DNA of 64,000 bases. Source: Chroogloeocystis siderophila 5.2 s.c.1 (GTDB taxonomy: Bacteria > Cyanobacteriota > Cyanobacteriia > Cyanobacteriales > Chroococcidiopsidaceae). The DNA lies in contig NZ_MRCC01000013.1 of assembly GCF_001904655.1 (NCBI RefSeq), positions 62,001-126,000 of the forward strand. The letters are read 5' to 3'. Positions 1-64,000 of this stretch are shown piece after piece. Position numbers and translations under genes: made by a program. Under the pieces are notes generated by a model. The model saw nothing but the letters and a program-made list of their open reading frames with translations. It was not told the origin of the DNA and searched no databases. Position 1 is the first letter of the stretch, and every line of letters begins with the position of its first letter.

Positions 1-191
1 TCTCGGTAGGCAATCACTTGTTCACCGCTACAAGGTTTTTCGACTAACGCTTGGCGTTCAGCAGCACTAAATTGCGTCCAATGCGATAACTTTAGTTTTA
101 TGCCACAAGTATCCAGCTTATAGCGTACTTGCATCGGAATGCAACGTAAACTATCAACAAAATCAGCTTCAAATCGAAAAAACTCATTCAT
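1..191 (-). CDS. narM: Nitrate reductase associated protein, 5' part (truncated by window edge)
   Basis: The first 63 codons are visible, beginning MNEFFRFEADFVDSLRCIPMQ and containing the segment VRYKLDTCGIKLKLSHW. This matches the start of the cyanobacterial nitrate-reductase-associated family (Nitr_red_assoc; NarM), needed for maturation or activity of the NarB nitrate reductase. The ATG lies 2 bases after the stop of the upstream PsiE-type gene, so the two are probably co-transcribed. The rest of the gene is beyond base 1. The nirA-nrt-narB operon about 11 kb away fits the role. The family assignment is from remembered sequence patterns, not a search. Confidence 0.8.
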   Translation of the reverse strand, partial: MNEFFRFEADFVDSLRCIPMQVRYKLDTCGIKLKLSHWTQFSAAERQALVEKPCSGEQVIAYR

Positions 192-193
192 AG

Positions 194-661
194 TTAATGC
201 GGTTGCCGAGGTTGGGCATTACGAATAATCCAGTAACTGATTGACAAACCTAGAATAGCAATTCCCAGTCCAATTAAATCAAGTCCTCTCGTTTTTTGTA
301 AATCTAAAATAATGAATTTTCTGGCAACAGCAATAAGTGAAGTTACAATAACTAATTCAACTTGAATGACGTGCTTTCGGAGATATGCTGTAATATTTTC
401 TAGTAACTCAAGTGCGATTAAAATGTTCAGAAATAAACCAAAAACCTCGAACAAAGTTCTGGTGAAAAAACCAACAGGCGCGTTAACAATGTCTTGGAGT
501 AAAATGACAAATAAATCGTAAACAGCTACAAGAATGACAATCACCATCAATACAGATAGTAGCTTAGATATGAGTGTTTCTATGCTGCTAATTTTTTTTA
601 AAAAGTTGTTGTCGCTAAAACTTGCGGCGACGCGCCGCGATAACCTTCTTAACCAAGACAT
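194..661 (-). CDS. PsiE-family (phosphate-starvation-inducible) membrane protein
   Basis: This 155-aa protein has a short basic N-terminus (MSWLRRLSRRVAAS), then four hydrophobic segments at about residues 33-55, 70-88, 98-113 and 126-146. That is the layout of the PsiE family, small inner-membrane proteins of unknown biochemical role. The segment ALELLENITAYLRKHVIQVELV is typical of the family, including the charged loop between helices 2 and 3. The stop codon is 2 bases before the narM-like ATG, which suggests translational coupling. A role in nitrate or phosphate metabolism is not shown by the sequence. Confidence 0.75.
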   Translation of the reverse strand: MSWLRRLSRRVAASFSDNNFLKKISSIETLISKLLSVLMVIVILVAVYDLFVILLQDIVNAPVGFFTRTLFEVFGLFLNILIALELLENITAYLRKHVIQVELVIVTSLIAVARKFIILDLQKTRGLDLIGLGIAILGLSISYWIIRNAQPRQPH

Positions 662-737
662 CTTTTGTGTAACAGCGAGTGTTAAATCATATGCACAGAG
701 GATACTTGATTAAGGTCACTCAGCACAAGACTATACT

Positions 738-845
738 AATAGGGTATGGGAGCGAGGAGTGAGGAATACTCCATCGGTAAGCAGAGGGGTTGAGCATCCC
801 TACGCTGCAAAGCTAGTTTCTTTTCTCTTCCCCTCGCTCCTAACT
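738..845. repeat. Intergenic inverted repeat (GGGAGCGAGG / CCTCGCTCC)
   Basis: GGGAGCGAGG near 747-757 is answered by CCCCTCGCTCC near 830-840, bracketing about 75 bases. The text resembles the GAGCGAGG-type low-complexity spacer DNA also seen near 15600 and 60215 in this window. It lies between a decayed channel gene and the psiE-type gene. It could fold as a long hairpin; no function is evident. Confidence 0.4.
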
Positions 846-864
846 TCAGTACTCACTGCGATCG

Positions 865-2165
865 CTACACTGCGTGAACGCTCCTCCCTTCTTGACTGAT
901 ATCAAAATCGCGTGATCGCGGCGTTTGGATCAATGATAACTGCGTTGTTAATAGAAAACTTACAAAACTCGCGATGCCGATTACGGGTAAAATCGCAGTA
1001 TCAAAAAACACACTGAGAATTACACTTGTACTAATTGGCGTTTTCGTTACAGCAACATTTACCGCCGCCATCAAACAAACCATACAAATTGTCGGATGAA
1101 TTTGGGGAAAAGCTAACGCGATCGCCAATCCAATTGCAGCACCAATATAAAATAGCGGAAAGATAAATCCACTATCGCGAAAACCCGAATGCAACGTACA
1201 ACTAATCGCCAGCATTTTTGCTACAGCGATCGCAACTAACATCGTCACTCCAAATGTCACTCTAGTTTCGACAATCGTTTCAATTTCTTTTTCGCCAAAA
1301 AACAGCGTTTGGGGAAAGAAATAGGCAATTACACCAATCAATACACCCAAAGTAGCGAGTAACATGCTACGATTTGCAACGTACTCGCTGAGATGACCTA
1401 TAGCCCGAAATAGTAGAACAAATAATCAGGCAATTAATGCGCCAATTCCGCCCAATGAAGCGCCTTATACCAAATTTATCAACGAAAGTTTAGGAATTGC
1501 TGTAAAGTGATAAATTCCCCCGATTGTTAATTCTGTATTGAGACGAAAGACACAAAAACTTAAAATTGCCGAAAGTACCGCTGGAATTAGAGCTTCATAG
1601 TATTCTAGACCGCGACGAGGTGGAATTTCTAACGCAAACAATGCCTCTTTCAGCGTAGTACTCATGCCGCAAAAAGTTATTACGCGAATACCTTTCGCCG
1701 TTAGCTTGAGTTTTTGTCCCAGCCAACCAGTACTCATGGTGCTTCTGGACTTGCGCTTCCACCAAAAGCAATGGAAAATAAAGAAGCAACCAGCATTGCT
1801 GGCGTTTGACGAATCTCGATATGTCCAGGATCGTGAACTTTATCAACAACAAATGCAACTTCGCCAGGAAGTCCGAGAAAATACAAAGTCAAACCAACAA
1901 AAAAACCGCCAATTGTAGTAGCAAGCCAAACATAATTCTTTGCTAGAAAATCGCTGGTAAAGTTTAGTTTTATGAACTCTGGAACACTTTTCCAAACAAT
2001 ATCTAAACTTATTTCTAACGCATAGTAATAAATTGTCGCTACTAAGCCGCCAGCAATGCCAATAATCGCGGCAAGTAAAATAAGTTGCTGGTAACTCAAT
2101 TCCTCATGTGTACGACCTACTTCAGAATTACCTGCGATCGCGCGACTAGAAGCTGATGATGACAT
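865..2165 (-). pseudogene. Decayed ClC-family chloride channel gene
   Basis: Three consecutive minus-strand pieces match one ClC-type protein. The N-terminal 143 codons (2165-1734) end GSASPEAP and then a stop. A piece in another frame (1737-1468) carries WLGQKLKLTAKGIRVITFCGMST and ALFALEIPPRRGLEYYEALIP. The C-terminal piece (1365-865) carries HSGFRDSGFIFPLFYIGAAIG. The last two share a frame but are separated by TAA at 1465-1467 and TGA at 1426-1428. A frameshift or deletion lies at 1734-1740. About a dozen residues expected between CGMST and GGALFALEI are also missing. With at least four lesions this cannot make a working antiporter or channel. Confidence 0.85.
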
Positions 2166-2569
2166 AAAATGTCCTATTTAGGCTTTAAAGCAAAATTTTT
2201 TTTTATTAACTTATTTGGTATGACTTACGAGTGTTGTAGATATTGTTACCGAACACAACGCACTTTACAGCTTGGGCAGATTAGCTAAAACTTCTCGATA
2301 AAATATTGACAATTAATAAAAAATATGCAGTAGTAGACTTTTGGAACATGGTACCAAGCTCGACGTGCCTGCATCCTTGTATCAGTAAATATACTTACGT
2401 AGCAAGCTTGTCTGCTGCAACTTCCATAAGTTGTGCAGATACAAAGTAAAAGTATAAGATTTGTTGGTTAGAAAACAGTGTGCTAGAAAAGAATTGTTAA
2501 AATGACAGTAGAAAGGTCAAATCCTTTCAGATTTAGTCAAAGCTCATTCAGGTTCAGTAGAACTTCTTT
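2166..2569. other. Intergenic region without recognised gene
   Basis: About 400 AT-rich bases lie between the divergent ClC pseudogene and a small membrane-protein gene. No open frame with coding character, tRNA or clear hairpin terminator was seen. It probably holds the promoter of the 2570 gene. Confidence 0.5.
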
Positions 2570-2773
2570 ATGGAATCTAGTAGTAGTCCGTCTGCCAGTG
2601 GCGAGAAACCTTCTCATAAGTTGGCAGACATTGTAGGAACAGCAATCGCGTTGTTGACGCTGACAGCCCCGATTGTGGCGATCGCTCAGTACTCTGACAG
2701 AAATATTCTGACGAATGTGCAACCTATATCTTACCCCTTGCAAAGAGCAGGGATGGAAACCGATGGATGGTGA
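2570..2773 (+). CDS. Small conserved single-helix membrane protein
   Basis: This 67-aa ORF has a polar, Ser-rich N-terminus ([17 protein letters not shown]). One hydrophobic helix follows at about residues 19-40 ([21 protein letters not shown]), then a short tail containing NVQPISYPL. Short cyanobacterial proteins with a VGTxIALLTLTxP helix and a Q-P-x-x-Y-x-L tail are familiar as conserved hypotheticals, which favours this strand over the overlapping antisense ORF. No strong ribosome-binding site is visible. The function is unknown. Confidence 0.6.
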
Positions 2774-2926
2774 TGAAATCTATGCTGGTTTGATATCAGC
2801 TAGAGCAAGCTAACCGCTTTTTTAACAGTTAAGGGTTTGTAGTTGTCCGTCATATCCTAAAATGCTACACGGGGAGCTAACGGAACTGCACCCTAATACA
2901 GCTGTTAAATAGGAGTTAATGTTGTT

Positions 2927-3466
2927 GTGGACTTAAACCGTATTCCGCCTCAACCAAAACCAGGCGTGATCAACGTTTTGATTGAAATTACTGCTGGAAG
3001 CAAAAATAAGTACGAATACGATAAAGATTTGCAGGCGTTTGCTTTAGATCGAGTATTGTACTCCTCAGTGCAGTATCCTTACGATTATGGCTTTGTACCC
3101 AACACCCTCGCTGACGATGGTGATCCGCTTGATGGCATGGTATTGATGGACGAGCCGACATTTCCAGGATGTGTGATTGCAGCGCGCCCGATTGGAATGT
3201 TGATTATGATTGACGGCGGCGATCATGATGAAAAAATTCTGTGTGTTCCAGATAAAGATCCTCGTTACAAACACGTTAAATCGCTTGCAGACATCGCACC
3301 GCATCGATTAGATGAAATTGCTGAATTTTTCCGCAGCTACAAAAATCTGGAACAGAAAGTCACAGAAATTCGTGGCTGGGAAGACATCGATCAGGTTATG
3401 CCTTTAGTAGAAAGATGCATCAAAGCTGGTAGCGAACAAGGGCGTGATTCTGACGCGGAGGAATAA
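2927..3466 (+). CDS. ppa: Inorganic pyrophosphatase
   Basis: Soluble family I pyrophosphatase of 179 aa, the usual bacterial length. It hydrolyses PPi to two phosphates in the cytoplasm and so drives biosynthetic reactions. The family signature [11 protein letters not shown] (about residues 63-73) supplies the metal-binding aspartates, and [11 protein letters not shown] precedes it. Active-site segments around DKDPRYKHV and FFRSYKNLE are also present. Translation most likely starts at GTG 2927, because AGGAG sits at 2911-2915 and the nearby ATG at 2919 is in another frame. A hairpin follows the gene before panD. Confidence 0.95.
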
Positions 3467-3505
3467 CAACACGCACCCTGTGACAAAGCTACTATCATAG
3501 CGTTA

Positions 3506-3540
3506 GAGTCGTTTTCTGCAATCAATCAGGAAAACGATTC
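3506..3540 (+). terminator. Hairpin between ppa and panD
   Basis: GAGTCGTTTTC (3506-3516) and GAAAACGATTC (3530-3540) form an 11-bp stem with one G-T wobble and a 13-base loop. No T-run follows, so it may be a weak or Rho-assisted terminator or an RNA-stability element rather than a classical intrinsic terminator. Confidence 0.35.
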
Positions 3541-3566
3541 TAGCACTCAACTCAAGCGCCTTTTTC

Positions 3567-3950
3567 ATGCAACGCACGCTACTTTTAGCTAAAATCCACA
3601 GTTGCACGCTCACAGCGGCTAACCTGCATTATGTTGGTAGTATTAGTATCGATCAAGCATTACTCGATGCCGCAGGCATACTACCTTATGAGCAAGTGCA
3701 AGTAGTTAATGTTACGAATGGAGAACGGCTAATCACGTATGCGATCGCCGCACCGCCAAATTCAGGCGCGATCGAGTTAAACGGCGCTGCGGCAAGACTC
3801 GGAATGCCAGGCGATCGCTTGATTATTATGACGTATGCGCAATTCACACCTGAAGAACTCAAAGGTTACTGTCCAACAGTTGTGTTAGTCACTGAACGCA
3901 ATCGCCTCCTAGAAGTCCGACGTTATGATGATTTATTAGCGCAAGTTTGA
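3567..3950 (+). CDS. panD: Aspartate 1-decarboxylase (pyruvoyl enzyme)
   Basis: This enzyme converts L-aspartate to beta-alanine for pantothenate and coenzyme A synthesis. The 127-aa proenzyme self-cleaves between Gly24 and Ser25 in the motif HYVGSISID, which is at the standard position, and Ser25 becomes the pyruvoyl group. Lys9 in LLLAKIHSC and the segment [19 protein letters not shown] are also family hallmarks. Its 3' end overlaps the convergent FeoC-like gene by 28 bases. Confidence 0.95.
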
Positions 3951-4189
3951 TTTGTTGAACGAATGGATTCTGTAGTGAACCATTCGTAAAATTCAAGCTG
4001 TTCAGGACGACAGCTAACGCAACCTTGACAACAAGGTGGAATCGGTAACTTGCGCACTCTACCTTTACGGACAAGTTGCTGTAGCATTCCCCGCAGCGCA
4101 TCCGCATCAATACGAAAATGAAGCTCCATTTGTGCCAGCGATGCTTTTCCTTGCTGCGATAAATAGTCTTGAACTTCCCGTAAAATCAT
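3923..4189 (-). CDS. feoC: FeoC-like winged-helix protein
   Basis: This 88-aa protein starts [21 protein letters not shown], a FeoC-type winged helix. Helix-turn-helix text ([21 protein letters not shown]) follows, then a cysteine cluster CCQGCVSC that could bind an Fe-S centre. It lies 83 bases downstream of feoB in the same direction, the usual place for FeoC, which stabilises FeoB or senses iron or oxygen. The C-terminal 9 or so codons overlap the panD 3' end on the other strand, so the extreme C-terminus may be extended relative to homologues. Confidence 0.8.
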
Positions 4190-4272
4190 TGCTAATGATG
4201 GTTCTTATACTAATCAGCCCCAAATCTTCTACGTGTGGGGAACTTTGAATAGTTTCTCCTTTGCACCTAAAG

Positions 4273-6597
4273 CTACCTATTTGCATCAGCCTTAATGTGA
4301 AACTGTCTAACTTTCCTAGGTCTTACTAGTTTCAAACTCGCAAGAGCGATCGCCATAGCAATTGCAAGCCCAATAATCCAGGCAATGGAAGTACCAGGAT
4401 GGCGCGTGAAGGTCGCTATTTGATAAAACATGACTGCCATCCAATAGGCAAGCCCAGTTGTCCACGCGGCGGCAAATACTGTCCATCCTAAATTCGTTTC
4501 GCGAAAGATTGCACCGGTTGCGGCGACACAGGGAAAGTACAGAAGTACAAATAGTAAGTAAGCAAACGCGCCAACTTTGCCATCAAAGCGTCTTGCCATT
4601 TCGCCAAACGTTCCTGTAGTAACTTCTTGCGCTTGCGCAGCAGCATTAACCGAACTAACATCCCCGATTGATATTCCCAGCGGGTCGAGTAAGGTGTTCG
4701 GGAGTTCTGCTAAGTTGGCAGGAATGCTGGCAAATGCTTCGCGAATCCCACCCCAAAAGTCAAAGGCTTCTTCTGTCACGTCGGTTGCTGGCGCGAGTTG
4801 ACCGTAAAGCGAGTCTAGCGTACCCACTACCGCCTCTTTGGCAAAGACACCTGTAAAAATGCCTACCGTAGCTGCCCAGTTATCTTGATCGATACCCATA
4901 GGGGCAAACACAGGAGTAATTGAGCGACTTATCGAACTAAGAACAGATTGTTCGCTATCTTCATTCCCAAACGAGCCATCTGTACCGACTGAGTTTAATA
5001 AGCTCAATACCATGACCATCAATACAATCACCTTACCAGCACGCAACATAAATGCTTTGAGGCGATCCCAGGTACGCAACAGCACGCCCTTAAATTGTGG
5101 TACGTGATAAGGAGGTAACTCCATAATGAATGGAGATACTTCGCCTTTCAGTAGCGTATTTTTCAGTACTAAACCTGTAAACACTGCCATAGCAATGCCA
5201 ATTAGGTATAAACCAAACACCACATTTTGACCGCCAACCGGAAAGAATGCAGCGGCAAATAGTGCATAAACAGGTAAACGCGCACCGCAAGACATAAACG
5301 GATTCATCATGATGGTGAGGAGGCGATCGCGGCGATTTTCTAACGTACGCGTTGCCATAATTGCGGGAACATTACAACCGAATCCGACTAACATCGGTAC
5401 AAACGATTTTCCAGGAAGCCCGACAAAGCGCATAAAGCGATCCATCACAAACGCCGCCCGCGCCATATAGCCAGAATCTTCCAAAATTGACAGACACAAA
5501 AATAGCAATCCAATAATTGGAATAAAAGTAGCGACAGTTTGGATTCCTCCCCCAACACCTTGCGCTACTAAAACGTTTAACCACGCAGGGCTACCGATTT
5601 GCGTTAGCCACTCACCAAAGCCGTCAACAAGAATCGTTCCTGTGAAAATGTCGAAGAAATCCACAAAGGCACTACCAACGTTGATTGTCAGCATGAACAT
5701 CACATACATCAACGCCAGAAAAATCGGAATGCCTAGCCAGCGATTGAGAACTATGCGGTCAATTTTATCCGAAACGGTGCTACTAACTTGTCGCGTTCGC
5801 TCTACGGCTTCTTGAATCAAACGGCGGACAAAATCGTAGCGACTATCTGCAACTAGAATATCAATATCTTCACTCAACACTTGATGAATTTTGCGGCGAT
5901 TTTCGACAACGAGTTTGTATAACGCTTGTTCGCACAATTCAGGCGCAATCGAATCTTCGTATTCGAGTAGCTTGATTGCTTTCCAGCGCGGATCGACGAC
6001 ACCATGACTGTGTTTCATGACCAACGGGATAAGTTGTGCGATCGCATCTTCAATCACTGCTGGATACGCAACATACGCGTGTGGTTGAGTTGGGTTTTGC
6101 AGTTGTTGATAAATCTTCTTGCGCAGTTCCTTTAATCCTTCCGCCCGCGTCGCGACGATGGGTACAACCGGACAACCAAGGCGCTGTGCGAGAATCTCAG
6201 GCTTGATGCGTAAGTTTTGTTGCGCGATATCCATCATATTCAACGCGACGACCATCGGTAGCCGCATTTCCAAAATTTGCGTGGTGAGATAAAGATTTCG
6301 CTCTAAGTTTGAAGCGTCAACGATATTGACAATGAGTTCGGCTTCGCCAGAAAGCAGATAATTACGAGCAATCGTTTCATCAAGTCCGGTTTCAGTATCT
6401 GTCGCATCAAGCGAATAAACGCCTGGTAAATCAACAATCGCAATATTCCAGCCGCGATCGCGATAGCTACCTTCTTTGCGTTCGACTGTCACTCCAGACC
6501 AATTTCCCACGCGTTGATTCGCACCAGTCAGCGCATTAAATAACGTTGTTTTACCGCAGTTGGGATTACCTGCTAGCGCAATTGTCCGCTTTGTCAC
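4273..6597 (-). CDS. feoB: Ferrous iron transporter FeoB
   Basis: Inner-membrane Fe(II) importer of 774 aa. The N-terminal G-protein domain shows G1 GNPNCGKTTLF (residues 10-20), G3 DLPGVYSL and G4 NMMD. A helical regulatory region follows, then the polytopic membrane part from about residue 285 containing the Gate segments (FVPMLVGFGCNVPAIMATRT and MNPFMSCGARLPVYALFAAAFF) with the conserved cysteines. The start overlaps the stop of the upstream FeoA-type gene by 4 bases (ATGA), indicating coupled translation. The feoA-feoB-feoC order is standard. Confidence 0.96.
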   Translation of the reverse strand: MTKRTIALAGNPNCGKTTLFNALTGANQRVGNWSGVTVERKEGSYRDRGWNIAIVDLPGVYSLDATDTETGLDETIARNYLLSGEAELIVNIVDASNLERNLYLTTQILEMRLPMVVALNMMDIAQQNLRIKPEILAQRLGCPVVPIVATRAEGLKELRKKIYQQLQNPTQPHAYVAYPAVIEDAIAQLIPLVMKHSHGVVDPRWKAIKLLEYEDSIAPELCEQALYKLVVENRRKIHQVLSEDIDILVADSRYDFVRRLIQEAVERTRQVSSTVSDKIDRIVLNRWLGIPIFLALMYVMFMLTINVGSAFVDFFDIFTGTILVDGFGEWLTQIGSPAWLNVLVAQGVGGGIQTVATFIPIIGLLFLCLSILEDSGYMARAAFVMDRFMRFVGLPGKSFVPMLVGFGCNVPAIMATRTLENRRDRLLTIMMNPFMSCGARLPVYALFAAAFFPVGGQNVVFGLYLIGIAMAVFTGLVLKNTLLKGEVSPFIMELPPYHVPQFKGVLLRTWDRLKAFMLRAGKVIVLMVMVLSLLNSVGTDGSFGNEDSEQSVLSSISRSITPVFAPMGIDQDNWAATVGIFTGVFAKEAVVGTLDSLYGQLAPATDVTEEAFDFWGGIREAFASIPANLAELPNTLLDPLGISIGDVSSVNAAAQAQEVTTGTFGEMARRFDGKVGAFAYLLFVLLYFPCVAATGAIFRETNLGWTVFAAAWTTGLAYWMAVMFYQIATFTRHPGTSIAWIIGLAIAMAIALASLKLVRPRKVRQFHIKADANR

Positions 6598-7202
6598 GAT
6601 TGCACCTCCTCAATCTGTAACGCATCCGCTTCGTCTTTACGTAAACTCAGGTGAAAGCCTCGGACTTCAATTTCGATCGGATCGCCCAGCGGCGCATGAC
6701 GAGTGACAGTAAACTCGCATCCTGGTGTTAATCCCATCGGTAACAATTTTTCGCGGTAGGCGCGGGCTGTTTGCTCATAACCAACGACGCGCCCTCGACA
6801 ACCTACTGCTAAATTGCGTAGCTTGGTATTAATTTTGCTGTTTTGGCGCCGATCGGTTGGTGGAATTGTTGTGACAATGACTTGGCGTGCCATTTCTGCA
6901 CCAAGCCCAATGCGATTATCTTGAATACCCACGACAACCGAACCACTGCTAGTACGACTGACGATCTGAAGTTCGCATCCAAGCGTTAAACCCATATCCA
7001 TTAGCCGCCGTGCGAATCCACCTTCGCCCATGAGTTCGACAATCCACACGCGATCGCCAACGTTTGCCATCGTTAACGGAAATGACGTTTGATTCGCGTG
7101 TGGCGCGATACTGCTTTGTTCTTGATAGGTATCTGTACCGCCAAAAAATGTAAACCCCCACCCTGTGCGACTTTGGTGGCGTGCATCGTTCGGGTTTTTC
7201 AT
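6594..7202 (-). CDS. feoA: FeoA protein with two tandem FeoA (SH3-like) domains
   Basis: Accessory protein for FeoB, 202 aa, whereas a single FeoA is about 75-90 aa. After a polar N-terminus of about 40 residues, domain 1 (about 42-112) contains VGDRVWIVELMGEGGFARRLMDMGL and LGCELQIVSRTSSGSVVV. Domain 2 (about 125-199) contains VGCRGRVVGYEQTARAYREKLLPMGL and PGCEFTVTRHAPLGDPIEI. The two share the same pattern, so this is an internal duplication or fusion. It overlaps feoB by 4 bases. The start could also lie at the internal Met44 (LTMANVGDRV). Confidence 0.9.
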   Translation of the reverse strand: MKNPNDARHQSRTGWGFTFFGGTDTYQEQSSIAPHANQTSFPLTMANVGDRVWIVELMGEGGFARRLMDMGLTLGCELQIVSRTSSGSVVVGIQDNRIGLGAEMARQVIVTTIPPTDRRQNSKINTKLRNLAVGCRGRVVGYEQTARAYREKLLPMGLTPGCEFTVTRHAPLGDPIEIEVRGFHLSLRKDEADALQIEEVQS

Positions 7203-7605
7203 GCGATCGCTCTCCCGAATTACTGAGAATTGTTTTTATCAACTTATTTAAAATATTTCTCAAGTAATGCTCATAAGGTGCAGTTTTTAAGGGAGAATTT
7301 ATATTTGTATTCACAAATCTTTATCCTGAAGGGTAATCGGAAACGCCAGTAGTGACAAACGAAAGATACTGCAAATGCTTTTGTTTGCTAAGTTTGAAAA
7401 TTTCGCGCTGATTAGGCAGGCGAGCAATCACTCCTTGAGAGGAACTCGTTCAACTTAAAATATATTGCAAATCCTTGTTATTTATTTGCTCGTGTTATAT
7501 ATTTGTCTGCTACGCCTGGCGACTCCCTTCGCGGCTTGACAAATGAGGTACACGCAGGTGGACTTATTGGGTGATGTAGTCCTGCAATTTCTAACCTCTT
7601 CCAAT
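7203..7605. promoter_or_regulatory. Spacer upstream of the feo operon
   Basis: This 403-base AT-rich spacer separates cnaT (ending at 7606) from feoA, both on the minus strand. The feo promoter should be near 7220-7330. The minus-strand text TTGATAAAAACAATTCTCA (about 7224-7242) is a loose Fur-box-like inverted repeat, but the match to a Fur consensus is poor and offered only as a candidate. The left part holds nothing recognisable. Confidence 0.3.
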
Positions 7606-8682
7606 TTACGCTCGTTGTGCTAGCGATCGCGTAACTAAACCAATAACTTGGGTAATTTTTTGCAGTTGTTGCGTGACTGCACCGCTTTTTAGAAAAGCTT
7701 CAGCTTTGGCGATTCCCGATTGTATATCAGGACAAACGCCGCACCGCCAGAGATAAAAACCACCGTTCCACAAAGCTGTTTGCATCAATTCCGAGGGTTC
7801 ACCTTGCAAAACCGATTGCATCGCATTTAATAGTTGCGTTGTTGATTCTAATGGGACATTTTTAGTTGTAAAGCCATAATCGCGCGGGACGAGGTGTAAA
7901 CGTTCGATTGGTTCGTCAGAATTGAGTGTTGATAAGCCAATAATAGCAGTGCGATCACGCGGGAGGTCGCAACTTCCTTCTAATCCTTTTACCGTTGTAA
8001 AGTGTTGAGTTCCTCTTACTGCAAAGGCGGTTTGAAACATACCTTCGGTTGGTGGATGAACATAACCTGCAACAATATGTGCATCTCCTGCGTACGGACA
8101 CCACATCAGTTCCATTGTGGCAAACGGCGGTCGCTTACCGATTTGGTCGCGGTATTCAAATAAACGTTGCGCTAAGGGAAAATGCTGAGGTAGATAAATA
8201 AATCCCAAGCCTGTCGCCTCAAATACCTGTTGCGTTTGGGCGAGTGATAAGCTTGTCCAATCAACGCCTAACCCTTGCCAAATCTCAACGAGTGGTAATC
8301 CGTATTTCGTTGGTAAGCGATCGCCGCCATGCATAATGACAGGTTGTCCCGCAGCACAAAGGAGTAAAGCCGTAATTGGGCTAATTGGTGCAGTACGCGA
8401 TCGCCCGTCATAAGGTAAGCCTAAAACAAAGACGCGTTGTTTAGTTGCAATTGGTTGCAGTTTGGGACCTAGTTCATCATATGCATCCAGCATTCCCGCC
8501 AACTCTTCGCCAATAGGGCGCTTGATGCGGTGCGCAATGAGAAACGCTCCAATTTGGGCTGGGGTTGCTTCTTGCAGTAAAATCATCCGAGTTGCAGCTG
8601 AGGCTTCCTCACGCGTCAGATTCTCGCTGGTATGATTACCGCTACCCACTTTTTTTAGCAAATCCCGAAATGCATTGCTCAT
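7606..8682 (-). CDS. cnaT: CnaT: TrpD-like phosphoribosyltransferase-family protein of nitrate assimilation
   Basis: This 358-aa protein has the anthranilate-phosphoribosyltransferase fold: an N-terminal helical domain (REEASAATRMILLQEATPAQIGAFLIAHRIK) and a glycine-rich PRPP region (VFVLGLPYDGRSRT, VIMHGGDRLPTKYG). The true TrpD catalytic motifs are altered. Its position directly downstream of ntcB in a nir locus matches cnaT of Anabaena, described as required for nirA-operon expression and homologous to TrpD. It is 56 bases from ntcB and presumably co-transcribed. Its biochemical activity is unknown; a tryptophan-pathway role is unlikely in this context. Confidence 0.8.
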   Translation of the reverse strand: MSNAFRDLLKKVGSGNHTSENLTREEASAATRMILLQEATPAQIGAFLIAHRIKRPIGEELAGMLDAYDELGPKLQPIATKQRVFVLGLPYDGRSRTAPISPITALLLCAAGQPVIMHGGDRLPTKYGLPLVEIWQGLGVDWTSLSLAQTQQVFEATGLGFIYLPQHFPLAQRLFEYRDQIGKRPPFATMELMWCPYAGDAHIVAGYVHPPTEGMFQTAFAVRGTQHFTTVKGLEGSCDLPRDRTAIIGLSTLNSDEPIERLHLVPRDYGFTTKNVPLESTTQLLNAMQSVLQGEPSELMQTALWNGGFYLWRCGVCPDIQSGIAKAEAFLKSGAVTQQLQKITQVIGLVTRSLAQRA

Positions 8683-8738
8683 TGCGATCGCTCAATCAAA
8701 AATAAGATAAATGATGGGTTAAGAGTTCAAGCCTAGCA

Positions 8739-9704
8739 CTATCGCACCTGCAAATTTTTGATAGCTTGCGGTTTTCCATGTTGTTCAAATTGCGGAACGA
8801 TGAGCTGCTTCACAAGTTGCCAAAAATGTCGAATCGGCGGGATTTGCAAGCGATCCTGTGTTGTCACCATCACAACTTGACGCGTTAAACCTGATTCAAC
8901 GGTCGAAGAATCACTATTGGCAAGCGATCGCACTGCGAGCGTCGGATCTTGGCGAGCTTCCACTAATGCAGATCGCGGTAATAATGCGATTAATTCGCCT
9001 TGACGGACAACACCGCGAAAAGCATCAAGTGTATTTACTTCTAAAACAGCTTGCAGTGTCGCGCCATAACGTTCAAAGCGTTCTTGTACAAGACGCTGCA
9101 TTCCGTAGCCATCTTTAAAAACAACTTGTGGATAGCGAATTAACTCGAACCAAGGAACTTTATCAAACTGCGCGAGGGGATGATCCGCTGCGGTTAAAAC
9201 TTCAATCGGTTCATCGTACAGTACTTCGACGACCATTTCGGAACCTGTGGTCAAAAAGCGATTATTCATCACAATTGCCAAATCGACAAGTCCATCTTTG
9301 AGAACTTTCAGCGCGCGATCGCTTCCGAGCGAAGTTACCCGCAACTGAATATCAGGATAATCGTGGCAAAATTGCTGTAAAACCGGAGGTAGGCAGTTAG
9401 AACAAATCGAGTGTATCGCTGCGATACACAATTCAGGCTGCTTTCCTGCAACTAAATCTGCTAATTCTTCTTTAATTGTCCGCCACTCTTGACAAATTTT
9501 GCGCACGCGGGGTAGTACGCGTTCGCCTCCTAATGTCAGCGTCGCACCCGCTGTCCGATGAAACAGCGATAATCCTAAGTCCGCTTCCAACGCTTGGATT
9601 TGACGACTAATCGTCGATTGAGTCACGCCACACTTGCGTGCTGCTTGTTGAAAACTACCCGTCTCCGCGATCGCCAAAAAGGCTTGCAACTGCTCTAGCC
9701 GCAT
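8739..9704 (-). CDS. ntcB: LysR-type nitrate assimilation activator NtcB
   Basis: LysR-family regulator of 321 aa. The N-terminal winged HTH is clear (LEQLQAFLAIAETGSFQQAA, then GVTQSTISRQIQALEADLG), followed by the effector-binding domain from about residue 90. It sits between cnaT and a HEAT-repeat gene in the nitrate locus and reads away from nirA, the usual neighbourhood of NtcB. NtcB activates the nirA operon in response to nitrite. It has its own NtcA-type promoter at 9740-9781, so it should be nitrogen-controlled. No break or missing segment was noticed. Confidence 0.88.
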   Translation of the reverse strand: MRLEQLQAFLAIAETGSFQQAARKCGVTQSTISRQIQALEADLGLSLFHRTAGATLTLGGERVLPRVRKICQEWRTIKEELADLVAGKQPELCIAAIHSICSNCLPPVLQQFCHDYPDIQLRVTSLGSDRALKVLKDGLVDLAIVMNNRFLTTGSEMVVEVLYDEPIEVLTAADHPLAQFDKVPWFELIRYPQVVFKDGYGMQRLVQERFERYGATLQAVLEVNTLDAFRGVVRQGELIALLPRSALVEARQDPTLAVRSLANSDSSTVESGLTRQVVMVTTQDRLQIPPIRHFWQLVKQLIVPQFEQHGKPQAIKNLQVR

Positions 9705-9739
9705 TTTATGTAGCCTGAATCACATTTAAGGCTTACACT

Positions 9740-9781
9740 AACTTAGCGGATTTAGCGATCTATTTTCGTAGAGATTGATAC
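9740..9781 (-). promoter_or_regulatory. NtcA-activated promoter of ntcB
   Basis: On the minus strand GTATCAATCTCTAC (9781-9768) is a perfect GTA-N8-TAC NtcA box. It is followed after 22 bases by TAAGTT (9745-9740), a TAN3T -10 element. This is the canonical class II NtcA promoter spacing. It places transcription initiation about 30 bases upstream of the ntcB ATG. Confidence 0.75.
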
Positions 9782-9789
9782 AGCAAGAA

Positions 9790-9870
9790 CAAGGGGTGAG
9801 TGACTAGTTGTTAGTGGCTAGTGATTAATTATGAGTATAGATAGCAAACAGTATTCCCCTCTGCTTCCTC
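9790..9870. repeat. Low-complexity heptamer-like spacer (GTGACTAGTTGTTAGTGGCTAG type)
   Basis: The text GAGTGACTAGTTGTTAGTGGCTAGTG contains degenerate copies of a CTAGTGG-like unit. It resembles the short tandemly repeated DNA near 43254 and 60220. It lies just upstream of the ntcB NtcA box, between that promoter and the HEAT-repeat gene. Confidence 0.4.
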
Positions 9871-9875
9871 TACTC

Positions 9876-11177
9876 CTAATTTGACCATTCAGCTAGCGCG
9901 ATCGCCACTCCTTCTTTTAATTCGGGTGCGATATCGCGAGTTGTCATTTGTTGTAGTTGTTGATGCGCATCTGGTGCAAGTTGTTTGAGGGCGGCGATCG
10001 CATGAAGTTTTACCACGCGCTCTGAATCCGCTAATAAGTTGATTAACGGCTCTATTGCTTGTAATTTGCCCAAATATCCGAGTGATAAGGCAATCGTTCC
10101 CTTAATATTTGCCAATTCAGTGACTGGGTGCTGCCAGCGTAGCATATCAATTAATATATCCGCTGCTTTTGATTGATTGCTTGGTTGTTCAACTTGTCCA
10201 AGAACTGCAATCGCTTCTTGACAAACACGCACAGATGACGACTGCTGTAAGTAAGAGGCAAGATATTCTAAAGCGCAATTTGATTCGATTCTACCTAAAG
10301 CCCGCACAATTTCGATTTGAAGCGACTCTGGTGTATGGGGTGATTGCAGTACTTGATACAAACCATTAGCCGCAGCATCCGTCCCTAATCGCCCTAGTGC
10401 GATCGCTGCTGCATGACACACGTCAAGATTAAAATCGTAAAGTTTTGGCAAGATCCGTGCAACAAGGTCTAATTCTGTGCATAAGTCAGCACGAAACCCT
10501 AAACCTAGTACTGCTTCGCGTCTTACAGGCGCAGCAATATCATCTAAAGCGTTTAATAAGACTGGCGGAACTTGGGGATCATGAAAACTACTCAAAGCTT
10601 CAATTGCTACAGCGCGAACATTTGGTTGGGGATCGCCAACAACGCTGAGTAACGGCGTAATGGTTTCAGATCGCCGGATGTACGCCAGCGATCGCACTGC
10701 GAGTAACCGCGTATCTTCTGCTGCTAATAATTCGGTAAGTGGTGCGATTGCACTTTTGCCAATTTGTCCGAGTGCTGTCGCGGCGACTGCTTGTAATTCT
10801 TCATTCTCGGTGGTTTTGATCAATTCTACCAAAGCCGCGATCGCTTGTGGATGGTTAAATTCACCTAAAATGCGCACAGCAAACCAACACAATTCGTCAT
10901 CGTCATCGTCTTCGAGAATTTCGACAAGTGGGGCGATCGCGCTTACTCCCAAGCGAGGAATCAGTTTTCCTACATCCCAGCGGTGTTGAAAATCTCCCGC
11001 AAGTAGTGCAGCCATTGCCAAATCAAGGAGTTGCGCTGCTTCGGGTGTTGTATTGATACTATCTGGCTCGCGTCCTCCAGGAATTAGCTGCTGCAAATGT
11101 TGCACGAGTACTGACCAATCTCTTGCACTAAACGCTATCTGTGCTTGCTCCAACTGAAGTTGAATACTTGTGTTCAC
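9876..11177 (-). CDS. HEAT-repeat protein of the nitrate assimilation locus
   Basis: This 433-aa protein is built of roughly ten alpha-helical HEAT repeats from about residue 75 onward, for example GVSAIAPLVEILEDDDDDELCWFAVRILGE, AIAALVELIKTTENEELQAVAATALGQIG and VRAVAIEALSSF. HEAT proteins of this type (PBS lyase/CpcE/NblB-like) act as chaperones or scaffolds for protein modification. Its place between ntcB and nirA suggests a role in maturation or expression of nitrite or nitrate reductase, possibly analogous to the NirB function described in other cyanobacteria. That link is inference from position only. Confidence 0.85.
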   Translation of the reverse strand: MNTSIQLQLEQAQIAFSARDWSVLVQHLQQLIPGGREPDSINTTPEAAQLLDLAMAALLAGDFQHRWDVGKLIPRLGVSAIAPLVEILEDDDDDELCWFAVRILGEFNHPQAIAALVELIKTTENEELQAVAATALGQIGKSAIAPLTELLAAEDTRLLAVRSLAYIRRSETITPLLSVVGDPQPNVRAVAIEALSSFHDPQVPPVLLNALDDIAAPVRREAVLGLGFRADLCTELDLVARILPKLYDFNLDVCHAAAIALGRLGTDAAANGLYQVLQSPHTPESLQIEIVRALGRIESNCALEYLASYLQQSSSVRVCQEAIAVLGQVEQPSNQSKAADILIDMLRWQHPVTELANIKGTIALSLGYLGKLQAIEPLINLLADSERVVKLHAIAALKQLAPDAHQQLQQMTTRDIAPELKEGVAIALAEWSN

Positions 11178-11425
11178 GATTGCTGAGTATGCAGATTAGG
11201 AATAGCTTAACGCGATCGCAACCAAATTATTTTCGATTTTCAATGAGTTCTGTCAAGTCTCGCTTGTGTTTTCTCCTTTCAGCTTGATGCAATCTACTGT
11301 TGCTGAAACTGAGAACACTTTACTTGTTTTGGGGAAGCACCATCGTTACTCTTTTTACCAAACTTAACCAAAATTCCTGTACAAATCGCTGGCTAAAGCT
11401 TCTGAGGTCATGATTTTCCCAATTA

Positions 11426-11438
11426 TGCATGTTTTGCA
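11426..11438. promoter_or_regulatory. TGCA-N5-TGCA motif 1 (candidate NtcB site)
   Basis: TGCATGTTTTGCA is an exact TGCA-N5-TGCA arrangement. This is the form I recall for the LysR-type NtcB-responsive element of the Synechococcus nirA promoter. Here it is about 220 bases upstream of the nirA NtcA box, further than described there, so it may serve the divergent HEAT-repeat gene or act by looping. Confidence 0.5.
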
Positions 11439-11460
11439 TCTACCTTACGATGGAGCTTAT

Positions 11461-11473
11461 TGCAAAAAATGCA
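11461..11473. promoter_or_regulatory. TGCA-N5-TGCA motif 2 (candidate NtcB site)
   Basis: TGCAAAAAATGCA is a second exact TGCA-N5-TGCA, 22 bases after the first, and another TGCA follows at 11483-11486. The tight cluster in the nir control region supports a regulator site, with NtcB the obvious candidate. Confidence 0.5.
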
Positions 11474-11655
11474 TCAAATTTATGCATTTTATTCATAATT
11501 TGAAATATTTAGTTACATAAGATACGAAAATACTTGCAATGTAATTCTAACTTGGATGTTGTCAGGCACATTGCAATAAACAAGTATTTCTTATGTAGCC
11601 GCAAGGTTTGCAAATCAAAGAAGGTAATTAGCGTTTTGTCCTAACAGCAATCTGC

Positions 11656-11697
11656 GTAACTAGCTATACGACTTTTCATTTTTAGACCGAATAACCT
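11656..11697 (+). promoter_or_regulatory. NtcA-activated promoter of the nirA operon
   Basis: GTAACTAGCTATAC (11656-11669) is a perfect palindromic-ended GTA-N8-TAC box. After exactly 22 bases comes TAACCT (11692-11697), a TAN3T -10 element. The transcription start should be near 11703-11705, giving a leader of about 70 bases before the nirA ATG. Confidence 0.85.
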
Positions 11698-11772
11698 AAC
11701 GAACTAAGCCACTTTGAATCAGCATCTTACTTTTTTCATATCCAGCGCGCACACAGGCAAAGAGGGTACACT

Positions 11773-13323
11773 ATGACAGACGCAGCCAAGAAGGAAACCC
11801 TAAATAAATTCGAGAAATTCAAAGCCGAGAAAGATGGACTTGCGGTCAAAGGTGAACTCGAACATTTTGCAGCGATCGGCTGGGAAGCAATGGACGAAAC
11901 CGATCGCGACCATCGCCTCAAGTGGTTAGGAGTCTTCTTTCGTCCTGTAACTCCTGGTAAGTTCATGATGCGAATGCGCATACCCAATGGTGTGATCACA
12001 AGTCATCAGCTACGCGTACTTGGTGAAATTGTGCAACGCTACGGCGATGATGGCAATGCAGACATTACAACTCGGCAAAATATTCAGTTGCGTGGGATAC
12101 GAATCGAAGATGTTCCTGATATTTTTAGCCGCTTTCGCGCCGCCGGGTTAACAAGTGTGCAGTCAGGAATGGACAACGTACGTAACATTACAGGCGATCC
12201 GGTAGCGGGACTTGATAAAGATGAGTTATTTGATACGCGCGATTTAGTCCGTCAAGTACAAGACATGATTACCAATAATGGCGAAGGTAATCCTGCGTTT
12301 ACAAACTTGCCTCGGAAATTCAACATTGCAATTACCGGCGGACGCGATAACTCGGTTCATGCCGAAATTAACGATTTAGCCTTCATTCCTGCATTTAAAG
12401 ACGATACATTTGGTTTTAACGTAATTGTCGGTGGTTTTTTCTCAGCTAAACGCTGTGACGCGGCGATTCCGCTGAATGCATGGGTACCACCTGAAACTGT
12501 CGTAGCTGTCTGCAAAGCAGTTTTAGAAGTCTTTCGGGATCATGGACTGCGGGCAAACCGCCAAAAGTCGCGCTTGATGTGGCTGATCGATGAGTGGGGA
12601 CTCGATAAATTCCGCGCTGAAGTTGAAAAACAACTCGGTCAAGAACTGCAACCCGCTGCTGAGAAAGATGAAATCGATTGGGAAAAACGCGACCACGTTG
12701 GTGTTTTTCGCCAGAAGCAACCAGGATTAAATTATGTCGGGCTACATATTCCAGTAGGACGGCTTTACGCCCAAGATATGTTTGACATTGCTCGACTTGC
12801 TGAAGTTTATGGTGATGGTGAAATTCGCCTTACAGTCGAGCAAAACTTGATTATTCCGAATATTCCAGATTCGCGCCTCGATGCTTTCTTCGCTGAACCA
12901 TTATTGCAGCGCTTCTCGATTAGTCCTGATACGTTAACTAGAGGTTTAGTTTCATGTACTGGCGCGCAGTTTTGTAACTTTGCGTTGATTGAAACCAAGA
13001 ATCGCGCTTTAAGCACGATCAAGGCACTCGAAGCCGAACTGCATCTAACACGCCCAATCCGCATTCACTGGACAGGATGTCCAAATTCTTGCGGTCAGCC
13101 ACAAGTTGCAGATATAGGCTTAATGGGAACCAAAGTCCGCAAAAACGGCAAAGCGGTAGAAGGCGTTGACATTTATATGGGTGGCAAGGTTGGTAAAGAT
13201 GCGCACCTTGGTACTTGTGTCACCAAAGGAATTGCTTGTGAAGATTTACAGCCAGTGTTACGCGATTTGCTTATTGAACATTTTGATGCGAAGCCCAAGC
13301 AAGAGGCGATGGTTACTCGGTAG
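11773..13323 (+). CDS. nirA: Ferredoxin-nitrite reductase
   Basis: This enzyme reduces nitrite to ammonium with six electrons from ferredoxin, using siroheme and a 4Fe-4S cluster. The cofactor cysteines appear as CTGAQFC (about residue 395) and CPNSC (about residue 436), the C-x5-C and C-x3-C pattern of the family. Substrate and siroheme contact text such as TTRQNIQLRGI and GGRDNSVHAEINDLAF is present. The length of 516 aa is standard. It is the first gene of nirA-nrtABCD-narB, expressed from the NtcA promoter just upstream. Confidence 0.97.
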   Translation: MTDAAKKETLNKFEKFKAEKDGLAVKGELEHFAAIGWEAMDETDRDHRLKWLGVFFRPVTPGKFMMRMRIPNGVITSHQLRVLGEIVQRYGDDGNADITTRQNIQLRGIRIEDVPDIFSRFRAAGLTSVQSGMDNVRNITGDPVAGLDKDELFDTRDLVRQVQDMITNNGEGNPAFTNLPRKFNIAITGGRDNSVHAEINDLAFIPAFKDDTFGFNVIVGGFFSAKRCDAAIPLNAWVPPETVVAVCKAVLEVFRDHGLRANRQKSRLMWLIDEWGLDKFRAEVEKQLGQELQPAAEKDEIDWEKRDHVGVFRQKQPGLNYVGLHIPVGRLYAQDMFDIARLAEVYGDGEIRLTVEQNLIIPNIPDSRLDAFFAEPLLQRFSISPDTLTRGLVSCTGAQFCNFALIETKNRALSTIKALEAELHLTRPIRIHWTGCPNSCGQPQVADIGLMGTKVRKNGKAVEGVDIYMGGKVGKDAHLGTCVTKGIACEDLQPVLRDLLIEHFDAKPKQEAMVTR

Positions 13324-13380
13324 AGTACCGCCAGTAGTTCAACCATATTTGATTAGCAATAATTCAACCCAATCAAGAAA

Positions 13381-14706
13381 ATGAGAAAGTTTACGAGACG
13401 GCAATTTATTTTCACAGCAGGTACTGCCACTGCGGCTTCACTTTTAATGCATGGCTGTACTAACGGTAACTCTAACACTGCTACAAATAACAGCAGTACC
13501 GTTCCGGCGGCGAACATCAACCCTGCGGATGCGCCAGAAGTCACAACCGCGCGGTTAGGATTTATCGCGCTAACCGACGCTGCGCCTTTAATTATTGCCA
13601 AGGAAAAAGGTCTCTTCGATAAGTATGGAATGACCGGCGTGGAAGTGACAAAGCAAGCTTCCTGGGCAGTCACGCGGGACAATCTCGTGCTAGGTTCTGG
13701 TGGTGGTGGTATCGATGGCGCGCATATTTTAACTCCGATGCCCTATCTCATGTCGTTGGGAACGATTACGCAGGGCAATCGCGTGCCGATGTACATCTTG
13801 GCAAGGCTCAACACCAATGGGCAGGCAATTTCGCTATCGAAAAATTATAACGATTTAAAGGTTGGGCTAGATAGTTCGCCACTGCAACAAGTGTTTGCGC
13901 AACAAAAATCAGCAGGAAAAGATTTGCGGGCAGCAGTCACATTTCCTGGAGGAACGCATGATCTGTGGATGCGTTACTGGCTAGCTGCAGGCGGCATTAA
14001 TCCTCACAGCGATATTTCCTTGATTGTCGTCCCTCCACCACAAATGGTACAGAACGTACGCGTCGGCAACATGGAAACCTTTTGTGTTGGTGAACCTTGG
14101 CCCGCACAAACTGTTGCCCAAGGAATTGGTTACACCGCACTTACTACAGGTGAACTGTGGCAAGACCATCCAGAGAAAGCATTGGCAATGCGCGCCGACT
14201 GGGTAGACAAACATCCCAAGGCAACGAAAGCCATTTTGATGGCGGTGCAAGAAGCGCAGCAATGGTGTGCTTTGCCAGAAAATAAAGAGGAAATGGCAAA
14301 AATCGTTGCTAATCGTCAGTGGTTAGGAGTACCAGTCGAAGATATTCTCGGTCGCTTCCAAGGTAAGTACGACTACGGTACAGGTCGCGTAGAAGACTAC
14401 AGCAACTCATTAGTGATGAAGTTCTGGCGCGATAACGCCTCGTATCCTTACAAGAGTCACGATTTGTGGTTTTTAACCGAAAACATTCGTTGGGGTTATA
14501 TTCCAGGTGATACCGATACGAAAGCAGTCGTCGATCAAGTGAACCGCGAAGATTTGTGGCGCGAAGCTGCGCAAGCGCTTGGCGTACCAGCGGCGGAAAT
14601 TCCACAGAGTACTTCGCGTGGTGTGGAAACATTCTTTGATGGGGTGCAGTTTGACCCAGAAAATCCAACGGCGTATTTGAATAGCTTGAAGATTAAAAAA
14701 ACTTAA
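13381..14706 (+). CDS. nrtA: Nitrate/nitrite ABC transporter substrate-binding lipoprotein
   Basis: Periplasmic binding protein of 441 aa anchored to the cytoplasmic membrane. The N-terminus has a twin-arginine signal (RKFTRRQFIFTAG) followed by a lipobox ending LLMHGC, so Cys26 is the likely lipidated residue. The mature part carries typical NrtA/CmpA ligand-binding segments (GFIALTDAAPLIIAKEKGLFDKYG, TFPGGTHDLWMRYWLAAGGINP, VPPPQMVQNVRVGNMETFCVGEPW). Context with nirA and narB favours nitrate/nitrite over bicarbonate as ligand. It starts 57 bases after nirA. Confidence 0.95.
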   Translation: MRKFTRRQFIFTAGTATAASLLMHGCTNGNSNTATNNSSTVPAANINPADAPEVTTARLGFIALTDAAPLIIAKEKGLFDKYGMTGVEVTKQASWAVTRDNLVLGSGGGGIDGAHILTPMPYLMSLGTITQGNRVPMYILARLNTNGQAISLSKNYNDLKVGLDSSPLQQVFAQQKSAGKDLRAAVTFPGGTHDLWMRYWLAAGGINPHSDISLIVVPPPQMVQNVRVGNMETFCVGEPWPAQTVAQGIGYTALTTGELWQDHPEKALAMRADWVDKHPKATKAILMAVQEAQQWCALPENKEEMAKIVANRQWLGVPVEDILGRFQGKYDYGTGRVEDYSNSLVMKFWRDNASYPYKSHDLWFLTENIRWGYIPGDTDTKAVVDQVNREDLWREAAQALGVPAAEIPQSTSRGVETFFDGVQFDPENPTAYLNSLKIKKT

Positions 14707-14762
14707 GCGATCGCAAAAAACTTGAAAGTTGTAAGAATACGGGATAGGAGAACAAACAGAGG

Positions 14763-15596
14763 ATGACAACACTTGGTAGCCGCGCCCCCAGAAGCAGAAA
14801 TCAGCAAAAGACGATGTCCTTTGTAGCAAAATACATCGTGCCACCACTGATTGCGATCGCTGTTTTTTTAATTGTTTGGCAGCTACTTTTTTCAAGCCCA
14901 GATGCAAATTTACCAGGTCCAATTACGGTACTTCAAGAAACATGGGACCCTTTGATTATCAACCCGTTTTTTGATTATGGTGGAACAAATAAAGGATTAG
15001 GTTTGCAAATCCTCGCCAGTTTGGGGCGCGTTGCGATCGGCTTTTCCTTGGCGGCGATTGTCGGAATTGCGCTAGGGATTCTCATCGGAATTAGTCCGTT
15101 TATTTATCGCGCGCTCGATCCTTTGTTTCAAGTGTTGCGGACTGTACCACCTTTAGCATGGCTACCGCTGTCACTCGCAGCATTTCAACAAGCTAACCCT
15201 TCGGCAATTTTCGTCATCTTTATCACCGCAATTTGGCCGATCATCATTAACACGACTGTGGGCGTACAACAAATTCCCCAAGATTATCGCAACGTTGCGA
15301 AAGTACTGCGCCTGTCAGGACCAAAGTTTTTCTGGAAAATATTACTTCCGTCTGCGGTTCCTTATATCTTTACAGGTTTGAGAATCGGGATTGGTTTATC
15401 TTGGCTGGCGATCGTCGCCGCCGAGATGCTCACAGGTGGTGTAGGAATCGGCTTCTTTATCTGGGATGCTTACAACAGTTCGCGCTTGAGTGAGATTATC
15501 CTCGCGCTAATTTATGTCGGTATCGTTGGTCTCATCCTTGATCGCATTGTGGCTTTTGTCGCCTCCAAAGTCGTCCCAGAAGAGCAAAAGGCTTAA
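14763..15596 (+). CDS. nrtB: Nitrate/nitrite ABC transporter permease
   Basis: Integral membrane subunit of the NrtABCD transporter, 277 aa with about six membrane helices (first at about residues 20-42). The permease-ATPase coupling loop is seen as VAKVLRLSGPKFFWKILLPSAVPYIFTGLRIGIG, the EAA-type motif of the family. It follows nrtA by 56 bases. Confidence 0.94.
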   Translation: MTTLGSRAPRSRNQQKTMSFVAKYIVPPLIAIAVFLIVWQLLFSSPDANLPGPITVLQETWDPLIINPFFDYGGTNKGLGLQILASLGRVAIGFSLAAIVGIALGILIGISPFIYRALDPLFQVLRTVPPLAWLPLSLAAFQQANPSAIFVIFITAIWPIIINTTVGVQQIPQDYRNVAKVLRLSGPKFFWKILLPSAVPYIFTGLRIGIGLSWLAIVAAEMLTGGVGIGFFIWDAYNSSRLSEIILALIYVGIVGLILDRIVAFVASKVVPEEQKA

Positions 15597-15695
15597 CAAA
15601 GGAGCGAGGGATAGTTGTTATTACAAAGAAATTCGTTTTAGTTCATCCTTTCCCTGACCCTGAACTCTGACCCCTGACCTCTCATTGATTAAGTT
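15597..15695. repeat. Low-complexity spacer inside the nrt operon
   Basis: The spacer between nrtB and nrtC contains GGAGCGAGGGATAG and the iterated text CCCTGACCCTGAACTCTGACCCCTGA split over 15653-15678. It is typical of short repetitive intergenic DNA of cyanobacteria rather than a regulatory site. Similar GGAGCGAGG text is found near 750 and 60215. Confidence 0.4.
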
Positions 15696-17699
15696 ATGAA
15701 AGTATTTGTAGAAGTCGATCACGTCGATCAGGAATTTGTGTTACCGAGTGGTGGCACTTATGTCGCGCTACGCAATATTGAACTGAAAATTCAACAAGGC
15801 GAATTCGTCTCGTTAATTGGACACTCTGGGTGTGGTAAATCTACGCTACTGAATATTATTGCGGGGCTAAATCGCCCGGCGAGAGGTGGGGTATTACTCG
15901 AAGGGCGACAAGTTACCAAGCCTGGACCTGATCGCATGGTCGTGTTTCAAAACTACTCGTTACTACCTTGGTTAACCGTACGCGAAAACATTGCTTTAGC
16001 CGTCGATGAAGTAATGAGCAATGTACCCAAAGGCGAACGCCGAGGAATCGTTGAACAACACATTGATTTAGTTGGATTGCGTCATGCAGCGAATAAACGC
16101 CCAGGGGAAATTTCAGGGGGGATGAAACAGCGAGTGGCGATCGCTCGCGCTTTATCAATTCGTCCAAAATTACTCTTGCTAGATGAACCGTTTGGCGCAC
16201 TCGACGCTTTGACACGCAGTGGTTTGCAAGATCAGTTGATGAAGATCTGCGAGCAAAACCACATGACGTGTGTGATGGTGACACACGATGTGGATGAAGC
16301 ATTGCTGTTATCCGATCGCATCGTCATGCTGACGAATGGACCCGAATCGCATATCGGGCAAATTTTGGATGTTCCCTTTCCACGTCCGCGCCATCGCTTG
16401 GAAGTTGTGAATCACCCGAATTACTACAGCTTGCGCAACGAAATTGTTTATTTCCTGAATCAGCAAAAACGCGCGAAACAGCGTAAAGCACAGCAAGCGG
16501 TGGCGATCGCCCGCAATGGTTTAGAAAAAGTCAATCTTGAAATCGGCTTTATTCCTCTAACCGATTGTGCGCCGTTGGTCGTGGCGAAGGAAAAAGGCTT
16601 TTTTGAGAAATACGGCTTAGATGAAGTGATCTTGTCGCGCGAACCAAGTTGGAAAGCGATTTCCGAAGGTGTGGCAACACGTCGTCTGGATGCCGCGCAA
16701 ATGACCGCAGGAATGCCTTTAGCGATGACGCTGGGAATGAATGGTCAAGCCCCACAACCGATCGTGACAGGGTTAGTTTTGGCACGTAATGGTAATTCGA
16801 TTACGCTCAGCAAGCGATTTTATGATCAAGGAGTCCGGACACTCGCGGATTTTAAAGCAGCGATCGCACGCACACCGGATAAAGTTCATACTTTAGGCAT
16901 GGTGCATCCCGCATCGATGCATAATTTGATGCTGCGCTACTGGCTTTCTTCAGCGGATATTGACCCTGATTTGGATGTAAGTCTCACCGTGATTCCGCCA
17001 CCGCAAATGGTTGCGAACCTCAAAGCTGGAAATATTGACGGCTACTGCGTGGGCGAACCTTGGAATTCCCGCGCGGTTAAGGAAAACTTAGGTTTTGTCA
17101 TTGCTACAGATCTGGACATCTGGAACGGACACGTCGAGAAAGTTTTAGGTGTCCGTGAAGACTGGGCAAATCAACACCCTGAAACGCACCTTGCTTTAAT
17201 TAAAGCCTTGCTCGAAGCGTGCGAGTACTGCGACGATCGCCGCAATCGCGAAGAAATTGTCGCGCTGTTAGCCCAACCGCAGTACATCGGCGTTGCACCA
17301 GAATACATTCGCCCTGGATTCGTTGACGAATACGATCGCGGTAACGATACAGAACCTGAAATGCTGTTGCGATACAACCAATTTTACGTTGATCGCACGA
17401 ACTGCCCTTATCGCGTTGAGGGATTGTGGATGATGACGCAATTGGCTCGTTGGGGAATTACACCTTTTCCGAAAAACTGGATCGAAATTTTGGATCGGGT
17501 GCAGCGTGTCGATTTATTCGGCGCAGCAGCAAGAGATCTCGACTTGTTCGACACAGAACGCGATCGCAGTTCGATTCATTTCTTTGATGGCACGGTGTTC
17601 AATCCTGATGACCCAATTCGCTATCTTAATAGCCTCAAATTCAAGCGCAATGTGCGGATTGAAGAAGTTGTCGTTGATGCAACGCCAGCAGCTGTATAA
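15696..17699 (+). CDS. nrtC: Nitrate/nitrite ABC transporter ATPase fused to NrtA-like domain
   Basis: This 667-aa protein has two parts. Residues 1-260 are an ABC ATPase: Walker A GHSGCGKST, signature ISGGMKQRVAIARAL, Walker B LLLLDEPFGALDAL. Residues from about 280 to the end resemble NrtA (IGFIPLTDCAPLVVAKEKGFFEKYGL, IPPPQMVANLKAGNIDGYCVGEPW) but have no signal peptide, so this part lies in the cytoplasm. In NrtC the C-terminal domain is known to mediate ammonium inhibition of transport. The architecture is standard for NrtC. Confidence 0.96.
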   Translation: MKVFVEVDHVDQEFVLPSGGTYVALRNIELKIQQGEFVSLIGHSGCGKSTLLNIIAGLNRPARGGVLLEGRQVTKPGPDRMVVFQNYSLLPWLTVRENIALAVDEVMSNVPKGERRGIVEQHIDLVGLRHAANKRPGEISGGMKQRVAIARALSIRPKLLLLDEPFGALDALTRSGLQDQLMKICEQNHMTCVMVTHDVDEALLLSDRIVMLTNGPESHIGQILDVPFPRPRHRLEVVNHPNYYSLRNEIVYFLNQQKRAKQRKAQQAVAIARNGLEKVNLEIGFIPLTDCAPLVVAKEKGFFEKYGLDEVILSREPSWKAISEGVATRRLDAAQMTAGMPLAMTLGMNGQAPQPIVTGLVLARNGNSITLSKRFYDQGVRTLADFKAAIARTPDKVHTLGMVHPASMHNLMLRYWLSSADIDPDLDVSLTVIPPPQMVANLKAGNIDGYCVGEPWNSRAVKENLGFVIATDLDIWNGHVEKVLGVREDWANQHPETHLALIKALLEACEYCDDRRNREEIVALLAQPQYIGVAPEYIRPGFVDEYDRGNDTEPEMLLRYNQFYVDRTNCPYRVEGLWMMTQLARWGITPFPKNWIEILDRVQRVDLFGAAARDLDLFDTERDRSSIHFFDGTVFNPDDPIRYLNSLKFKRNVRIEEVVVDATPAAV

Positions 17700-17736
17700 A
17701 AAATATTCTAAACCTTCATTCTTACCGATATCTCAT

Positions 17737-18576
17737 ATGCAAACTCTAAACACCACAACTGTTAGAAAATCTGAAGTTCTCAACGGCGATCCATTTCTGG
17801 TGATCGATAACGTTTCTAAAATTTATCCGACACCAACAGGACCATACATCGTTTTGGATGGTATTAATCTCACGGTTTATGAAGGGGAATTTGTTTGTTT
17901 AATCGGTCACTCTGGCTGTGGTAAATCGACGCTTTTGGATATGGTGTCAGGATTTCGTAAGCCGAGTGAAGGTGAGGTGCGACTGCAAACCAAGCGAATT
18001 ACAGAACCAGGTCCTGATCGCATGGTGGTGTTTCAGAATTATTCGCTGCTACCTTGGCTGAGTGCGTTTGAAAATGTGTATTTGGGGATTGATTCGGTTT
18101 ATCCAAAAAAAACCAAAGCTGAGAAAGTGGCGATCACTAATGAACATCTTGCGCTTGTCGGACTTGCTGATGCAGCGCATAAAAAGCCTAGAGAACTTTC
18201 TGGCGGAATGAAACAGCGCGTATCAATTGCGCGGGCTTTGGCATTGCGTCCGAAAGTTTTAGTATTAGATGAACCATTCGGCGCGCTTGACCCAATTACT
18301 CGCGAGGAATTGCAAGAAGAACTGCTGAAAATTTGGAGCGATCATCAAGTTACCGTACTGATGATCACGCACGATATCGATGAAGCATTGTTCTTAGCCG
18401 ATCGCTTGGTGATGATGACAAACGGTCCAGCGGCAAATATTGGGGAAATTATGAATATTCCGTTTCCACGCCCCCGCAACCGCGCCCGCATCATGGAAGA
18501 CCCCGAATATTACAACTTACGCAACCAAGCTTTAGACTTCCTCTATCGTCGTTTTGCCCACGTGGATGAGGGGTGA
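17737..18576 (+). CDS. nrtD: Nitrate/nitrite ABC transporter ATPase
   Basis: Second ATPase subunit, 279 aa from the ATG at 17737 (MQTLNTTTVRKSEVL). Walker A GHSGCGKST, signature LSGGMKQRVSIARAL and Walker B LVLDEPFGALDP are intact. The open frame continues 77 codons upstream into nrtC in another frame, but that stretch has no ABC homology and the 17737 start leaves a natural 37-base gap after nrtC. Confidence 0.95.
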   Translation: MQTLNTTTVRKSEVLNGDPFLVIDNVSKIYPTPTGPYIVLDGINLTVYEGEFVCLIGHSGCGKSTLLDMVSGFRKPSEGEVRLQTKRITEPGPDRMVVFQNYSLLPWLSAFENVYLGIDSVYPKKTKAEKVAITNEHLALVGLADAAHKKPRELSGGMKQRVSIARALALRPKVLVLDEPFGALDPITREELQEELLKIWSDHQVTVLMITHDIDEALFLADRLVMMTNGPAANIGEIMNIPFPRPRNRARIMEDPEYYNLRNQALDFLYRRFAHVDEG

Positions 18577-18653
18577 GTGGTTGAGAGAACATTATATGTA
18601 TTTCTCTCCTGCGTCCTCTGCTTTCCTGAACCCTAGATCGAGGGATATTAACA

Positions 18654-20861
18654 ATGACTGATACAACTAAAACCCTCTGTCCCTATTGTGGTGTAGGCTG
18701 TGGTTTGGAGGTGTCGCCGCCAGCGCAGCTAGGGAAGGCAATTAATCGCGACGGTCAAGGTGATCCGATTTGGAAGGTAAAAGGCGATCGCAATCATCCT
18801 TCGAGTCAAGGTATGGTTTGTGTTAAAGGCGCAACTATCGCTGAAGCAATCGACAAAAACCGCTTGCGTTACCCGATGCTACGCGACTCGTTAGATGAGC
18901 CGTTTCGTCGCGTTAGTTGGGATGAAGCTTATGAATGCATTGTCCATCGCATTCAATCGGTATGCGCGACTCAAGGAGCCGATGCGGTATGTATGTACGG
19001 TTCAGGGCAAATGCAAACCGAAGATTACTACGTTGCCCAAAAGCTGCTCAAAGGTTGCTTAGGAACAAATAACTTTGACTCAAATTCGCGCTTGTGTATG
19101 TCATCAGCGGTTGCGGGTTACGTACAAAGCTTGGGTGCAGATGGTCCACCGTGTTGCTATGAAGATTTAGACTTAACCGACTGCGCGTTTATTATTGGTT
19201 CTAACGCTGCTGAATGTCACCCGATTGTTTTTAATCGCCTGCAAAAACACCACAAGAAAAACCACAACGTCGTTAAAATGATTGTGGTCGATCCGCGCCG
19301 CACTCCTACCGCCGAAGTTGCTGATTTACATTTGGCAATCCATCCAGGGACAGATATTGATTTACTCAACGGCATTGCCCATTTATTGTTGCGTTGGGGT
19401 TATTTTGAATCCGAGTTTGTTAGCGAGTGTACAGCAAACTTTCCGGCGTTTGCAGAAGTCATTCCCCACTATCCACCTGAAGTTGTTGCTAAAAGATGTG
19501 GCATAGCGGTTGAGGATTTGGAAACTGCCGCACGGTACTGGGGAACCAGCAAACGCGTGTTGTCGTTGTGGTCGATGGGTGTGAATCAATCAACAGAAGG
19601 CACAGCAAAAGTACGCAGCATCATTAATTTGCATTTAATGACAGGGCAAATTGGTAAACCTGGATGTGGTCCATTTTCGCTCACCGGTCAACCGAATGCA
19701 ATGGGCGGGCGCGAAGTCGGAGGCTTGTGTAATTTATTACCAGGATATCGTCACGTGCAAAATGCCCAAGATCGAGCAGAAGTCGAGCAATTTTGGGGCG
19801 TTCCCGCTGGCAGAATTTCACCACACTGGGGGCGGACTGCGTGGGAGATGATTACAGGGTTAGAAACTGGAGATGTCGGCTTGCTATGGATTGTCGCCAC
19901 GAATCCAGCAGTGAGTTTACCTGATATCAAACGCACGCAAGCTGCATTACTGCGATCGCCGTTTACTGTGTATCAAGATGCTTACTATCCCACCGAAACC
20001 GCTGCGTATGCGCACTTACTCCTCCCAGCGGCGCAATGGGGTGAAAAAACTGGCACAATGACGAATTCTGAACGCGTTGTCACCTTATGTAAGGCGTTTC
20101 GTCCGCCTGTAGGGGAAGCCAAGCCAGATTGGGAAATTGTCGCCGAAGTTGGACGACGTTTAGGATTTGCCGATAAGTTTCCTTTTACAAACTCGGCGGA
20201 AGTTTTTGCAGAGTACGTGCAGTTAACGCGCGATCGCTCTTGCGATATGACGGGGATAAGTCACGCCAAGTTAGCCCAATCTCCCCTACAATGGCCTTGT
20301 CCCGATACATGGGCAAACAACAATTCTAAAAGGCTTTACACCGATTTGCGGTTTGCGACACCTGATGGACGCGCGCGATTTAGTGCTTATCACTCCAAGG
20401 GACTTGCCGAACCCCCGAATAGTGAGTATCCTTTTGTACTCACAAATGGGAGATTATACGGGCACTGGCACACGCAGACACGCACAGGCAGAATTGAGAA
20501 AATTCAGCAGATGCATCCGCAGCCGTTTATTGAGATTCATCCCCGCGATGCAGCAAAACTAGAGATTCAAGAACATGATTTAGTCGAAGTGCGATCGCGA
20601 CGTGGAAAAGCACAATTTCCAGCAAAAGTAACAAAAGCAATTTCACCAGGGACACTTTTTGTTCCGATGCATTGGGGCGCACTTTGGGGCGATGAAACCG
20701 AAGCTAACGCACTAACCCACCCTGAATGCGATCCTGACTCGCATCAACCCGAACTCAAAGCTTGTGCGGTACAACTTTCTTTAGTTGTCCAGAAAACTAA
20801 TATCAACCAAACTGAAGCATATCCGCAGTACCCCCGCCAATTCCTACCCACTGCTTTCTAA
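18654..20861 (+). CDS. narB: Ferredoxin-dependent assimilatory nitrate reductase
   Basis: This molybdenum enzyme reduces nitrate to nitrite. The 735-aa chain begins with the 4Fe-4S ligands CPYCGVGCG and a fourth cysteine in GMVCVKG. Mo-bisMGD-binding domains follow ([41 protein letters not shown]) and the C-terminal molydopterin dinucleotide domain ([18 protein letters not shown]). The predicted Mo-coordinating Cys is in SRLCMSSA. It is the last gene of the nirA operon. A maturation factor of the NarM type is present at the left window edge. Confidence 0.96.
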
Positions 20862-20886
20862 TTCTTGCTTTTCCCTATTTTTTAAC

Positions 20887-20901
20887 ACCATGTGGTAATA
20901 T
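20887..20901. promoter_or_regulatory. Operator copy A upstream of the ArsR-type regulator
   Basis: ACCATGTGGTAATAT is one of four copies of an imperfect palindrome, consensus ACCATNTGRTAATAT, that occur only in the promoter regions of the 20.9-27.3 kb sulfur island. It is 42 bases before the regulator's ATG, overlapping the expected core promoter, as expected for autorepression. Confidence 0.6.
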
Positions 20902-20928
20902 AATAATAAAAACAAAAGCGCTAAATTT

Positions 20929-21351
20929 TTGTCATCCTTACCTATGCCTACGAAGTCGCCTAAAAAGTCAGTTACTGCGCAAGAAAAAACCGAAGAGTGT
21001 GGTATTTCTAAACTCTCCCCTGAAGCGCTAGGCTTGATGGCAGAATTCTTCAAAGTTTTGTCAGAGGTGAGTCGGTTGCAAATTGTGTGTTCCTTAAAAA
21101 CTGGTCCTAAGAATGTCACTGAAATCATTGCAGAAACAGAATTAGGACAGGCAAATGTCTCAAAGCATTTAAAAATGCTCACCCAAGCAGGCATTGTGGC
21201 ACGGGAACAGCGTGGTGTATGCGTTTATTACCAAATTGCTAATCCACTTCTGTTTGAATTGTGCGATTTAGTTTGCAATACTTTGATCGCGCAAGTAGAA
21301 CAGCAAAGTTTACAGCTACAGCAACTGTCATCATTACGCAAGAACGGTTAG
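20929..21351 (+). CDS. ArsR-family repressor, probable sulfide/persulfide sensor
   Basis: This 140-aa winged-helix protein has the recognition helix in ELGQANVSKHLKMLTQAG and the wing in REQRGVCVYYQIA. It lacks the CxC metal motif of SmtB/ArsR sensors. Cys54 (RLQIVCSL) aligns with the first reactive Cys of SqrR/BigR-type persulfide sensors; the second candidate is Cys112 or Cys116 (ELCDLVC), about one helical turn from the usual place. It is convergent with sqr. Adjacent sulfide-oxidation genes and the shared operator suggest it represses them until persulfide oxidises the thiols. The sensing chemistry is inferred. The start could be the ATG at 20944 instead. Confidence 0.8.
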   Translation: MSSLPMPTKSPKKSVTAQEKTEECGISKLSPEALGLMAEFFKVLSEVSRLQIVCSLKTGPKNVTEIIAETELGQANVSKHLKMLTQAGIVAREQRGVCVYYQIANPLLFELCDLVCNTLIAQVEQQSLQLQQLSSLRKNG

Positions 21352-21361
21352 TTTTTTTTTG

Positions 21362-21390
21362 AGAAGGTAGATTCTAATCTACCTTCTTTT
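21362..21390 (+). terminator. Intrinsic terminator after the ArsR-type gene
   Basis: AGAAGGTAGATT (21362-21373) and AATCTACCTTCT (21376-21387) form a perfect 12-bp stem separated by only CT. TTT follows on the plus strand. It lies between the convergent regulator and sulfide:quinone reductase genes and probably serves both transcripts. Confidence 0.8.
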
Positions 21391-21395
21391 GTGAT

Positions 21396-22715
21396 TTACC
21401 GTCGGACAAGCTTGTTAATAGGCTTGAGAATATCGGCTTCAAAGCCTTTACCCTTGAGCATTCGATTCCAGTACAACCAAGGTAGTACGCGTGCTTTAGC
21501 TAAATACATTGAATAGCGTTCCTGTGTGGGGTCGAGGGGAAAAGATGGCGCTAATTTACCGCCATAGGCAAACTCTGCCATAATCGCAGAGTTATAGCCA
21601 GTGATTAAAGGACAACAAGTATAGCCGTCGTACTTGGCTGACAATGGTTTAGAGCGAATCAACGCTAGCAAGTTTTGTACGGCAACAGGAGCTTGTTTGC
21701 GTGCTGCTGCTGCTGTTTTGGACGTAGGTAAAGATGACGCATCACCTAAGGCAAAGACGTTAGCATAGCGCGTATGTTGCAATGTCTCTTTATCTACCTC
21801 TACCCAACCACCTGCTCCCGCAAGTGGGCTGTGTTTAATAAAATCTGGCGCACTCATTGGGGGAGCTACATGAATCATGTCATAGTGAAGACTAACTTCT
21901 TCTGTACCGCTATCTGTAGTTACTGCAAAGATAGCTTCTTGAGTATCTGCCTTAATTTCTTTCAGGTTGTGCTTAAATTTGGTTACAATCTGCCGTCGCG
22001 CTACTACTTTGTCTAAAGAGGCAGAATATTCTGGAACAGAAAACATTGATGCACCAGCCGTGCAAAACATAACGGTGGTATCCACTTTGTTGCTTTTGAA
22101 AATATCATCTGCTAGGTACATGACCTTCTGAGGGGCACCACCACATTTGATTGGAGTGGCAGGATGGGTGAAAATGGCATTGCCGCCCTTAAAGTTTTTG
22201 ATGATTTCCCAAGTGTAGGGAGCATAGTCTTTGGAGTAGTTACTCGTGACTCCATTTTTTCCGAGTGCTTCTTTCAACCCTTTGATCAAATGCCAATCGA
22301 TTTGAATTCCTGGACACACAACTAGGTAATCGTATTCAATTTCATTTCCCTCTTGTGTAATGACAATGTTGCGATCAGGTTCTAGTTTTGCTACGCGGTT
22401 TTGAATCCAGGTTGCGCCTTTGGGAATGACTGCTTTTTCATCTCGAATAAACTTGGAAATGGGTGCAATACCTCCACCAACAAGCGTCCATCCAGGTTGG
22501 TAGTAGTGTTTGTCAGAAGGTTCGATAATAGCAACGTCGAGCGCGCGATCGCGCTTGAGCAGTTGAGCCGCAACAGTAATGCCAGCAGCGCCGCCTCCGA
22601 CAATGACAATTTGATGATGTTTGACAGGTAGCGCAGTTGTATCGTTCGACGAGAGGTTTTGGGTTGTCAGGTGAGATTGTTGAATATTTTGAGTTTTTTG
22701 TGCAGTGGGTGACAC
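21396..22715 (-). CDS. sqr: Sulfide:quinone oxidoreductase, type II
   Basis: Membrane-associated flavoprotein of 439 aa that oxidises sulfide to sulfane sulfur and passes electrons to quinone. The FAD Rossmann motif is IVIVGGGAAGITVAAQLL (about residues 36-53), and the second dinucleotide region ends VFALGDASSLPTSKTAAA. Redox cysteines are likely in TPIKCGGAPQK and YTCCPLI. YYQPGWTLVGGG is characteristic of the SQR type related to mitochondrial SQOR. Start is GTG 22715 preceded by GAGG. The N-terminal 30 residues are a polar extension. It is divergent from the persulfide dioxygenase gene. Confidence 0.9.
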   Translation of the reverse strand: MSPTAQKTQNIQQSHLTTQNLSSNDTTALPVKHHQIVIVGGGAAGITVAAQLLKRDRALDVAIIEPSDKHYYQPGWTLVGGGIAPISKFIRDEKAVIPKGATWIQNRVAKLEPDRNIVITQEGNEIEYDYLVVCPGIQIDWHLIKGLKEALGKNGVTSNYSKDYAPYTWEIIKNFKGGNAIFTHPATPIKCGGAPQKVMYLADDIFKSNKVDTTVMFCTAGASMFSVPEYSASLDKVVARRQIVTKFKHNLKEIKADTQEAIFAVTTDSGTEEVSLHYDMIHVAPPMSAPDFIKHSPLAGAGGWVEVDKETLQHTRYANVFALGDASSLPTSKTAAAARKQAPVAVQNLLALIRSKPLSAKYDGYTCCPLITGYNSAIMAEFAYGGKLAPSFPLDPTQERYSMYLAKARVLPWLYWNRMLKGKGFEADILKPINKLVRR

Positions 22716-22805
22716 GGTAATTCCTCGAATTCTATGAAGTGCAGAGTGAGAAGCTATAAGGTTAATGAAATAATTTACTAACTACCCTACTATATAACTT
22801 ATACT

Positions 22806-22820
22806 ACCATCTGATAATAT
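22806..22820. promoter_or_regulatory. Operator copy B upstream of sqr
   Basis: ACCATCTGATAATAT matches the shared consensus ACCATNTGRTAATAT fully. It lies about 90 bases upstream of the sqr GTG start on the minus strand. Confidence 0.6.
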
Positions 22821-22889
22821 GATGCTGCTTCTCAACAAATACTTACAACTAATATTATTATTTAACAAAATTTGTTAGCATCTTATATT

Positions 22890-22904
22890 ACCATATGATA
22901 ATCT
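22890..22904. promoter_or_regulatory. Operator copy C upstream of the rightward sulfur operon
   Basis: ACCATATGATAATCT, preceded by TT, gives the near-perfect dyad TTACCATATGATAAT (22888-22902). It differs from the consensus at one base. An inverted half-site ATGGTAAT follows at 22916-22923. Confidence 0.6.
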
Positions 22905-23083
22905 AATGAAATAACATGGTAATACATTAAAGCTTTGAGGCTCATGAAGTGATAGTTGCTGGCTATTTAACTTTTTTTTCAATCATTGTGGTGGCTACCA
23001 TTCTGTTTGTGGCAAGCGACACGTGAAGCCTCTACCCCAGCTATTGCCTGAATCATGTTTACGTTTAATTAGGATCAAAAATT

Positions 23084-23785
23084 ATGCTGTTTCGCCAACT
23101 ATTCGACCAAGACACATGGACGTACACTTACTTAATTGCTGATCCTCAGACGCGGGAGGCAGCACTTGTCGATCCAGTCATTGAGAAAGTCGAACGAGAT
23201 TTTCAGCTGCTTAAGGAATTGGGGCTAAAGTTGAAATTCTGTATAGAAACACACGTGCATGCTGACCATATTACAGGCACCGGAAAACTTCGCGAACTGA
23301 CAAACTGTGAAGGAATTGTTCCAGAGAATGCTCAAGTTTCCTGTGCTAGTCGTCTCATCAAGCATGGAGATGTATTGCAAGTAGGCAACATTAAAATTCA
23401 AGCGATCGCAACTCTAGGGCACACAGATAGTCACATGGCATATTTGGTCAATGGTGACAGAGTGCTCACAGGCGATGCACTGTTTATTCGGGGATGCGGA
23501 CGTACCGATTTTCAAAGCGGAGATCCAGGCACTTTATACGACTTTGTCACGCAAAACTTATTTACTTTACCTGACGAAACGCTTGTTTATCCAGGACATG
23601 ACTACCGCGGACAAACAGTTTCTACCATTGGTGAAGAAAAGCAATGGAACCCGCGATTCGCAGGACGTACGCGAGATCAGTTCATTGAATTGATGAATAA
23701 TTTAAACCTGCCCAATCCCAAAAAGATTATGGAAGCAGTTCCGGCAAACGAACAATGTGGTCAAGTTGCCATTGCCAGTAGTTAA
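23084..23785 (+). CDS. Persulfide dioxygenase (ETHE1-like metallo-beta-lactamase fold)
   Basis: This 233-aa protein oxidises glutathione persulfide to sulfite with a mononuclear iron. The metal site is seen as THVHADHITG (HxHxDH), HTDSHMAY, TGDALFIRGCGRTDF and YPGHDY. These make the ETHE1-type 2-His-1-Asp iron centre and the typical R-x-D-F segment. The neighbouring SQR would supply persulfide, and rhodanese and an exporter lie downstream, so it probably heads the operon 23084-25280. AGGA precedes the ATG at 23084. Confidence 0.88.
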   Translation: MLFRQLFDQDTWTYTYLIADPQTREAALVDPVIEKVERDFQLLKELGLKLKFCIETHVHADHITGTGKLRELTNCEGIVPENAQVSCASRLIKHGDVLQVGNIKIQAIATLGHTDSHMAYLVNGDRVLTGDALFIRGCGRTDFQSGDPGTLYDFVTQNLFTLPDETLVYPGHDYRGQTVSTIGEEKQWNPRFAGRTRDQFIELMNNLNLPNPKKIMEAVPANEQCGQVAIASS

Positions 23786-23876
23786 GTTTGAAACCCAATC
23801 TAAATAACAAGATTAAGTCTCCTTCAGTTGCATTTGTTTTTACCCACTTACTGAAATCAATACTAAGGAAAATTGA

Positions 23877-24443
23877 ATGACAAGTACGCCTGAAAAGCAA
23901 TTAACCAATCGCCGCGATCGCTTAAAAACTATTGACGTACATACTCTCAAACAGTTACTTGATCGCCAAGCTGTCAATTTAGTAGATGTTCGCGAACCTG
24001 CTGAAAACGCCAGAGAAAAAATTCCAGGTTCAGTGTTGATGCCCTTATCAAACTTCAACCCAGCTGATGTACCATTTGCACCTGAAAAGCCTACTGTACT
24101 CTACTGTCGTACAGGAAATCGCTCAGCACAAGCGGCACAAAAATTGTTTGCCGCTGGCGTCAACGAAGTAGAACATTTGGAAGGTGGATTAACAGCGTGG
24201 ATAGAAGCAGGCTATCCGACTCAAGTGAATAAGAAAGCACCCATTAGTCTGATGCGGCAGGTACAAATTGTTGCAGGTTCGCTTGTCCTCATTGGCACTT
24301 TACTTGGAGCATTTGTCTCTTTGTGGTTCTTACTTTTGAGCGGGTTTGTGGGTGCTGGATTAATGTTTGCCGGAATTACAGATACCTGTGCATTAGGAAT
24401 GCTACTTGCCAAGATGCCTTGGAATCAAAGAACTTACCGTTAA
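23877..24443 (+). CDS. Membrane-anchored rhodanese (rhodanese + DUF2892)
   Basis: The 188-aa protein has a rhodanese domain (about residues 20-118) with active-site loop CRTGNRSA, whose Cys carries sulfane sulfur. Two hydrophobic helices follow (about 130-152 and 155-180: IVAGSLVLIGTLLGAFVSLWFLL and FVGAGLMFAGITDTCALG), the DUF2892-type membrane hairpin. It probably transfers sulfur between persulfide and thiosulfate or sulfite at the membrane. It sits 91 bases after the dioxygenase. Confidence 0.88.
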   Translation: MTSTPEKQLTNRRDRLKTIDVHTLKQLLDRQAVNLVDVREPAENAREKIPGSVLMPLSNFNPADVPFAPEKPTVLYCRTGNRSAQAAQKLFAAGVNEVEHLEGGLTAWIEAGYPTQVNKKAPISLMRQVQIVAGSLVLIGTLLGAFVSLWFLLLSGFVGAGLMFAGITDTCALGMLLAKMPWNQRTYR

Positions 24444-24500
24444 CTATTATGCATCCAAAACATTGCTCACTTTAGAGAGCTTACAAGGAACAATATATCA

Positions 24501-25280
24501 ATGTTAATCGCCATTGTTGGGCACTTACTGGCAATTTGTATTGGCATCAGTCTCGGTTTAATTGGTGGTGGCGGCTCAATTCTTGCAGCACCTATTCTTA
24601 TTTATGTTATGTCAGTTCCACCACAATCGGCGTTTGCTATGACGCTGGTGATTGTTGGTTTCGCGAGTGTAATTGGTGCTATTCCACATTGGAGGCAAGG
24701 AAATGTTAATTTAAACACAGTTATTTTGTTTTCACCCGCAGCGATGCTGGGAGCCTATTTAGGGGCGCGGCTTGTATCACTTCCATTTATTACCCCTACC
24801 ATTCAACTTATTACCTTTGGAGTGGTGATGCTAATTGCATCAATCACAATGATTCGTAAAGGAAGCAAGCCGGCCGAAAGCACTGTCAAGAAAGCTGATC
24901 GCCACACCCATCACTTGTTCTTACCCAGATGGCTAGCGATCGCCATAGAAGGTTTAGCAGTTGGTGTATTAACAGGTTTTATCGGGATTGGCGGTGGATT
25001 TTTAGTCATCCCTGCGTTAGTTCTACTGGGAAATGTTCCCATGAAAGAAGCTGTAGGGACGTCATTAATTATTTTGGCGCTTAAATCCGTGACTGGATTT
25101 GCTGGATATGTTGGCAACGTTCCCATTGACTGGAATCTGTTGATTTCATTTACAATTGCTTCAAGTATTGGAATTCTCGCGGGAAGCTATCTTAATCAGT
25201 TTGTTAGTGCTAAACAGCTTGAGAAAGGTTTCGGTTACTTTGTCCTAGCAGTTGCTATGTTTGTTTTGATTAGGCGTTAA
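24501..25280 (+). CDS. TauE/SafE-family sulfite/organosulfonate exporter
   Basis: Polytopic membrane protein of 259 aa with about eight helices. The duplicated glycine-rich motif of the family is visible at LGLIGGGGSILAAPILIY (residues 19-36) and TGFIGIGGGFLVIPALVLLG (about 159-178). In this context it likely removes sulfite or thiosulfate produced by the dioxygenase and rhodanese. It is the last gene of the rightward sulfur operon. Confidence 0.88.
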   Translation: MLIAIVGHLLAICIGISLGLIGGGGSILAAPILIYVMSVPPQSAFAMTLVIVGFASVIGAIPHWRQGNVNLNTVILFSPAAMLGAYLGARLVSLPFITPTIQLITFGVVMLIASITMIRKGSKPAESTVKKADRHTHHLFLPRWLAIAIEGLAVGVLTGFIGIGGGFLVIPALVLLGNVPMKEAVGTSLIILALKSVTGFAGYVGNVPIDWNLLISFTIASSIGILAGSYLNQFVSAKQLEKGFGYFVLAVAMFVLIRR

Positions 25281-25297
25281 TCTAGTACTAATAGTTA

Positions 25298-25341
25298 ATG
25301 GTTGATTGTGAATAGATCGCTCAATCTTAACAATCAACCAT
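25298..25341. terminator. Inverted repeat between convergent sulfur operons
   Basis: ATGGTTGATTGT (25298-25309) and ACAATCAACCAT (25330-25341) are a perfect 12-bp inverted repeat with a 20-base loop. It lies between the convergent TauE/SafE and CstB-like genes. It probably acts as a bidirectional terminator, though T-runs are weak. Confidence 0.6.
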
Positions 25342-25363
25342 CAGTATTTCTTAAGTTAATGCG

Positions 25364-26776
25364 TTACGCTGTTACGGCTTTTGCTTCTGGTTTCTCAATT
25401 GGTAAATCTGCACCTTTCCAAGCAATCCAGGAGCCAGGAACGTTAATTACCTGCTCAAAGCCATGCTTTTTCAACAGACTTGCGGCAATTGAGGCTCGAT
25501 AGCCACTACCGCAGTAAGTTACAATTTTTTGACTGCGGTCAAGTTGATCTAAATGTTCTTCTAGATGAGCGACAAAAATGTGTTTAGCTCCTGGAACAAA
25601 TCCGTGTTGATATTCGTCATCGCCACGGACATCGAGTACAGTTACTGATGGATCTTGTTTATGCTGATTTAATTCATGTACCGTCCATTCATGCACTCGT
25701 TCCAGGGGTAGTCCGGCATTTTGCCAACTGGTCATCCCATCGTGCAAATAGCCTGCTAAATTGTCGTAGCCGATGCGGAAAAGTTGCTCTGTAGCCAGTT
25801 TGACATCTCGTTCACTTTCTACTACAACTAACAACGATTTTTCAGGATCGATCATCCAGCCTACCCAATTGGGAAACTCTGGACGTAGGGCAATATTAAT
25901 GGCACCAGGAATATGTCCTCCGCCAAAGGCTAGTATCGAACGGGTATCAATGACCACTGTATTTTCATCTGCCATTTTCTGTTGAAATTCGCTAGGTGTC
26001 AGTGGTTGCAGTACTGGAGGACAGCCTATGATTGGTGCACCCTTAGCGTTAACTTTTTTGAGCCGCGCATAATGACGTGGGGGTTCTGGCATTTCGCTCA
26101 TAATCCATTCCACAAACTCGGTTTCTGAGCGTTCCTGAAATGCTGGATTGAAAATTCGCTCGTTACCAATGGTACTTTGTCTGCGATCGCCAATAGATTT
26201 TCCACAGGAGGAACCGGCACCGTGACAAGGATAAATCTCGACGCGATCGCCTAAGGGTAACATCTTATCGAACAGCGTATAGTAAAGCTGTGCTGCCAGT
26301 TTTTTTTCAGTTCCACCCCCTAACAAATCAGGACGACCAACGTCTAAGTTAAATAATGTATCCCCTGTAAATAGCCCAAACGGCTCTTTACCTTGTTTTG
26401 AGTCGTAAATTAGAAGTGAGATATGTTCAGGAGTATGTCCTGGCGTGTGCAAAGCGCGCAGCGTAACGCTGCCAATATGAATTTCGTCACCCTCTTGCAG
26501 CTGATGAATGTCAAATTGATAGTCATCACTTTTACCGCCGTAGATAGGAATATCTATACGGGCTTTAAGTTCGTGGGAACCGGAGACAAAGTCAGCATGA
26601 ATATGCGTTTCTACACTACCAATCAATCGCACACCTAGTTCTCTGGCTCGTTGTAGATAGACATCGACATCTCGACGGGGATCTATTACAACTGCCACTC
26701 CTGCTTTGTCGTCGCCCACAAGATATGATAATTGTGCCAAGCCTTCGACATTAATTTGTTCTAAAATGAGTGCCAT
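25364..26776 (-). CDS. CstB-like persulfide dioxygenase fused to two rhodanese domains
   Basis: This 470-aa protein has three domains. The metallo-beta-lactamase dioxygenase (about 1-250) has ETHIHADFVSG, HTPGHTPEH, GDTLFNLDVGRPDL and YPCHGAGSSCG. A degenerate rhodanese (about 275-360) has VVVESERD where the active-site loop should be and no catalytic Cys. An intact C-terminal rhodanese (about 375-460) has loop YCGSGYRAS. This is the architecture of staphylococcal CstB, which turns persulfides into thiosulfate. It reads leftward in an operon with the DUF442 gene. Confidence 0.88.
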   Translation of the reverse strand: MALILEQINVEGLAQLSYLVGDDKAGVAVVIDPRRDVDVYLQRARELGVRLIGSVETHIHADFVSGSHELKARIDIPIYGGKSDDYQFDIHQLQEGDEIHIGSVTLRALHTPGHTPEHISLLIYDSKQGKEPFGLFTGDTLFNLDVGRPDLLGGGTEKKLAAQLYYTLFDKMLPLGDRVEIYPCHGAGSSCGKSIGDRRQSTIGNERIFNPAFQERSETEFVEWIMSEMPEPPRHYARLKKVNAKGAPIIGCPPVLQPLTPSEFQQKMADENTVVIDTRSILAFGGGHIPGAINIALRPEFPNWVGWMIDPEKSLLVVVESERDVKLATEQLFRIGYDNLAGYLHDGMTSWQNAGLPLERVHEWTVHELNQHKQDPSVTVLDVRGDDEYQHGFVPGAKHIFVAHLEEHLDQLDRSQKIVTYCGSGYRASIAASLLKKHGFEQVINVPGSWIAWKGADLPIEKPEAKAVTA

Positions 26777-26821
26777 TATTGTTACCTCTCAAGTGTGCTG
26801 CAATTTAGATAAAGCAAGCTA

Positions 26822-27283
26822 TTATGAGGCTCTATCGCCATTAGAATGAGTGGAAACGTATTGTTTAAAAAACTCCTTCATTTGGGGGCTGGAATCACAA
26901 TCGAATCCCATCTGCTTTCCTTTTTCCATTGCTGCTTCTGCACTTAAACCTTCGCGAGTGGCAACATACATTAGAGCCATTGCACCAGAACGCAGTCCGC
27001 TTTTGCAGTGGGTTAAAAGTGGCTTTGGCAACTGGTCAATTTGTTCCATAATGCGATCTGCTTGTTCCTGGTTTAGGGCATCTGGACGTACAGGAAGATT
27101 TACATATTGCAGTCCTGCGGCTTCTGCGTGTTGTTGTTCATCACTCAAAGCACCTTCTTCTTGCAGCGATCTCAAGTTCAGTACTGACTTATATCCTTCC
27201 TCAGCCGCCTGTCGCAGATCCTGCGGTGTTGGTTGTCCCATGGCAACAGAAATGCTGTCGTTAATTTGTTTAACGTTATTCAT
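26822..27283 (-). CDS. Blh/DUF442 phosphatase-like protein
   Basis: This 153-aa protein resembles the N-terminal dual-specificity-phosphatase-like domain of beta-lactamase-hydrolase-like (Blh) proteins. It shows VAMGQPTPQDLRQAAEEGYKSVLNLR and the PTP-type loop HCKSGLRSG (Cys-x5-Arg). Such domains are commonly linked with persulfide dioxygenases and rhodaneses in sulfide-responsive operons. Its biochemical role is unsettled; sulfur transfer through the loop Cys is plausible. It is the first gene of the leftward pair and has operator copy D upstream. Confidence 0.82.
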   Translation of the reverse strand: MNNVKQINDSISVAMGQPTPQDLRQAAEEGYKSVLNLRSLQEEGALSDEQQHAEAAGLQYVNLPVRPDALNQEQADRIMEQIDQLPKPLLTHCKSGLRSGAMALMYVATREGLSAEAAMEKGKQMGFDCDSSPQMKEFFKQYVSTHSNGDRAS

Positions 27284-27319
27284 TGAGGATTTTCCACTAA
27301 ACTTTTATATTCTCATCTT

Positions 27320-27334
27320 ACCAAGTAGTAATAT
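27320..27334. promoter_or_regulatory. Operator copy D upstream of the DUF442-CstB operon
   Basis: ACCAAGTAGTAATAT, inside TTACCAAGTAGTAA (27318-27331), is the fourth copy of the island operator. It differs from the consensus at two positions. It is 37 bases upstream of the ATG at 27283. Confidence 0.55.
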
Positions 27335-27399
27335 ACTTTAATCTAGCTTTTGGAGGATAGATTTTATTAAGAAAGTATGACTAAAGCTAGTTGCTAGTT

Positions 27400-28233
27400 T
27401 TAATACACTTCTGGAACAAAAAACTGCTCATTCTTGGGAGGGCGGATGTAATCACTACCAGGCTGTCTTGGCGGTAATTCCATCGGTTCGGGAACGATAT
27501 CTTTATATTGAATTTTGCTTAAGATGTGATTAATGCAATTAAGACGCGCGCGTTTTTTGTCGTCGGCTTCCACGGTAAACCAAGGCGCTTCAGGAATATT
27601 AGTATGCGCAAACATCACATCTTTGGCTTTGGAGTATTCTACCCAGCGATCGCGCGATTCGATATCCATTGGGCTAAGTTTCCAGCGTCTCGCCGGATCA
27701 CTAGCACGTGATTGAAAGCGACGTTCTTGTTCTTCATCGCTAATCGAAAACCAGTATTTCAGCAAAATCATCCCAGAACGAACTAACATTCGCTCAAATT
27801 GCGGACAGGAAAATAAGAATTCCTCGTATTGTTCTTCTGTACAAAAGCCCATCACGCGTTCGACACCAGCGCGGTTGTACCAACTGCGATCAAATAGTAC
27901 AATTTCTCCACCACCAGGTAAGTGCGGTACATACCGCTGAAAATACCATTGTGTTTTCTCGTGATCTGATGGCGTTCCTAAGGCAACTACCCGACAACCA
28001 CGCGGATTTAAGCAATCAACAATTCGTTTGATTGTACCGCCTTTGCCTGCTGCGTCACGCCCTTCAAAAATTATACCGACACGTAAACCCTGATGCTTAA
28101 CCCAATACTGTAATTTCACCAATTCAATTTGCAGTTGAGCTAATTCTTTTTCATATACTTTATTTTTTAACTTCTTATTGGTCGCATCATCGGCATCTTT
28201 AGCTTGATTATTGTTTTTTTTAGATGCTTTCAT
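27400..28233 (-). CDS. ppk2: Polyphosphate kinase 2
   Basis: This enzyme transfers phosphate between polyphosphate and nucleotides. The 277-aa single-domain PPK2 shows Walker A FEGRDAAGKGGTIKRI, Walker B region VLFDRSWYNRAGVERVMGF and the lid/guanidinium segment RRFQSRASDPARRWKLSPMD. The Lys-rich N-terminus (MKASKKNNNQAKDADDATNK) is a low-complexity extension. The class I subtype (ADP- or GDP-forming preference) cannot be told from the sequence alone. Confidence 0.93.
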   Translation of the reverse strand: MKASKKNNNQAKDADDATNKKLKNKVYEKELAQLQIELVKLQYWVKHQGLRVGIIFEGRDAAGKGGTIKRIVDCLNPRGCRVVALGTPSDHEKTQWYFQRYVPHLPGGGEIVLFDRSWYNRAGVERVMGFCTEEQYEEFLFSCPQFERMLVRSGMILLKYWFSISDEEQERRFQSRASDPARRWKLSPMDIESRDRWVEYSKAKDVMFAHTNIPEAPWFTVEADDKKRARLNCINHILSKIQYKDIVPEPMELPPRQPGSDYIRPPKNEQFFVPEVY

Positions 28234-28438
28234 TGTTATAGTGAAAAGAATTAGAAAACATACTTAATATTTATTAAGTATCGATACAGATTAAATTTAA
28301 ATTTTAGTATATAAGTTTGATATTTTCTACACTTTTGCTTTAATTAGTATTAAATCTCAATTATGAGCATATTTTTAATTTAAGACAACTTAATATTTAA
28401 ATTCAGCTACAGCCAAAGTACTGTCTTGTTATTTCATT

Positions 28439-30463
28439 ATGCTGCCATCATCAGGAAGTACAAAGAATAACAAGCCGCCACCGCAATTAACGCGCTTTTT
28501 AGTTTGTGGGCTTGGTAGTCTAGGACAACACTGTGTCGCGGTCTTGAAAGATTATGGTGTTGCGGTGAGTGCGATTGATTTAGTATTGCCGCAAAATTGG
28601 GAAATTCCTGAGTTACCAAACTTATTAGATGATTTAGTAGTTGGCGATTGTCGGCAAACGAGTATTCTAGAACAAGTCAAAATTCACGAATGTCGTTCAG
28701 TTCTTTTGGTTACAAACGATGAGCGGGGAAATACGGAAGCAGCATTTGCCGCAAGACTATTGAATCCACACATTCGGTTAATTTTGCGGTCTGATAAACA
28801 AAATCTCAATCAACTTTTGAGTGAAAATCTCGGTAATTTTGTGGCATTCGAGCCGAGTCAGCTATCAGCCGCTGCATTTGCCTTAGCCGCTTTAGATGAC
28901 CAAACGTTAGGTTATTTTAACTTAGAAGGACAATTACTGCGAGTTGTTAAGTATCAAATTAAACCAGGAGATCGCTGGTGCGATCGCTGGTGGGTATACG
29001 GCTTAAATACTCGCAATCGTCGGATCTTGAGTCATACAACCAACACTGCACAACTACCAAAACAATTCTACGAGTGGGAACCCGAAGCAACAGTTAGGGC
29101 AGGCGATACGATAGTGTACATCGAAGTGGCGCAGTTAAGCAGCACCGCACAGCCAGCAAAAACACATTCTACTAAGCAACTACCTCAAGCTGTTTCTCGC
29201 ACATTAAAGCGCCATCTTCAGCAGCAATTTAGCCAATTTTGGCAGTGGATGTATCAATATCAAACCCGCCGTGTAGCGGTAATCTGTGGTGCGACAGTAT
29301 TAACTTTATTAGTTGGCGGGACAATTTTGTTTCGCTGGGAATATCCAATTGACTGGCAAACAGCTTTTAATGCAACAGCGACGTTGTTGTTAGGCGGTTA
29401 CGGCGATTTATTCGGCGATATTAAACCAGAAACTCCGCTATCTTTGGGGGTACAAGTTTTTAGTTTAATACTCGCGCTAGCAGGTACAGCATTTATCGGC
29501 GTACTTTATGCCTTACTTATTGAGATGCTGTTAACTTCGCGGTTTCACTTTAGAAGTCGCCCGCCGCTACCACAACAAGATCATATTGTTGTGATTGGGT
29601 TAGGTAGATTGAGTCAACGCGTCGCGACATTGTTACAAGAATTCAAGCAATCAATTGTCGGAATTAGCCACACCGAGTTAGATCCTGGAATATTACCGCA
29701 AATGCCGCTAGTTGTAGACAACATCGCGAATGCATTTACCAAAGTGCATCTCGAAAATGCGAAAAGTGCGATTGTCATTACCGAGGATGATTTAGAAAAT
29801 CTGGAAGTTGGCTTGATGATTCATGCGCTGAATCCGCAGTTGGGCATTGTTATTCATTGTTACGATCAACATTTTAGCGATCGCGTTGCGCGGCTATTTC
29901 CTTATGCACAAGTATTATGCGCTTCAGCATTATCGGCAGAAGTGTTTGCCGCAGCGGCGTTTGGCGAAAACGTCTTGAGTTTGTTTCACTTCAACGGCAC
30001 GACCGTACTCGTGACAGAATACATCATTGCAGCGGGAGATACCTTGAATGGTTTGATGTTGTCTGAAGTTGCTTACGGTTACGGTGTCGTACCACTTTTG
30101 TATCATCATAAACATGAGTCAGCAAGATTAATGCCTGCGTACGAAACGCGACTCTATGTTGGTGATCGCTTAGTTGTTCTTGCTACAAGCCATAGTCTAC
30201 AACGCATCGAACGCGGCGAGTTAGCCCCGCGACACTGGCAATTACGCGTTGAGAAGGTTTTATATCAGGATGCAATTTTTGATAGTGCCAATGCGATCGC
30301 ACTTATTTCCGGTTGTAGTTTAGCGATCGCACGCCAATTAATGCAAAACCTACCCGCAACGTTGCCACAACCGTTGTTTTATCACCAAGCACAGCATTTA
30401 GTCCACGAATTGAGCAAAGTTCAAGTTAGAGCACATTTAATTCAAATTGTCAATAATGATTGA
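28439..30463 (+). CDS. Potassium-channel-like protein with RCK domains on both sides of the pore
   Basis: This 674-aa protein starts with a TrkA-N/RCK domain (about 18-145: FLVCGLGSLGQHCVAVLKDYG). A RCK_C-like part runs to about 235. Then come two membrane helices (about 279-300 and 340-365) flanking a pore loop with LLLGGYGDLFGD, a GYGD filter. A second RCK domain follows (about 380-500: HIVVIGLGRLSQRVATLL) and a C-terminal RCK_C-like region. Most bacterial channels carry RCK only after the pore. It probably gates K+ or another cation in response to NAD(H), nucleotides or Ca2+; the ligand is unknown. Confidence 0.85.
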   Translation: MLPSSGSTKNNKPPPQLTRFLVCGLGSLGQHCVAVLKDYGVAVSAIDLVLPQNWEIPELPNLLDDLVVGDCRQTSILEQVKIHECRSVLLVTNDERGNTEAAFAARLLNPHIRLILRSDKQNLNQLLSENLGNFVAFEPSQLSAAAFALAALDDQTLGYFNLEGQLLRVVKYQIKPGDRWCDRWWVYGLNTRNRRILSHTTNTAQLPKQFYEWEPEATVRAGDTIVYIEVAQLSSTAQPAKTHSTKQLPQAVSRTLKRHLQQQFSQFWQWMYQYQTRRVAVICGATVLTLLVGGTILFRWEYPIDWQTAFNATATLLLGGYGDLFGDIKPETPLSLGVQVFSLILALAGTAFIGVLYALLIEMLLTSRFHFRSRPPLPQQDHIVVIGLGRLSQRVATLLQEFKQSIVGISHTELDPGILPQMPLVVDNIANAFTKVHLENAKSAIVITEDDLENLEVGLMIHALNPQLGIVIHCYDQHFSDRVARLFPYAQVLCASALSAEVFAAAAFGENVLSLFHFNGTTVLVTEYIIAAGDTLNGLMLSEVAYGYGVVPLLYHHKHESARLMPAYETRLYVGDRLVVLATSHSLQRIERGELAPRHWQLRVEKVLYQDAIFDSANAIALISGCSLAIARQLMQNLPATLPQPLFYHQAQHLVHELSKVQVRAHLIQIVNND

Positions 30464-30513
30464 GTGCGATCGCGAATTCATTCGCCGCCAGAGAAACCGT
30501 CTCCATACTCTTT

Positions 30514-30559
30514 AGTGTGCGCAGGCACACTTTGTTTATATAGTCCCGACTTCAGTCGG
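30514..30559. repeat. Two-hairpin dispersed intergenic element, copy 1
   Basis: AGTGTGC-GCAG-GCACACT (30514-30531) is followed after TTGTTTATATAGTC by CCGACT-TC-AGTCGG (30546-30559). The same two-stem layout occurs in reverse at 62620-62667. It sits between convergent genes and may act as terminator. Confidence 0.6.
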
Positions 30560-30587
30560 AAGCTATCGATAAATTTACACCACCGAT

Positions 30588-31610
<1,023 letters not shown>

Positions 31611-31777
31611 TTAAGAAATAGGTAATGGGTAAGTAAATATCACACATAACATTTGTTAGGGAGTAGTAATATATATTTTGCTTAACCAATTACCAGTTAC
31701 CAACCTTTAAGTTATATTTATTTTCACCGCTTACTTAATATTCTTGCCAATTACCACGCTTGAAGCGACATTTTGTA

Positions 31778-33223
31778 TTACTCAGCAGTTCCAAAACGTA
31801 ATGTCATAAACACAAATCTAGCGATAAAGATTGCTGCCAGAATCCAGGTAGCGATCGTGACTTCGTGAGCTTTACCTTGTAAGGTTTTAGCAATAGGATA
31901 CGTGATGAAACCTACTGATAGTCCTGTTGCAATTGAGTAAGAAAGCGGAATAAAGAAAATTGTCAAAAATGCTGGAATTGCTTCAGCAGGATCGCCCCAA
32001 CGAATTTCTAAAACACCTGCCATCATTAAGACACCAGTAATGACTAAAGCAGGAGTTGTTGCGTATGCAGGAATTGCCTCGAATATCGGAACAAGGAAAA
32101 TTGCCAAAATAAATAAGACACCTGTAATCACAGATGCAAAACCAGTACGCCCTCCTTCAGAAACACCTGCTGCTGATTCAGCATAAGTCGTGACAGTTGA
32201 TGTACCGACAATTGCCCCAAAAGCAGTCCCGACAGCATCGGCAAATAAAGCTTGGTTAACGCGTGGTAGTTGTCCATCTTCTTTGATGTATCCTGCTTTC
32301 ATACTCACGCCAGCAAGCGTACCTACTGTGTCAAATAAATCGACGAATAAAAATACCAGCAAAATTGCCAAAAAGTCGATAAAGTTAGCTGCGGTTAACC
32401 GCGAAAAACCAATAAAGCTTTGCCCAAATAAATCTGTTGGTGCGGTAGGAAACTGGACAATTCCTGTAGGCCAAGGCGTGTTGCCTAAAATCCAGCCGAG
32501 TAAGGCTGTTCCGAGGATTCCCCAGAGTAATGCGCCTTTGACGCGGCGCACTAAAAATGCTGTTGTGATAAAAATACCTGCGATCGCCAGAAGCGTATTT
32601 GGTTGTTGTAGACTGCCTAACGTTGTTGTTGTGACTTCACTCCCGACAATGATTCCCGCACCTCCTGTTTCTGGATTACCTGAAAGTCCAATATAGGCAA
32701 TAAATAAGCCAATCCCTACCGAAGTTGCTGTTTTCAGTGATAGCGGAATTGCATCTATAATTTGCCGCCGCACATTTGTCAAGGTAAGCGCAATAAAAAT
32801 TAAACCTTCAACTAATACTGCTGATAGTGCTAAGCGCCAGTCAATATTTAAAGTCAAAACAACCGAGTAAGCAAAAAAGGCATTTAACCCCATTCCTGGA
32901 GCTAGTGCAAAAGGATATTTTGCCACAAATGCCATAACTAAAGTAGCGATCGCCGCCGCAATTGCGGTTGCAAAGACTTGTTCGGCAAACAAATCTCGTG
33001 GTTCATTCAAGAAAATAGCATCAGATAAAATTAACGGATTCACCACCAAGATGTACGCCATCGTCATGAAGGTCGTCAATCCTGCTAAAGTCTCGATGCG
33101 AAAGTTTGTTCTGTATTCGCCAAATTTAAAGTAACGCGCGATCGCAGCTTGCCAACCTGTGTACTGTGGTCCTCCAGGTGAACTTGGGTTCTGCGTTTCT
33201 AACTGATCGATATCACTATTCAT
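31778..33223 (-). CDS. NCS2-family adenine/guanine/hypoxanthine permease (AzgA-like)
   Basis: Membrane transporter of 481 aa with about 12-14 helices. The family start is clear (FKFGEYRTNFRIETLAGLTTFMTMAYILVVNP), followed by APGMGLNAFFAYSVVL and the C-terminal signature FVDLFDTVGTLAGVSMKAGY. These mark the AzgA/PbuG branch of nucleobase:cation symporters. It precedes the deaminase gene by about 180 bases and both probably act in purine-base salvage. No purine riboswitch was recognised upstream. Confidence 0.9.
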   Translation of the reverse strand: MNSDIDQLETQNPSSPGGPQYTGWQAAIARYFKFGEYRTNFRIETLAGLTTFMTMAYILVVNPLILSDAIFLNEPRDLFAEQVFATAIAAAIATLVMAFVAKYPFALAPGMGLNAFFAYSVVLTLNIDWRLALSAVLVEGLIFIALTLTNVRRQIIDAIPLSLKTATSVGIGLFIAYIGLSGNPETGGAGIIVGSEVTTTTLGSLQQPNTLLAIAGIFITTAFLVRRVKGALLWGILGTALLGWILGNTPWPTGIVQFPTAPTDLFGQSFIGFSRLTAANFIDFLAILLVFLFVDLFDTVGTLAGVSMKAGYIKEDGQLPRVNQALFADAVGTAFGAIVGTSTVTTYAESAAGVSEGGRTGFASVITGVLFILAIFLVPIFEAIPAYATTPALVITGVLMMAGVLEIRWGDPAEAIPAFLTIFFIPLSYSIATGLSVGFITYPIAKTLQGKAHEVTIATWILAAIFIARFVFMTLRFGTAE

Positions 33224-33590
33224 CTAGCAGTCTCCGTATGCCATCTTTGCCGATCTATATCGATTTACTTTTAACGGCTCTTGGTAGGTGTGCACTTAAA
33301 CAAATTAGTACCAAAGCACATTTTTAGATTTTTTTAACTAGCTGCATACTTTATAGTGACACGGAGTTATTTTTTGTTGATTAAGATACAGATTTTCTGT
33401 ATGCTTAAGAACAGCTAATGTATGCTGATACGCCACAAAGAAGCATTTACAGCAAATAATCGATTAAAAATCGCAAAAACTACGTAGACAAGTTATACCC
33501 ATTCATCATGAAGAAAGTCTGATGTAATATCTACTATATGAGAAATATAAATTAAGTTCTCCTCAGATCTCCCCTGCCCCTCTGCTTCTA
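33224..33590. other. AT-rich spacer upstream of the purine permease
   Basis: These 367 bases hold the permease promoter on the right-to-left strand. No gene, riboswitch-like junction or strong hairpin was found. Confidence 0.4.
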
Positions 33591-33866
33591 TTATCTTCCT
33601 ACAAATACTTGTTCGGCTGTTAATATCAAGTCGGGGAATGTAGCTGAAATTATTCTTTCTGCACCACGAAATTGCAAAACTTGATATTCACCCTCACTCA
33701 ACTGATAAACCGAAATAGTCGGGAGTTTAGGAGTACTCATATAACGCGCAGCGTAGACTAATTCATAGCGAGTATCTGTCCTATCGTCATACGCTAGATA
33801 TTCTGCAAATGAGAGGTTTTTAGGTAAAACTTGAATCATAGTGCCAACGTTACTCTTGCTAACCAA
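33591..33866 (-). pseudogene. Internally deleted Uma2-family gene
   Basis: Uma2 (DUF820) proteins are about 190 aa with a restriction-endonuclease-like core. Here only 91 codons remain. The N-terminus (MIQVLPKNLSFAEYLAYDDRTDTRYELV) joins directly to the C-terminal text (LPTISVYQLSEGEYQVLQFRGAERIISATFPDLILTAEQVF). The central part that carries the catalytic Asp/Glu-x-Lys residues is absent. The reading frame is preserved across the deletion, so a short protein might be made but cannot be an active nuclease. Confidence 0.75.
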
Positions 33867-33901
33867 ACTAGCACTGGCAGCTTGAAGGATATATAAGATA
33901 A

Positions 33902-34420
33902 ATGAGCGCGATCACTATTGAAACCCGCCGTTTAATCTTGCGCGAACTCACCCTAGACGACGTGGAAGATTTGGCACAAATCTATGCCGATCCTGTTGTG
34001 ATGCAATATTACCCCAAACCAATCACCAGGGAAGAAGCAAAATACCAGATCACCAGAATGATCAATGGCTATCAGCGACGAGGTTGGGGTTTGTGGGCGA
34101 CAATTCACAAAGCTGATAACAAATTTATTGGACGCTGCGGGTTAATACCGCAAATTGTGGATGGATGTCCTGAAGTTGAAATTGGCTATATGCTAGCACA
34201 AGAATATTGGGGACAAGGTTTAGCAACAGAAGCCGCCTGTGCAACTCGCGATTATGGTTTTAAAATTGGGTGCGATCGCCTCATCTCCCTCATTGCTCCA
34301 GGTAACATTGCATCACAAAAAGTTGCGATTAAAACAGAATTGTGCTATAAAAAAGACACAATTTTTCGGGGTAAAACTGTGCAGGTTTATGCGATCGCCC
34401 GACCTACAAATTCTAAGTAA
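33902..34420 (+). CDS. GNAT-family N-acetyltransferase (RimJ/RimL-like)
   Basis: The 172-aa protein opens with TRRLILRELTLDDVEDLAQIYADPVVMQYYP and contains the acetyl-CoA segment EIGYMLAQEYWGQGLATEAACATRDYGF. Both are typical of the RimJ/RimL-type acetyltransferase subgroup. The substrate is unknown. Its 3' end overlaps the convergent creatininase-family gene by 34 bases. Confidence 0.85.
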   Translation: MSAITIETRRLILRELTLDDVEDLAQIYADPVVMQYYPKPITREEAKYQITRMINGYQRRGWGLWATIHKADNKFIGRCGLIPQIVDGCPEVEIGYMLAQEYWGQGLATEAACATRDYGFKIGCDRLISLIAPGNIASQKVAIKTELCYKKDTIFRGKTVQVYAIARPTNSK

Positions 34421-35139
34421 TTGTTACTCAATTCTTTAACTGCCAAGTTATACAACTGTAACCCATGTTCAGGTGTTGCTAACGCCGGATCGGAACCCAT
34501 GCGTCCATCAGGATAATGCTGGCGAAAGTTAACAGGACCATATATAGGATGTCCTTTACCAACCTCAGTAGATAAAGTTGCGTGTTTGATGGATTTAGGA
34601 TAAACGTATTGAGTTACTGCAACTTCACTCGGAGTTGCGTGCGAACCTTCGCGATCGCCATATAATTCCTTGGCTAACTGATACACTGAACCACACATAA
34701 ACCAGTTACTCACTTGACACTGGACTTGATCGGCGTTGTTTACACCAATTTCTGCAAGATAAGTATAAGTTTCCGCAAATGCAGCTTTGAGTGTGGCAAT
34801 ATTCCCACCATGACCGTTGATAAAGAAAAACTTGGTAAATCCTGCTTTAGCTAAACACGCGATGTAGTCGCGAATAACTAAAATCATCGTGCTAGGACGC
34901 AGGCTAATCGTACCAGGAAACGCGGTGTGATGCAGTGCCATACCCACATTAATTGTCGGGCTAACGAGTGCGCCAGTCGTCTCACCAACACCATGGGCGA
35001 TCGCTTCTGCACAAATCGCATCTGTACCGATTAACCCCGTTGGTCCATGCTGTTCAGTAGAACCGATAGGGAGAATAATTCCCTGAGATGTTTCTAAGTA
35101 AGCTTCGACTTCTAACCAGGTACTTAAATGCAACAGCAT
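34387..35139 (-). CDS. Creatininase-family amidohydrolase
   Basis: This 250-aa protein shows the family's metal-binding text PIGSTEQHGPTGLIGTDA, the segment FFINGHGGN and a later REGSHATPSEVAV. Relatives include creatinine amidohydrolase and MftE/FAPy-type deformylases; the real substrate here is not evident. No neighbour explains it. Convergent with the GNAT gene with a 34-base overlap. Confidence 0.85.
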   Translation of the reverse strand: MLLHLSTWLEVEAYLETSQGIILPIGSTEQHGPTGLIGTDAICAEAIAHGVGETTGALVSPTINVGMALHHTAFPGTISLRPSTMILVIRDYIACLAKAGFTKFFFINGHGGNIATLKAAFAETYTYLAEIGVNNADQVQCQVSNWFMCGSVYQLAKELYGDREGSHATPSEVAVTQYVYPKSIKHATLSTEVGKGHPIYGPVNFRQHYPDGRMGSDPALATPEHGLQLYNLAVKELSNNYLEFVGRAIA

Positions 35140-35308
35140 GATTTCTTGCAGCGAATGTAATCTATTTACTTATCGTAAGGAATCATTTGCATACTTTTGT
35201 TTTCATTAGAGAAATTTGCCCCAACCGACCTCTATAATCCAGCGATGAGTAATGGTAGTTGAATATACCGTTCTCATTTTTGTTCCGAATAACGATTAAA
35301 GGTTGATT

Positions 35309-36475
35309 GTGCGTAGAATTAGAAATCAAGTCAGGGTAGCACTCATTGCACTTATCCTCAGTACTTTGACAATTGGAGGAATCGCATTTTCTGCGGAAAG
35401 AGAACTATTTAGTTTAGCCCGCCCCACAACAATTGCGGTAAACTCTAGTTTCTTGAGTCCACTTGATGAATTATTTGGCGATATTGCGATTGGTAGAGGT
35501 GTGTTTCTTTCTGGTAATACTGTCGTCAGGGCAGATCCTGGTACAAGTATTTGCATAGAAAGTGAAACGAATCTTCAAGACAACATTCTTTTCTTAGCAT
35601 TGCGAAATTTGCCATCTCCACGCTCAACCAGGTGCGGTAGATTAGGAGATACGGGGATATCGAGTAGTACAGGCGAGAAAGTTAGCATCGCCCATCAAGC
35701 CAAAATTGAAAACTCGTATATTGGTAACTTCACCTTTATTGGTTTTCGGGCGTATCTAAATAATGTCGTGTTAGAAAACGGCGCGTTTGTCTTACACGGT
35801 GCGAGACTTACTAATGTCAAAATCGGTAAAAATCGACTTGTACCAATCGGCGCAATTATTACAACACAAGCGCAAGCAGATGCTTTACCGCTAAAAACCG
35901 ATGAAAATTCTGAGTTTCAAACCGAAGTACTCGAAGTTAATAAGGAGTTTGCCGAACACTACAGTGAACTATACAACAACGAAGGATTTGATGCAATAGT
36001 TGGTGTAAGCGTCGCACCAAGAACGTCTTGGAACCCCAAACCTGTGAAACCAACTTTAGGTAAAAATGTGCAAATTGCCGAGTTTGTGCGGGTTGTAGGA
36101 GATGTCAGAATTGGTGATAACAGTACCATCGGTCAACGAACATCAATTCGGGCGGATGAAGGTACTCCCATTATTATCGGTGATAATGCAGAAATTGAAG
36201 ATCGCGTAACTTTTCATGCGCTCAAAGGTACCAGCATTCGCATTGGTAGAAACTTAAATAGCGATGACAATATTGTCTTTCATGGACCGTTGGAAGTTGG
36301 TGACAATTTAACGATTGGTGATGATGCGATTTTATTTCGCTCGCAAGTGGGTAACAATGTCACAATTGGTACTCAGGCGATCGTCGTTGGTGTCACGCTG
36401 CGTAATGGCGTGCGTGTTCCTGATAACGCTGTGATTACCACTCAGCAGCAAGCCGATGCTTTAAGACAAGCTTGA
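35309..36475 (+). CDS. Exported double left-handed beta-helix protein (gamma-carbonic-anhydrase-like)
   Basis: This protein of about 388 aa has an N-terminal hydrophobic signal or anchor (VALIALILSTLTIGGIAFSA). Two hexapeptide-repeat (LbH) regions follow. The first (about 55-200) includes HQAKIENSYIGNFTFIGFRAYL; the second (about 250-385) includes IGDNSTIGQRTSIRADEG and IVFHGPLEVGDNLTIGDDA. The regions share a C-terminal pattern ending IITTQAQADAL / VITTQQQADAL, suggesting duplication. It resembles carbonic anhydrase/acetyltransferase-like proteins, but a full zinc His triad is not obvious. GTG 35309 is chosen because AAAGG lies 8 bases upstream; TTG 35303 is the alternative. Confidence 0.75.
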   Translation: MRRIRNQVRVALIALILSTLTIGGIAFSAERELFSLARPTTIAVNSSFLSPLDELFGDIAIGRGVFLSGNTVVRADPGTSICIESETNLQDNILFLALRNLPSPRSTRCGRLGDTGISSSTGEKVSIAHQAKIENSYIGNFTFIGFRAYLNNVVLENGAFVLHGARLTNVKIGKNRLVPIGAIITTQAQADALPLKTDENSEFQTEVLEVNKEFAEHYSELYNNEGFDAIVGVSVAPRTSWNPKPVKPTLGKNVQIAEFVRVVGDVRIGDNSTIGQRTSIRADEGTPIIIGDNAEIEDRVTFHALKGTSIRIGRNLNSDDNIVFHGPLEVGDNLTIGDDAILFRSQVGNNVTIGTQAIVVGVTLRNGVRVPDNAVITTQQQADALRQA

Positions 36476-36690
36476 GGGGAGGTAATGCGATCGCCTCTAT
36501 TACTGCGTGCGATCGCGTGACTTCTTTATGTTGCATTGTGTTTGATCTCCATTTTGATGATGCAAATTATGCAAGGATTACAACAAAAAGTGCGATCGTA
36601 TAAATAAGCTTGTCAGTACTAAGCGATTTAAATATAAATAAAATAATAAAGATAAACACAGAATTAGTAAGGCTTATTTTTGGTGATTGG

Positions 36691-37788
36691 ATGGAGAAGC
36701 TTGATGAGGACACTTCTGTGGATGGCTGCGCCGACTTAAAGAAAGTGTCCGGTGTAGTTTCACTCTTTTCAGGGTGCGGAGGACTTGATTTAGGTTTTTC
36801 ACAAGCAGGCTTTAATATTGTATGGGCAAATGAATTTGATAAAGATATTTGGGAGACTTACGAGAAAAATCATGTTAATACTTTTCTTGACAAAAGAAAT
36901 ATTAAAAATATCTCCCATAAAGAAATACCAGATTGTCTTGGCATTATTGGCGGTCCTCCCTGTCAAAGCTGGAGTGAAGCTGGTAATCAAGCAGGGATAA
37001 ATGACGAACGCGGTCAACTTTTTTTAGACTATGTTCAAATTCTTAAAGCTAAACAACCTTTATTCTTTTTAGCTGAGAATGTTTCAGGGATGTTGCATAA
37101 AAAACATTCTCAAGCTATAACTAATATCCTTAATGCATTCAACGAAGCTGGATATAATACTTCTTATAAATTACTGAATGCTTTATATTACAACGTTCCA
37201 CAAGATAGAAAGCGAGTCATTTTTGTTGGCTACCGTTGTGATTTACAAAAGCAGTTTAATTTCAATTCTCTTGTACGTACATTCCCTATACCTACCCTAA
37301 AGCAAGCCATATGGGATTTAAAAGATTCAGTTGTACCTGCACAAAATAACAACACAAGTTCAAAACTTTGTAATGTACCCAATCATGAATATATACAGGG
37401 TGGCTTTTCAAGTATTTATATGTCGCGAAATCGCGTCCGGCTTTGGGATGAACCATCTTTTACAATTCAGGCTGGTGGTCGTCATGCACCAATTCATCCA
37501 CAAGCAAATAAAATGATTCATGTTGGTAAAGACAAATGGATTTTTGACCCAAACTCACCCTATCCCTATAGAAGATTATCTGTAAGAGAGTGTGCGAGAA
37601 TTCAAACTTTCCCTGACGAGTTTATTTTTTATTATAAAAATTTATCTGCTGCCTATAAAATGATTGGTAATGCTGTACCTGTTAACTTTGCATATGCCAT
37701 TGCAAAATTAATTAAAGCAGATTTACAACCTCAATGTAGACAAACGATCCAAGAAATACCATTACAACTAAGTTTAAATTTAATTTGA
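36691..37788 (+). CDS. DNA (cytosine-5) methyltransferase of a type II R-M system
   Basis: This C5-methyltransferase has motif I SLFSGCGGLDLGF, catalytic motif IV GGPPCQSW, motif VI AENV, motif VIII QDRKRVIFVGYR, motif IX around RRLSVRECARIQTFPDEF and motif X GNAVPVNFAYAIAK. The start is uncertain: ATG 36691 gives 365 aa with GGTGA upstream, while the open frame runs back to TTG 36610. The gene is much richer in A+T than its neighbours, suggesting transfer. It should protect host DNA from the adjacent endonuclease, probably at GGCC if that enzyme is a true NgoPII isoschizomer. Confidence 0.92.
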   Translation: MEKLDEDTSVDGCADLKKVSGVVSLFSGCGGLDLGFSQAGFNIVWANEFDKDIWETYEKNHVNTFLDKRNIKNISHKEIPDCLGIIGGPPCQSWSEAGNQAGINDERGQLFLDYVQILKAKQPLFFLAENVSGMLHKKHSQAITNILNAFNEAGYNTSYKLLNALYYNVPQDRKRVIFVGYRCDLQKQFNFNSLVRTFPIPTLKQAIWDLKDSVVPAQNNNTSSKLCNVPNHEYIQGGFSSIYMSRNRVRLWDEPSFTIQAGGRHAPIHPQANKMIHVGKDKWIFDPNSPYPYRRLSVRECARIQTFPDEFIFYYKNLSAAYKMIGNAVPVNFAYAIAKLIKADLQPQCRQTIQEIPLQLSLNLI

Positions 37789-37813
37789 TTCGCAATACAC
37801 CAGAAGAAAAATT

Positions 37814-38641
37814 ATGGGTAATTTACTTCAAGCCATTTATACAGCTACTCATAATTCAATTGCTGACGTAGCAAGCTTTTATCGTAGCAAAAATAAAATT
37901 AATGCTGTTGGTGATGCTTTAGAGTACTTTATAAAAGACATTTTCGCTAATACATTAACTGAAACAGATGAAAAAACATTCTCATATTTTGGTAATGCTA
38001 ACAATCCTCCTGATTTAATGTTGATTAATGGAGGCGATGCAATAGAGGTTAAAAAAATTGAGTCTGAGAACGGTCAAATTGCCTTAAATAGTTCTTATCC
38101 TTCAGCCAAACTGTTTGCTGATAGCCCAATGATTACATCTACTTGCCGTAATTGTGAAAATTGGTACGAACGAGATTTAATATATACTATTGGTTCAATC
38201 AAAAACAATAAGCTATCGCTACTTTGGTTCGTTTATGGTGATTGTTATGCAGCAAGTAGAGAAGTTTATGAAAGAATTAGAACTACTATAGCTGATGGAG
38301 TTATTTCAATCCCAGGAGTTGATTTTAGCAAAACAAAAGAATTAGGTCGAGCTAATAAGGTAGATCCACTAGGTATTACCCACTTAAGAATAAGAGGTAT
38401 GTGGACTATAGAACATCCAAATAAGGCTTATCGTTATCTTGATATTGACTACCAAGCCAACAAAACATTAAGGCTGTTTGCGCTTATACGAGAAGCTAAA
38501 TACTACTCTTTTCCTTCAGAAGATATAGCTAGGCTTGAATCATCGGTCAATTCTAACTTAAGTATTAGAAATGTTCAACTTAAATTACCTGATAATCCGG
38601 TTAAACAAGTTTCTGCAAAACTAATTAGCTATCAAATTTAA
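37814..38641 (+). CDS. NgoPII-like type II restriction endonuclease
   Basis: This 275-aa protein lies 25 bases after the methyltransferase in the same direction. Its text (VGDALEYFIKDIFANTL, NANNPPDLMLINGGDAIEVKKIE, NSSYPSAKLFADSPMITSTCRNC, LLWFVYGDCYAASREVYERI, ELGRANKVDPLGITHLRIRGMW) matches what I remember of the NgoPII family, whose prototype cleaves GGCC. A PD-(D/E)xK-type site is plausible at PPDLMLINGGDAIEVKK (Asp then Glu-x-Lys). The specificity is inferred from family memory. Base composition is AT-rich like its partner. Confidence 0.82.
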   Translation: MGNLLQAIYTATHNSIADVASFYRSKNKINAVGDALEYFIKDIFANTLTETDEKTFSYFGNANNPPDLMLINGGDAIEVKKIESENGQIALNSSYPSAKLFADSPMITSTCRNCENWYERDLIYTIGSIKNNKLSLLWFVYGDCYAASREVYERIRTTIADGVISIPGVDFSKTKELGRANKVDPLGITHLRIRGMWTIEHPNKAYRYLDIDYQANKTLRLFALIREAKYYSFPSEDIARLESSVNSNLSIRNVQLKLPDNPVKQVSAKLISYQI

Positions 38642-38661
38642 AAGATTTTATGCTAATTTTA

Positions 38662-39351
38662 TTATAGCTTCATTCCTTCGGCATAAATAAAATAGTTGTT
38701 TGTTTGTTTTACACTTGCCTGAAAGCCAACTTGAGTGAGTTTATCTAATAAAACATTGGGTTGATAATAAATTTTATAGATTTGATATTCTTGCCCATTA
38801 TTTAACTTACGCCGTTGATAAATTGCCTTTTCATTTTCAAAAAAATGGTCTTTTGCTGTCGAAGTTGCATCAAAGCAAGAGTCAATAATAAACACTTTTC
38901 CATCAGGACGAACTGCCCGATAAACCTTGGTTAGAAACTCATCAACTTGTGCAGGCGAAACGTGCGATAGCCAGAAGGAGAAAAATACTAAATCATATTG
39001 TGTAGTTGGTTGCCAAGAAAACAAATCTACCTGCTGATAATCGAATATTTTAGTATCATTTAACTTCTTTTTATTGATTGCAATCATCTCAGCAAAAGCA
39101 TCAATTGCTGTAATCCTCGCGCCAAGTTTAAGTAATTCTTGTGTCCATATTCCTGTACCACACGCCAATTCTAAAATTGAATTAACTTTGCCTATATTCT
39201 GTAATGCACTTTTAAGAATATCTACTTCATCAAACCAACGTTGATTCTGTTCTAAGCCGCGATCGTAACGACCAATGCGATAAAACCACTCATCATATTC
39301 TTGAGAGCGAGCATTGTAATAAGCAATTTGTTCTTGAACTTCTTTAATCAT
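38662..39351 (-). CDS. Class I SAM-dependent methyltransferase
   Basis: This 229-aa protein has motif I ILELACGTGIWTQELLKLG (about residues 59-77), an acidic residue at the end of the next strand (ITAIDAF) and the later DLVFFSFWLSHVSP. These are hallmarks of the class I fold. The substrate is unknown. It is convergent with the restriction gene (20-base gap) and may not belong to the R-M system; its base composition is also fairly AT-rich. Confidence 0.82.
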   Translation of the reverse strand: MIKEVQEQIAYYNARSQEYDEWFYRIGRYDRGLEQNQRWFDEVDILKSALQNIGKVNSILELACGTGIWTQELLKLGARITAIDAFAEMIAINKKKLNDTKIFDYQQVDLFSWQPTTQYDLVFFSFWLSHVSPAQVDEFLTKVYRAVRPDGKVFIIDSCFDATSTAKDHFFENEKAIYQRRKLNNGQEYQIYKIYYQPNVLLDKLTQVGFQASVKQTNNYFIYAEGMKL

Positions 39352-39392
39352 ATTAAAGGAAAACCACTACATAAAATAAAATTAATGACTCT

Positions 39393-42300
39393 CTAAGTAA
39401 GAACAGGTTCTGGGAGTGCGCCTTGCATTTTGCTTAAAAAGTCAATCAGGTTTTCAAGTTGTTGAGTCGCGCTAAGAACACCTAAACCGCGTACTGTAAC
39501 TTTACCAGGCGAATAGACAAAGCGCGATCGCAAGTGTTCGGGTAAATTTGCTGCAAGTAAGTTCCACGCGGGTTCTTCCATCGGAGTTTCTAAAATGATG
39601 TGTTGCTTTCCTTCCGGTTTAATGCGGCTGAATCCCAGAGATTTAGCGACCTGTTTGAGTTCCATTACGCGCAAAAGTTGATTTGCACCACTAGGAATCG
39701 TACCGTAGCGATCGCTCCACTCGGCGGCTATTTGTACTAATTCTTCTTTCGTTCTTGCGGCGGCGACAGCACGATAGGCACTCATCTTTTGATCCATATC
39801 TGTGATATAATCCCCAGGAATAAATGCGGTGAGGTTGAGGTCAATTTGCGTATCATCGACACTCGGAATTTCTTGCCCGCGAATTTCACGGATTGCTTCT
39901 TCAAGCATTTCCATGTATAAATCAAAACCGATCGCATCCATTTGACCGGATTGTTCCGCACCGAGTAAATTACCGACACCGCGAATTTCCATATCGCGCA
40001 TTGCCAGTTGATAACCCGAACCGAGTTGCGTAAATTCTTGAATCGCGCGTAAACGTTGCCGTGCTGCATCGGATAAGGCGCGTTGTTTGGGGTAAAATAA
40101 CCAAGCATGAGCTTGTATCCCCGCACGACCAACACGACCGCGTAGCTGATAAAGTTGCGATAAGCCAAAACGGTGGGCATCTTCAATCAAAATCGTGTTG
40201 ACTCTAGGAATATCTAATCCCGATTCAATAATTGTGGTACAAACTAAAATATCGGCTTCACCGTTGCTAAACGTGAGCATCGTCGATTCAAGTTCGCCTT
40301 CATCCATTTGTCCGTGGGCGATCGCAATTCTTCCCCCTGGGATCATTTCCCGCAGTTTTGCCGCTGTTTCTTCAATACCATCAACACGCGGGACAACATA
40401 AAACACTTGTCCACCGCGATCGAGTTCTTGGCGAATTGCACTGCGTACCGATTCCGAATCATACGGTGCTAAATGCGTTTTAATTGGGCGACGCGTTGGA
40501 GGCGGTGTTGTAATTAAACTCATCTCGCGAATTCCCGACAGCGACATATATAAAGTGCGCGGAATTGGAGTTGCGCTGAGAGTTAACACATCAACTTGCG
40601 TTTTCAGAGATTTAATTTTCTCTTTTTGATTCACACCAAACCGCTGTTCTTCGTCTACCACTAATAAACCTAAATCGCGGAAACTTACACCCTTACTGAG
40701 TAGCTGATGCGTACCAACAACGACATCTAATTCACCTGTAGTGAGGCGGCGTTGAATATCGCGACGTTCTTCAGCAGTGCGGAAGCGGTTGAGTAAACCA
40801 ACTTGAATTGGGTAAGGTGCAAAACGTTCTTTGAGGGTGTGGTAGTGTTGTTGAGTAAGAATTGTTGTCGGAGCAAGAAGCGCGACTTGTTTACCTGCAG
40901 TCACCGCTTTAAAGATGGCGCGGATCGCTACTTCAGTTTTCCCAAAACCAACATCACCACATACCAGACGATCCATCGGGCGATCGCTTTCCATATCGCG
41001 TTTAACGTCTTGTACCGCTTTTAGCTGATCTGTTGTCGGTTGGTACGGAAATGAGTCTTCAAGTTCTTCTTGCCAAGGTTGATCGGGAGGATAGCTAAAG
41101 CCTTGTTGTTGCGATCGCGCTGCGTATAATTTCAACAAATCTACCGCTAATTTCTTAATTGCTTTGCGCACGCGGTTTTTGGTATTCGCCCACGCTTTCC
41201 CCGTCATCTTGTTTAATTCTGGGGGCGACTCAGTTGTACTGCGAAATCGCGATAATGATCCGAGTTGATCGGCGGCGACGCGCAATAAACCATCTGCGTA
41301 TTGAATAACGATATATTCGCGGGTTTCGTTATTTAGCGTTAAGCTTTCGAGTTTGAGAAACTTTCCTACACCATGGTTGCGATGCACAACATAATCGCCA
41401 GGACGCAGCTTGTTTAAATCAACTTGCTTCGATGCAGCTTGACGGCGCTTGCGAACATAACTTGGTGTTGCTAAAGTATGCTGACCGAAAAACTCGCGAT
41501 CTGTAACGACTGCAAGGCGGAACGTTGGTAAGATAAAGCCTTCGAGTTCTGCTAAACCCGAATACTTCAAAGCAACTGGCGTGTGTGATATTTGTAGCTT
41601 GTCGATCGCTTGAAAGTCGCGGGGGTTAGGAATAAATTGTGCAGGACAATCGTGTTCTTGTAACAGGGAAACCGATCTGGAAGGCTGCGCCGAAACTAAC
41701 CATACCGAAAAACCGCGATCGCGTTCATTACGAATCGTTTCCGCAATCTTGCCAAATTGATGTGGTGTCACGGGTACAGGACGACTCGCAAGATTGATAG
41801 CTGTAGGTGCGGAATTTTCTTCTATAACAAGTTCTGATAGATGGAGTTGGCGAAAATCACTGGCGGTTCTTAGAGAGTCCTCAAAAGCACGATGGGTACG
41901 TGGTAGATGACTGAGTGCGGCGTGCTGTTCTTGGGCATTTTCTACCCAGCGATCGCTATGTGCTTGACATTGTTCAATTTCATCTATTGCAATTAGCGTA
42001 TTTTTGGGCAAGTAATCGAGTAAAGATGCGGGGCGATCAAAAGCTAAACCTAAGAAACGACGGCTACCTTCTAATGTGTGATTTGTTTCAAATTGTTCTT
42101 GTTCTTCTAGTGATAAGTAGGTCTTGATTTGTTGCGTCTTGTCAGCTAATGCGGAAACGATGATCGGCGCAAAAGTTGTGGGAGTGAGTACCAGAGAATC
42201 GATTTTATCTAATGCGCTACCGTTAGTACTGCGCGATCGCTGTGTTGCAAGGTCAAACTCGCGAATTTGTTCAATTTCATCCCCGAACCACTCTAAACGT

Positions 42301-42893
42301 ACGGGTAACTCGCAAGCCACCGGAAACACATCGACAATATCTCCGCGCCGACTCCATTGTCCTTCAGTTTCTACGAGCGGTACGCGTTCATAACCTAATT
42401 GTACTAGCTTGTCACCAAAAGCATCTAAATCTAACTCCATCCCTGGCGTAACATTCAAGCAATACGGCTGAAACGCCTCCAAAGGGGGTAAATGTGGTTG
42501 TAACGCCGCCTGCGTTGCGATGATTGCCATTTTTGGAAGGTTAGCATCGCCCCGATTCTTTACCAAATCTGCTAAAACCTGCATTTGTCCCCACGTCATC
42601 TCCGTTTCAGGGTCAAAAGGTTCGTAGGGAGACGCTTCAGAAGTAGGGTAGAAATGCGTTGTTTGCCAGCCCATTGCTTCTAGTTGTGCTGTCCAGCGTC
42701 CGGCTTCTTCTAGGGTGGGACAGACAACCAAAAGATGCGATCGCGCCTCTTGTGCCAAAGCTGAAGCCACCAATCCTTTAGGAAGGCGAGGAATGCCGTT
42801 TAAACGACAGACGCGCTGCCGATCAAGTTTAGCTAAAATTTCTGTTGTGAGCGGCGATCGCCCCAATGCACGAACAATGGAAAAAAATGCCAT
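39393..42893 (-). CDS. mfd: Transcription-repair coupling factor
   Basis: This DNA translocase of 1166 aa removes stalled RNA polymerase and recruits UvrA. The N-terminal UvrB-homology region runs to about residue 350. The RNA-polymerase-binding domain (CarD-like, [17 protein letters not shown]) is at about 495-560. The SF2 helicase core has Walker [21 protein letters not shown] in place of DEAD, and [19 protein letters not shown]. The C-terminal TRCF domain ends the protein. Length and order are standard. Confidence 0.97.
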
Positions 42894-43033
42894 AGCTTCC
42901 GCTGTCTTATTGATGTCTTCTGCTTAACACAATGCGCTGGAAAATAGATTCCTTGACTATTTTAGAGTCCCTGAGGTGATGGAATTAAGCAAACAAGGGT
43001 TGGATTCCCCTACTGATGCTAATTTGTAGTTTG

Positions 43034-43053
43034 CCGTAGGCTTAAGCCTACGG
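43034..43053. repeat. Perfect 20-bp palindrome
   Basis: CCGTAGGCTTAAGCCTACGG is its own reverse complement. Palindromes of the GTAGGCTTAAGCCTAC type are familiar as dispersed intergenic elements in cyanobacteria. It is in the mfd/CNNM divergent spacer. Confidence 0.6.
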
Positions 43054-43253
43054 GTTCGTAATGGGCTGCACCCCGCCACGCTAACGTGATTAAAAAAATC
43101 AGACAGAGTATGGGTTGTGAGTTGAAATCTGTCGCTGGAATGCAGAGAATTGGTACGACAAGAACAATAAAAATCTTGAGTCAACTTAAGATGCTGACTT
43201 GTTTTCTGTTCCCACAACTTGGTAACTCAGAGATAATAATGACATTTCTACTT

Positions 43254-43280
43254 ACTAGCCACTAGCCACTAGCCACTAGC
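43254..43280. repeat. Tandem heptamer repeat (ACTAGCC)n
   Basis: Nearly four uninterrupted copies of ACTAGCC occur at 43254-43280, a short tandemly repeated repetitive sequence of the type known from cyanobacteria. It ends 24 bases before the ATG of the CNNM-type gene. Confidence 0.85.
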
Positions 43281-43304
43281 TTCTTGCCCCCTCTAATCTT
43301 CTCC

Positions 43305-44630
43305 ATGAACTTTGAAATTCTCGTCATTTTTCTGCTGATCGTCGCTAATGGCATATTTGCTATGTCAGAAATAGCAGTTGTCTCATCACGCAAAGCACGG
43401 TTACAACAATTGGCAAACGAAGGTAATGCTAAAGCACGAGCAGCATTAAAGCTTGCCGAGTCACCGAATAACTTTCTCTCAACTGTGCAGGTGGGAATTA
43501 CACTGATTGGTGTTCTAACGGGTGCTTTTGGTGGTGCGACGATCGCTAGAAATCTCGCGAGTTATCTTCAACAAATTCCTGTGCTTGCGCCGTACAGTCA
43601 AGCGATCGCATTAGGTATCGTGGTTTTAACCATTACATATCTTTCACTGATTATCGGCGAACTTGTACCGAAGCGTCTAGCATTAAATAGCCCCGAACGA
43701 ATTGCTGCAAATATTGCAATGCCTATGCGTGTGATCGCGGTGATTGCTTCTCCGGCTGTTTATCTGTTGAGTGCTTCTACTGATTTTGTCTTGCGCATCT
43801 TAGGAATTGGCCCTTCCACCGAACCGTTAGTAACTGAAGAAGAAATTAAAGTTTTAATCGAACAAGGAACTGAGGCGGGAACCTTTGAAGTGGCTGAACA
43901 AGATATGGTGGAACGTGTCTTTCGGCTGGGCGATCGCCCCGTGAGTGCATTGATGACACCTCGTCCTGAAATTGTCTGGCTTGATTTAGAAGACTCGCTA
44001 GAAGTAAATCGTCATCGAATTATTGATGGCGGTCACTCGCGCTTTCCCGTGTGTCAAGGCGGCTTAGATAACGTTTTAGGAATTGTGTCTGTGAGTGACT
44101 TACTTGCGCGCTGCTTATCAAATCAACCGCTGGATTTAACCGTTTTGTTGCGTCAGCCGGTATTTGTTCCAGAAAGTACGCGCGGTTTGAAAGTTCTGGA
44201 GATGTTTAAGCAAACTGGAACACATATCGCGCTTGTTGTTGATGAATACGGCGTGATTCAAGGATTAGTCACACTCAATGACATTTTGATTGAAATTGTC
44301 GGCGATGTTCCATCCGATGACGACCAAGAAGAACCCCAAGCCGTACAACGCGAAGATGGTTCTTGGTTACTCGATGGTATGTTATCGATTGATGAATTCT
44401 TTGAACTTTTTGCAATTAAAGAAATCCCCGCCGAACATCGCGGTAGCTATCAAACTTTAGGTGGTTTTGTCATCACCCATCTTGGACGCATTCCTAAAGC
44501 TTCTGACTATTTTGAATGGCAAGGAATGCGAATTGAGGTCGTCGATATGGACGGTAATCGCGTTGATAAAGTGCTTGCTGCGCCTATGCAAACTTATCGA
44601 CATCAAGAAACGGGCGGTACGGGAATTTAA
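43305..44630 (+). CDS. CNNM/CorC-type membrane protein (hemolysin C family, DUF21-CBS-CorC)
   Basis: This protein of about 441 aa (ATG 43305) has an N-terminal DUF21 domain with four membrane helices (MNFEILVIFLLIVANGIFAMSE...). A CBS pair follows at about 200-325 (VSALMTPRPEIVWLDLE, GTHIALVVDEYGVIQGLVTLNDIL), then a C-terminal CorC/HlyC domain with EDGSWLLDGMLSIDEF. Family members are linked to Mg2+ or Co2+ efflux; a haemolysin role is not implied. A TTG seven codons upstream is a possible alternative start. Confidence 0.9.
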   Translation: MNFEILVIFLLIVANGIFAMSEIAVVSSRKARLQQLANEGNAKARAALKLAESPNNFLSTVQVGITLIGVLTGAFGGATIARNLASYLQQIPVLAPYSQAIALGIVVLTITYLSLIIGELVPKRLALNSPERIAANIAMPMRVIAVIASPAVYLLSASTDFVLRILGIGPSTEPLVTEEEIKVLIEQGTEAGTFEVAEQDMVERVFRLGDRPVSALMTPRPEIVWLDLEDSLEVNRHRIIDGGHSRFPVCQGGLDNVLGIVSVSDLLARCLSNQPLDLTVLLRQPVFVPESTRGLKVLEMFKQTGTHIALVVDEYGVIQGLVTLNDILIEIVGDVPSDDDQEEPQAVQREDGSWLLDGMLSIDEFFELFAIKEIPAEHRGSYQTLGGFVITHLGRIPKASDYFEWQGMRIEVVDMDGNRVDKVLAAPMQTYRHQETGGTGI

Positions 44631-45249
44631 TTGTCGTATTTTTGCTTACGGTTCTAGTTAGTGCTGTTAGTGCTAAATATCATTGATATTAATAGATCCG
44701 CGGAGGCGATCGCATCGATAGTTCAATCGAGGCGCTTGTTGCTTCGAGTCGCTAGCTCGTTTTGAATATAAAAACATTGATCTGGTTGAATACATTCAAG
44801 CATTGCCTGAGCCTTATACGTTATTCGACCTAAACTCAATATAAGAATATAGTTTCCCTCCTTATAGAAGAAACTAAGCCTTTCCAAAACGTCTCCCACG
44901 CGTGGGGAATTTAGGGAGCTAAAACGACCGATCTGTTGATTGAGCAACGCCCAACCTAAAGCAAAACGGTAAAATACCAATTCGCGATATGTAATTAAGG
45001 CGCGTCACATCAAGGTTATATTTCTAAGTTTAAATCTCTATAGTATTGTGCCAGTTGTAAAACAGTCTACAAAACCCAAGCAATACGATAAAGAGTTGTA
45101 TCATCAATGCGCTCAAAATAGCTTTGTCTAACTTATCTTCTTGAGATAAATACTAACTATATTTAGTAGAAACATTTGGAACTTTCCTTTCTAAAATTCG
45201 ACTATAAAACTAAAGATGCAAAATACTAAATAATGCCAAGGTAAAGATT
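44631..45249. other. AT-rich spacer with no firm gene
   Basis: 619 bases separate two rightward genes. A minus-strand frame of 85 codons (44723-44980) is listed separately with low confidence. The rest is AT-rich and should contain the promoter of the outer-membrane-type gene at 45250. Confidence 0.45.
44723..44980 (-). CDS. Doubtful small ORF of unknown function
   Basis: An 85-codon frame starting MVFYRFALGWALLNQQIG. I recognise no family. The short hydrophobic patch LILSLGRITY and lack of a good ribosome-binding site leave it unconvincing. It contains the local palindromic text CCACGCGTGG, often seen in mobile or structured spacer DNA. It may be a relic or chance frame. Confidence 0.2.
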   Translation of the reverse strand: MVFYRFALGWALLNQQIGRFSSLNSPRVGDVLERLSFFYKEGNYILILSLGRITYKAQAMLECIQPDQCFYIQNELATRSNKRLD

Positions 45250-45777
45250 ATGAAACTCTCTTTAAAAGCTGCTACAATTTCTGCTTTATCAGCACTTGTC
45301 ATTGCTCCTATAGTGGGTGCTCCTGGGAAAGCTTTTGCTCAACCTACTGGTACAAATGCGAGCTATATCGGAGGTGGTATTGCTGCTGGTGTAACAAACG
45401 GCGGACAAACCGGAGATGCTGCTACTTTTGGAGGAAATCTTCAAGCTCGTTACGCAATTCCCAACACTCCAGTTTCGGCTCGTGGCGCTATTCTTTTTAG
45501 TAATGAAACAAGTGCTATTATGCCAATTGTTTCGTACGACTTGCCCGTTTTTAATAACACAAACGTTTATGTTGGTGGAGGTTACTCTTTCGTAGAGCAA
45601 AACGGTAAACCAACTCCTTTAGGTAACAGAAACTCTTTTGTTTTAACGACAGGAGTAGAAACGCAAGTGGCTAGAGATATCATTCTCTACAGCGATGCTA
45701 AACTAGGCATCCGCGCTTACGAAAATAGCCCAGCTTCAGCTGTAAGCTTTCAAGCAGGTGCTGCTTATCGCTTCTAA
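45250..45777 (+). CDS. Small secreted outer-membrane beta-barrel-like protein
   Basis: This 175-aa protein has a Sec signal peptide (MKLSLKAATISALSALVIAPIVG, cleavage likely after GKAFA). The mature part is rich in Gly, Asn and alternating hydrophobic strands (YIGGGIAAGV, NLQARYAIPN, VYVGGGYSFVE, FVLTTGVETQV) and ends AAYRF. A terminal aromatic residue is typical of outer-membrane barrels. About eight strands could form a small OmpA/OmpX-like barrel. The function is unknown. A strong terminator follows. Confidence 0.8.
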   Translation: MKLSLKAATISALSALVIAPIVGAPGKAFAQPTGTNASYIGGGIAAGVTNGGQTGDAATFGGNLQARYAIPNTPVSARGAILFSNETSAIMPIVSYDLPVFNNTNVYVGGGYSFVEQNGKPTPLGNRNSFVLTTGVETQVARDIILYSDAKLGIRAYENSPASAVSFQAGAAYRF

Positions 45778-45790
45778 ATCTATGAAAAAA

Positions 45791-45810
45791 TTAGGCGTTA
45801 AATTGCCTAA
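45791..45810 (+). terminator. Short hairpin after the barrel gene
   Basis: TTAGGC (45791-45796) and GCCTAA (45805-45810) form a 6-bp stem with an 8-base loop, 14 bases after the stop. It is the first of two hairpins behind this gene and lacks a T-run. Confidence 0.4.
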
Positions 45811-45821
45811 TTCATAATTAC

Positions 45822-45861
45822 AAGGGTTGCTCATTATATAACGCAATGACAACCCTTTTTT
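45822..45861 (+). terminator. Intrinsic terminator after the barrel gene
   Basis: AAGGGTTG (45822-45829) pairs with CAACCCTT (45850-45857), followed by a T-run to 45861. The 20-base loop is long, but the stem plus T-run is a normal Rho-independent terminator in the plus direction. Confidence 0.75.
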
Positions 45862-45921
45862 ATTAACGCTAAAACCTTGAATCTGTGGTAAAAAAAATCA
45901 CCCATGAGGTTTATTATATAA

Positions 45922-47520
45922 CTAAGAGCATAAAGCAAAACTAAATGTAGAAAGATTAACTGTCGAAGTTAAGTCATCGCAATGTTGTTGCGACACCGCT
46001 TTTAGATACGTAACTTCTTGTTGTATTGAAGGAAGAGTTGTCAGCAGTTTGATTAGTGTTTCAAATTCACTAATATTTTTGTAGGTACTTAGCAAACACT
46101 TCTGCATCAGTCTGCCGTATAATCCTTGAACAATTAATTCAATAATATCCTGGTGACACTCTAGCGATGCTCCTTCTGACGCTAATTGTTTCGGATTGGT
46201 TCCCCATTTTAATATCTTGAGCAGCGTTTGAGAGGGTGTTTGCGCAAAAATAGAACTTGTAACTTCTTTAACTGCTGTTTTAAGCCCGTATCTGATATTA
46301 GCTTCTGGTAAGCTCAAGTTATCTGTCAAGGTTTGGATGATTGCGAGATGTTTATTTAGTACTTCACTGGAGAAGTAAGCAAGTTCTGCAAGCATCATAT
46401 CTCCCGATGCTTCTACCTGCGAGTTTTCTAAAGCATTAATCAATAAGTGTGTTTCTGTAGGTTTACTCCAATCAAATTGTCCTAAAAAACAAGGTTCTTC
46501 ATAACCTGGTAACAGCCCTTGAAAATAGATTGGTAGGTGTTTACCTGATTCCAGAAGTTTGTAGAGTGCAATTTCTAGTGTCTCAGTAGGCCATCCTAAG
46601 TTACGGACTGTGAGAAATTTTAGTTTTTTCGGCTGAGATAATACAAGGGCATTAAGCAATAAATGCAAAGCTTCATTGATATTTTGTGCTGTTATGTATC
46701 GATGAGGTGCATGAATGTTAATGATTTTGCCTTGCTGAATTTTGTCTGATATTTGCTGACATACGGAACTATTATTCAACATATGCGTAAAGCGCACCAT
46801 GCTGTAAGTGACATTACCCGTTTGTGCAGCTTGTGCTAATTGCCACTCGCAGAGTTTTTTAGATGCGGCGTAAACTTCGGCGGTGAAGTACCGCGCAGCT
46901 TTACCTGTTGAGGAGAAAATGCATTGCTGTACGCCGTATTCTTCGCAAAGTCGAATAATATGGTGAGTTCCACAAAGCGCGGTTGTGACGGTTTCTCTAA
47001 TTTGCACTTCTGCTAATCCAGGAAGGCGTTGGGCGGCTAGATGAAAAACAATATCTGGTTTTTCGGTTTCAAATATATACTTGAGCGCGTGGTAATTACG
47101 GACATCAGCGGCGTATAAAGCGATCGCTTGTTTTTGTACTTTGATTGGAGTATGATCGTATAGGCTAGCACATCGTAATTTATCGACAGAGACCACTTGT
47201 CGCGCACCAAGCGCAATCAGTTTTTTCACTAACGCACTACCCACGCAACCTTCTCCACCTGTGACAAGTACAACTTTGCCGCGCACCTGACTACTAACTG
47301 CGGATTCATATAAATGAATTGTGCGTCCCCACACGTCAGTAAAAGGATCTTCTTGAAGTTGTCCCTCTGCTTGGTATGCTTGAATTAAATCTGAGGTTAA
47401 TTTTGTTAAGGTTGCCAACACTTGAGAATCTTGTGGTTCTGGTGAACCCAGTGGAACTAACTCTTGGATGCATCGAATGATTTCTGATTTGCTGGTAGCA
47501 CGAACCACTGGTAAAAGCAC
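45922..47520 (-). CDS. CapD-like nucleotide-sugar epimerase/dehydratase with C-terminal extension
   Basis: In this 532-aa protein the central part (about residues 75-300) is an extended-SDR Rossmann domain. The NAD motif is VLVTGGEGCVGSALVKKL, and the text PDIVFHLAAQR and YAASK (YxxxK) gives the catalytic pair. This resembles Polysacc_synt_2 enzymes such as UDP-GlcNAc 4,6-dehydratases. The remaining 200 or so residues match nothing I know and are mostly helical. Start is GTG 47520 with AGGGG upstream. No glycan genes adjoin it, so the substrate is open. Confidence 0.75.
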   Translation of the reverse strand: MLLPVVRATSKSEIIRCIQELVPLGSPEPQDSQVLATLTKLTSDLIQAYQAEGQLQEDPFTDVWGRTIHLYESAVSSQVRGKVVLVTGGEGCVGSALVKKLIALGARQVVSVDKLRCASLYDHTPIKVQKQAIALYAADVRNYHALKYIFETEKPDIVFHLAAQRLPGLAEVQIRETVTTALCGTHHIIRLCEEYGVQQCIFSSTGKAARYFTAEVYAASKKLCEWQLAQAAQTGNVTYSMVRFTHMLNNSSVCQQISDKIQQGKIINIHAPHRYITAQNINEALHLLLNALVLSQPKKLKFLTVRNLGWPTETLEIALYKLLESGKHLPIYFQGLLPGYEEPCFLGQFDWSKPTETHLLINALENSQVEASGDMMLAELAYFSSEVLNKHLAIIQTLTDNLSLPEANIRYGLKTAVKEVTSSIFAQTPSQTLLKILKWGTNPKQLASEGASLECHQDIIELIVQGLYGRLMQKCLLSTYKNISEFETLIKLLTTLPSIQQEVTYLKAVSQQHCDDLTSTVNLSTFSFALCS

Positions 47521-47927
47521 CTTAAGTTCCCCTTAAGCTAACTAGTTAAATTTTTGCTGTTTTTGGGTAAAATAATATACTCTGCGTTACCCATCCTTTT
47601 TATATCGTGTATAAAATTCATCTAACCAGCTACTTACTGAGAATTGATGTAATCTTAAAAAAACAGCGTCAATTGGTACATCTTAATTGGTAGGAGTTTA
47701 AGGATTGTGTAAGGTAAACAGGAATTACTTATCTTTGTGATATATGCAGGAGATGTTGAATCAATAAGGAGCATGAAAGCAAATTGAGTTGAATTAGATG
47801 TTATCTAGTAAAAATTTAATAAGACTAAATCGGTACTATTTTGTATTAATTCAGAAGCTTATATAGCAATCTCAAGTCAGTTGTGAGAATCCCTCTCTAT
47901 CTCTTTCCTCTGCGTTTTCTGTGTATG

Positions 47928-47980
47928 CCAGTTGCTACAACGGGGAGCGACGAAGTCCGCTTGGAGCGCCACCCCCGCAA
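47928..47980. repeat. GCCAGTTGC dispersed element, copy 1
   Basis: The text GCCAGTTGCTACAACGGGG begins this copy, and CCCCCGCAACT closes it. A related copy with the same opening and an inverted end GCAACTGGC occurs at 60294-60334. Both are intergenic. Confidence 0.45.
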
Positions 47981-48219
47981 CTTTGCCATAGCTCTTCTGT
48001 GGTTCGTTTCAAAAAAATCTTACACCTCAAATAGGATTGCTATATCTGAGCAAAATCCTTTTTAAGGAAAACTTCAAAGTGTTGAGTTAAGCGTATTTAT
48101 AACTTTGTGAAGCATTAACTTTAGGAATTGATACCTATATCAGCGATCGCCCGCGCTCAAGCTTTAAGATATTATTAAAATAAGGGTGATTTTATCACAA
48201 AATCCTTGTTTTGATTGTG

Positions 48220-48260
48220 CAGGAGTTGTATAGCATACTTAATGGCAACTCCTGTTTTTT
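48220..48260 (+). terminator. Strong orphan intrinsic terminator
   Basis: CAGGAGTTG (48220-48228) and CAACTCCTG (48246-48254) form a perfect 9-bp stem with a 17-base loop, followed at once by six T (48255-48260). The nearest gene upstream on the plus strand is over 2 kb away, so it ends an unannotated transcript or attenuates a long sulfite-reductase leader. Confidence 0.75.
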
Positions 48261-48392
48261 ACCGTGCTAAGATCGAAGTATTCACCGTAATGCCGACTGG
48301 ATTACTGGGAATTTACTAAATGCATAGATGTGTTATTAATTACTCGCGTCTGTCATAAATCTATATAAAGAGAACACCTGCCGAAAATTGCA

Positions 48393-50378
48393 ATGGTTAA
48401 TTCTTCCATTCCCACACCCGCAACGAAAAAGCCTTCCAAGGTAGAAGGAATCAAAGAACGCAGTAATTTTCTCCGCGAACCTGTAGCGACAGAACTGCTA
48501 CAGGATACAACGCATTTTACCGAAGAAGCGGTACAAATCTTAAAGTTTCATGGGTCATATCAGCAAGATAACCGCGACAATCGGGTCAAGGGACAGGAAA
48601 AAGATTACCAATTCATGCTGCGGACGAAAAACCCTGGGGGATTGGTACCGCCACAACTATATTTAACACTGGACAAGCTTGCAGAAGAATACGGCAATCA
48701 GACGTTACGTGCGACAACGCGACAAGGATTTCAGCTGCATGGGATTTTGAAGAAGAATCTCAAAAATGCGATCGGCGCCATTATTAAAAATCTAGGTTCG
48801 ACGCTAGCAGCTTGCGGAGACGTGAACCGCAATGTTATGGCACCACCCGCACCGTTCAAGAATCGTGCAGATTATCAGTATGCGTGGAAGTATGCGCAGA
48901 ATATCGCAGATTTGCTAACGCCGCAAACAGGCGCATACTACGAAATTTGGTTGGACGGGGAAAAAGCAATTAGTGCTGAGGAAGATCCCGTAGTCAAAGA
49001 AGCGCGGCAGAAAAATGGGACTGGAACAACGTTCCATGAAGGCGAGGAGCCAATTTATGGCACGCACTATATGCCGCGCAAGTTCAAAGTCTGCGTTACA
49101 GTTCCCAAAGATAACTCGGTAGATTTATTTTCCCAAGATCTGACGCTGGTAGTCATGATGAATGACGATGAACTAGTGGGATTTAATGTCTATGCGGGTG
49201 GTGGTTTGGGACGAACGCATAATAAAGAAGAAACGTTTGCTCGTTTAGCCGATCCGATTTGTTATGTAGACAAAGAAGATGTTTACGATATTGTTAAGGC
49301 GATTGTTGCGACACAAAGAGACTACGGCGATCGCACAGATCGACGTCACGCACGTTTGAAGTACTTGATTCACGATTGGGGTGTGGACAAGTTCCGCTCG
49401 ATGGTGGAAAAATACTTTGGGAAGCCGTTACAACCCTTCAAAGCACTACCTGAGTTTCAATACGAAGATTTTCTAGGTTGGCACGAACAAGGAGACGGCA
49501 AGCTCTTTTTAGGAATCTCTGTGCAAAATGGGCGGATTATGGACGATGCCAAAATGCAGCTACGTACTGCTTTACGCGAGATCGTTCAACAGTTCAATTT
49601 ACCGATGCGGCTAACACCGCACCACAACGTTATTTTCTACGAGATTGAACCCGAAAAACGGCAAGCGATTAAAGCGATTCTGAGTCGCTGTCAAGTAGAA
49701 GCCGATCCAAATGCGATTAAGCCTTTGGTGCGCTATGCGATGGCTTGTCCTGCATTACCAACGTGTGGCTTGGCAACAACCGAATCGGAACGCATCATTC
49801 CGAGTGTACTAGATCGCATCGAGGCATTGTTGCAGAAACTCGGTTTAGGCAACGAGCATTTCGTGATTCGGATGACAGGTTGTCCGAATGGATGTGCAAG
49901 ACCATACATGGCAGAATTAGGCTTTGTCGGTACTGGTCCAGAAATGTACCAAATATGGTTGGGTGGTAGCGCGAACCAAACGCGCTTGGCACAAGTCTAC
50001 ATCGAAAAAATGCATCTCAACAACCTAGAGGCAGAATTTGAACCAGTATTTGTTTACTTCAAACAAGCGCGTCAAGGTACAGAAACCTTCGGCGATTTTT
50101 GCGATCGCGTTGGCTTAGCGTCAATTCGAGAATTTGCAGTAAACTATACCCCGCAAGCTGTTGAAGAAACCGCACAACCCGCCGCTGACGAGCAGATTGC
50201 TGTTGTTGAGAGTGTACCAGCAAGCAACGGTAAAATCAGATCGCGTCACCGCATTAGTATCCGCGATGATGTTTACGACAAGCTCAAAATCATTGGTAGC
50301 CGTGAGGGGAAAACTTTAACGGCGATGGTAAATGAAGCACTAGAAACTTACCTCAAAGATCAGTCATCCGAGTTTTAG
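48393..50378 (+). CDS. sir: Ferredoxin-sulfite reductase with C-terminal ribbon-helix-helix-like domain
   Basis: This enzyme reduces sulfite to sulfide in assimilation, using siroheme and 4Fe-4S. Cofactor ligands are CPALPTC (C-x5-C) and CPNGC (C-x3-C); siroheme contacts include [10 protein letters not shown]. The catalytic part fills about residues 25-575. A linker rich in Ala and Glu follows, then about 45 residues ([35 protein letters not shown]) with the strand-helix-helix pattern of CopG/Arc DNA-binding domains. A terminal RHH-like domain is odd for an enzyme, but similar tails may be usual in cyanobacterial Sir. Confidence 0.94.
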
Positions 50379-50398
50379 GTTAGTTAATCTAAAATTTC

Positions 50399-51106
50399 AT
50401 GGGGCAATTACAACGATTGGCGATCGCACCTACCCAGCTGCACAACGAGCAAATTTTGCTGGCAAACGAACAACAGCATTATCTTCATCGAGTGTTGCGG
50501 TTACGGGAAGGCGATCACTTTATTGCGATGGATGGTACAGGGAATTCGTGGCTAGCCGTCTTATCAGGAAACTATGCGCAAATTCTTGAGTCGATTGTTG
50601 TCGAATCTGAGTTAAAAGTTGCGGTCAATTTAATTTTGGCATTACCTAAAGGAAACGGCTTCGATGAAGTCGTCCGCTGCTGTACGGAAATTGGCGTCAG
50701 TTGTATTATGCCAGTATTGAGCGATCGCACTTTACTTCAACCAAGTCCGCAAAAATTAGAACGCTGGCGACGCATTGCCAAAGAAGCTGCTGAACAGTCT
50801 GAACGCAGTCTTATCCCAACTATATTAGAACCTGTTCCGTTACATCAAGCACTTGCAGCGGCAACTTCAAGGCAGTTGTATTTTTGTGTAGCGCGGCGTA
50901 ACTATCCACATTTAAAAACCTTACTCACAGCGACTTCTACAGAAATTACGATTGCGATTGGTCCTGAAGGCGGATGGACAACGCCAGAAATCGAAGGCGC
51001 GATCGCGGCGGAATTTCAACTTGTTTCGCTAGGTCGTAGAGTCTTGCGTGCAGTGACTGCGCCGATTGTTGCGATGTCGTTAGTCTCAGCAGCCTTTGAT
51101 GGGTAA
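50399..51106 (+). CDS. rsmE: 16S rRNA (uracil1498-N3)-methyltransferase
   Basis: SPOUT-class methyltransferase of 235 aa that methylates U1498 of 16S rRNA. The N-terminal PUA-like part contains HYLHRVLRLREGDHF. The knotted SAM-binding region is seen as IAIGPEGGWTTPEIE and SLGRRVLRAVTAPIVAMSLV. It lies 20 bases after sir and overlaps the first possible start of the next gene, so the three may share a transcript. Confidence 0.93.
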   Translation: MGQLQRLAIAPTQLHNEQILLANEQQHYLHRVLRLREGDHFIAMDGTGNSWLAVLSGNYAQILESIVVESELKVAVNLILALPKGNGFDEVVRCCTEIGVSCIMPVLSDRTLLQPSPQKLERWRRIAKEAAEQSERSLIPTILEPVPLHQALAAATSRQLYFCVARRNYPHLKTLLTATSTEITIAIGPEGGWTTPEIEGAIAAEFQLVSLGRRVLRAVTAPIVAMSLVSAAFDG

Positions 51107-51134
51107 ATTAAGAAGAAAAGCCCATTGTATTTTT

Positions 51135-52211
51135 ATGATAGAGCAAATCGCTGCTGCAATGAAGTGCCAAAACTATCGTCTCGCAGCCCAATTAGTCAAA
51201 CAAGTTCTGCAAAAATCACCCCAAAATGCTTGGGCGCAGCTTTACTTAGGGCAATTACACGAAGTTTCTGGGAAATTTGTGCTAGCAGAAAGCGTTTATC
51301 GTCAACTCTTACAGCGTACAACGAATACTAAAGTACTAACTCAAGCACGTCAAGGTTTGCAGCGCATTGAGGAAAGATTGCAACAACAAAGACAACAGGC
51401 GATCGCCGCTTCGACTGCTGATCCTCAAAATACACAAATCGGTATATTAATTTTAGAACCAATTCCACAAGAAATTAAAACGACAGCTGCCCAAAAATTT
51501 GCGCAAATCATGCAGCTAGATCCTTACACTGCGCGTCTCAAGTTACCAACACGCGGTTGGAAACTTTACAAAAGTGGCAAAATTGGCGAACTGCGTTTTT
51601 TGGGTGAGAATTTACGTGCGGCTGGAATTCCTTGTTTTTGGACAACCCTTGCAGAAATTGAGAAAATTCGGGTTTTTCAAGTCAGCTACTTTCAATCAAC
51701 GACACCTCCGACTGTAGTGTGTCACAATGAGCAAAGTCAACAACGTTCAATAGCGTTTGATTGGTCAGAAGTGAGCCAGCGGGTGACGGCGCAATTACCG
51801 ATTTTTGAGCAAGTCGTTGATCGTGATGTGCGTGGGAAACTACAGCGCAAAACGCAAACGCAAGATTATGCACAATTTTGCGATCTTCATCTTCCCGAAA
51901 GATTTTGTATTCTTCGGTTGTGCGATCGCAGCTATCAATTTCAACAAGGATGTGAGATGACACATCATCTCAACAATCAAACGGTCAGACTCAATTGGAA
52001 TCGCCTCAGCAACTTCTTTCAACAGCAAATACCCCAAGCAAATGTCCAGGATGACTTTGCACCTTTTGCCGATACAGTCCTTGACCAAAGCGAAATGCTG
52101 GGACACCTCAAGTCTCATATCAATTTGTTCCGCAGAACCGAGACACCTTGGGACCCAGCATTTCATTTATATAGTGGACTAGCTTTGATTAAAGCTGTCA
52201 GCAGTTACTAG
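51135..52211 (+). CDS. Tetratricopeptide-repeat protein of unknown function
   Basis: This protein of about 358 aa starts with a TPR-like helical region (CQNYRLAAQLVKQVLQKSPQNAWAQLYLGQLHEVSGKFVLAESVYRQLL, split about residues 10-60). A larger domain of unknown family follows, with the segment AQIMQLDPYTARLKLPTRGWKLYK. The start is uncertain: ATG 51099 would overlap the rsmE stop, while ATG 51135 begins just before the TPR. Probably co-transcribed with rsmE. The role is unknown. Confidence 0.7.
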   Translation: MIEQIAAAMKCQNYRLAAQLVKQVLQKSPQNAWAQLYLGQLHEVSGKFVLAESVYRQLLQRTTNTKVLTQARQGLQRIEERLQQQRQQAIAASTADPQNTQIGILILEPIPQEIKTTAAQKFAQIMQLDPYTARLKLPTRGWKLYKSGKIGELRFLGENLRAAGIPCFWTTLAEIEKIRVFQVSYFQSTTPPTVVCHNEQSQQRSIAFDWSEVSQRVTAQLPIFEQVVDRDVRGKLQRKTQTQDYAQFCDLHLPERFCILRLCDRSYQFQQGCEMTHHLNNQTVRLNWNRLSNFFQQQIPQANVQDDFAPFADTVLDQSEMLGHLKSHINLFRRTETPWDPAFHLYSGLALIKAVSSY

Positions 52212-52228
52212 CTTGGTAATTTAGTATC

Positions 52229-52888
52229 TTATCCAGGAGTTTTGACTTGACGCGCCATATCCAAAAATGAGTTCATATTTGGACCTGGACGACGGCGACC
52301 GTTTGAACTAGCTGCTGGATTAAGATATTTAGGCGCAAACGTTGTTTCGGTTTGCGGTTTATTAATTGTACTGCTCGCCGCTGGCTTAGCAGGTACAGGT
52401 TTGACGCCCTCTGCTGTTTGCTCCAGTTGTACTTTTGGTGCTTGTGTTGCTGTCGCGGGCTCCTCTGTTTTGGTAGATTTAGTGACTGTCGCCGGCTGTT
52501 CAACTTTCTGAGACTTGGCAACTGTTGCAGTTTCTTCTGTCTTTTGAGTCACTTCACTCACTTTAGCCGCAATTGGTTCAGCCGTCTTTTGAGCCACTTC
52601 AGTCACTTTAGCCGCGATCGGTTCAGCGTTCTGAGCTACTTCATTTAATTTAGCTGCAACAGGCTCTAATGCTTGTTTTACTTGCTGTTTACCATTTGTG
52701 GGCTGCATTTCCTCAGCTTCATCAAGTTCCATAAAATAGCCATTGCGTTTTCGCTTCTTTTTAGCAGGATTTGCTGCTGACTTGTCACCTTCTAAACTGG
52801 GCTGGTTTTGTTGAGACTTCTTGCCACCGAAAAGCCCAATAAAAAAAGATAAAATTCCACTGAATATATTTTTGATAAAACCAATCAT
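52229..52888 (-). CDS. Membrane-anchored repeat-rich hypothetical protein
   Basis: The 219-aa protein begins with a hydrophobic helix (MIGFIKNIFSGILSFFIGLFGGKK), then a basic stretch (KKKRKRNGYF). From about residue 70 to 125 runs an imperfect repeat AEPIAAKVTEVAQKT, followed by Thr/Ala/Pro/Glu-rich degenerate units (EEPATATQAPKV). The repeat suggests an amphipathic or coiled helix projecting from the membrane. ATG 52888 has AGGAG upstream and puts the anchor at the N-terminus; a longer frame starts at 52939. No known family. Confidence 0.7.
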   Translation of the reverse strand: MIGFIKNIFSGILSFFIGLFGGKKSQQNQPSLEGDKSAANPAKKKRKRNGYFMELDEAEEMQPTNGKQQVKQALEPVAAKLNEVAQNAEPIAAKVTEVAQKTAEPIAAKVSEVTQKTEETATVAKSQKVEQPATVTKSTKTEEPATATQAPKVQLEQTAEGVKPVPAKPAASSTINKPQTETTFAPKYLNPAASSNGRRRPGPNMNSFLDMARQVKTPG

Positions 52889-53472
52889 GACAACTGCTCC
52901 TAGCGTTGACGCGCTAAACTTAACTGTAACTTTAAACAACTAAGCCAAAATGTTATCTTTTATTTAGCCTTGACTTACCTTATTTCGATGATCAATCCCA
53001 CAAAAAGCGTTAGGACAACTGTGCTATCAGACTCGCTATAGCCAGCACTCTCATCTCTGGGCAGAGCTTCCTAGAATTCCTCTATATATATTTTAGGCAA
53101 CTAAGTATTTCAGGCAACTGAAGCCTAAGATACAAACTGCAATTAATTATGAGATTTTCACGGATATCAAGCAAGATTTTTATACTTTTTTTAACATAAA
53201 TTTACTTATAGCGGCGTACAGTACGAATCCTCAATACTTGATGCACAATTCATAGTTATTCGCAGTTGCTCATTTTGACTAGACAACCTATTAAAAGCAT
53301 CTTGTTCTAACAAAGCATAGTCTTGAATAGCAATATTTGTACTACATTTTCGTTGTATTTAAATTAATCTCAAAAAAATCATATTAAGTTTAAGCAATGA
53401 GTATTATACGTATAACATTAGCCTTGCATAGTTTTGTGCCTAAATTCGGCTTCCTATTACAACAGGTAGTAC

Positions 53473-53550
53473 TTACTCTGCGATCGCAACGCCAACATTC
53501 GCGGCTTTGAGTCTGCCATTGGCTTGATTCAGTTGTCGCTCAAAATTCAT
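53473..53550 (-). pseudogene. Possible N-terminal remnant of a tyrosine integrase
   Basis: A 25-codon frame reads MNFERQLNQANGRLKAANVG then VAIAE and a stop. The pattern (ANxRLxAAxVGVxI) resembles the N-terminus of cyanobacterial tyrosine integrases, which then continue with an RGxRLxLRxTLP segment that is missing here. The location about 190 bases beyond the 3' end of tRNA-Phe is where an integrated element's integrase would sit. The match is short and from memory. Confidence 0.3.
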
Positions 53551-53696
53551 TTGGACTAGCTGATTGTGAAACGAACTAACCACAATAGTTTGAACGGATT
53601 AACTCGTAAAAATCACATGATGACGTAAATGTAAGGCTTTGCAGCCAAACTTAAGGTGTGCTTAATTCTTATTCATTTGAGTAAATATCTAGTTGC

Positions 53697-53730
53697 TAGA
53701 TGAGCGGTAGAGCGTAGAAACGCTCATCTA
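53697..53730 (-). terminator. Hairpin beyond the tRNA-Phe 3' end
   Basis: TAGATGAGCG (53697-53706) and CGCTCATCTA (53721-53730) form a perfect 10-bp stem with a 14-base loop, starting 6 bases after the tRNA 3' end on the minus strand. No T-run follows, so it may be a processing or stability hairpin. Confidence 0.5.
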
Positions 53731-53736
53731 AGCGGA

Positions 53737-53809
<73 letters not shown>

Positions 53810-53874
53810 AGGCGTGTTTTTTGCGCTTAACTAATGTAGCAAATTGATATTGGCTTTGCAAGTAGATTTTTGAA

Positions 53875-54729
53875 TTAAGCAGCTTTGAATTTTAACTTTG
53901 TCCAACCAAAGACAGCGACAAACACTAAAAATTGGATAAGAACGATGCTCGGACCTGAGGCAAAATTCAAAATACCCGACACAAGCATGCCCACAATGCT
54001 GCTACTAGCACCAATTAGCACAGACATTACTAAAAAACGAATAAAGCGATCGCTTGCAAGTTTAGCCGTAGCCGCAGGAATGACAAGAAAAGCATTGACT
54101 AGTAAAACGCCAACTGCTTTAATCGCGATCGCCACCGCAAAAGACAGCAGCACAACAAAGGCATAGCGATAAAATTGCACTGGGATACCCTGTACTTGGG
54201 CAACAGCAGGGTTAAGAGTCAACAAAATTTGTTGTCGTAGTGTCAGTAAAAGAAAAATGCTACTACCAACGAGTACTAGCAGTGTCAAAACCAAGTCAAT
54301 CGCGTTAATTGCCAGAATATCTCCAAATAAAACTGACATTAAGTTACCTCGGTAGCCTTGGATTAAGCTGCTAAGAATGACACCAATTGCCAAAGCACCA
54401 GATAAAACAATACTCAAAATGCTATCGCTTGCTAAGTCGGTTTGGTCGATTAAGTACAGGACAACCAAGCCAAACACTAACGTAAAAGGCAGTAACATCC
54501 AAGTAGGGTTTAGCTGTAGCAACACGCCTAGAGTCACACCAACTAACGCTGCATGACCTACTGCATGACTAAAAAAAGATAGCTGTCGCAAAGTGACAAA
54601 GCTACCAAGTAAACCACCAAGGATTCCCATTAACATCGCACCCGCGATCGCGCGCTGCATAAACGGAAATTGTAGTAAATTCCATAAATCATTACTTGCA
54701 ATAACCGCTAATTGTTCTACGGTGTTCAT
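53875..54729 (-). CDS. Metal ABC transporter permease (ZnuB/MntB type)
   Basis: Membrane permease of 284 aa with about eight helices, belonging to the ABC-3 family for Zn2+, Mn2+ or Fe2+ import. It contains LRQLSFFSHAVGHAALVGVTLG near the N-terminus and AIKAVGVLLVNAFLVIPAATAKL, the family signature. No cognate ATPase or binding-protein gene lies within this window, so partners must be elsewhere. The divergent neighbour encodes a SmtB-type metal sensor, which makes zinc the most likely substrate. Confidence 0.88.
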   Translation of the reverse strand: MNTVEQLAVIASNDLWNLLQFPFMQRAIAGAMLMGILGGLLGSFVTLRQLSFFSHAVGHAALVGVTLGVLLQLNPTWMLLPFTLVFGLVVLYLIDQTDLASDSILSIVLSGALAIGVILSSLIQGYRGNLMSVLFGDILAINAIDLVLTLLVLVGSSIFLLLTLRQQILLTLNPAVAQVQGIPVQFYRYAFVVLLSFAVAIAIKAVGVLLVNAFLVIPAATAKLASDRFIRFLVMSVLIGASSSIVGMLVSGILNFASGPSIVLIQFLVFVAVFGWTKLKFKAA

Positions 54730-54932
54730 CTTGTCAGAAAACGAATTTATTTTGTTTGCGCACTCCTCAAACTAGGATCGCATAGACCGAGCGGTTTCCA
54801 GACAAATCAATGGTAGGAAGTTTCTCCCATACAGATTGCAAAGTTGACAACCCGCCAAAAATAGAGGCTATAAAATAGCGATAGCCAATCTAGCATAGGA
54901 TGATATCAGCTAAAAAAGTTCAGCGAGTAGCT

Positions 54933-54945
54933 CAAGTTATACTTG
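54933..54945. promoter_or_regulatory. Possible operator CAAGT-N3-ACTTG
   Basis: CAAGTTATACTTG is a perfect 5-3-5 inverted repeat 35 bases upstream of the SmtB-type gene's start and in the spacer shared with the permease. It could be the sensor's operator but does not match the classical SmtB 12-2-12 repeat. Confidence 0.3.
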
Positions 54946-54979
54946 GAGTGTCTAGGTAAAATACTTAATAGATTGTCAA

Positions 54980-55390
54980 ATGTCATCAATCAATACTGCC
55001 GATTCAGTATTAACGAATTCTACCCAGGATGAAAGGCTTAAGTGTCATCCACCACATCCTGTTGATGTCGATAGCGTAAACTGTCTGCAACATCGAGTTC
55101 TCAATACTGAAAAAGCGCAGCGCATGGCAGAGTTTTTTAGCTTGCTAGGCGATCCTAACAGGTTGCGAATTTTGTCACTTTTAGCCGCACAAGAACTTTG
55201 CGTATGCGACTTGGCAGCGGCTTTAGACATGAGCGAATCAGCGGTTTCGCATCAATTACGTACGCTTAGAACAATGCGCTTAGTTAGCTACCGCAAGCAA
55301 GGGCGCAATGTTTTTTATAATCTTCAAGATAGCCATGTGCTGAATCTCTATCAATCCGTTACTGAACATCTCGATGAGATAGCAGACTAG
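54980..55390 (+). CDS. SmtB/ArsR-family metal-responsive repressor
   Basis: In this 136-aa winged-helix sensor the alpha3N-type Cys motif ELCVCDLA is present. The recognition helix region is [13 protein letters not shown]. The C-terminal helix has D-x-H...H-x2-E ([17 protein letters not shown]), the alpha5 zinc site. Extra Cys and His at the N-terminus (KCHPPHP) resemble ZiaR/AztR/BxmR-type sensors. Zinc (or Cd/Pb/Cu) is therefore expected to release it from DNA. It is divergent from the ZnuB-like permease. Its stop overlaps the convergent SDR gene by 4 bases. Confidence 0.9.
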
Positions 55391-56202
55391 TCTTTTTGCT
55401 GCTTCAACCCTCTACGAAAAACTAACTGCATTAATCCAGGAAATAGCCCGTAAGCAGCTTTGGAAACATTCGCCGAACCGACGAATATTTCTTCACGCTG
55501 ATGTTTCACTGCTTCCCACACAGCTTCGGCAACATCTTCTGGTTTTTCAATGATGGGAGTACTTAGAACTTGGTTAAGCTGGTCAAGGCGTCTTTGTGCG
55601 TCTTTTTGATCTTTACCACGAAGGATTGCACGTTCTAAAAAGTTGCTTTTGATAATGCTTGGATAAATTCCACCTACATGAATTCCTTTTGGCTTGAGTT
55701 CTGAGTGCAACGCTTCTGTTAAACCCGTAACTGCATATTTACTTGTTGTGTATGGCACAAGGTAGGGAATAGGAACTTTACCACCAATCGAACTTATATT
55801 AATGATTGTGCCAGTTCCTTGCGCGAGAAAGTGCGGTAGCAATGCATGAATCGTATGAATATATCCCCACAAGTTGGTATCAAGCGTTTGATGCCAATCT
55901 TCTAATGAGAACTCTTCTACAGGACCAGAAATGTAAATTCCTGCGTTATTAACAAGTACGTTAATTGTACCGTAATGATCTAGGGCTTTACTCACTAGGG
56001 CTTTGACTTGTTCTGGATCGCGGACATCGGTGGGAATTGCGATCGCCTGGCGACCAAGACTTTGAATTTCTGCCGCTACGGCTTGTAATGGTTCTAGTTG
56101 TCTGGCTGCTATGACTAAATCGTAACCTTTGCGAGCAAACAATAGCGCTGTTGCCTTGCCAATACCTTGCGAAGCACCCGTAATTAAAACTGTAGTCGCC
56201 AT
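55387..56202 (-). CDS. Short-chain dehydrogenase/reductase
   Basis: Classical SDR of 271 aa. The cofactor motif TGASQGIG is at residues 7-14, NNAG at about 86-89, the catalytic Ser in INISSIGGK, and YTTSK (YxxxK) at about 149-153. Specificity cannot be told; the general form is like ketoreductase-type SDRs (DltE/YqjQ-like). It overlaps the sensor gene end by 4 bases in convergent orientation. Confidence 0.9.
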
Positions 56203-57183
56203 GATTGTGCCATCTTGATGCTGTACTCACAAGATCTATTAGCTGGCTCTGGTTTTCACTGTACCTCTCTCTGTTGGCAGAAATATCTATCTTTCGCTAC
56301 GCCAAAGATAAAGTGTTTTTTAGGAAAACAGAGGGCTAAAAATCATCATAAGTAAACTTAGGACTTCAAACCCTCTTGGTAAAAAGAGAAGTTAGTTTCT
56401 AGAACATAAAAGCTTTCTATCTGCTACCCTCTAGCTTTGTTCAGGAGTTGAAATGACGGCGATCGCCTACTTAATTATCTTCTTTTAAATACTTATAAAA
56501 TCTATAAGAATTAATCATAGGACTACCATACTGTCAGTAATTAACCTGAGTCTCTTACCACATTGATATCTATACACTGGTATAGAAAGGCTTGACAAAT
56601 ACATTGATTTGGTATAAAAAGAAACATTTCTATAGCTTAAACACTAAAAGAGGTTAGCTCTTTTTTATGACTAAAGAAAGACTGCGAGGCTGTGTTTGAT
56701 GCTATGATAAGAAATGTAAAGTTAAGTAAAAAAGGAAGCTTTCAGGATAGATAAGTCGAAGTAGTGTAATTCTTGATTCTAAGGAAAGTAGGCGATAAAG
56801 CTTCTGATTTTTGCTGTAAAACATATTGCTTGTCAGAATAAGTACCTCGTAGTAAAAGCTATGTGTAACACAACTTTTAGCTTAAAATTTAGGCTGTAAA
56901 GTTTTATTCTTTGATATCTTGAGTGATTGGTAATTGACTAAAAAAGTCGGCAAAAAGTATCAAAATGTTCAAAATCTTTGCGATGCTCTTTGTAGTCATA
57001 AGAATTGACAAAATTGAGCACGTACTACTTTCTTGAAATTCAGCAGGCTGCCATCAAAATTTAAAACTAGCGTAGTCAATACAAGAGTTACTAGCAGCAA
57101 ATAAACGGGAGTCTTTTGTCCTGAGTATACTTTGCTGCCTAATAACACGATGGACAAACAAAAAAAGTATTAGTCTTGATAAT
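56203..57183. other. Long AT-rich spacer upstream of crtW
   Basis: 981 bases with no convincing gene. A minimal frame MTAIAYLIIFF (56453-56488) follows AGGAG and may be a broken small membrane protein. A minus-strand stretch near 56945-57020 can be read as NFVNSYDYKEHRKDFEHF, possibly a gene relic, but no family was recognised. The rest carries no visible signal apart from promoters. Confidence 0.4.
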
Positions 57184-57948
57184 ATGAGTCAATTTATAGC
57201 TACATTACAAAAGAACTCACAACAGAAAAGTACAAGCGTAAATACATATCAATGTTTATTAATGGCTATCTTAGTTATTTTCTGTTGGGCAGTAAGTTTA
57301 GCTTATCTCCTTTCTATAGATATTTCAAATACGCCCAGCGTCAATTTTCTACCTGCTATACTTTTGCAAACATTCTTGTATACAGGTTTGTTTATTACGG
57401 CACATGATGCTATGCATGGAGTCGTTTTTCCAAAGAATGCTAGAGTTAATAACTTCATTGGTTCAGTAGCAGTAGGACTATACGCACTTTTCTCATATAA
57501 AAAACTCCTAAAAACGCACTGGCAGCATCATCAAAACCCCGCTACTGATTTAGACCCAGACTTTCATAATGGTAAGCAAGTAAACTTTTTCAGCTGGTAT
57601 TTCCACTTTATGAAAAAGTACTGGAGTTGGTGGAGGTTAGCAGGGTTAATTGCTATGTTTTATTTGGGAAGTTATGTATTACATTTACCTGAAAAGAATT
57701 TGACTTTATTTTGGATTGTTCCTTCTATTTTAAGTTCAGTACAGCTATTTTATTTTGGGACTTTCTTACCGCATCGAGAGCCAGTAGGTGGATATACAAA
57801 TGTTCATAAAGCACAGAGTAATCCGTTGCCTATTTTTTGGTCATTCATTACTTGTTATCATTTCGGTTATCATCGAGAACATCATGAATATCCCAATGTT
57901 CCTTGGTGGAAACTACCAGAAATATACAAAAAAAGCCAAAGCTTATAA
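57184..57948 (+). CDS. crtW: Beta-carotene ketolase, CrtW type
   Basis: This di-iron membrane enzyme of 254 aa adds 4-keto groups to carotenoids, giving echinenone and canthaxanthin. The three His boxes of the fatty-acid-desaturase superfamily are visible: HDAMH (about residue 74), HWQHH (about 115) and HREHH (about 235). Further CrtW text (NPATDLDPDFH, FGTFLPHREP) supports CrtW over CrtR or CrtO. Base composition is AT-rich compared with neighbours and it is flanked by a long spacer, which may indicate transfer. Ketocarotenoids also serve as orange carotenoid protein pigments. Confidence 0.9.
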   Translation: MSQFIATLQKNSQQKSTSVNTYQCLLMAILVIFCWAVSLAYLLSIDISNTPSVNFLPAILLQTFLYTGLFITAHDAMHGVVFPKNARVNNFIGSVAVGLYALFSYKKLLKTHWQHHQNPATDLDPDFHNGKQVNFFSWYFHFMKKYWSWWRLAGLIAMFYLGSYVLHLPEKNLTLFWIVPSILSSVQLFYFGTFLPHREPVGGYTNVHKAQSNPLPIFWSFITCYHFGYHREHHEYPNVPWWKLPEIYKKSQSL

Positions 57949-58020
57949 GTGCAATAGTTATTATCCCGCTTCAATTGCTATTTATAATTAATTTGCTAGG
58001 ACGTAACTCAATTTACAATT

Positions 58021-58854
58021 GTGACAAAACCGAAGATCCGTGTTGCTTTGACAATTGCTGGTTCCGATAGTGGTGGTGGCGCAGGAATTCAAGCAGATTT
58101 ACGCACGTTTGCTTTTCATTGTGTTCATGGTACGAGTGCGATTACTTGCGTAACGGCACAAAACACACTAGGAGTGACGCGTGTTGACGCGCTACCAGCA
58201 GCGGCTGTGATTGCACAAATACAAGCCGTTGTTGAAGATATTGGAATTCAAGCTGCGAAAACAGGGATGTTGTTAAATCAAGAGATTATCACAGCCGTTG
58301 CCCAGCAAGTAAGGAAATTAGAAATTCAGAATTTGGTTGTCGATCCGGTGATGGTATCGCGTACAGGCGCGCAGTTAATTGACGATGCAGCAGTTGTCAG
58401 TTTGCGAGAAAGTTTAATTCCGTTAGCAACTGTTGTCACGCCAAACAAGTACGAAGCACAGTTGTTGAGTGGTTTAGAAATTCATAACATCGATGATATG
58501 CGGGCGGCGGCGGGGCAAATTTATCAACTCGGTGCTAAAGCAGTTCTGGTTAAAGGCGGCGGAATGGCAGGTAATCTGCGCGGTGTGGATGTGTGGTTTG
58601 ATGGACAACACTGGGAAACTTTAACGACGATGCAGGTAGATACCGATAATACGCATGGTACGGGTTGCACTTTAGCAGCAGCGATCGCGGCTCATTTAGC
58701 GCTGGGAGATAATACTTTGACTGCTGTCCGCCGTGCGAAAGAGTATGTGACTACTGCGCTGCAATATGCTTTAGATATTGGTAATGGACAAGGACCTGTA
58801 GGACACTTTTTCCCGTTGTTAGCCGTAGATGGCTATAGTAGAGGTCAGAATTAA
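58021..58854 (+). CDS. thiD: Hydroxymethylpyrimidine phosphate kinase
   Basis: Thiamin-pathway kinase of 277 aa that phosphorylates HMP and HMP-P. The ribokinase-like fold shows ALTIAGSDSGGGAGIQADLRTF at the N-terminus and the catalytic segment NTHGTGCTLAAAIAAHLALG near the C-terminus, with VLVKGGG before it. The start is GTG 58021. No TPP riboswitch was seen in the short upstream spacer. Confidence 0.94.
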   Translation: MTKPKIRVALTIAGSDSGGGAGIQADLRTFAFHCVHGTSAITCVTAQNTLGVTRVDALPAAAVIAQIQAVVEDIGIQAAKTGMLLNQEIITAVAQQVRKLEIQNLVVDPVMVSRTGAQLIDDAAVVSLRESLIPLATVVTPNKYEAQLLSGLEIHNIDDMRAAAGQIYQLGAKAVLVKGGGMAGNLRGVDVWFDGQHWETLTTMQVDTDNTHGTGCTLAAAIAAHLALGDNTLTAVRRAKEYVTTALQYALDIGNGQGPVGHFFPLLAVDGYSRGQN

Positions 58855-59080
58855 AAGCTAGTTGAATTTAGCGGTTCTGATCTTCCATCATGTTCTAACT
58901 CTATTGACCATTGCTATAAAAGACGATAAAGCTTATTTTTTACTTTTTTCTAAGTAGCTACAAAAGTAAGGCAAGATCGACTATTCTTGTGCATAACCTT
59001 ACAGAATGGCTGAGTCTGATCGCTAACTAATACAGACCAGGCTAGCCTGATGAAGTTCTGTTCTTTATGCCAAGGCATCG

Positions 59081-59596
59081 ATGCGATCGAGTACAACCCC
59101 TCCCCCTAATTCCACCTCTGGAAGACAATACTCACCCTCGGTACCGCTTTCGGTATACAAGGAACTTGTTGCACAACTGCAAGCGACAGAAGCCAAAATC
59201 AACTTGCTGAGTGCGGAAAACTATGCATTAGCCAAACAAAATCAGCAACTTCGACAGGAAATCGAAACAGCGGTCCAGTCGGTTATCCGGCTGCAACAAA
59301 TCGTTGATGGTACGCCACCTTATAGCCCTAATTATCATGTTACTCGACCTGCTTCGTCTTCGCGGTCAACGCAGCGCCGCAAAAAAACAGTCAAGCCGAT
59401 GACTGTACCACCAAAGCAAACAAGTACGGTTGGGCGCTTACAGACAGAACAAGAAGATGGGAAATATCGCCGTCGCATGTCTCCAACCGCTTCAGAAGTC
59501 AATGGTTGGGGTTTGGCGATCGCAATCTTAGTCATTATCGTCTCGGCGTTTGGTGCAGGCTATCTTATTGTGGGACCACTGCGGTCTAATCGTTGA
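59081..59596 (+). CDS. Coiled-coil protein with C-terminal membrane anchor
   Basis: The 171-aa protein begins with a Pro/Ser/Thr-rich stretch. A coiled coil follows at about residues 25-75 (YKELVAQLQATEAKINLLSAE, YALAKQNQQLRQEIETAVQSV), then a basic linker. One membrane helix lies near the C-terminus (about 145-166: LAIAILVIIVSAFGAGYLIV). I do not know a named family; tail-anchored coiled-coil proteins of this kind occur as conserved hypotheticals in cyanobacteria. It lies just upstream of glnB in the same direction. Confidence 0.7.
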   Translation: MRSSTTPPPNSTSGRQYSPSVPLSVYKELVAQLQATEAKINLLSAENYALAKQNQQLRQEIETAVQSVIRLQQIVDGTPPYSPNYHVTRPASSSRSTQRRKKTVKPMTVPPKQTSTVGRLQTEQEDGKYRRRMSPTASEVNGWGLAIAILVIIVSAFGAGYLIVGPLRSNR

Positions 59597-59640
59597 ATAA
59601 GGAAATCTTTTACTAAAAAGCCACGTGCTACTCGTTTAAT

Positions 59641-59683
59641 GTATTATTTGTTACTAAATACTGAGATCATTGAATGGTATTTA
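59641..59683 (+). promoter_or_regulatory. NtcA-type promoter of glnB
   Basis: GTATTATTTGTTAC (59641-59654) is a perfect GTA-N8-TAC box. After 23 bases comes TATTTA (59678-59683), a reasonable -10 element. This predicts nitrogen-controlled transcription from about 59690, giving a leader of about 165 bases before glnB. Confidence 0.6.
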
Positions 59684-59848
59684 AAAGTTCATGTTTTACT
59701 CACCAGTACAAACACTGCACCCTGTCATACTTTTTATGGAAAATAACGAATTGACTGAATGTAACATCATCCTATAATTGACTTTGTTTTAGAACTGATG
59801 TGGTGATAGCGTTTATTTGAATGCTAAGCGAACTTAAATAAGGAGTGA

Positions 59849-60193
<345 letters not shown>

Positions 60194-60204
60194 TAAAAAA
60201 CTAA

Positions 60205-60355
60205 AAGTGAGGGGTAAGGAGCGAGTGGCTAGTTATGAGTTTTGAGTGATGCGTTTTGAGTTGAATATAAAACACTATTCTTCCTCTGCTCACGCCAGTT
60301 TGCTCAACGGGGCGAACTCCCGCACGCAACTGGCTCCCCCTGCACCCTTTGCTTT
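60205..60355. repeat. Low-complexity spacer with GCCAGTTGC element copy 2
   Basis: After glnB comes degenerate text GTGAGGGGTAAGGAGCGAG and GTGGCTAGTTATGAGTTTTG of the heptamer-like family. Then GCCAGTTTGC (60294-60303) and GCAACTGGC (60326-60334) form an inverted repeat around CTCAACGGGGCGAACTCCC. The same GCCAGTTGC-ACAACGGGG text opens the element at 47928. Confidence 0.5.
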
Positions 60356-60970
60356 CTATACCGCTCGCTCAACGCGAAGTTGTGTGAGTTGGGGAAGTAG
60401 TGCTTTAAAGGCTTGACCGCGATGGCTGACTTGCTGTTTGACTTCAGGAGGCATTTCAGCAAAAGTCATGTTGTGGCTTGGTACATAGAAAATTGGATCG
60501 TAGCCGAAGCCGCCGCTACCGCGAGGGGTAAAGAGGATTTCACCGCGACAAATTCCTTGCGTTTGCAGCGCAATTTCACCATTAGGACGCGCGATCGCGA
60601 TCGCACAAACAAACTTTGCTTGGCGATTTGCTGCTTTTGCTAGTTCGTTTAAGACGCGTTGAATGCGGTCAGCGTCAGTTTGACCATACCGCGCAGAATA
60701 CACGCCAGGAGCGCCATTAAGAGCATCGACGGCTAAACCCGAATCATCGGCGATCGCCCACTGACCAGTTGCTTTTGCTACCGTAGATGCTTTGAGACAA
60801 GCATTCTCAACAAAAGTACTCCCTGTCTCCTCAACTTCCAACGATTCTGGCTTGAGAATCAGTTCCCACCCCAAATCTTCAAGATAAGCTTGCATCTCGC
60901 GTAGCTTACCTGGATTACCTGTAGCAACTACGAGTAAGTTTGGCTGTTGACTAACAGATAACGCATTCAT
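60356..60970 (-). CDS. rdgB: XTP/dITP pyrophosphatase (Ham1/RdgB family)
   Basis: House-cleaning nucleotide pyrophosphatase of 204 aa that removes ITP, dITP and XTP. Motifs include VVATGNPGKLREMQ at the N-terminus, ENACLKA, ADDSGLAVDALNGAPGVYSARY and GSGGFGYDPIFYVPSHNMTFAEM. Length and order are standard. It is convergent with glnB and upstream of nothing obvious; the phosphohexomutase gene lies 82 bases upstream on the same strand. Confidence 0.95.
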   Translation of the reverse strand: MNALSVSQQPNLLVVATGNPGKLREMQAYLEDLGWELILKPESLEVEETGSTFVENACLKASTVAKATGQWAIADDSGLAVDALNGAPGVYSARYGQTDADRIQRVLNELAKAANRQAKFVCAIAIARPNGEIALQTQGICRGEILFTPRGSGGFGYDPIFYVPSHNMTFAEMPPEVKQQVSHRGQAFKALLPQLTQLRVERAV

Positions 60971-61052
60971 CAGTAGAGCCTCACAATCAAAGCTAGAACC
61001 CTAATATTAAAGTTGGAACTTGGGGTTCCATGGAAGCAGTGGACAGTACAAA

Positions 61053-62483
61053 TCATTCTGCCCACTGCTTTGCCCAAGCCAAAGTCCGATGGACTTGTTG
61101 CATTGTGGGGGCTTCGCAGTATAGGCGTAAAACGGGTTCAGTACCACTAAAACGAATCATTAGCCAACTGTTATCGGCTAACCGGAATTTGTAGCCATCG
61201 ATGCTGAGACAGTCTTGAACGCGTTCGCCCGCGATTTCGCTTAGAGATTGATTTTGGAGTTGCGCTAATAGCCGCGATCGCACTTCCATGCTAGCAAGTG
61301 GCAAATCAATGCGATCGTAGGCAGAAGTAAAATCAGTTTTTGCTTGCAGTTGACGATATAAATCGCTTAAATCTGTTTGCGATGTTGCAATCGCTTCGAG
61401 GACGTATAGTGCAGATAGTAAAGCATCGCGTTCGGGAATATGCGTTCCATAACCGATTCCGCCCGATTCCTCACCGCCTAGTAACACCTGAGTTTCTAAC
61501 ATCCGATCGGCAATGTATTTATAACCAATCGGTGTTTCATAAACGGATAGCTGGTGTAACGCAGCAACTTTGGGAATTAAATCAGAACCACTCACCGTTT
61601 TCACGATTTCGCCAGTCAAACCGCGCTCAACCGCTAAATGTTCGATGAGTATCGGAATTAAAACTTGCGAACTCAAAAAATTGCCTTGTCCATCGACCGC
61701 AGCAATGCGATCGGCATCGCCATCAAAGACTAATCCTACCGCTAAAGCTTCTACCGCGTTTCTTTGGTGCGATCGCATCAGGCGAAATAGGCGCGATAAG
61801 TAGCGCGGTAACGGTTCTGGCGCACCGCCACCAAAGAGAGGATCGCGATCACTATTAATTTCCTCTATGGGTACTCCCAAGATCTGCGACAACCCGCCAG
61901 AAGCAGCACCGTGCATTGCATCTGCAAATACACTCAGCTTTCCTTGCGTAATACAAGCGCGAATTTTTTCGATGTCTACTTTCGCGCGTAATGTTTCGCA
62001 GTAGTTTTGCCAAGGGTTAAAGTGCGATATTTTACCAGTTGTCTGGGTTGGTAATGGTTCACTCAGCAATGCTTCAATTTCTCGCGTAACTTCCGGCGGA
62101 ACCGATCCACCAAAAGCACCTTTAACTTTTAATCCTAGATAGCTACCAGGATTGTGACTCGCTGTAATGACTAATGCGCCTAATGCATTATGCTGCTTTG
62201 CTGCTAAGCTAAACGCTGGGGTAGGAGCGTAAGTTTCTGATAGCAAGACATCAAAACCAGCTTCGGTGACGGCTTTTGCGGCTTTTTGCGCAAACACTTC
62301 TGCCATAAAGCGACGGTCATAACCAACAATAACCGTATTGCTACCTGTATCGCCATACGTTTGCGATAAGACTTTTGCAGCGATCGGCGCAACTAGCGAG
62401 AGATTATCAAAGGTAAACTCCTCACCAATAATTCCTCGCCAACCGTCTGTACCAAACTTGATTGCATTCCCAGCAACTGGCAT
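61053..62483 (-). CDS. Phosphoglucomutase/phosphomannomutase family protein
   Basis: Alpha-D-phosphohexomutase of 476 aa. It starts KFGTDGWRGIIGEEFTFDN. The catalytic phosphoserine loop is TASHNPGSYLGLKVKG, the Mg2+ loop VFDGDADRIAAVD, the sugar-binding loop GGEESGGIGYG and the phosphate-binding loop RFSGTEPVLRLY. All four are intact. Whether glucose, mannose or glucosamine phosphate is preferred is not clear. Confidence 0.93.
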   Translation of the reverse strand: MPVAGNAIKFGTDGWRGIIGEEFTFDNLSLVAPIAAKVLSQTYGDTGSNTVIVGYDRRFMAEVFAQKAAKAVTEAGFDVLLSETYAPTPAFSLAAKQHNALGALVITASHNPGSYLGLKVKGAFGGSVPPEVTREIEALLSEPLPTQTTGKISHFNPWQNYCETLRAKVDIEKIRACITQGKLSVFADAMHGAASGGLSQILGVPIEEINSDRDPLFGGGAPEPLPRYLSRLFRLMRSHQRNAVEALAVGLVFDGDADRIAAVDGQGNFLSSQVLIPILIEHLAVERGLTGEIVKTVSGSDLIPKVAALHQLSVYETPIGYKYIADRMLETQVLLGGEESGGIGYGTHIPERDALLSALYVLEAIATSQTDLSDLYRQLQAKTDFTSAYDRIDLPLASMEVRSRLLAQLQNQSLSEIAGERVQDCLSIDGYKFRLADNSWLMIRFSGTEPVLRLYCEAPTMQQVHRTLAWAKQWAE

Positions 62484-62619
62484 CGAGTGTATCCTATTGT
62501 ATTTGCACTATTTACTTGAATCGAATCTAACATTGAAAGTTTAGCATTAATGAAAATCACACCTTACTTTTGTTAGGTAATCTACTAGAGGTCACACGTC
62601 AGAGTAGGTAACTAGCTTG

Positions 62620-62667
62620 GCGACTAAAGTCGCAGCTTAAAAACTAAGCCCACCTGCGTCGTGGGCT
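62620..62667. repeat. Two-hairpin dispersed intergenic element, copy 2
   Basis: GCGACT-AA-AGTCGC (62620-62633) is followed by AGCCCAC (62647-62653) and GTGGGCT (62661-62667). Read on the minus strand this has the same order as the element at 30514-30559: a GC-rich stem, a spacer of about 13 bases and an (C/G)CGACT-AGTCG(C/G) stem. Further pairing text (GTAGCTGCGGTTTTAACCG) follows near 62717-62736. Confidence 0.6.
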
Positions 62668-62743
62668 AATGAAAAGTATGTTGTATAGAAATCTGTGAAG
62701 ACAGGTTTTGTTTATGTAGCTGCGGTTTTAACCGTTCAGCTAT

Positions 62744-64000
62744 TTATAATTGCGATTGAAAGAATAATACAACTCTGCCTACGATGCGCTGCCAAGTAGG
62801 ACGCCTGTGCCACTGAGTTTGGTTAATCTGTTCGCTTCTTGCAAATCCTTTAAGAAAGAATTGCTCGATATTTTGCACGAGTTGCTCATCAGCAGAAGAT
62901 ATCTCAAGTTCGTCGTTGTGGAAGAAACTGCGCGGATCGAAATTTGCGCTTCCGCTACTCACCCAGTAATTATCTAAAAGTAAGGCTTTGGCGTGCATCA
63001 TACTCGGTTGGTATTCGTAAATTTTCACGCCTGCTTTGAGTAAACTGCCGTAAAGTTGGCACGAGGCGTAGTAAACAAATTTTTTGTCACACTGACTACC
63101 ATTTGTCAGAATGCGGACATCGATTCCATTATTTTTTGCACTGACAAGTTCTGTTTGCAAGTTTTCGTCGGGTATGAAGTAGGGGCTAGCAATCCACATT
63201 CGTTGTTTTGCAGCCGAGATACTCACTTGAAATAATGCTCTCACCGATGAGGCGCGATACGAAGGATCGTCACCAGCGGTGACTAAGACAATTGCATCAT
63301 CGTTTGGTAGCGGATTAAAAATTTGAGGATCTAAATCAGCAGTACCGCGTACATAAGTCCAGTGCTGCATAAATATTCCTTCGAGGGCTGCGACGACTTC
63401 ACCTTCCCAGCGCATCTCAAAATCGTACCAAGGACCTGTATCTTGAATATTATCGAGTCCATCCCAATAGTCAGAAATTCCTGCGCCGCCAATTAAGCCT
63501 ACTTTACCGTCAATGAGGAGTAGTTTGCGGTGCGTACGCGCAAAGTAATCTACCGGAGCTTTCCAGTTAAAATCGTTGTAGAAATGAATATTAATTCCGG
63601 CGGCGCGTAATCGTTGCCAATAGCGTTGTGACAGTTTTTTTGCACCGTATTGATCGACAACAATTTCAACTTCAACACCCGCTTGCGCGCGTTCAATCAG
63701 TGCATCAGCTAAGTCATTGACGCGTCGCCCTGGAGTCATGAAAAAGGTTTCAAAATGAATCGCGTGCTGGGCGCTACGAATAGCCGCAAGTCTCGCTGCA
63801 TTGATCGCTTCAGATTCTACCCAAAAACCTGTTAAGCGTCCGCTGGTTGTCACAGAGTTTGATAGGCTAGCAAGTGCTAAAGGAAAACGCGGATCGCGCG
63901 GCGCGGGAACGTTTTTGATTTTGTACTCGATGCGATCGCGAAACGTTCCTCGAAAGTACAAAATAAAAACAACGACACCTGCTATTACTGACGCTGCTAC
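62744..64000 (-). CDS. Phospholipase D/cardiolipin-synthase family protein (5' end beyond window)
   Basis: Two HKD motifs are visible: HRKLLLIDGKVGLIGG in the first half and HAKALLLDNYWVSSGSANFDPRS in the second, the catalytic pair of PLD-type phosphatidyltransferases. The reading frame continues past the TTG at 63961 to base 64000 with hydrophobic residues (VIAGVVVFILYF). The true N-terminus is therefore a membrane segment outside the window and at least 418 codons are present. Cardiolipin synthesis or another phosphodiester exchange is likely. Confidence 0.88.
   Translation of the reverse strand, partial: VAASVIAGVVVFILYFRGTFRDRIEYKIKNVPAPRDPRFPLALASLSNSVTTSGRLTGFWVESEAINAARLAAIRSAQHAIHFETFFMTPGRRVNDLADALIERAQAGVEVEIVVDQYGAKKLSQRYWQRLRAAGINIHFYNDFNWKAPVDYFARTHRKLLLIDGKVGLIGGAGISDYWDGLDNIQDTGPWYDFEMRWEGEVVAALEGIFMQHWTYVRGTADLDPQIFNPLPNDDAIVLVTAGDDPSYRASSVRALFQVSISAAKQRMWIASPYFIPDENLQTELVSAKNNGIDVRILTNGSQCDKKFVYYASCQLYGSLLKAGVKIYEYQPSMMHAKALLLDNYWVSSGSANFDPRSFFHNDELEISSADEQLVQNIEQFFLKGFARSEQINQTQWHRRPTWQRIVGRVVLFFQSQL

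Follow-up and report, generated by a model that had tools for sequence, protein, structure and literature searches.

Sulfide inhibits oxygen evolution. In Staphylococcus aureus, the cst operon comprises genes for SQR, CstB and TauE, and CstR is a repressor of the CsoR family. In Synechocystis, Nagy et al. are said to have found in 2014 that SuoR responds to arsenite and to sulfide. Beyond SuoR, the sensing of sulfide by oxygenic phototrophs seems little known, since the main text of a 2026 review of cyanobacterial redox regulators (PMC13421787) contains no word starting with sulfide, persulfid or sulfane. SQR and PDO from Synechococcus PCC 7002 yield sulfite and thiosulfate in E. coli, according to PMC7042703, from whose main text the words ArsR and operon are absent.

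The bigR operon of Xylella and Agrobacterium encodes BigR, Blh and a TauE-related exporter, and the available text reports that BigR recognises the −10 region of its own operon and loses DNA binding with GSSH or H2S (PMC5823870). Motifs are given, in the accessible text of the respective papers, for SqrR of Rhodobacter capsulatus (ATTC-N8-GAAT; PMC9774250), for RexT (ATTCG-N15-CGAAT; PMC8960804) and for the low-oxygen MarR-type activator ChlR (TTMCC-N3/4-GGWAA; PMC13421787). The pathway that the island presented here would encode is already known; a description of its putative operator was not found in open-licence literature.

Gene content of the island

The island lies in a window (the whole stretch of DNA analysed) of 64,000 nt from Chroogloeocystis siderophila 5.2 s.c.1, spanning positions 62,001–126,000 of contig NZ_MRCC01000013.1 (GCF_001904655.1). 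Its features are collected in Table 1.

Table 1. Features of the island, numbered from the first nucleotide of the window.
Feature	Position	Strand	Basis or remark
Candidate operator O1, TTAACACCATGTGGTAATAT	20882–20901		3 mismatches to palindrome
ArsR/SmtB-family regulator, 135 aa	20944–21351	+	HTH_5 / HTH_metalloreg; alignment to 6o8k
Terminator-like hairpin between converging ArsR and SQR genes	21361–21388	+	Scan
Type II sulfide:quinone oxidoreductase (SQR)	21396–22715	−	phmmer to mitochondrial SQOR
Candidate operator O2, SQR-proximal, ATACTACCATCTGATAATAT	22801–22820		2 mismatches to palindrome
Candidate operator O3, dioxygenase-proximal, ATATTACCATATGATAATCT	22885–22904		2 mismatches to palindrome
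Unannotated 25-aa ORF, one hydrophobic segment, MIVAGYLTFFSIIVVATILFVASDT	22949–23026	+	GTG start inferred
ETHE1-type persulfide dioxygenase	23084–23785	+	phmmer to ETHE1-type structures
Rhodanese with YgaP-like membrane domain	23877–24443	+	PF00581 and PF11127
TauE/SafE-family exporter (predicted)	24501–25280	+	PF01925, 171 bits
CstB-like protein, metallo-beta-lactamase domain and two rhodanese domains	25364–26776	−	3tp9 and 3r2u matches
DUF442/BLH-phosphatase-type sulfur transferase	26822–27283	−	PF04273; N-terminal part of Blh model NF040641
Candidate operator O4, before DUF442/CstB-like pair, ATCTTACCAAGTAGTAATAT	27315–27334		2 mismatches to palindrome

Profile and structure-sequence matches uphold the gene identities predicted in the first-pass annotation for the SQR, dioxygenase, rhodanese, TauE, CstB-like and DUF442 proteins. 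The SQR matches mitochondrial SQOR (6oi5) with 418 bits over residues 32–423 of 439, which places it in type II, and the dioxygenase matches 4ysb with 289 bits and human ETHE1 (4chl) with 224 bits over residues 2–227, as a member of the ETHE1 type. The predicted CstB-like protein aligns over nearly its full length to 3tp9 (297 bits) and 3r2u (269 bits), in keeping with CstB membership. The TauE/SafE protein has no sequence match in the PDB, and its putative export of sulfite or thiosulfate would be read from its Pfam membership. In the region, hairpins number 9 against 5.8 in shuffles, and the terminator-like hairpin is therefore weak as a class of feature.

The regulator belongs to the ArsR/SmtB family (PF01022, 51 bits with a cutoff of 22; NF033788, 78 bits with a cutoff of 55), and falls short of the BigR equivalog model NF040642 (37.5 against 155 bits). 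PDB searches did not separate SqrR, SmtB, CzrA and PagR as its nearest relative. Its Cys49 aligns with a Cys of 6o8k, which I take to be SqrR, and the aligned residue to be SqrR Cys41. Cys49 thus occupies the helix-2 position typical of SqrR and BigR, and the island shares this Cys, the ArsR family and sulfide genes with SqrR and with YgaV of E. coli. Outside the paralogue and SuoR-type groups, 72/73 rows carry a Cys here, and none of the 9 paralogue rows does; homologues without an island gene within 4.5 kb also keep it, and it is therefore not specific to sulfur loci. Two further cysteines, Cys107 and Cys111, lie near the C-terminus, and all three are invariant in the 12-row alignment A2. 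The HMMER alignments end before Cys107 of 6o8k and thus do not place the two C-terminal cysteines relative to SqrR Cys107. RexT has a vicinal Cys40–Cys41 pair. The island ArsR has no adjacent cysteines, but several A2 relatives carry two, at positions 49–50. An ArsR tree of 84 rows and the 6o8k stretch, with identical and short rows left out, has few columns and 17 open forks, and was used for broad grouping alone. The genome also encodes ArsR paralogues, no fewer than three, whose recognition helices are almost the same and which could bind the sites too (five matches counted, one of them not listed).

In gene content the island is like the cst operon described above, the 3r2u match being part of the likeness, but its regulator is of the ArsR family where CstR is of the CsoR family. 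On pSYSM of Synechocystis PCC 6803, in genes that I take to be suoRSCT, an ArsR-type gene stands beside an SQR-like gene, with the same helix core and a related palindrome; the neighbours there, however, are chrA and DUF302, and the pSYSM SQR is presumably of type I, whereas that of the island is type II by its SQOR match. The island also resembles the bigR operon, with an ArsR-family regulator, here a proposed repressor, over genes for an ETHE1-type dioxygenase, a DUF442 transferase and a TauE-type exporter. Compared by genes, not by operator sequence, with the operon in the available text of PMC5823870, it differs in that two genes, placed in different predicted transcription units, encode the halves of Blh, and in adding SQR and a CstB-like protein. 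The SQR and PDO of PCC 7002 offer a likeness in route, from sulfide through polysulfide to sulfite and thiosulfate by cyanobacterial enzymes (PMC7042703, main text).

The first-pass annotation places the island directly beside the nitrate operon. A narB-like query (so named from the ORF itself and not by family search) matched in only 1 of 49 ArsR-centred loci, some of them short and some around paralogues, and the sole match is the locus of the closest same-genus genome; the adjacency is hence not conserved, and it is rejected as a meaningful link.

Candidate operators in the window, the genome and other cyanobacteria

The first-pass annotation described four copies of the 15-mer ACCATNTGRTAATAT. 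Two are exact (20887 and 22806), while those at 22890 and 27320 carry one and two mismatches, and they are therefore not four equal copies. As a motif with 3 mismatches allowed, this 15-mer is at chance level (15 matches against 11.5 expected, a number reached by 21/100 shuffles). The 20-bp palindrome ATATTACCANNTGGTAATAT, with up to 3 mismatches, has exactly four sites in the window, against a mean of 0.02 and a maximum of 1 in 200 dinucleotide shuffles, and in this form the statement that no copy lies elsewhere is true for the window. The sites precede the ArsR gene and the DUF442/CstB-like pair, and two lie in the divergent gap between the SQR and dioxygenase genes, as described; these make three intergenic regions in total with that of ArsR included, not three besides it. 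O1, proposed as the autoregulatory site, lies 42 bp upstream of the ATG of the ArsR-type gene, and one of its half-sites is poor. O2 and O3 are 84 bp apart, and 11 aligned intergenic regions between SQR and dioxygenase genes show both of them conserved. O3 overlaps promoter-like −10 hexamers, a class that is not above shuffles in the promoter scan (14 in the region against 13.5).

A genome scan, suggested at the outset, was run with the palindrome over 5.0 Mb in 43 contigs, with the reversed pattern as control. With up to 3 mismatches it found 10 forward places, four of them in the island, against 2 for the control. The six off-island places all lie within ORFs of at least 100 codons (C4, C8, C3, C25, C2) or span the 3′ end of one (C1). 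At up to one mismatch, the looser form ATATTACYANNTRRTAATAT found three island sites and nothing else; at up to 3, its forward places number 29 and those of the control 17. Its off-island check covered eight loci plus the places shared with the palindrome search; five of the eight are not within any ORF of 100 codons or more, and no ORF of that length starts within 300 bp of those five. Under the strict search, the candidate operator appears nearly exclusive to the island in this genome.

A matrix built solely from the four window sites was applied to the regions upstream of persulfide-dioxygenase genes in the order. A score of at least 12 is reached in 50 of 125 (mean 0.15 and maximum 1 in 20 shuffle rounds) and a score of at least 10 in 60, against 0.75 expected; the other 65 have no site scoring at least 10. 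Many copies across unrelated promoters, which would have spoken against a dedicated operator, were looked for, and merely 3 of 361 control upstreams of unrelated ORFs score at least 12. The set of 125 excludes matches starting past residue 12, with less than 55% identity or with less than 120 bp upstream, as well as identical last 150 bp, and one upstream that shares more than 95% identity with the window was kept apart; it leaves out G184, G125:C31 and G022:C49, and the start filter removed the partial match of G085 (in L066). With an ArsR gene nearby, 13 of 39 upstreams are without a site of at least 12; 100 regions covered at most 2 kb upstream of the gene, and an ArsR gene on the other side is therefore scored as absent.

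At the level of genomes, for 116 of the 119 with a dioxygenase match, the operator (score at least 10) occurs in 50/73 genomes with an ArsR match of E ≤ 1e-36 and in 10/43 without, as raw counts with kinship ignored; among those 43, it occurs in 0/6 genomes without any listed ArsR match. The association is not monotonic, with the operator in 22/27 genomes at E 1e-36 to 1e-42 and in 28/46 with closer homologues. The operator consensus, at up to one mismatch, is found in 37/195 genomes of the order, where it has 45 forward places and the control 4, and in 55/388 genomes of the class, where the control has 3. Of 49 consensus loci examined, 32 carry a site no more than 300 bp ahead of an island-type gene. 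Paired operators 84–86 bp apart, between divergent SQR and dioxygenase genes, occur in seven genomes (families f42, f48, f56), and DUF442 genes are preceded by a site at 20–30 bp in L091, L094, L096, L097, L099 and L116.

The SqrR motif and the island consensus ATTA-N8-TAAT have equal spacing and differ by one base per half-site; among 44 distinct operators, ATTC-N8-GAAT, as given in the accessible text of PMC9774250, occurs in none, and ATTA-N8-TAAT exactly in just 3. By eye, O1–O4 do not contain the RexT motif as given in the accessible text of PMC8960804, and RexT is set aside.

Judged by sequence, many cyanobacteria conserve the putative operators upstream of these genes, and the operators are associated with this ArsR group. 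The sequence-level and comparative tests agree with the original proposal that one operator is common to all promoter regions of the island, that of ArsR included, and they point to a putative, widespread cyanobacterial sulfide-response system.

A proposed persulfide switch and its competitors

The island is probably the regulon of an autoregulated ArsR-family repressor that is released when sulfide or persulfide rises, with the four palindromes as operators of its ArsR-type protein. I infer the binding, the repression and autoregulation, the operon structure, the persulfide signal and the flux through the pathway, as follows. A dimer would bind ATATTACYANNTRGTAATAT-like sites. In the absence of sulfide it would repress the genes for itself and for SQR, together with two operons, microprotein/dioxygenase/rhodanese/TauE and DUF442/CstB-like. 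Once sulfide is in the cell, SQR or chemistry would generate persulfides, and Cys49, along with one or both of Cys107 and Cys111, may be modified or sulfur-bridged. The modified repressor would then leave the DNA, and the enzymes made would turn sulfide into persulfide, sulfite and thiosulfate.

That an A+T-rich palindrome recurs here by chance is hardly credible; the 15-mer at 3 mismatches does behave as chance predicts, but the shuffle, control-gene and reversed-pattern controls all stand against it and, as far as these tests go, refute it. Ownership of the sites by a different regulator, ChlR in the first place, with the island answering low oxygen instead of sulfide, is very unlikely. The reported ChlR motif (PMC13421787, available text) resembles the core TTACCANNTGGTAA, and close homologues of the ArsR adjoin chlA, ho or hemN, the kind of gene under ChlR, in f2, f8 and f20, some of these loci carrying related palindromes. 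However, none of the 35 forward genome matches to the exact N4 form (control 15) is an island site, every island site breaks the form in at least one half and O2 does so in both, and the exact N3/4 form is found in 0/50 of the strongest dioxygenase operators and 0/125 upstream regions, all of which disfavours ChlR. The core seen most often in the operators is TTACTATATAGTAA instead of CC/GG, and the operators often adjoin ArsR-type genes and are commoner in genomes that have them.

Even with the island ArsR as repressor, the effector could be arsenite or another thiophilic metal(loid), instead of persulfide or together with it, which I consider unlikely. Cys49, Cys107 and Cys111 could form a three-thiolate site, SuoR is the precedent named above, a related palindrome, ATACAACTATGTAGTTATAT, lies upstream of the pSYSM SQR gene, and the ArsR-type protein encoded beside that gene has the same helix core, QANVSKHL. 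The genes under the proposed control nevertheless handle sulfur. By family, no arsenic-resistance enzyme or pump is among the seven island proteins scanned, and SuoR is distant from the island ArsR and lacks a Cys where the latter has Cys49. It is quite unlikely, finally, that the operators are real but common to ArsR paralogues (C2, C4 and C19 types), which would place the island under more signals than one. The recognition helices hardly differ, and C2- and C19-type genes have conserved near-palindromes of their own, ATATTACTTATACGCAATAT and AATAACCAATTAGTTATT, whose arms are related; yet these are 4–5 mismatches off the operator consensus, which suggests separate specificities.

Tetrapyrrole genes and a predicted membrane microprotein

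A broader reading of the proposed persulfide-responsive repressor, tentative and rather doubtful, is a class-wide cyanobacterial switch that has a 20-bp operator to itself. Its close homologues in f2, f8 and f20 would have been transferred to chlA, ho or hemN genes, and in part of the class the switch would also control a membrane microprotein of 24–25 residues. If so, sulfide or persulfide, beside the oxygen-loss control by ChlR, would set heme, bilin and chlorophyll synthesis under sulfidic anoxia. Such a tetrapyrrole link, if it holds, would tie sulfide sensing to oxygen-free pigment synthesis and bear on early cyanobacterial life in sulfidic water. The operator matrix provides a direct, testable handle on which genomes carry the sulfide regulon, and with which genes in it.

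The microprotein ORF is missing from the first-pass annotation. Its query was matched in 13/388 genomes, with a length of 24–25 residues among the relatives, and directly upstream of the dioxygenase gene in 13/13, so that a conserved, predicted membrane microprotein may be added to the island. Under the broader reading just given, it would act together with either the persulfide dioxygenase or the exporter that belongs to it. It has no match at E ≤ 1 in NCBIfam or Pfam, which carries little weight at 25 residues. Among the 13 sequences, each counted once, substitutions are biased to third codon positions.

Palindromic sites and genes of the island

The sulfide/persulfide island extends over about 20.88–27.33 kb of the window. 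A 15-mer had been reported there in four copies by the first-pass annotation; two of these fit it exactly, but the other two carry one and two mismatches, and at three mismatches the 15-mer is at chance level. The sites are better described by a 20-bp palindrome, ATATTACCANNTGGTAATAT, at 20882 (O1, before the ArsR-type gene), 22801 (O2, SQR-proximal), 22885 (O3, dioxygenase-proximal) and 27315 (O4, before the DUF442/CstB-like pair). The accompanying claim that the window holds no further copy was borne out: at up to three mismatches only these four sites are found, and 200 shuffles of the window averaged 0.02 sites and never held more than one.

In the whole genome, the same search (≤3 mismatches) returned 10 forward places and 2 for the reversed control. 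The six off-island places lie within ORFs of at least 100 codons, save one (C1), which lies across the 3′ end of an ORF. A looser form of the palindrome gave 29 forward places at up to three mismatches versus 17 in the control, and at up to one mismatch only three island sites. Eight off-island loci of the looser form were inspected. Five fall outside any ORF of 100 codons or more, and in none of the eight does an ORF of that length begin within 300 bp.

Genes of the sulfide/persulfide island, in window coordinates
Feature	Coordinates	Orientation	Remarks
ArsR-type gene	20944–21351	+	converges on SQR gene
Type II SQR	21396–22715	−	solved relative SQOR, 418 bits
25-codon ORF	22949–23026	+, divergent from SQR	inferred GTG start; between O3 and dioxygenase
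ETHE1-type persulfide dioxygenase	23084–23785	divergent from SQR	4ysb 289 bits, ETHE1 224 bits
Rhodanese with YgaP-like membrane part		same divergent run as dioxygenase	family search
TauE-family exporter (putative)		same divergent run as dioxygenase	family search; no match in PDB search
CstB-like protein	25364–26776	opposite strand to dioxygenase run	solved relatives 3tp9, 3r2u
DUF442-type sulfur transferase	26822–27283	opposite strand to dioxygenase run	paired with CstB-like gene

In the Blh model NF040641, a sulfur transferase is fused to a dioxygenase; its first part aligns to the DUF442 protein of the island and its last part to the dioxygenase. The island holds a split version of the bigR-operon enzyme. 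Compared to the bigR operon, it adds an SQR and a CstB-like protein to this split Blh enzyme. Earlier reports mention 27 cases of cyanobacterial sqr genes adjoined by arsR-type genes that possibly regulate them (PMC5061849), suggest arsR-type regulation of a type II sqr (PMC8002359), and note SqrR/BigR homologues in cyanobacteria (PMC9774250). No description of the operator or regulon was found in a literature search of open-licence PMC papers.

Putative operators in other genomes

A scoring matrix derived only from the four sites of the window was applied to the 300 bp before dioxygenase genes. Among 195 genomes of the order, 119 had a dioxygenase match, providing 125 distinct upstream regions. 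Sites scoring at least 12 were found in 50 of these and at least 10 in 60, while the averages over 20 shuffling rounds were 0.15 and 0.75, and unrelated ORF upstreams in the same loci gave 3/361 and 6/361, respectively. One of the three control upstreams at the higher threshold (locus L046) has SQR-like and SuoR-like genes in its vicinity, and may for that reason be real. The consensus of the 44 distinct operators scoring at least 12 is ATATTACTATATAGTAATAT. The remaining 65 of the 125 regions have no site scoring at least 10, which counts against the operator reading.

Scores of at least 12 were obtained for 26 of 39 regions where an ArsR-type gene was seen within 2.3 kb, and for 24 of 86 where none was seen. 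Counted by genome (116 used), 50 of the 73 that have an ArsR match at E ≤ 1e-36 carry an operator (≥10), versus 10 of the 43 that do not have one (odds ratio 7.2, p = 2.8e-6, phylogeny not corrected for). Binned from no ArsR match to the closest, the counts are 0/6, 6/20, 4/17, 22/27 and 28/46, so that the trend with closeness is not monotonic.

A search for the pattern ATATTACYANNTRGTAATAT at up to one mismatch agrees with the matrix test. Of the 195 genomes of the order, 37 contain it, at 45 forward places against 4 control places; of the 388 of the class, 55 do, against 3 control places. The two samples overlap. In 32 of 49 fetched loci, the site precedes an island-type gene by no more than 300 bp; of the other 17, 13 have it inside an ORF of 100 codons or more, and four have it outside (L101, L117, L232, L234). 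The filter overlooked one of the 13, L115, whose site in fact lies between an SQR and a dioxygenase gene. Seven genomes of other orders (G217, G339, G362 and G368 of family f56, G331 and G407 of f48, G203 of f42) have two operators (≤3 mismatches) 84–86 bp apart in the divergent SQR/dioxygenase region, like the 84 bp spacing in the window.

Several related arrangements were observed. G134, of the same family, has a DUF442/CstB-like/ArsR arrangement (L068/L121) with a perfect ATATTACCAACTGGTAATAT, and an ArsR gene occupies the same place on pCHRO.01, a conjugative-type plasmid of Chroococcidiopsis thermalis PCC 7203. A remnant-looking partial island copy is found in G085, of the same genus (L066, about 15300–17060), with a rhodanese, a dioxygenase match over residues 107–231 only, and a CstB-like match that is divided between two frames. 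In L216–L221, dioxygenase domains lie in long open frames of 724–806 codons, and none of the six upstreams has an operator scoring at least 6.

The ArsR-type regulator and ChlR

Cys49 of the ArsR-type protein aligns with a Cys of PDB entry 6o8k (RLQIVCSL / RLMIMCYL), which I take to be Cys41 of SqrR. The position holds a Cys in 64 of 65 main-group rows and in all eight rows adjoining chlA, ho or hemN; it does not in any of the nine rows of three paralogue clades (including C2, C4 and C19 of the window's genome), nor in either SuoR-type row. Since homologues that lack an island gene within 4.5 kb also keep it, Cys49 marks the group and not the neighbourhood. In a 12-row alignment, neither Cys107 nor Cys111 varies. 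Promoters of the C2 and C19 types have their own conserved near-palindromes, ATATTACTTATACGCAATAT and AATAACCAATTAGTTATT (upstream of paralogues in L090, L062 and L063).

On the Synechocystis plasmid pSYSM (L120, NC_005229.1), ATACAACTATGTAGTTATAT, three mismatches from the consensus, lies at 11400–11419 between an SQR-like gene and its divergent neighbour. The ArsR-type protein encoded beside it, SuoR, shares its recognition-helix core with the window protein, and this site may be the SuoR operator.

The motif given for ChlR in a 2026 review, TTMCC-N3/4-GGWAA (PMC13421787), is close to the core of the island sites. ChlR is nonetheless an unlikely owner of these, as none of the 35 forward matches to the exact N4 form in the genome (control 15) is an island site, and the exact N3/4 form occurs in none of the 50 best operators or the 125 upstream regions. 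Close ArsR homologues do adjoin tetrapyrrole genes, namely chlA, ho and hemN in family f2 (L058, L060, L077), chlA in f8 (L082, L086) and hemN in f20 (L045, L047, L051); another, in L056, is near chlA- and ho-like matches. Family matches in L060 are HemN (680 bits), AcsF (507 bits) and heme oxygenase (265 bits). Between chlA and ho in f2, the palindrome ATATAACCATTCGGTGATAT of L060 scores 16, and L058 and L077 score 8; one before chlA in f8 scores 11, and none before the f20 hemN genes scores above 0. By analogy with a Synechocystis gene cluster described in PMC4500134, these chlA and ho copies are probably low-oxygen isoforms. A search of the window's genome with the heme oxygenase of L060 gave no match at E ≤ 1e-30.

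With the ArsR-type protein as the predicted owner of the sites, its dimer would occupy O1–O4, blocking transcription. Promoter-like −10 hexamers of the dioxygenase operon overlap with O3, and a −35-like hexamer of SQR with O2, although hexamers of this kind are no commoner in the region than in shuffled sequence. BigR is reported to recognise a −10 region and to lose DNA with GSSH or H2S (PMC5823870), and SoxR of Hyphomicrobium to bridge its cysteines with sulfur (PMC10451225). By analogy with both, I infer that the steps from signal to repressor release would lead from incoming sulfide, through persulfide, to release. Immediately past O3, an extra half-site, TGGTAATAC, is found at 22917–22925; it is shared with G067, of the same genus, and absent from the other nine rows of the alignment.

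A microprotein before the dioxygenase

The 25-residue ORF preceding the dioxygenase gene is unannotated, and is predicted to encode a membrane microprotein. NCBIfam and Pfam gave no match to it, and a literature search returned nothing. Of 388 genomes of the class, 13 had a match to a near-consensus query at E ≤ 0.01, and in all 13 the microprotein is just before the dioxygenase gene, with a site of up to three mismatches upstream. A more divergent copy in L233, missed by this query, was found by direct scan. Differences among the 13 sequences number 401/186/880 at codon positions 1/2/3, a pattern typical of coding sequence, although the 13 include several close relatives. As a guess, the microprotein could be a small partner of a membrane protein of the sulfide pathway.
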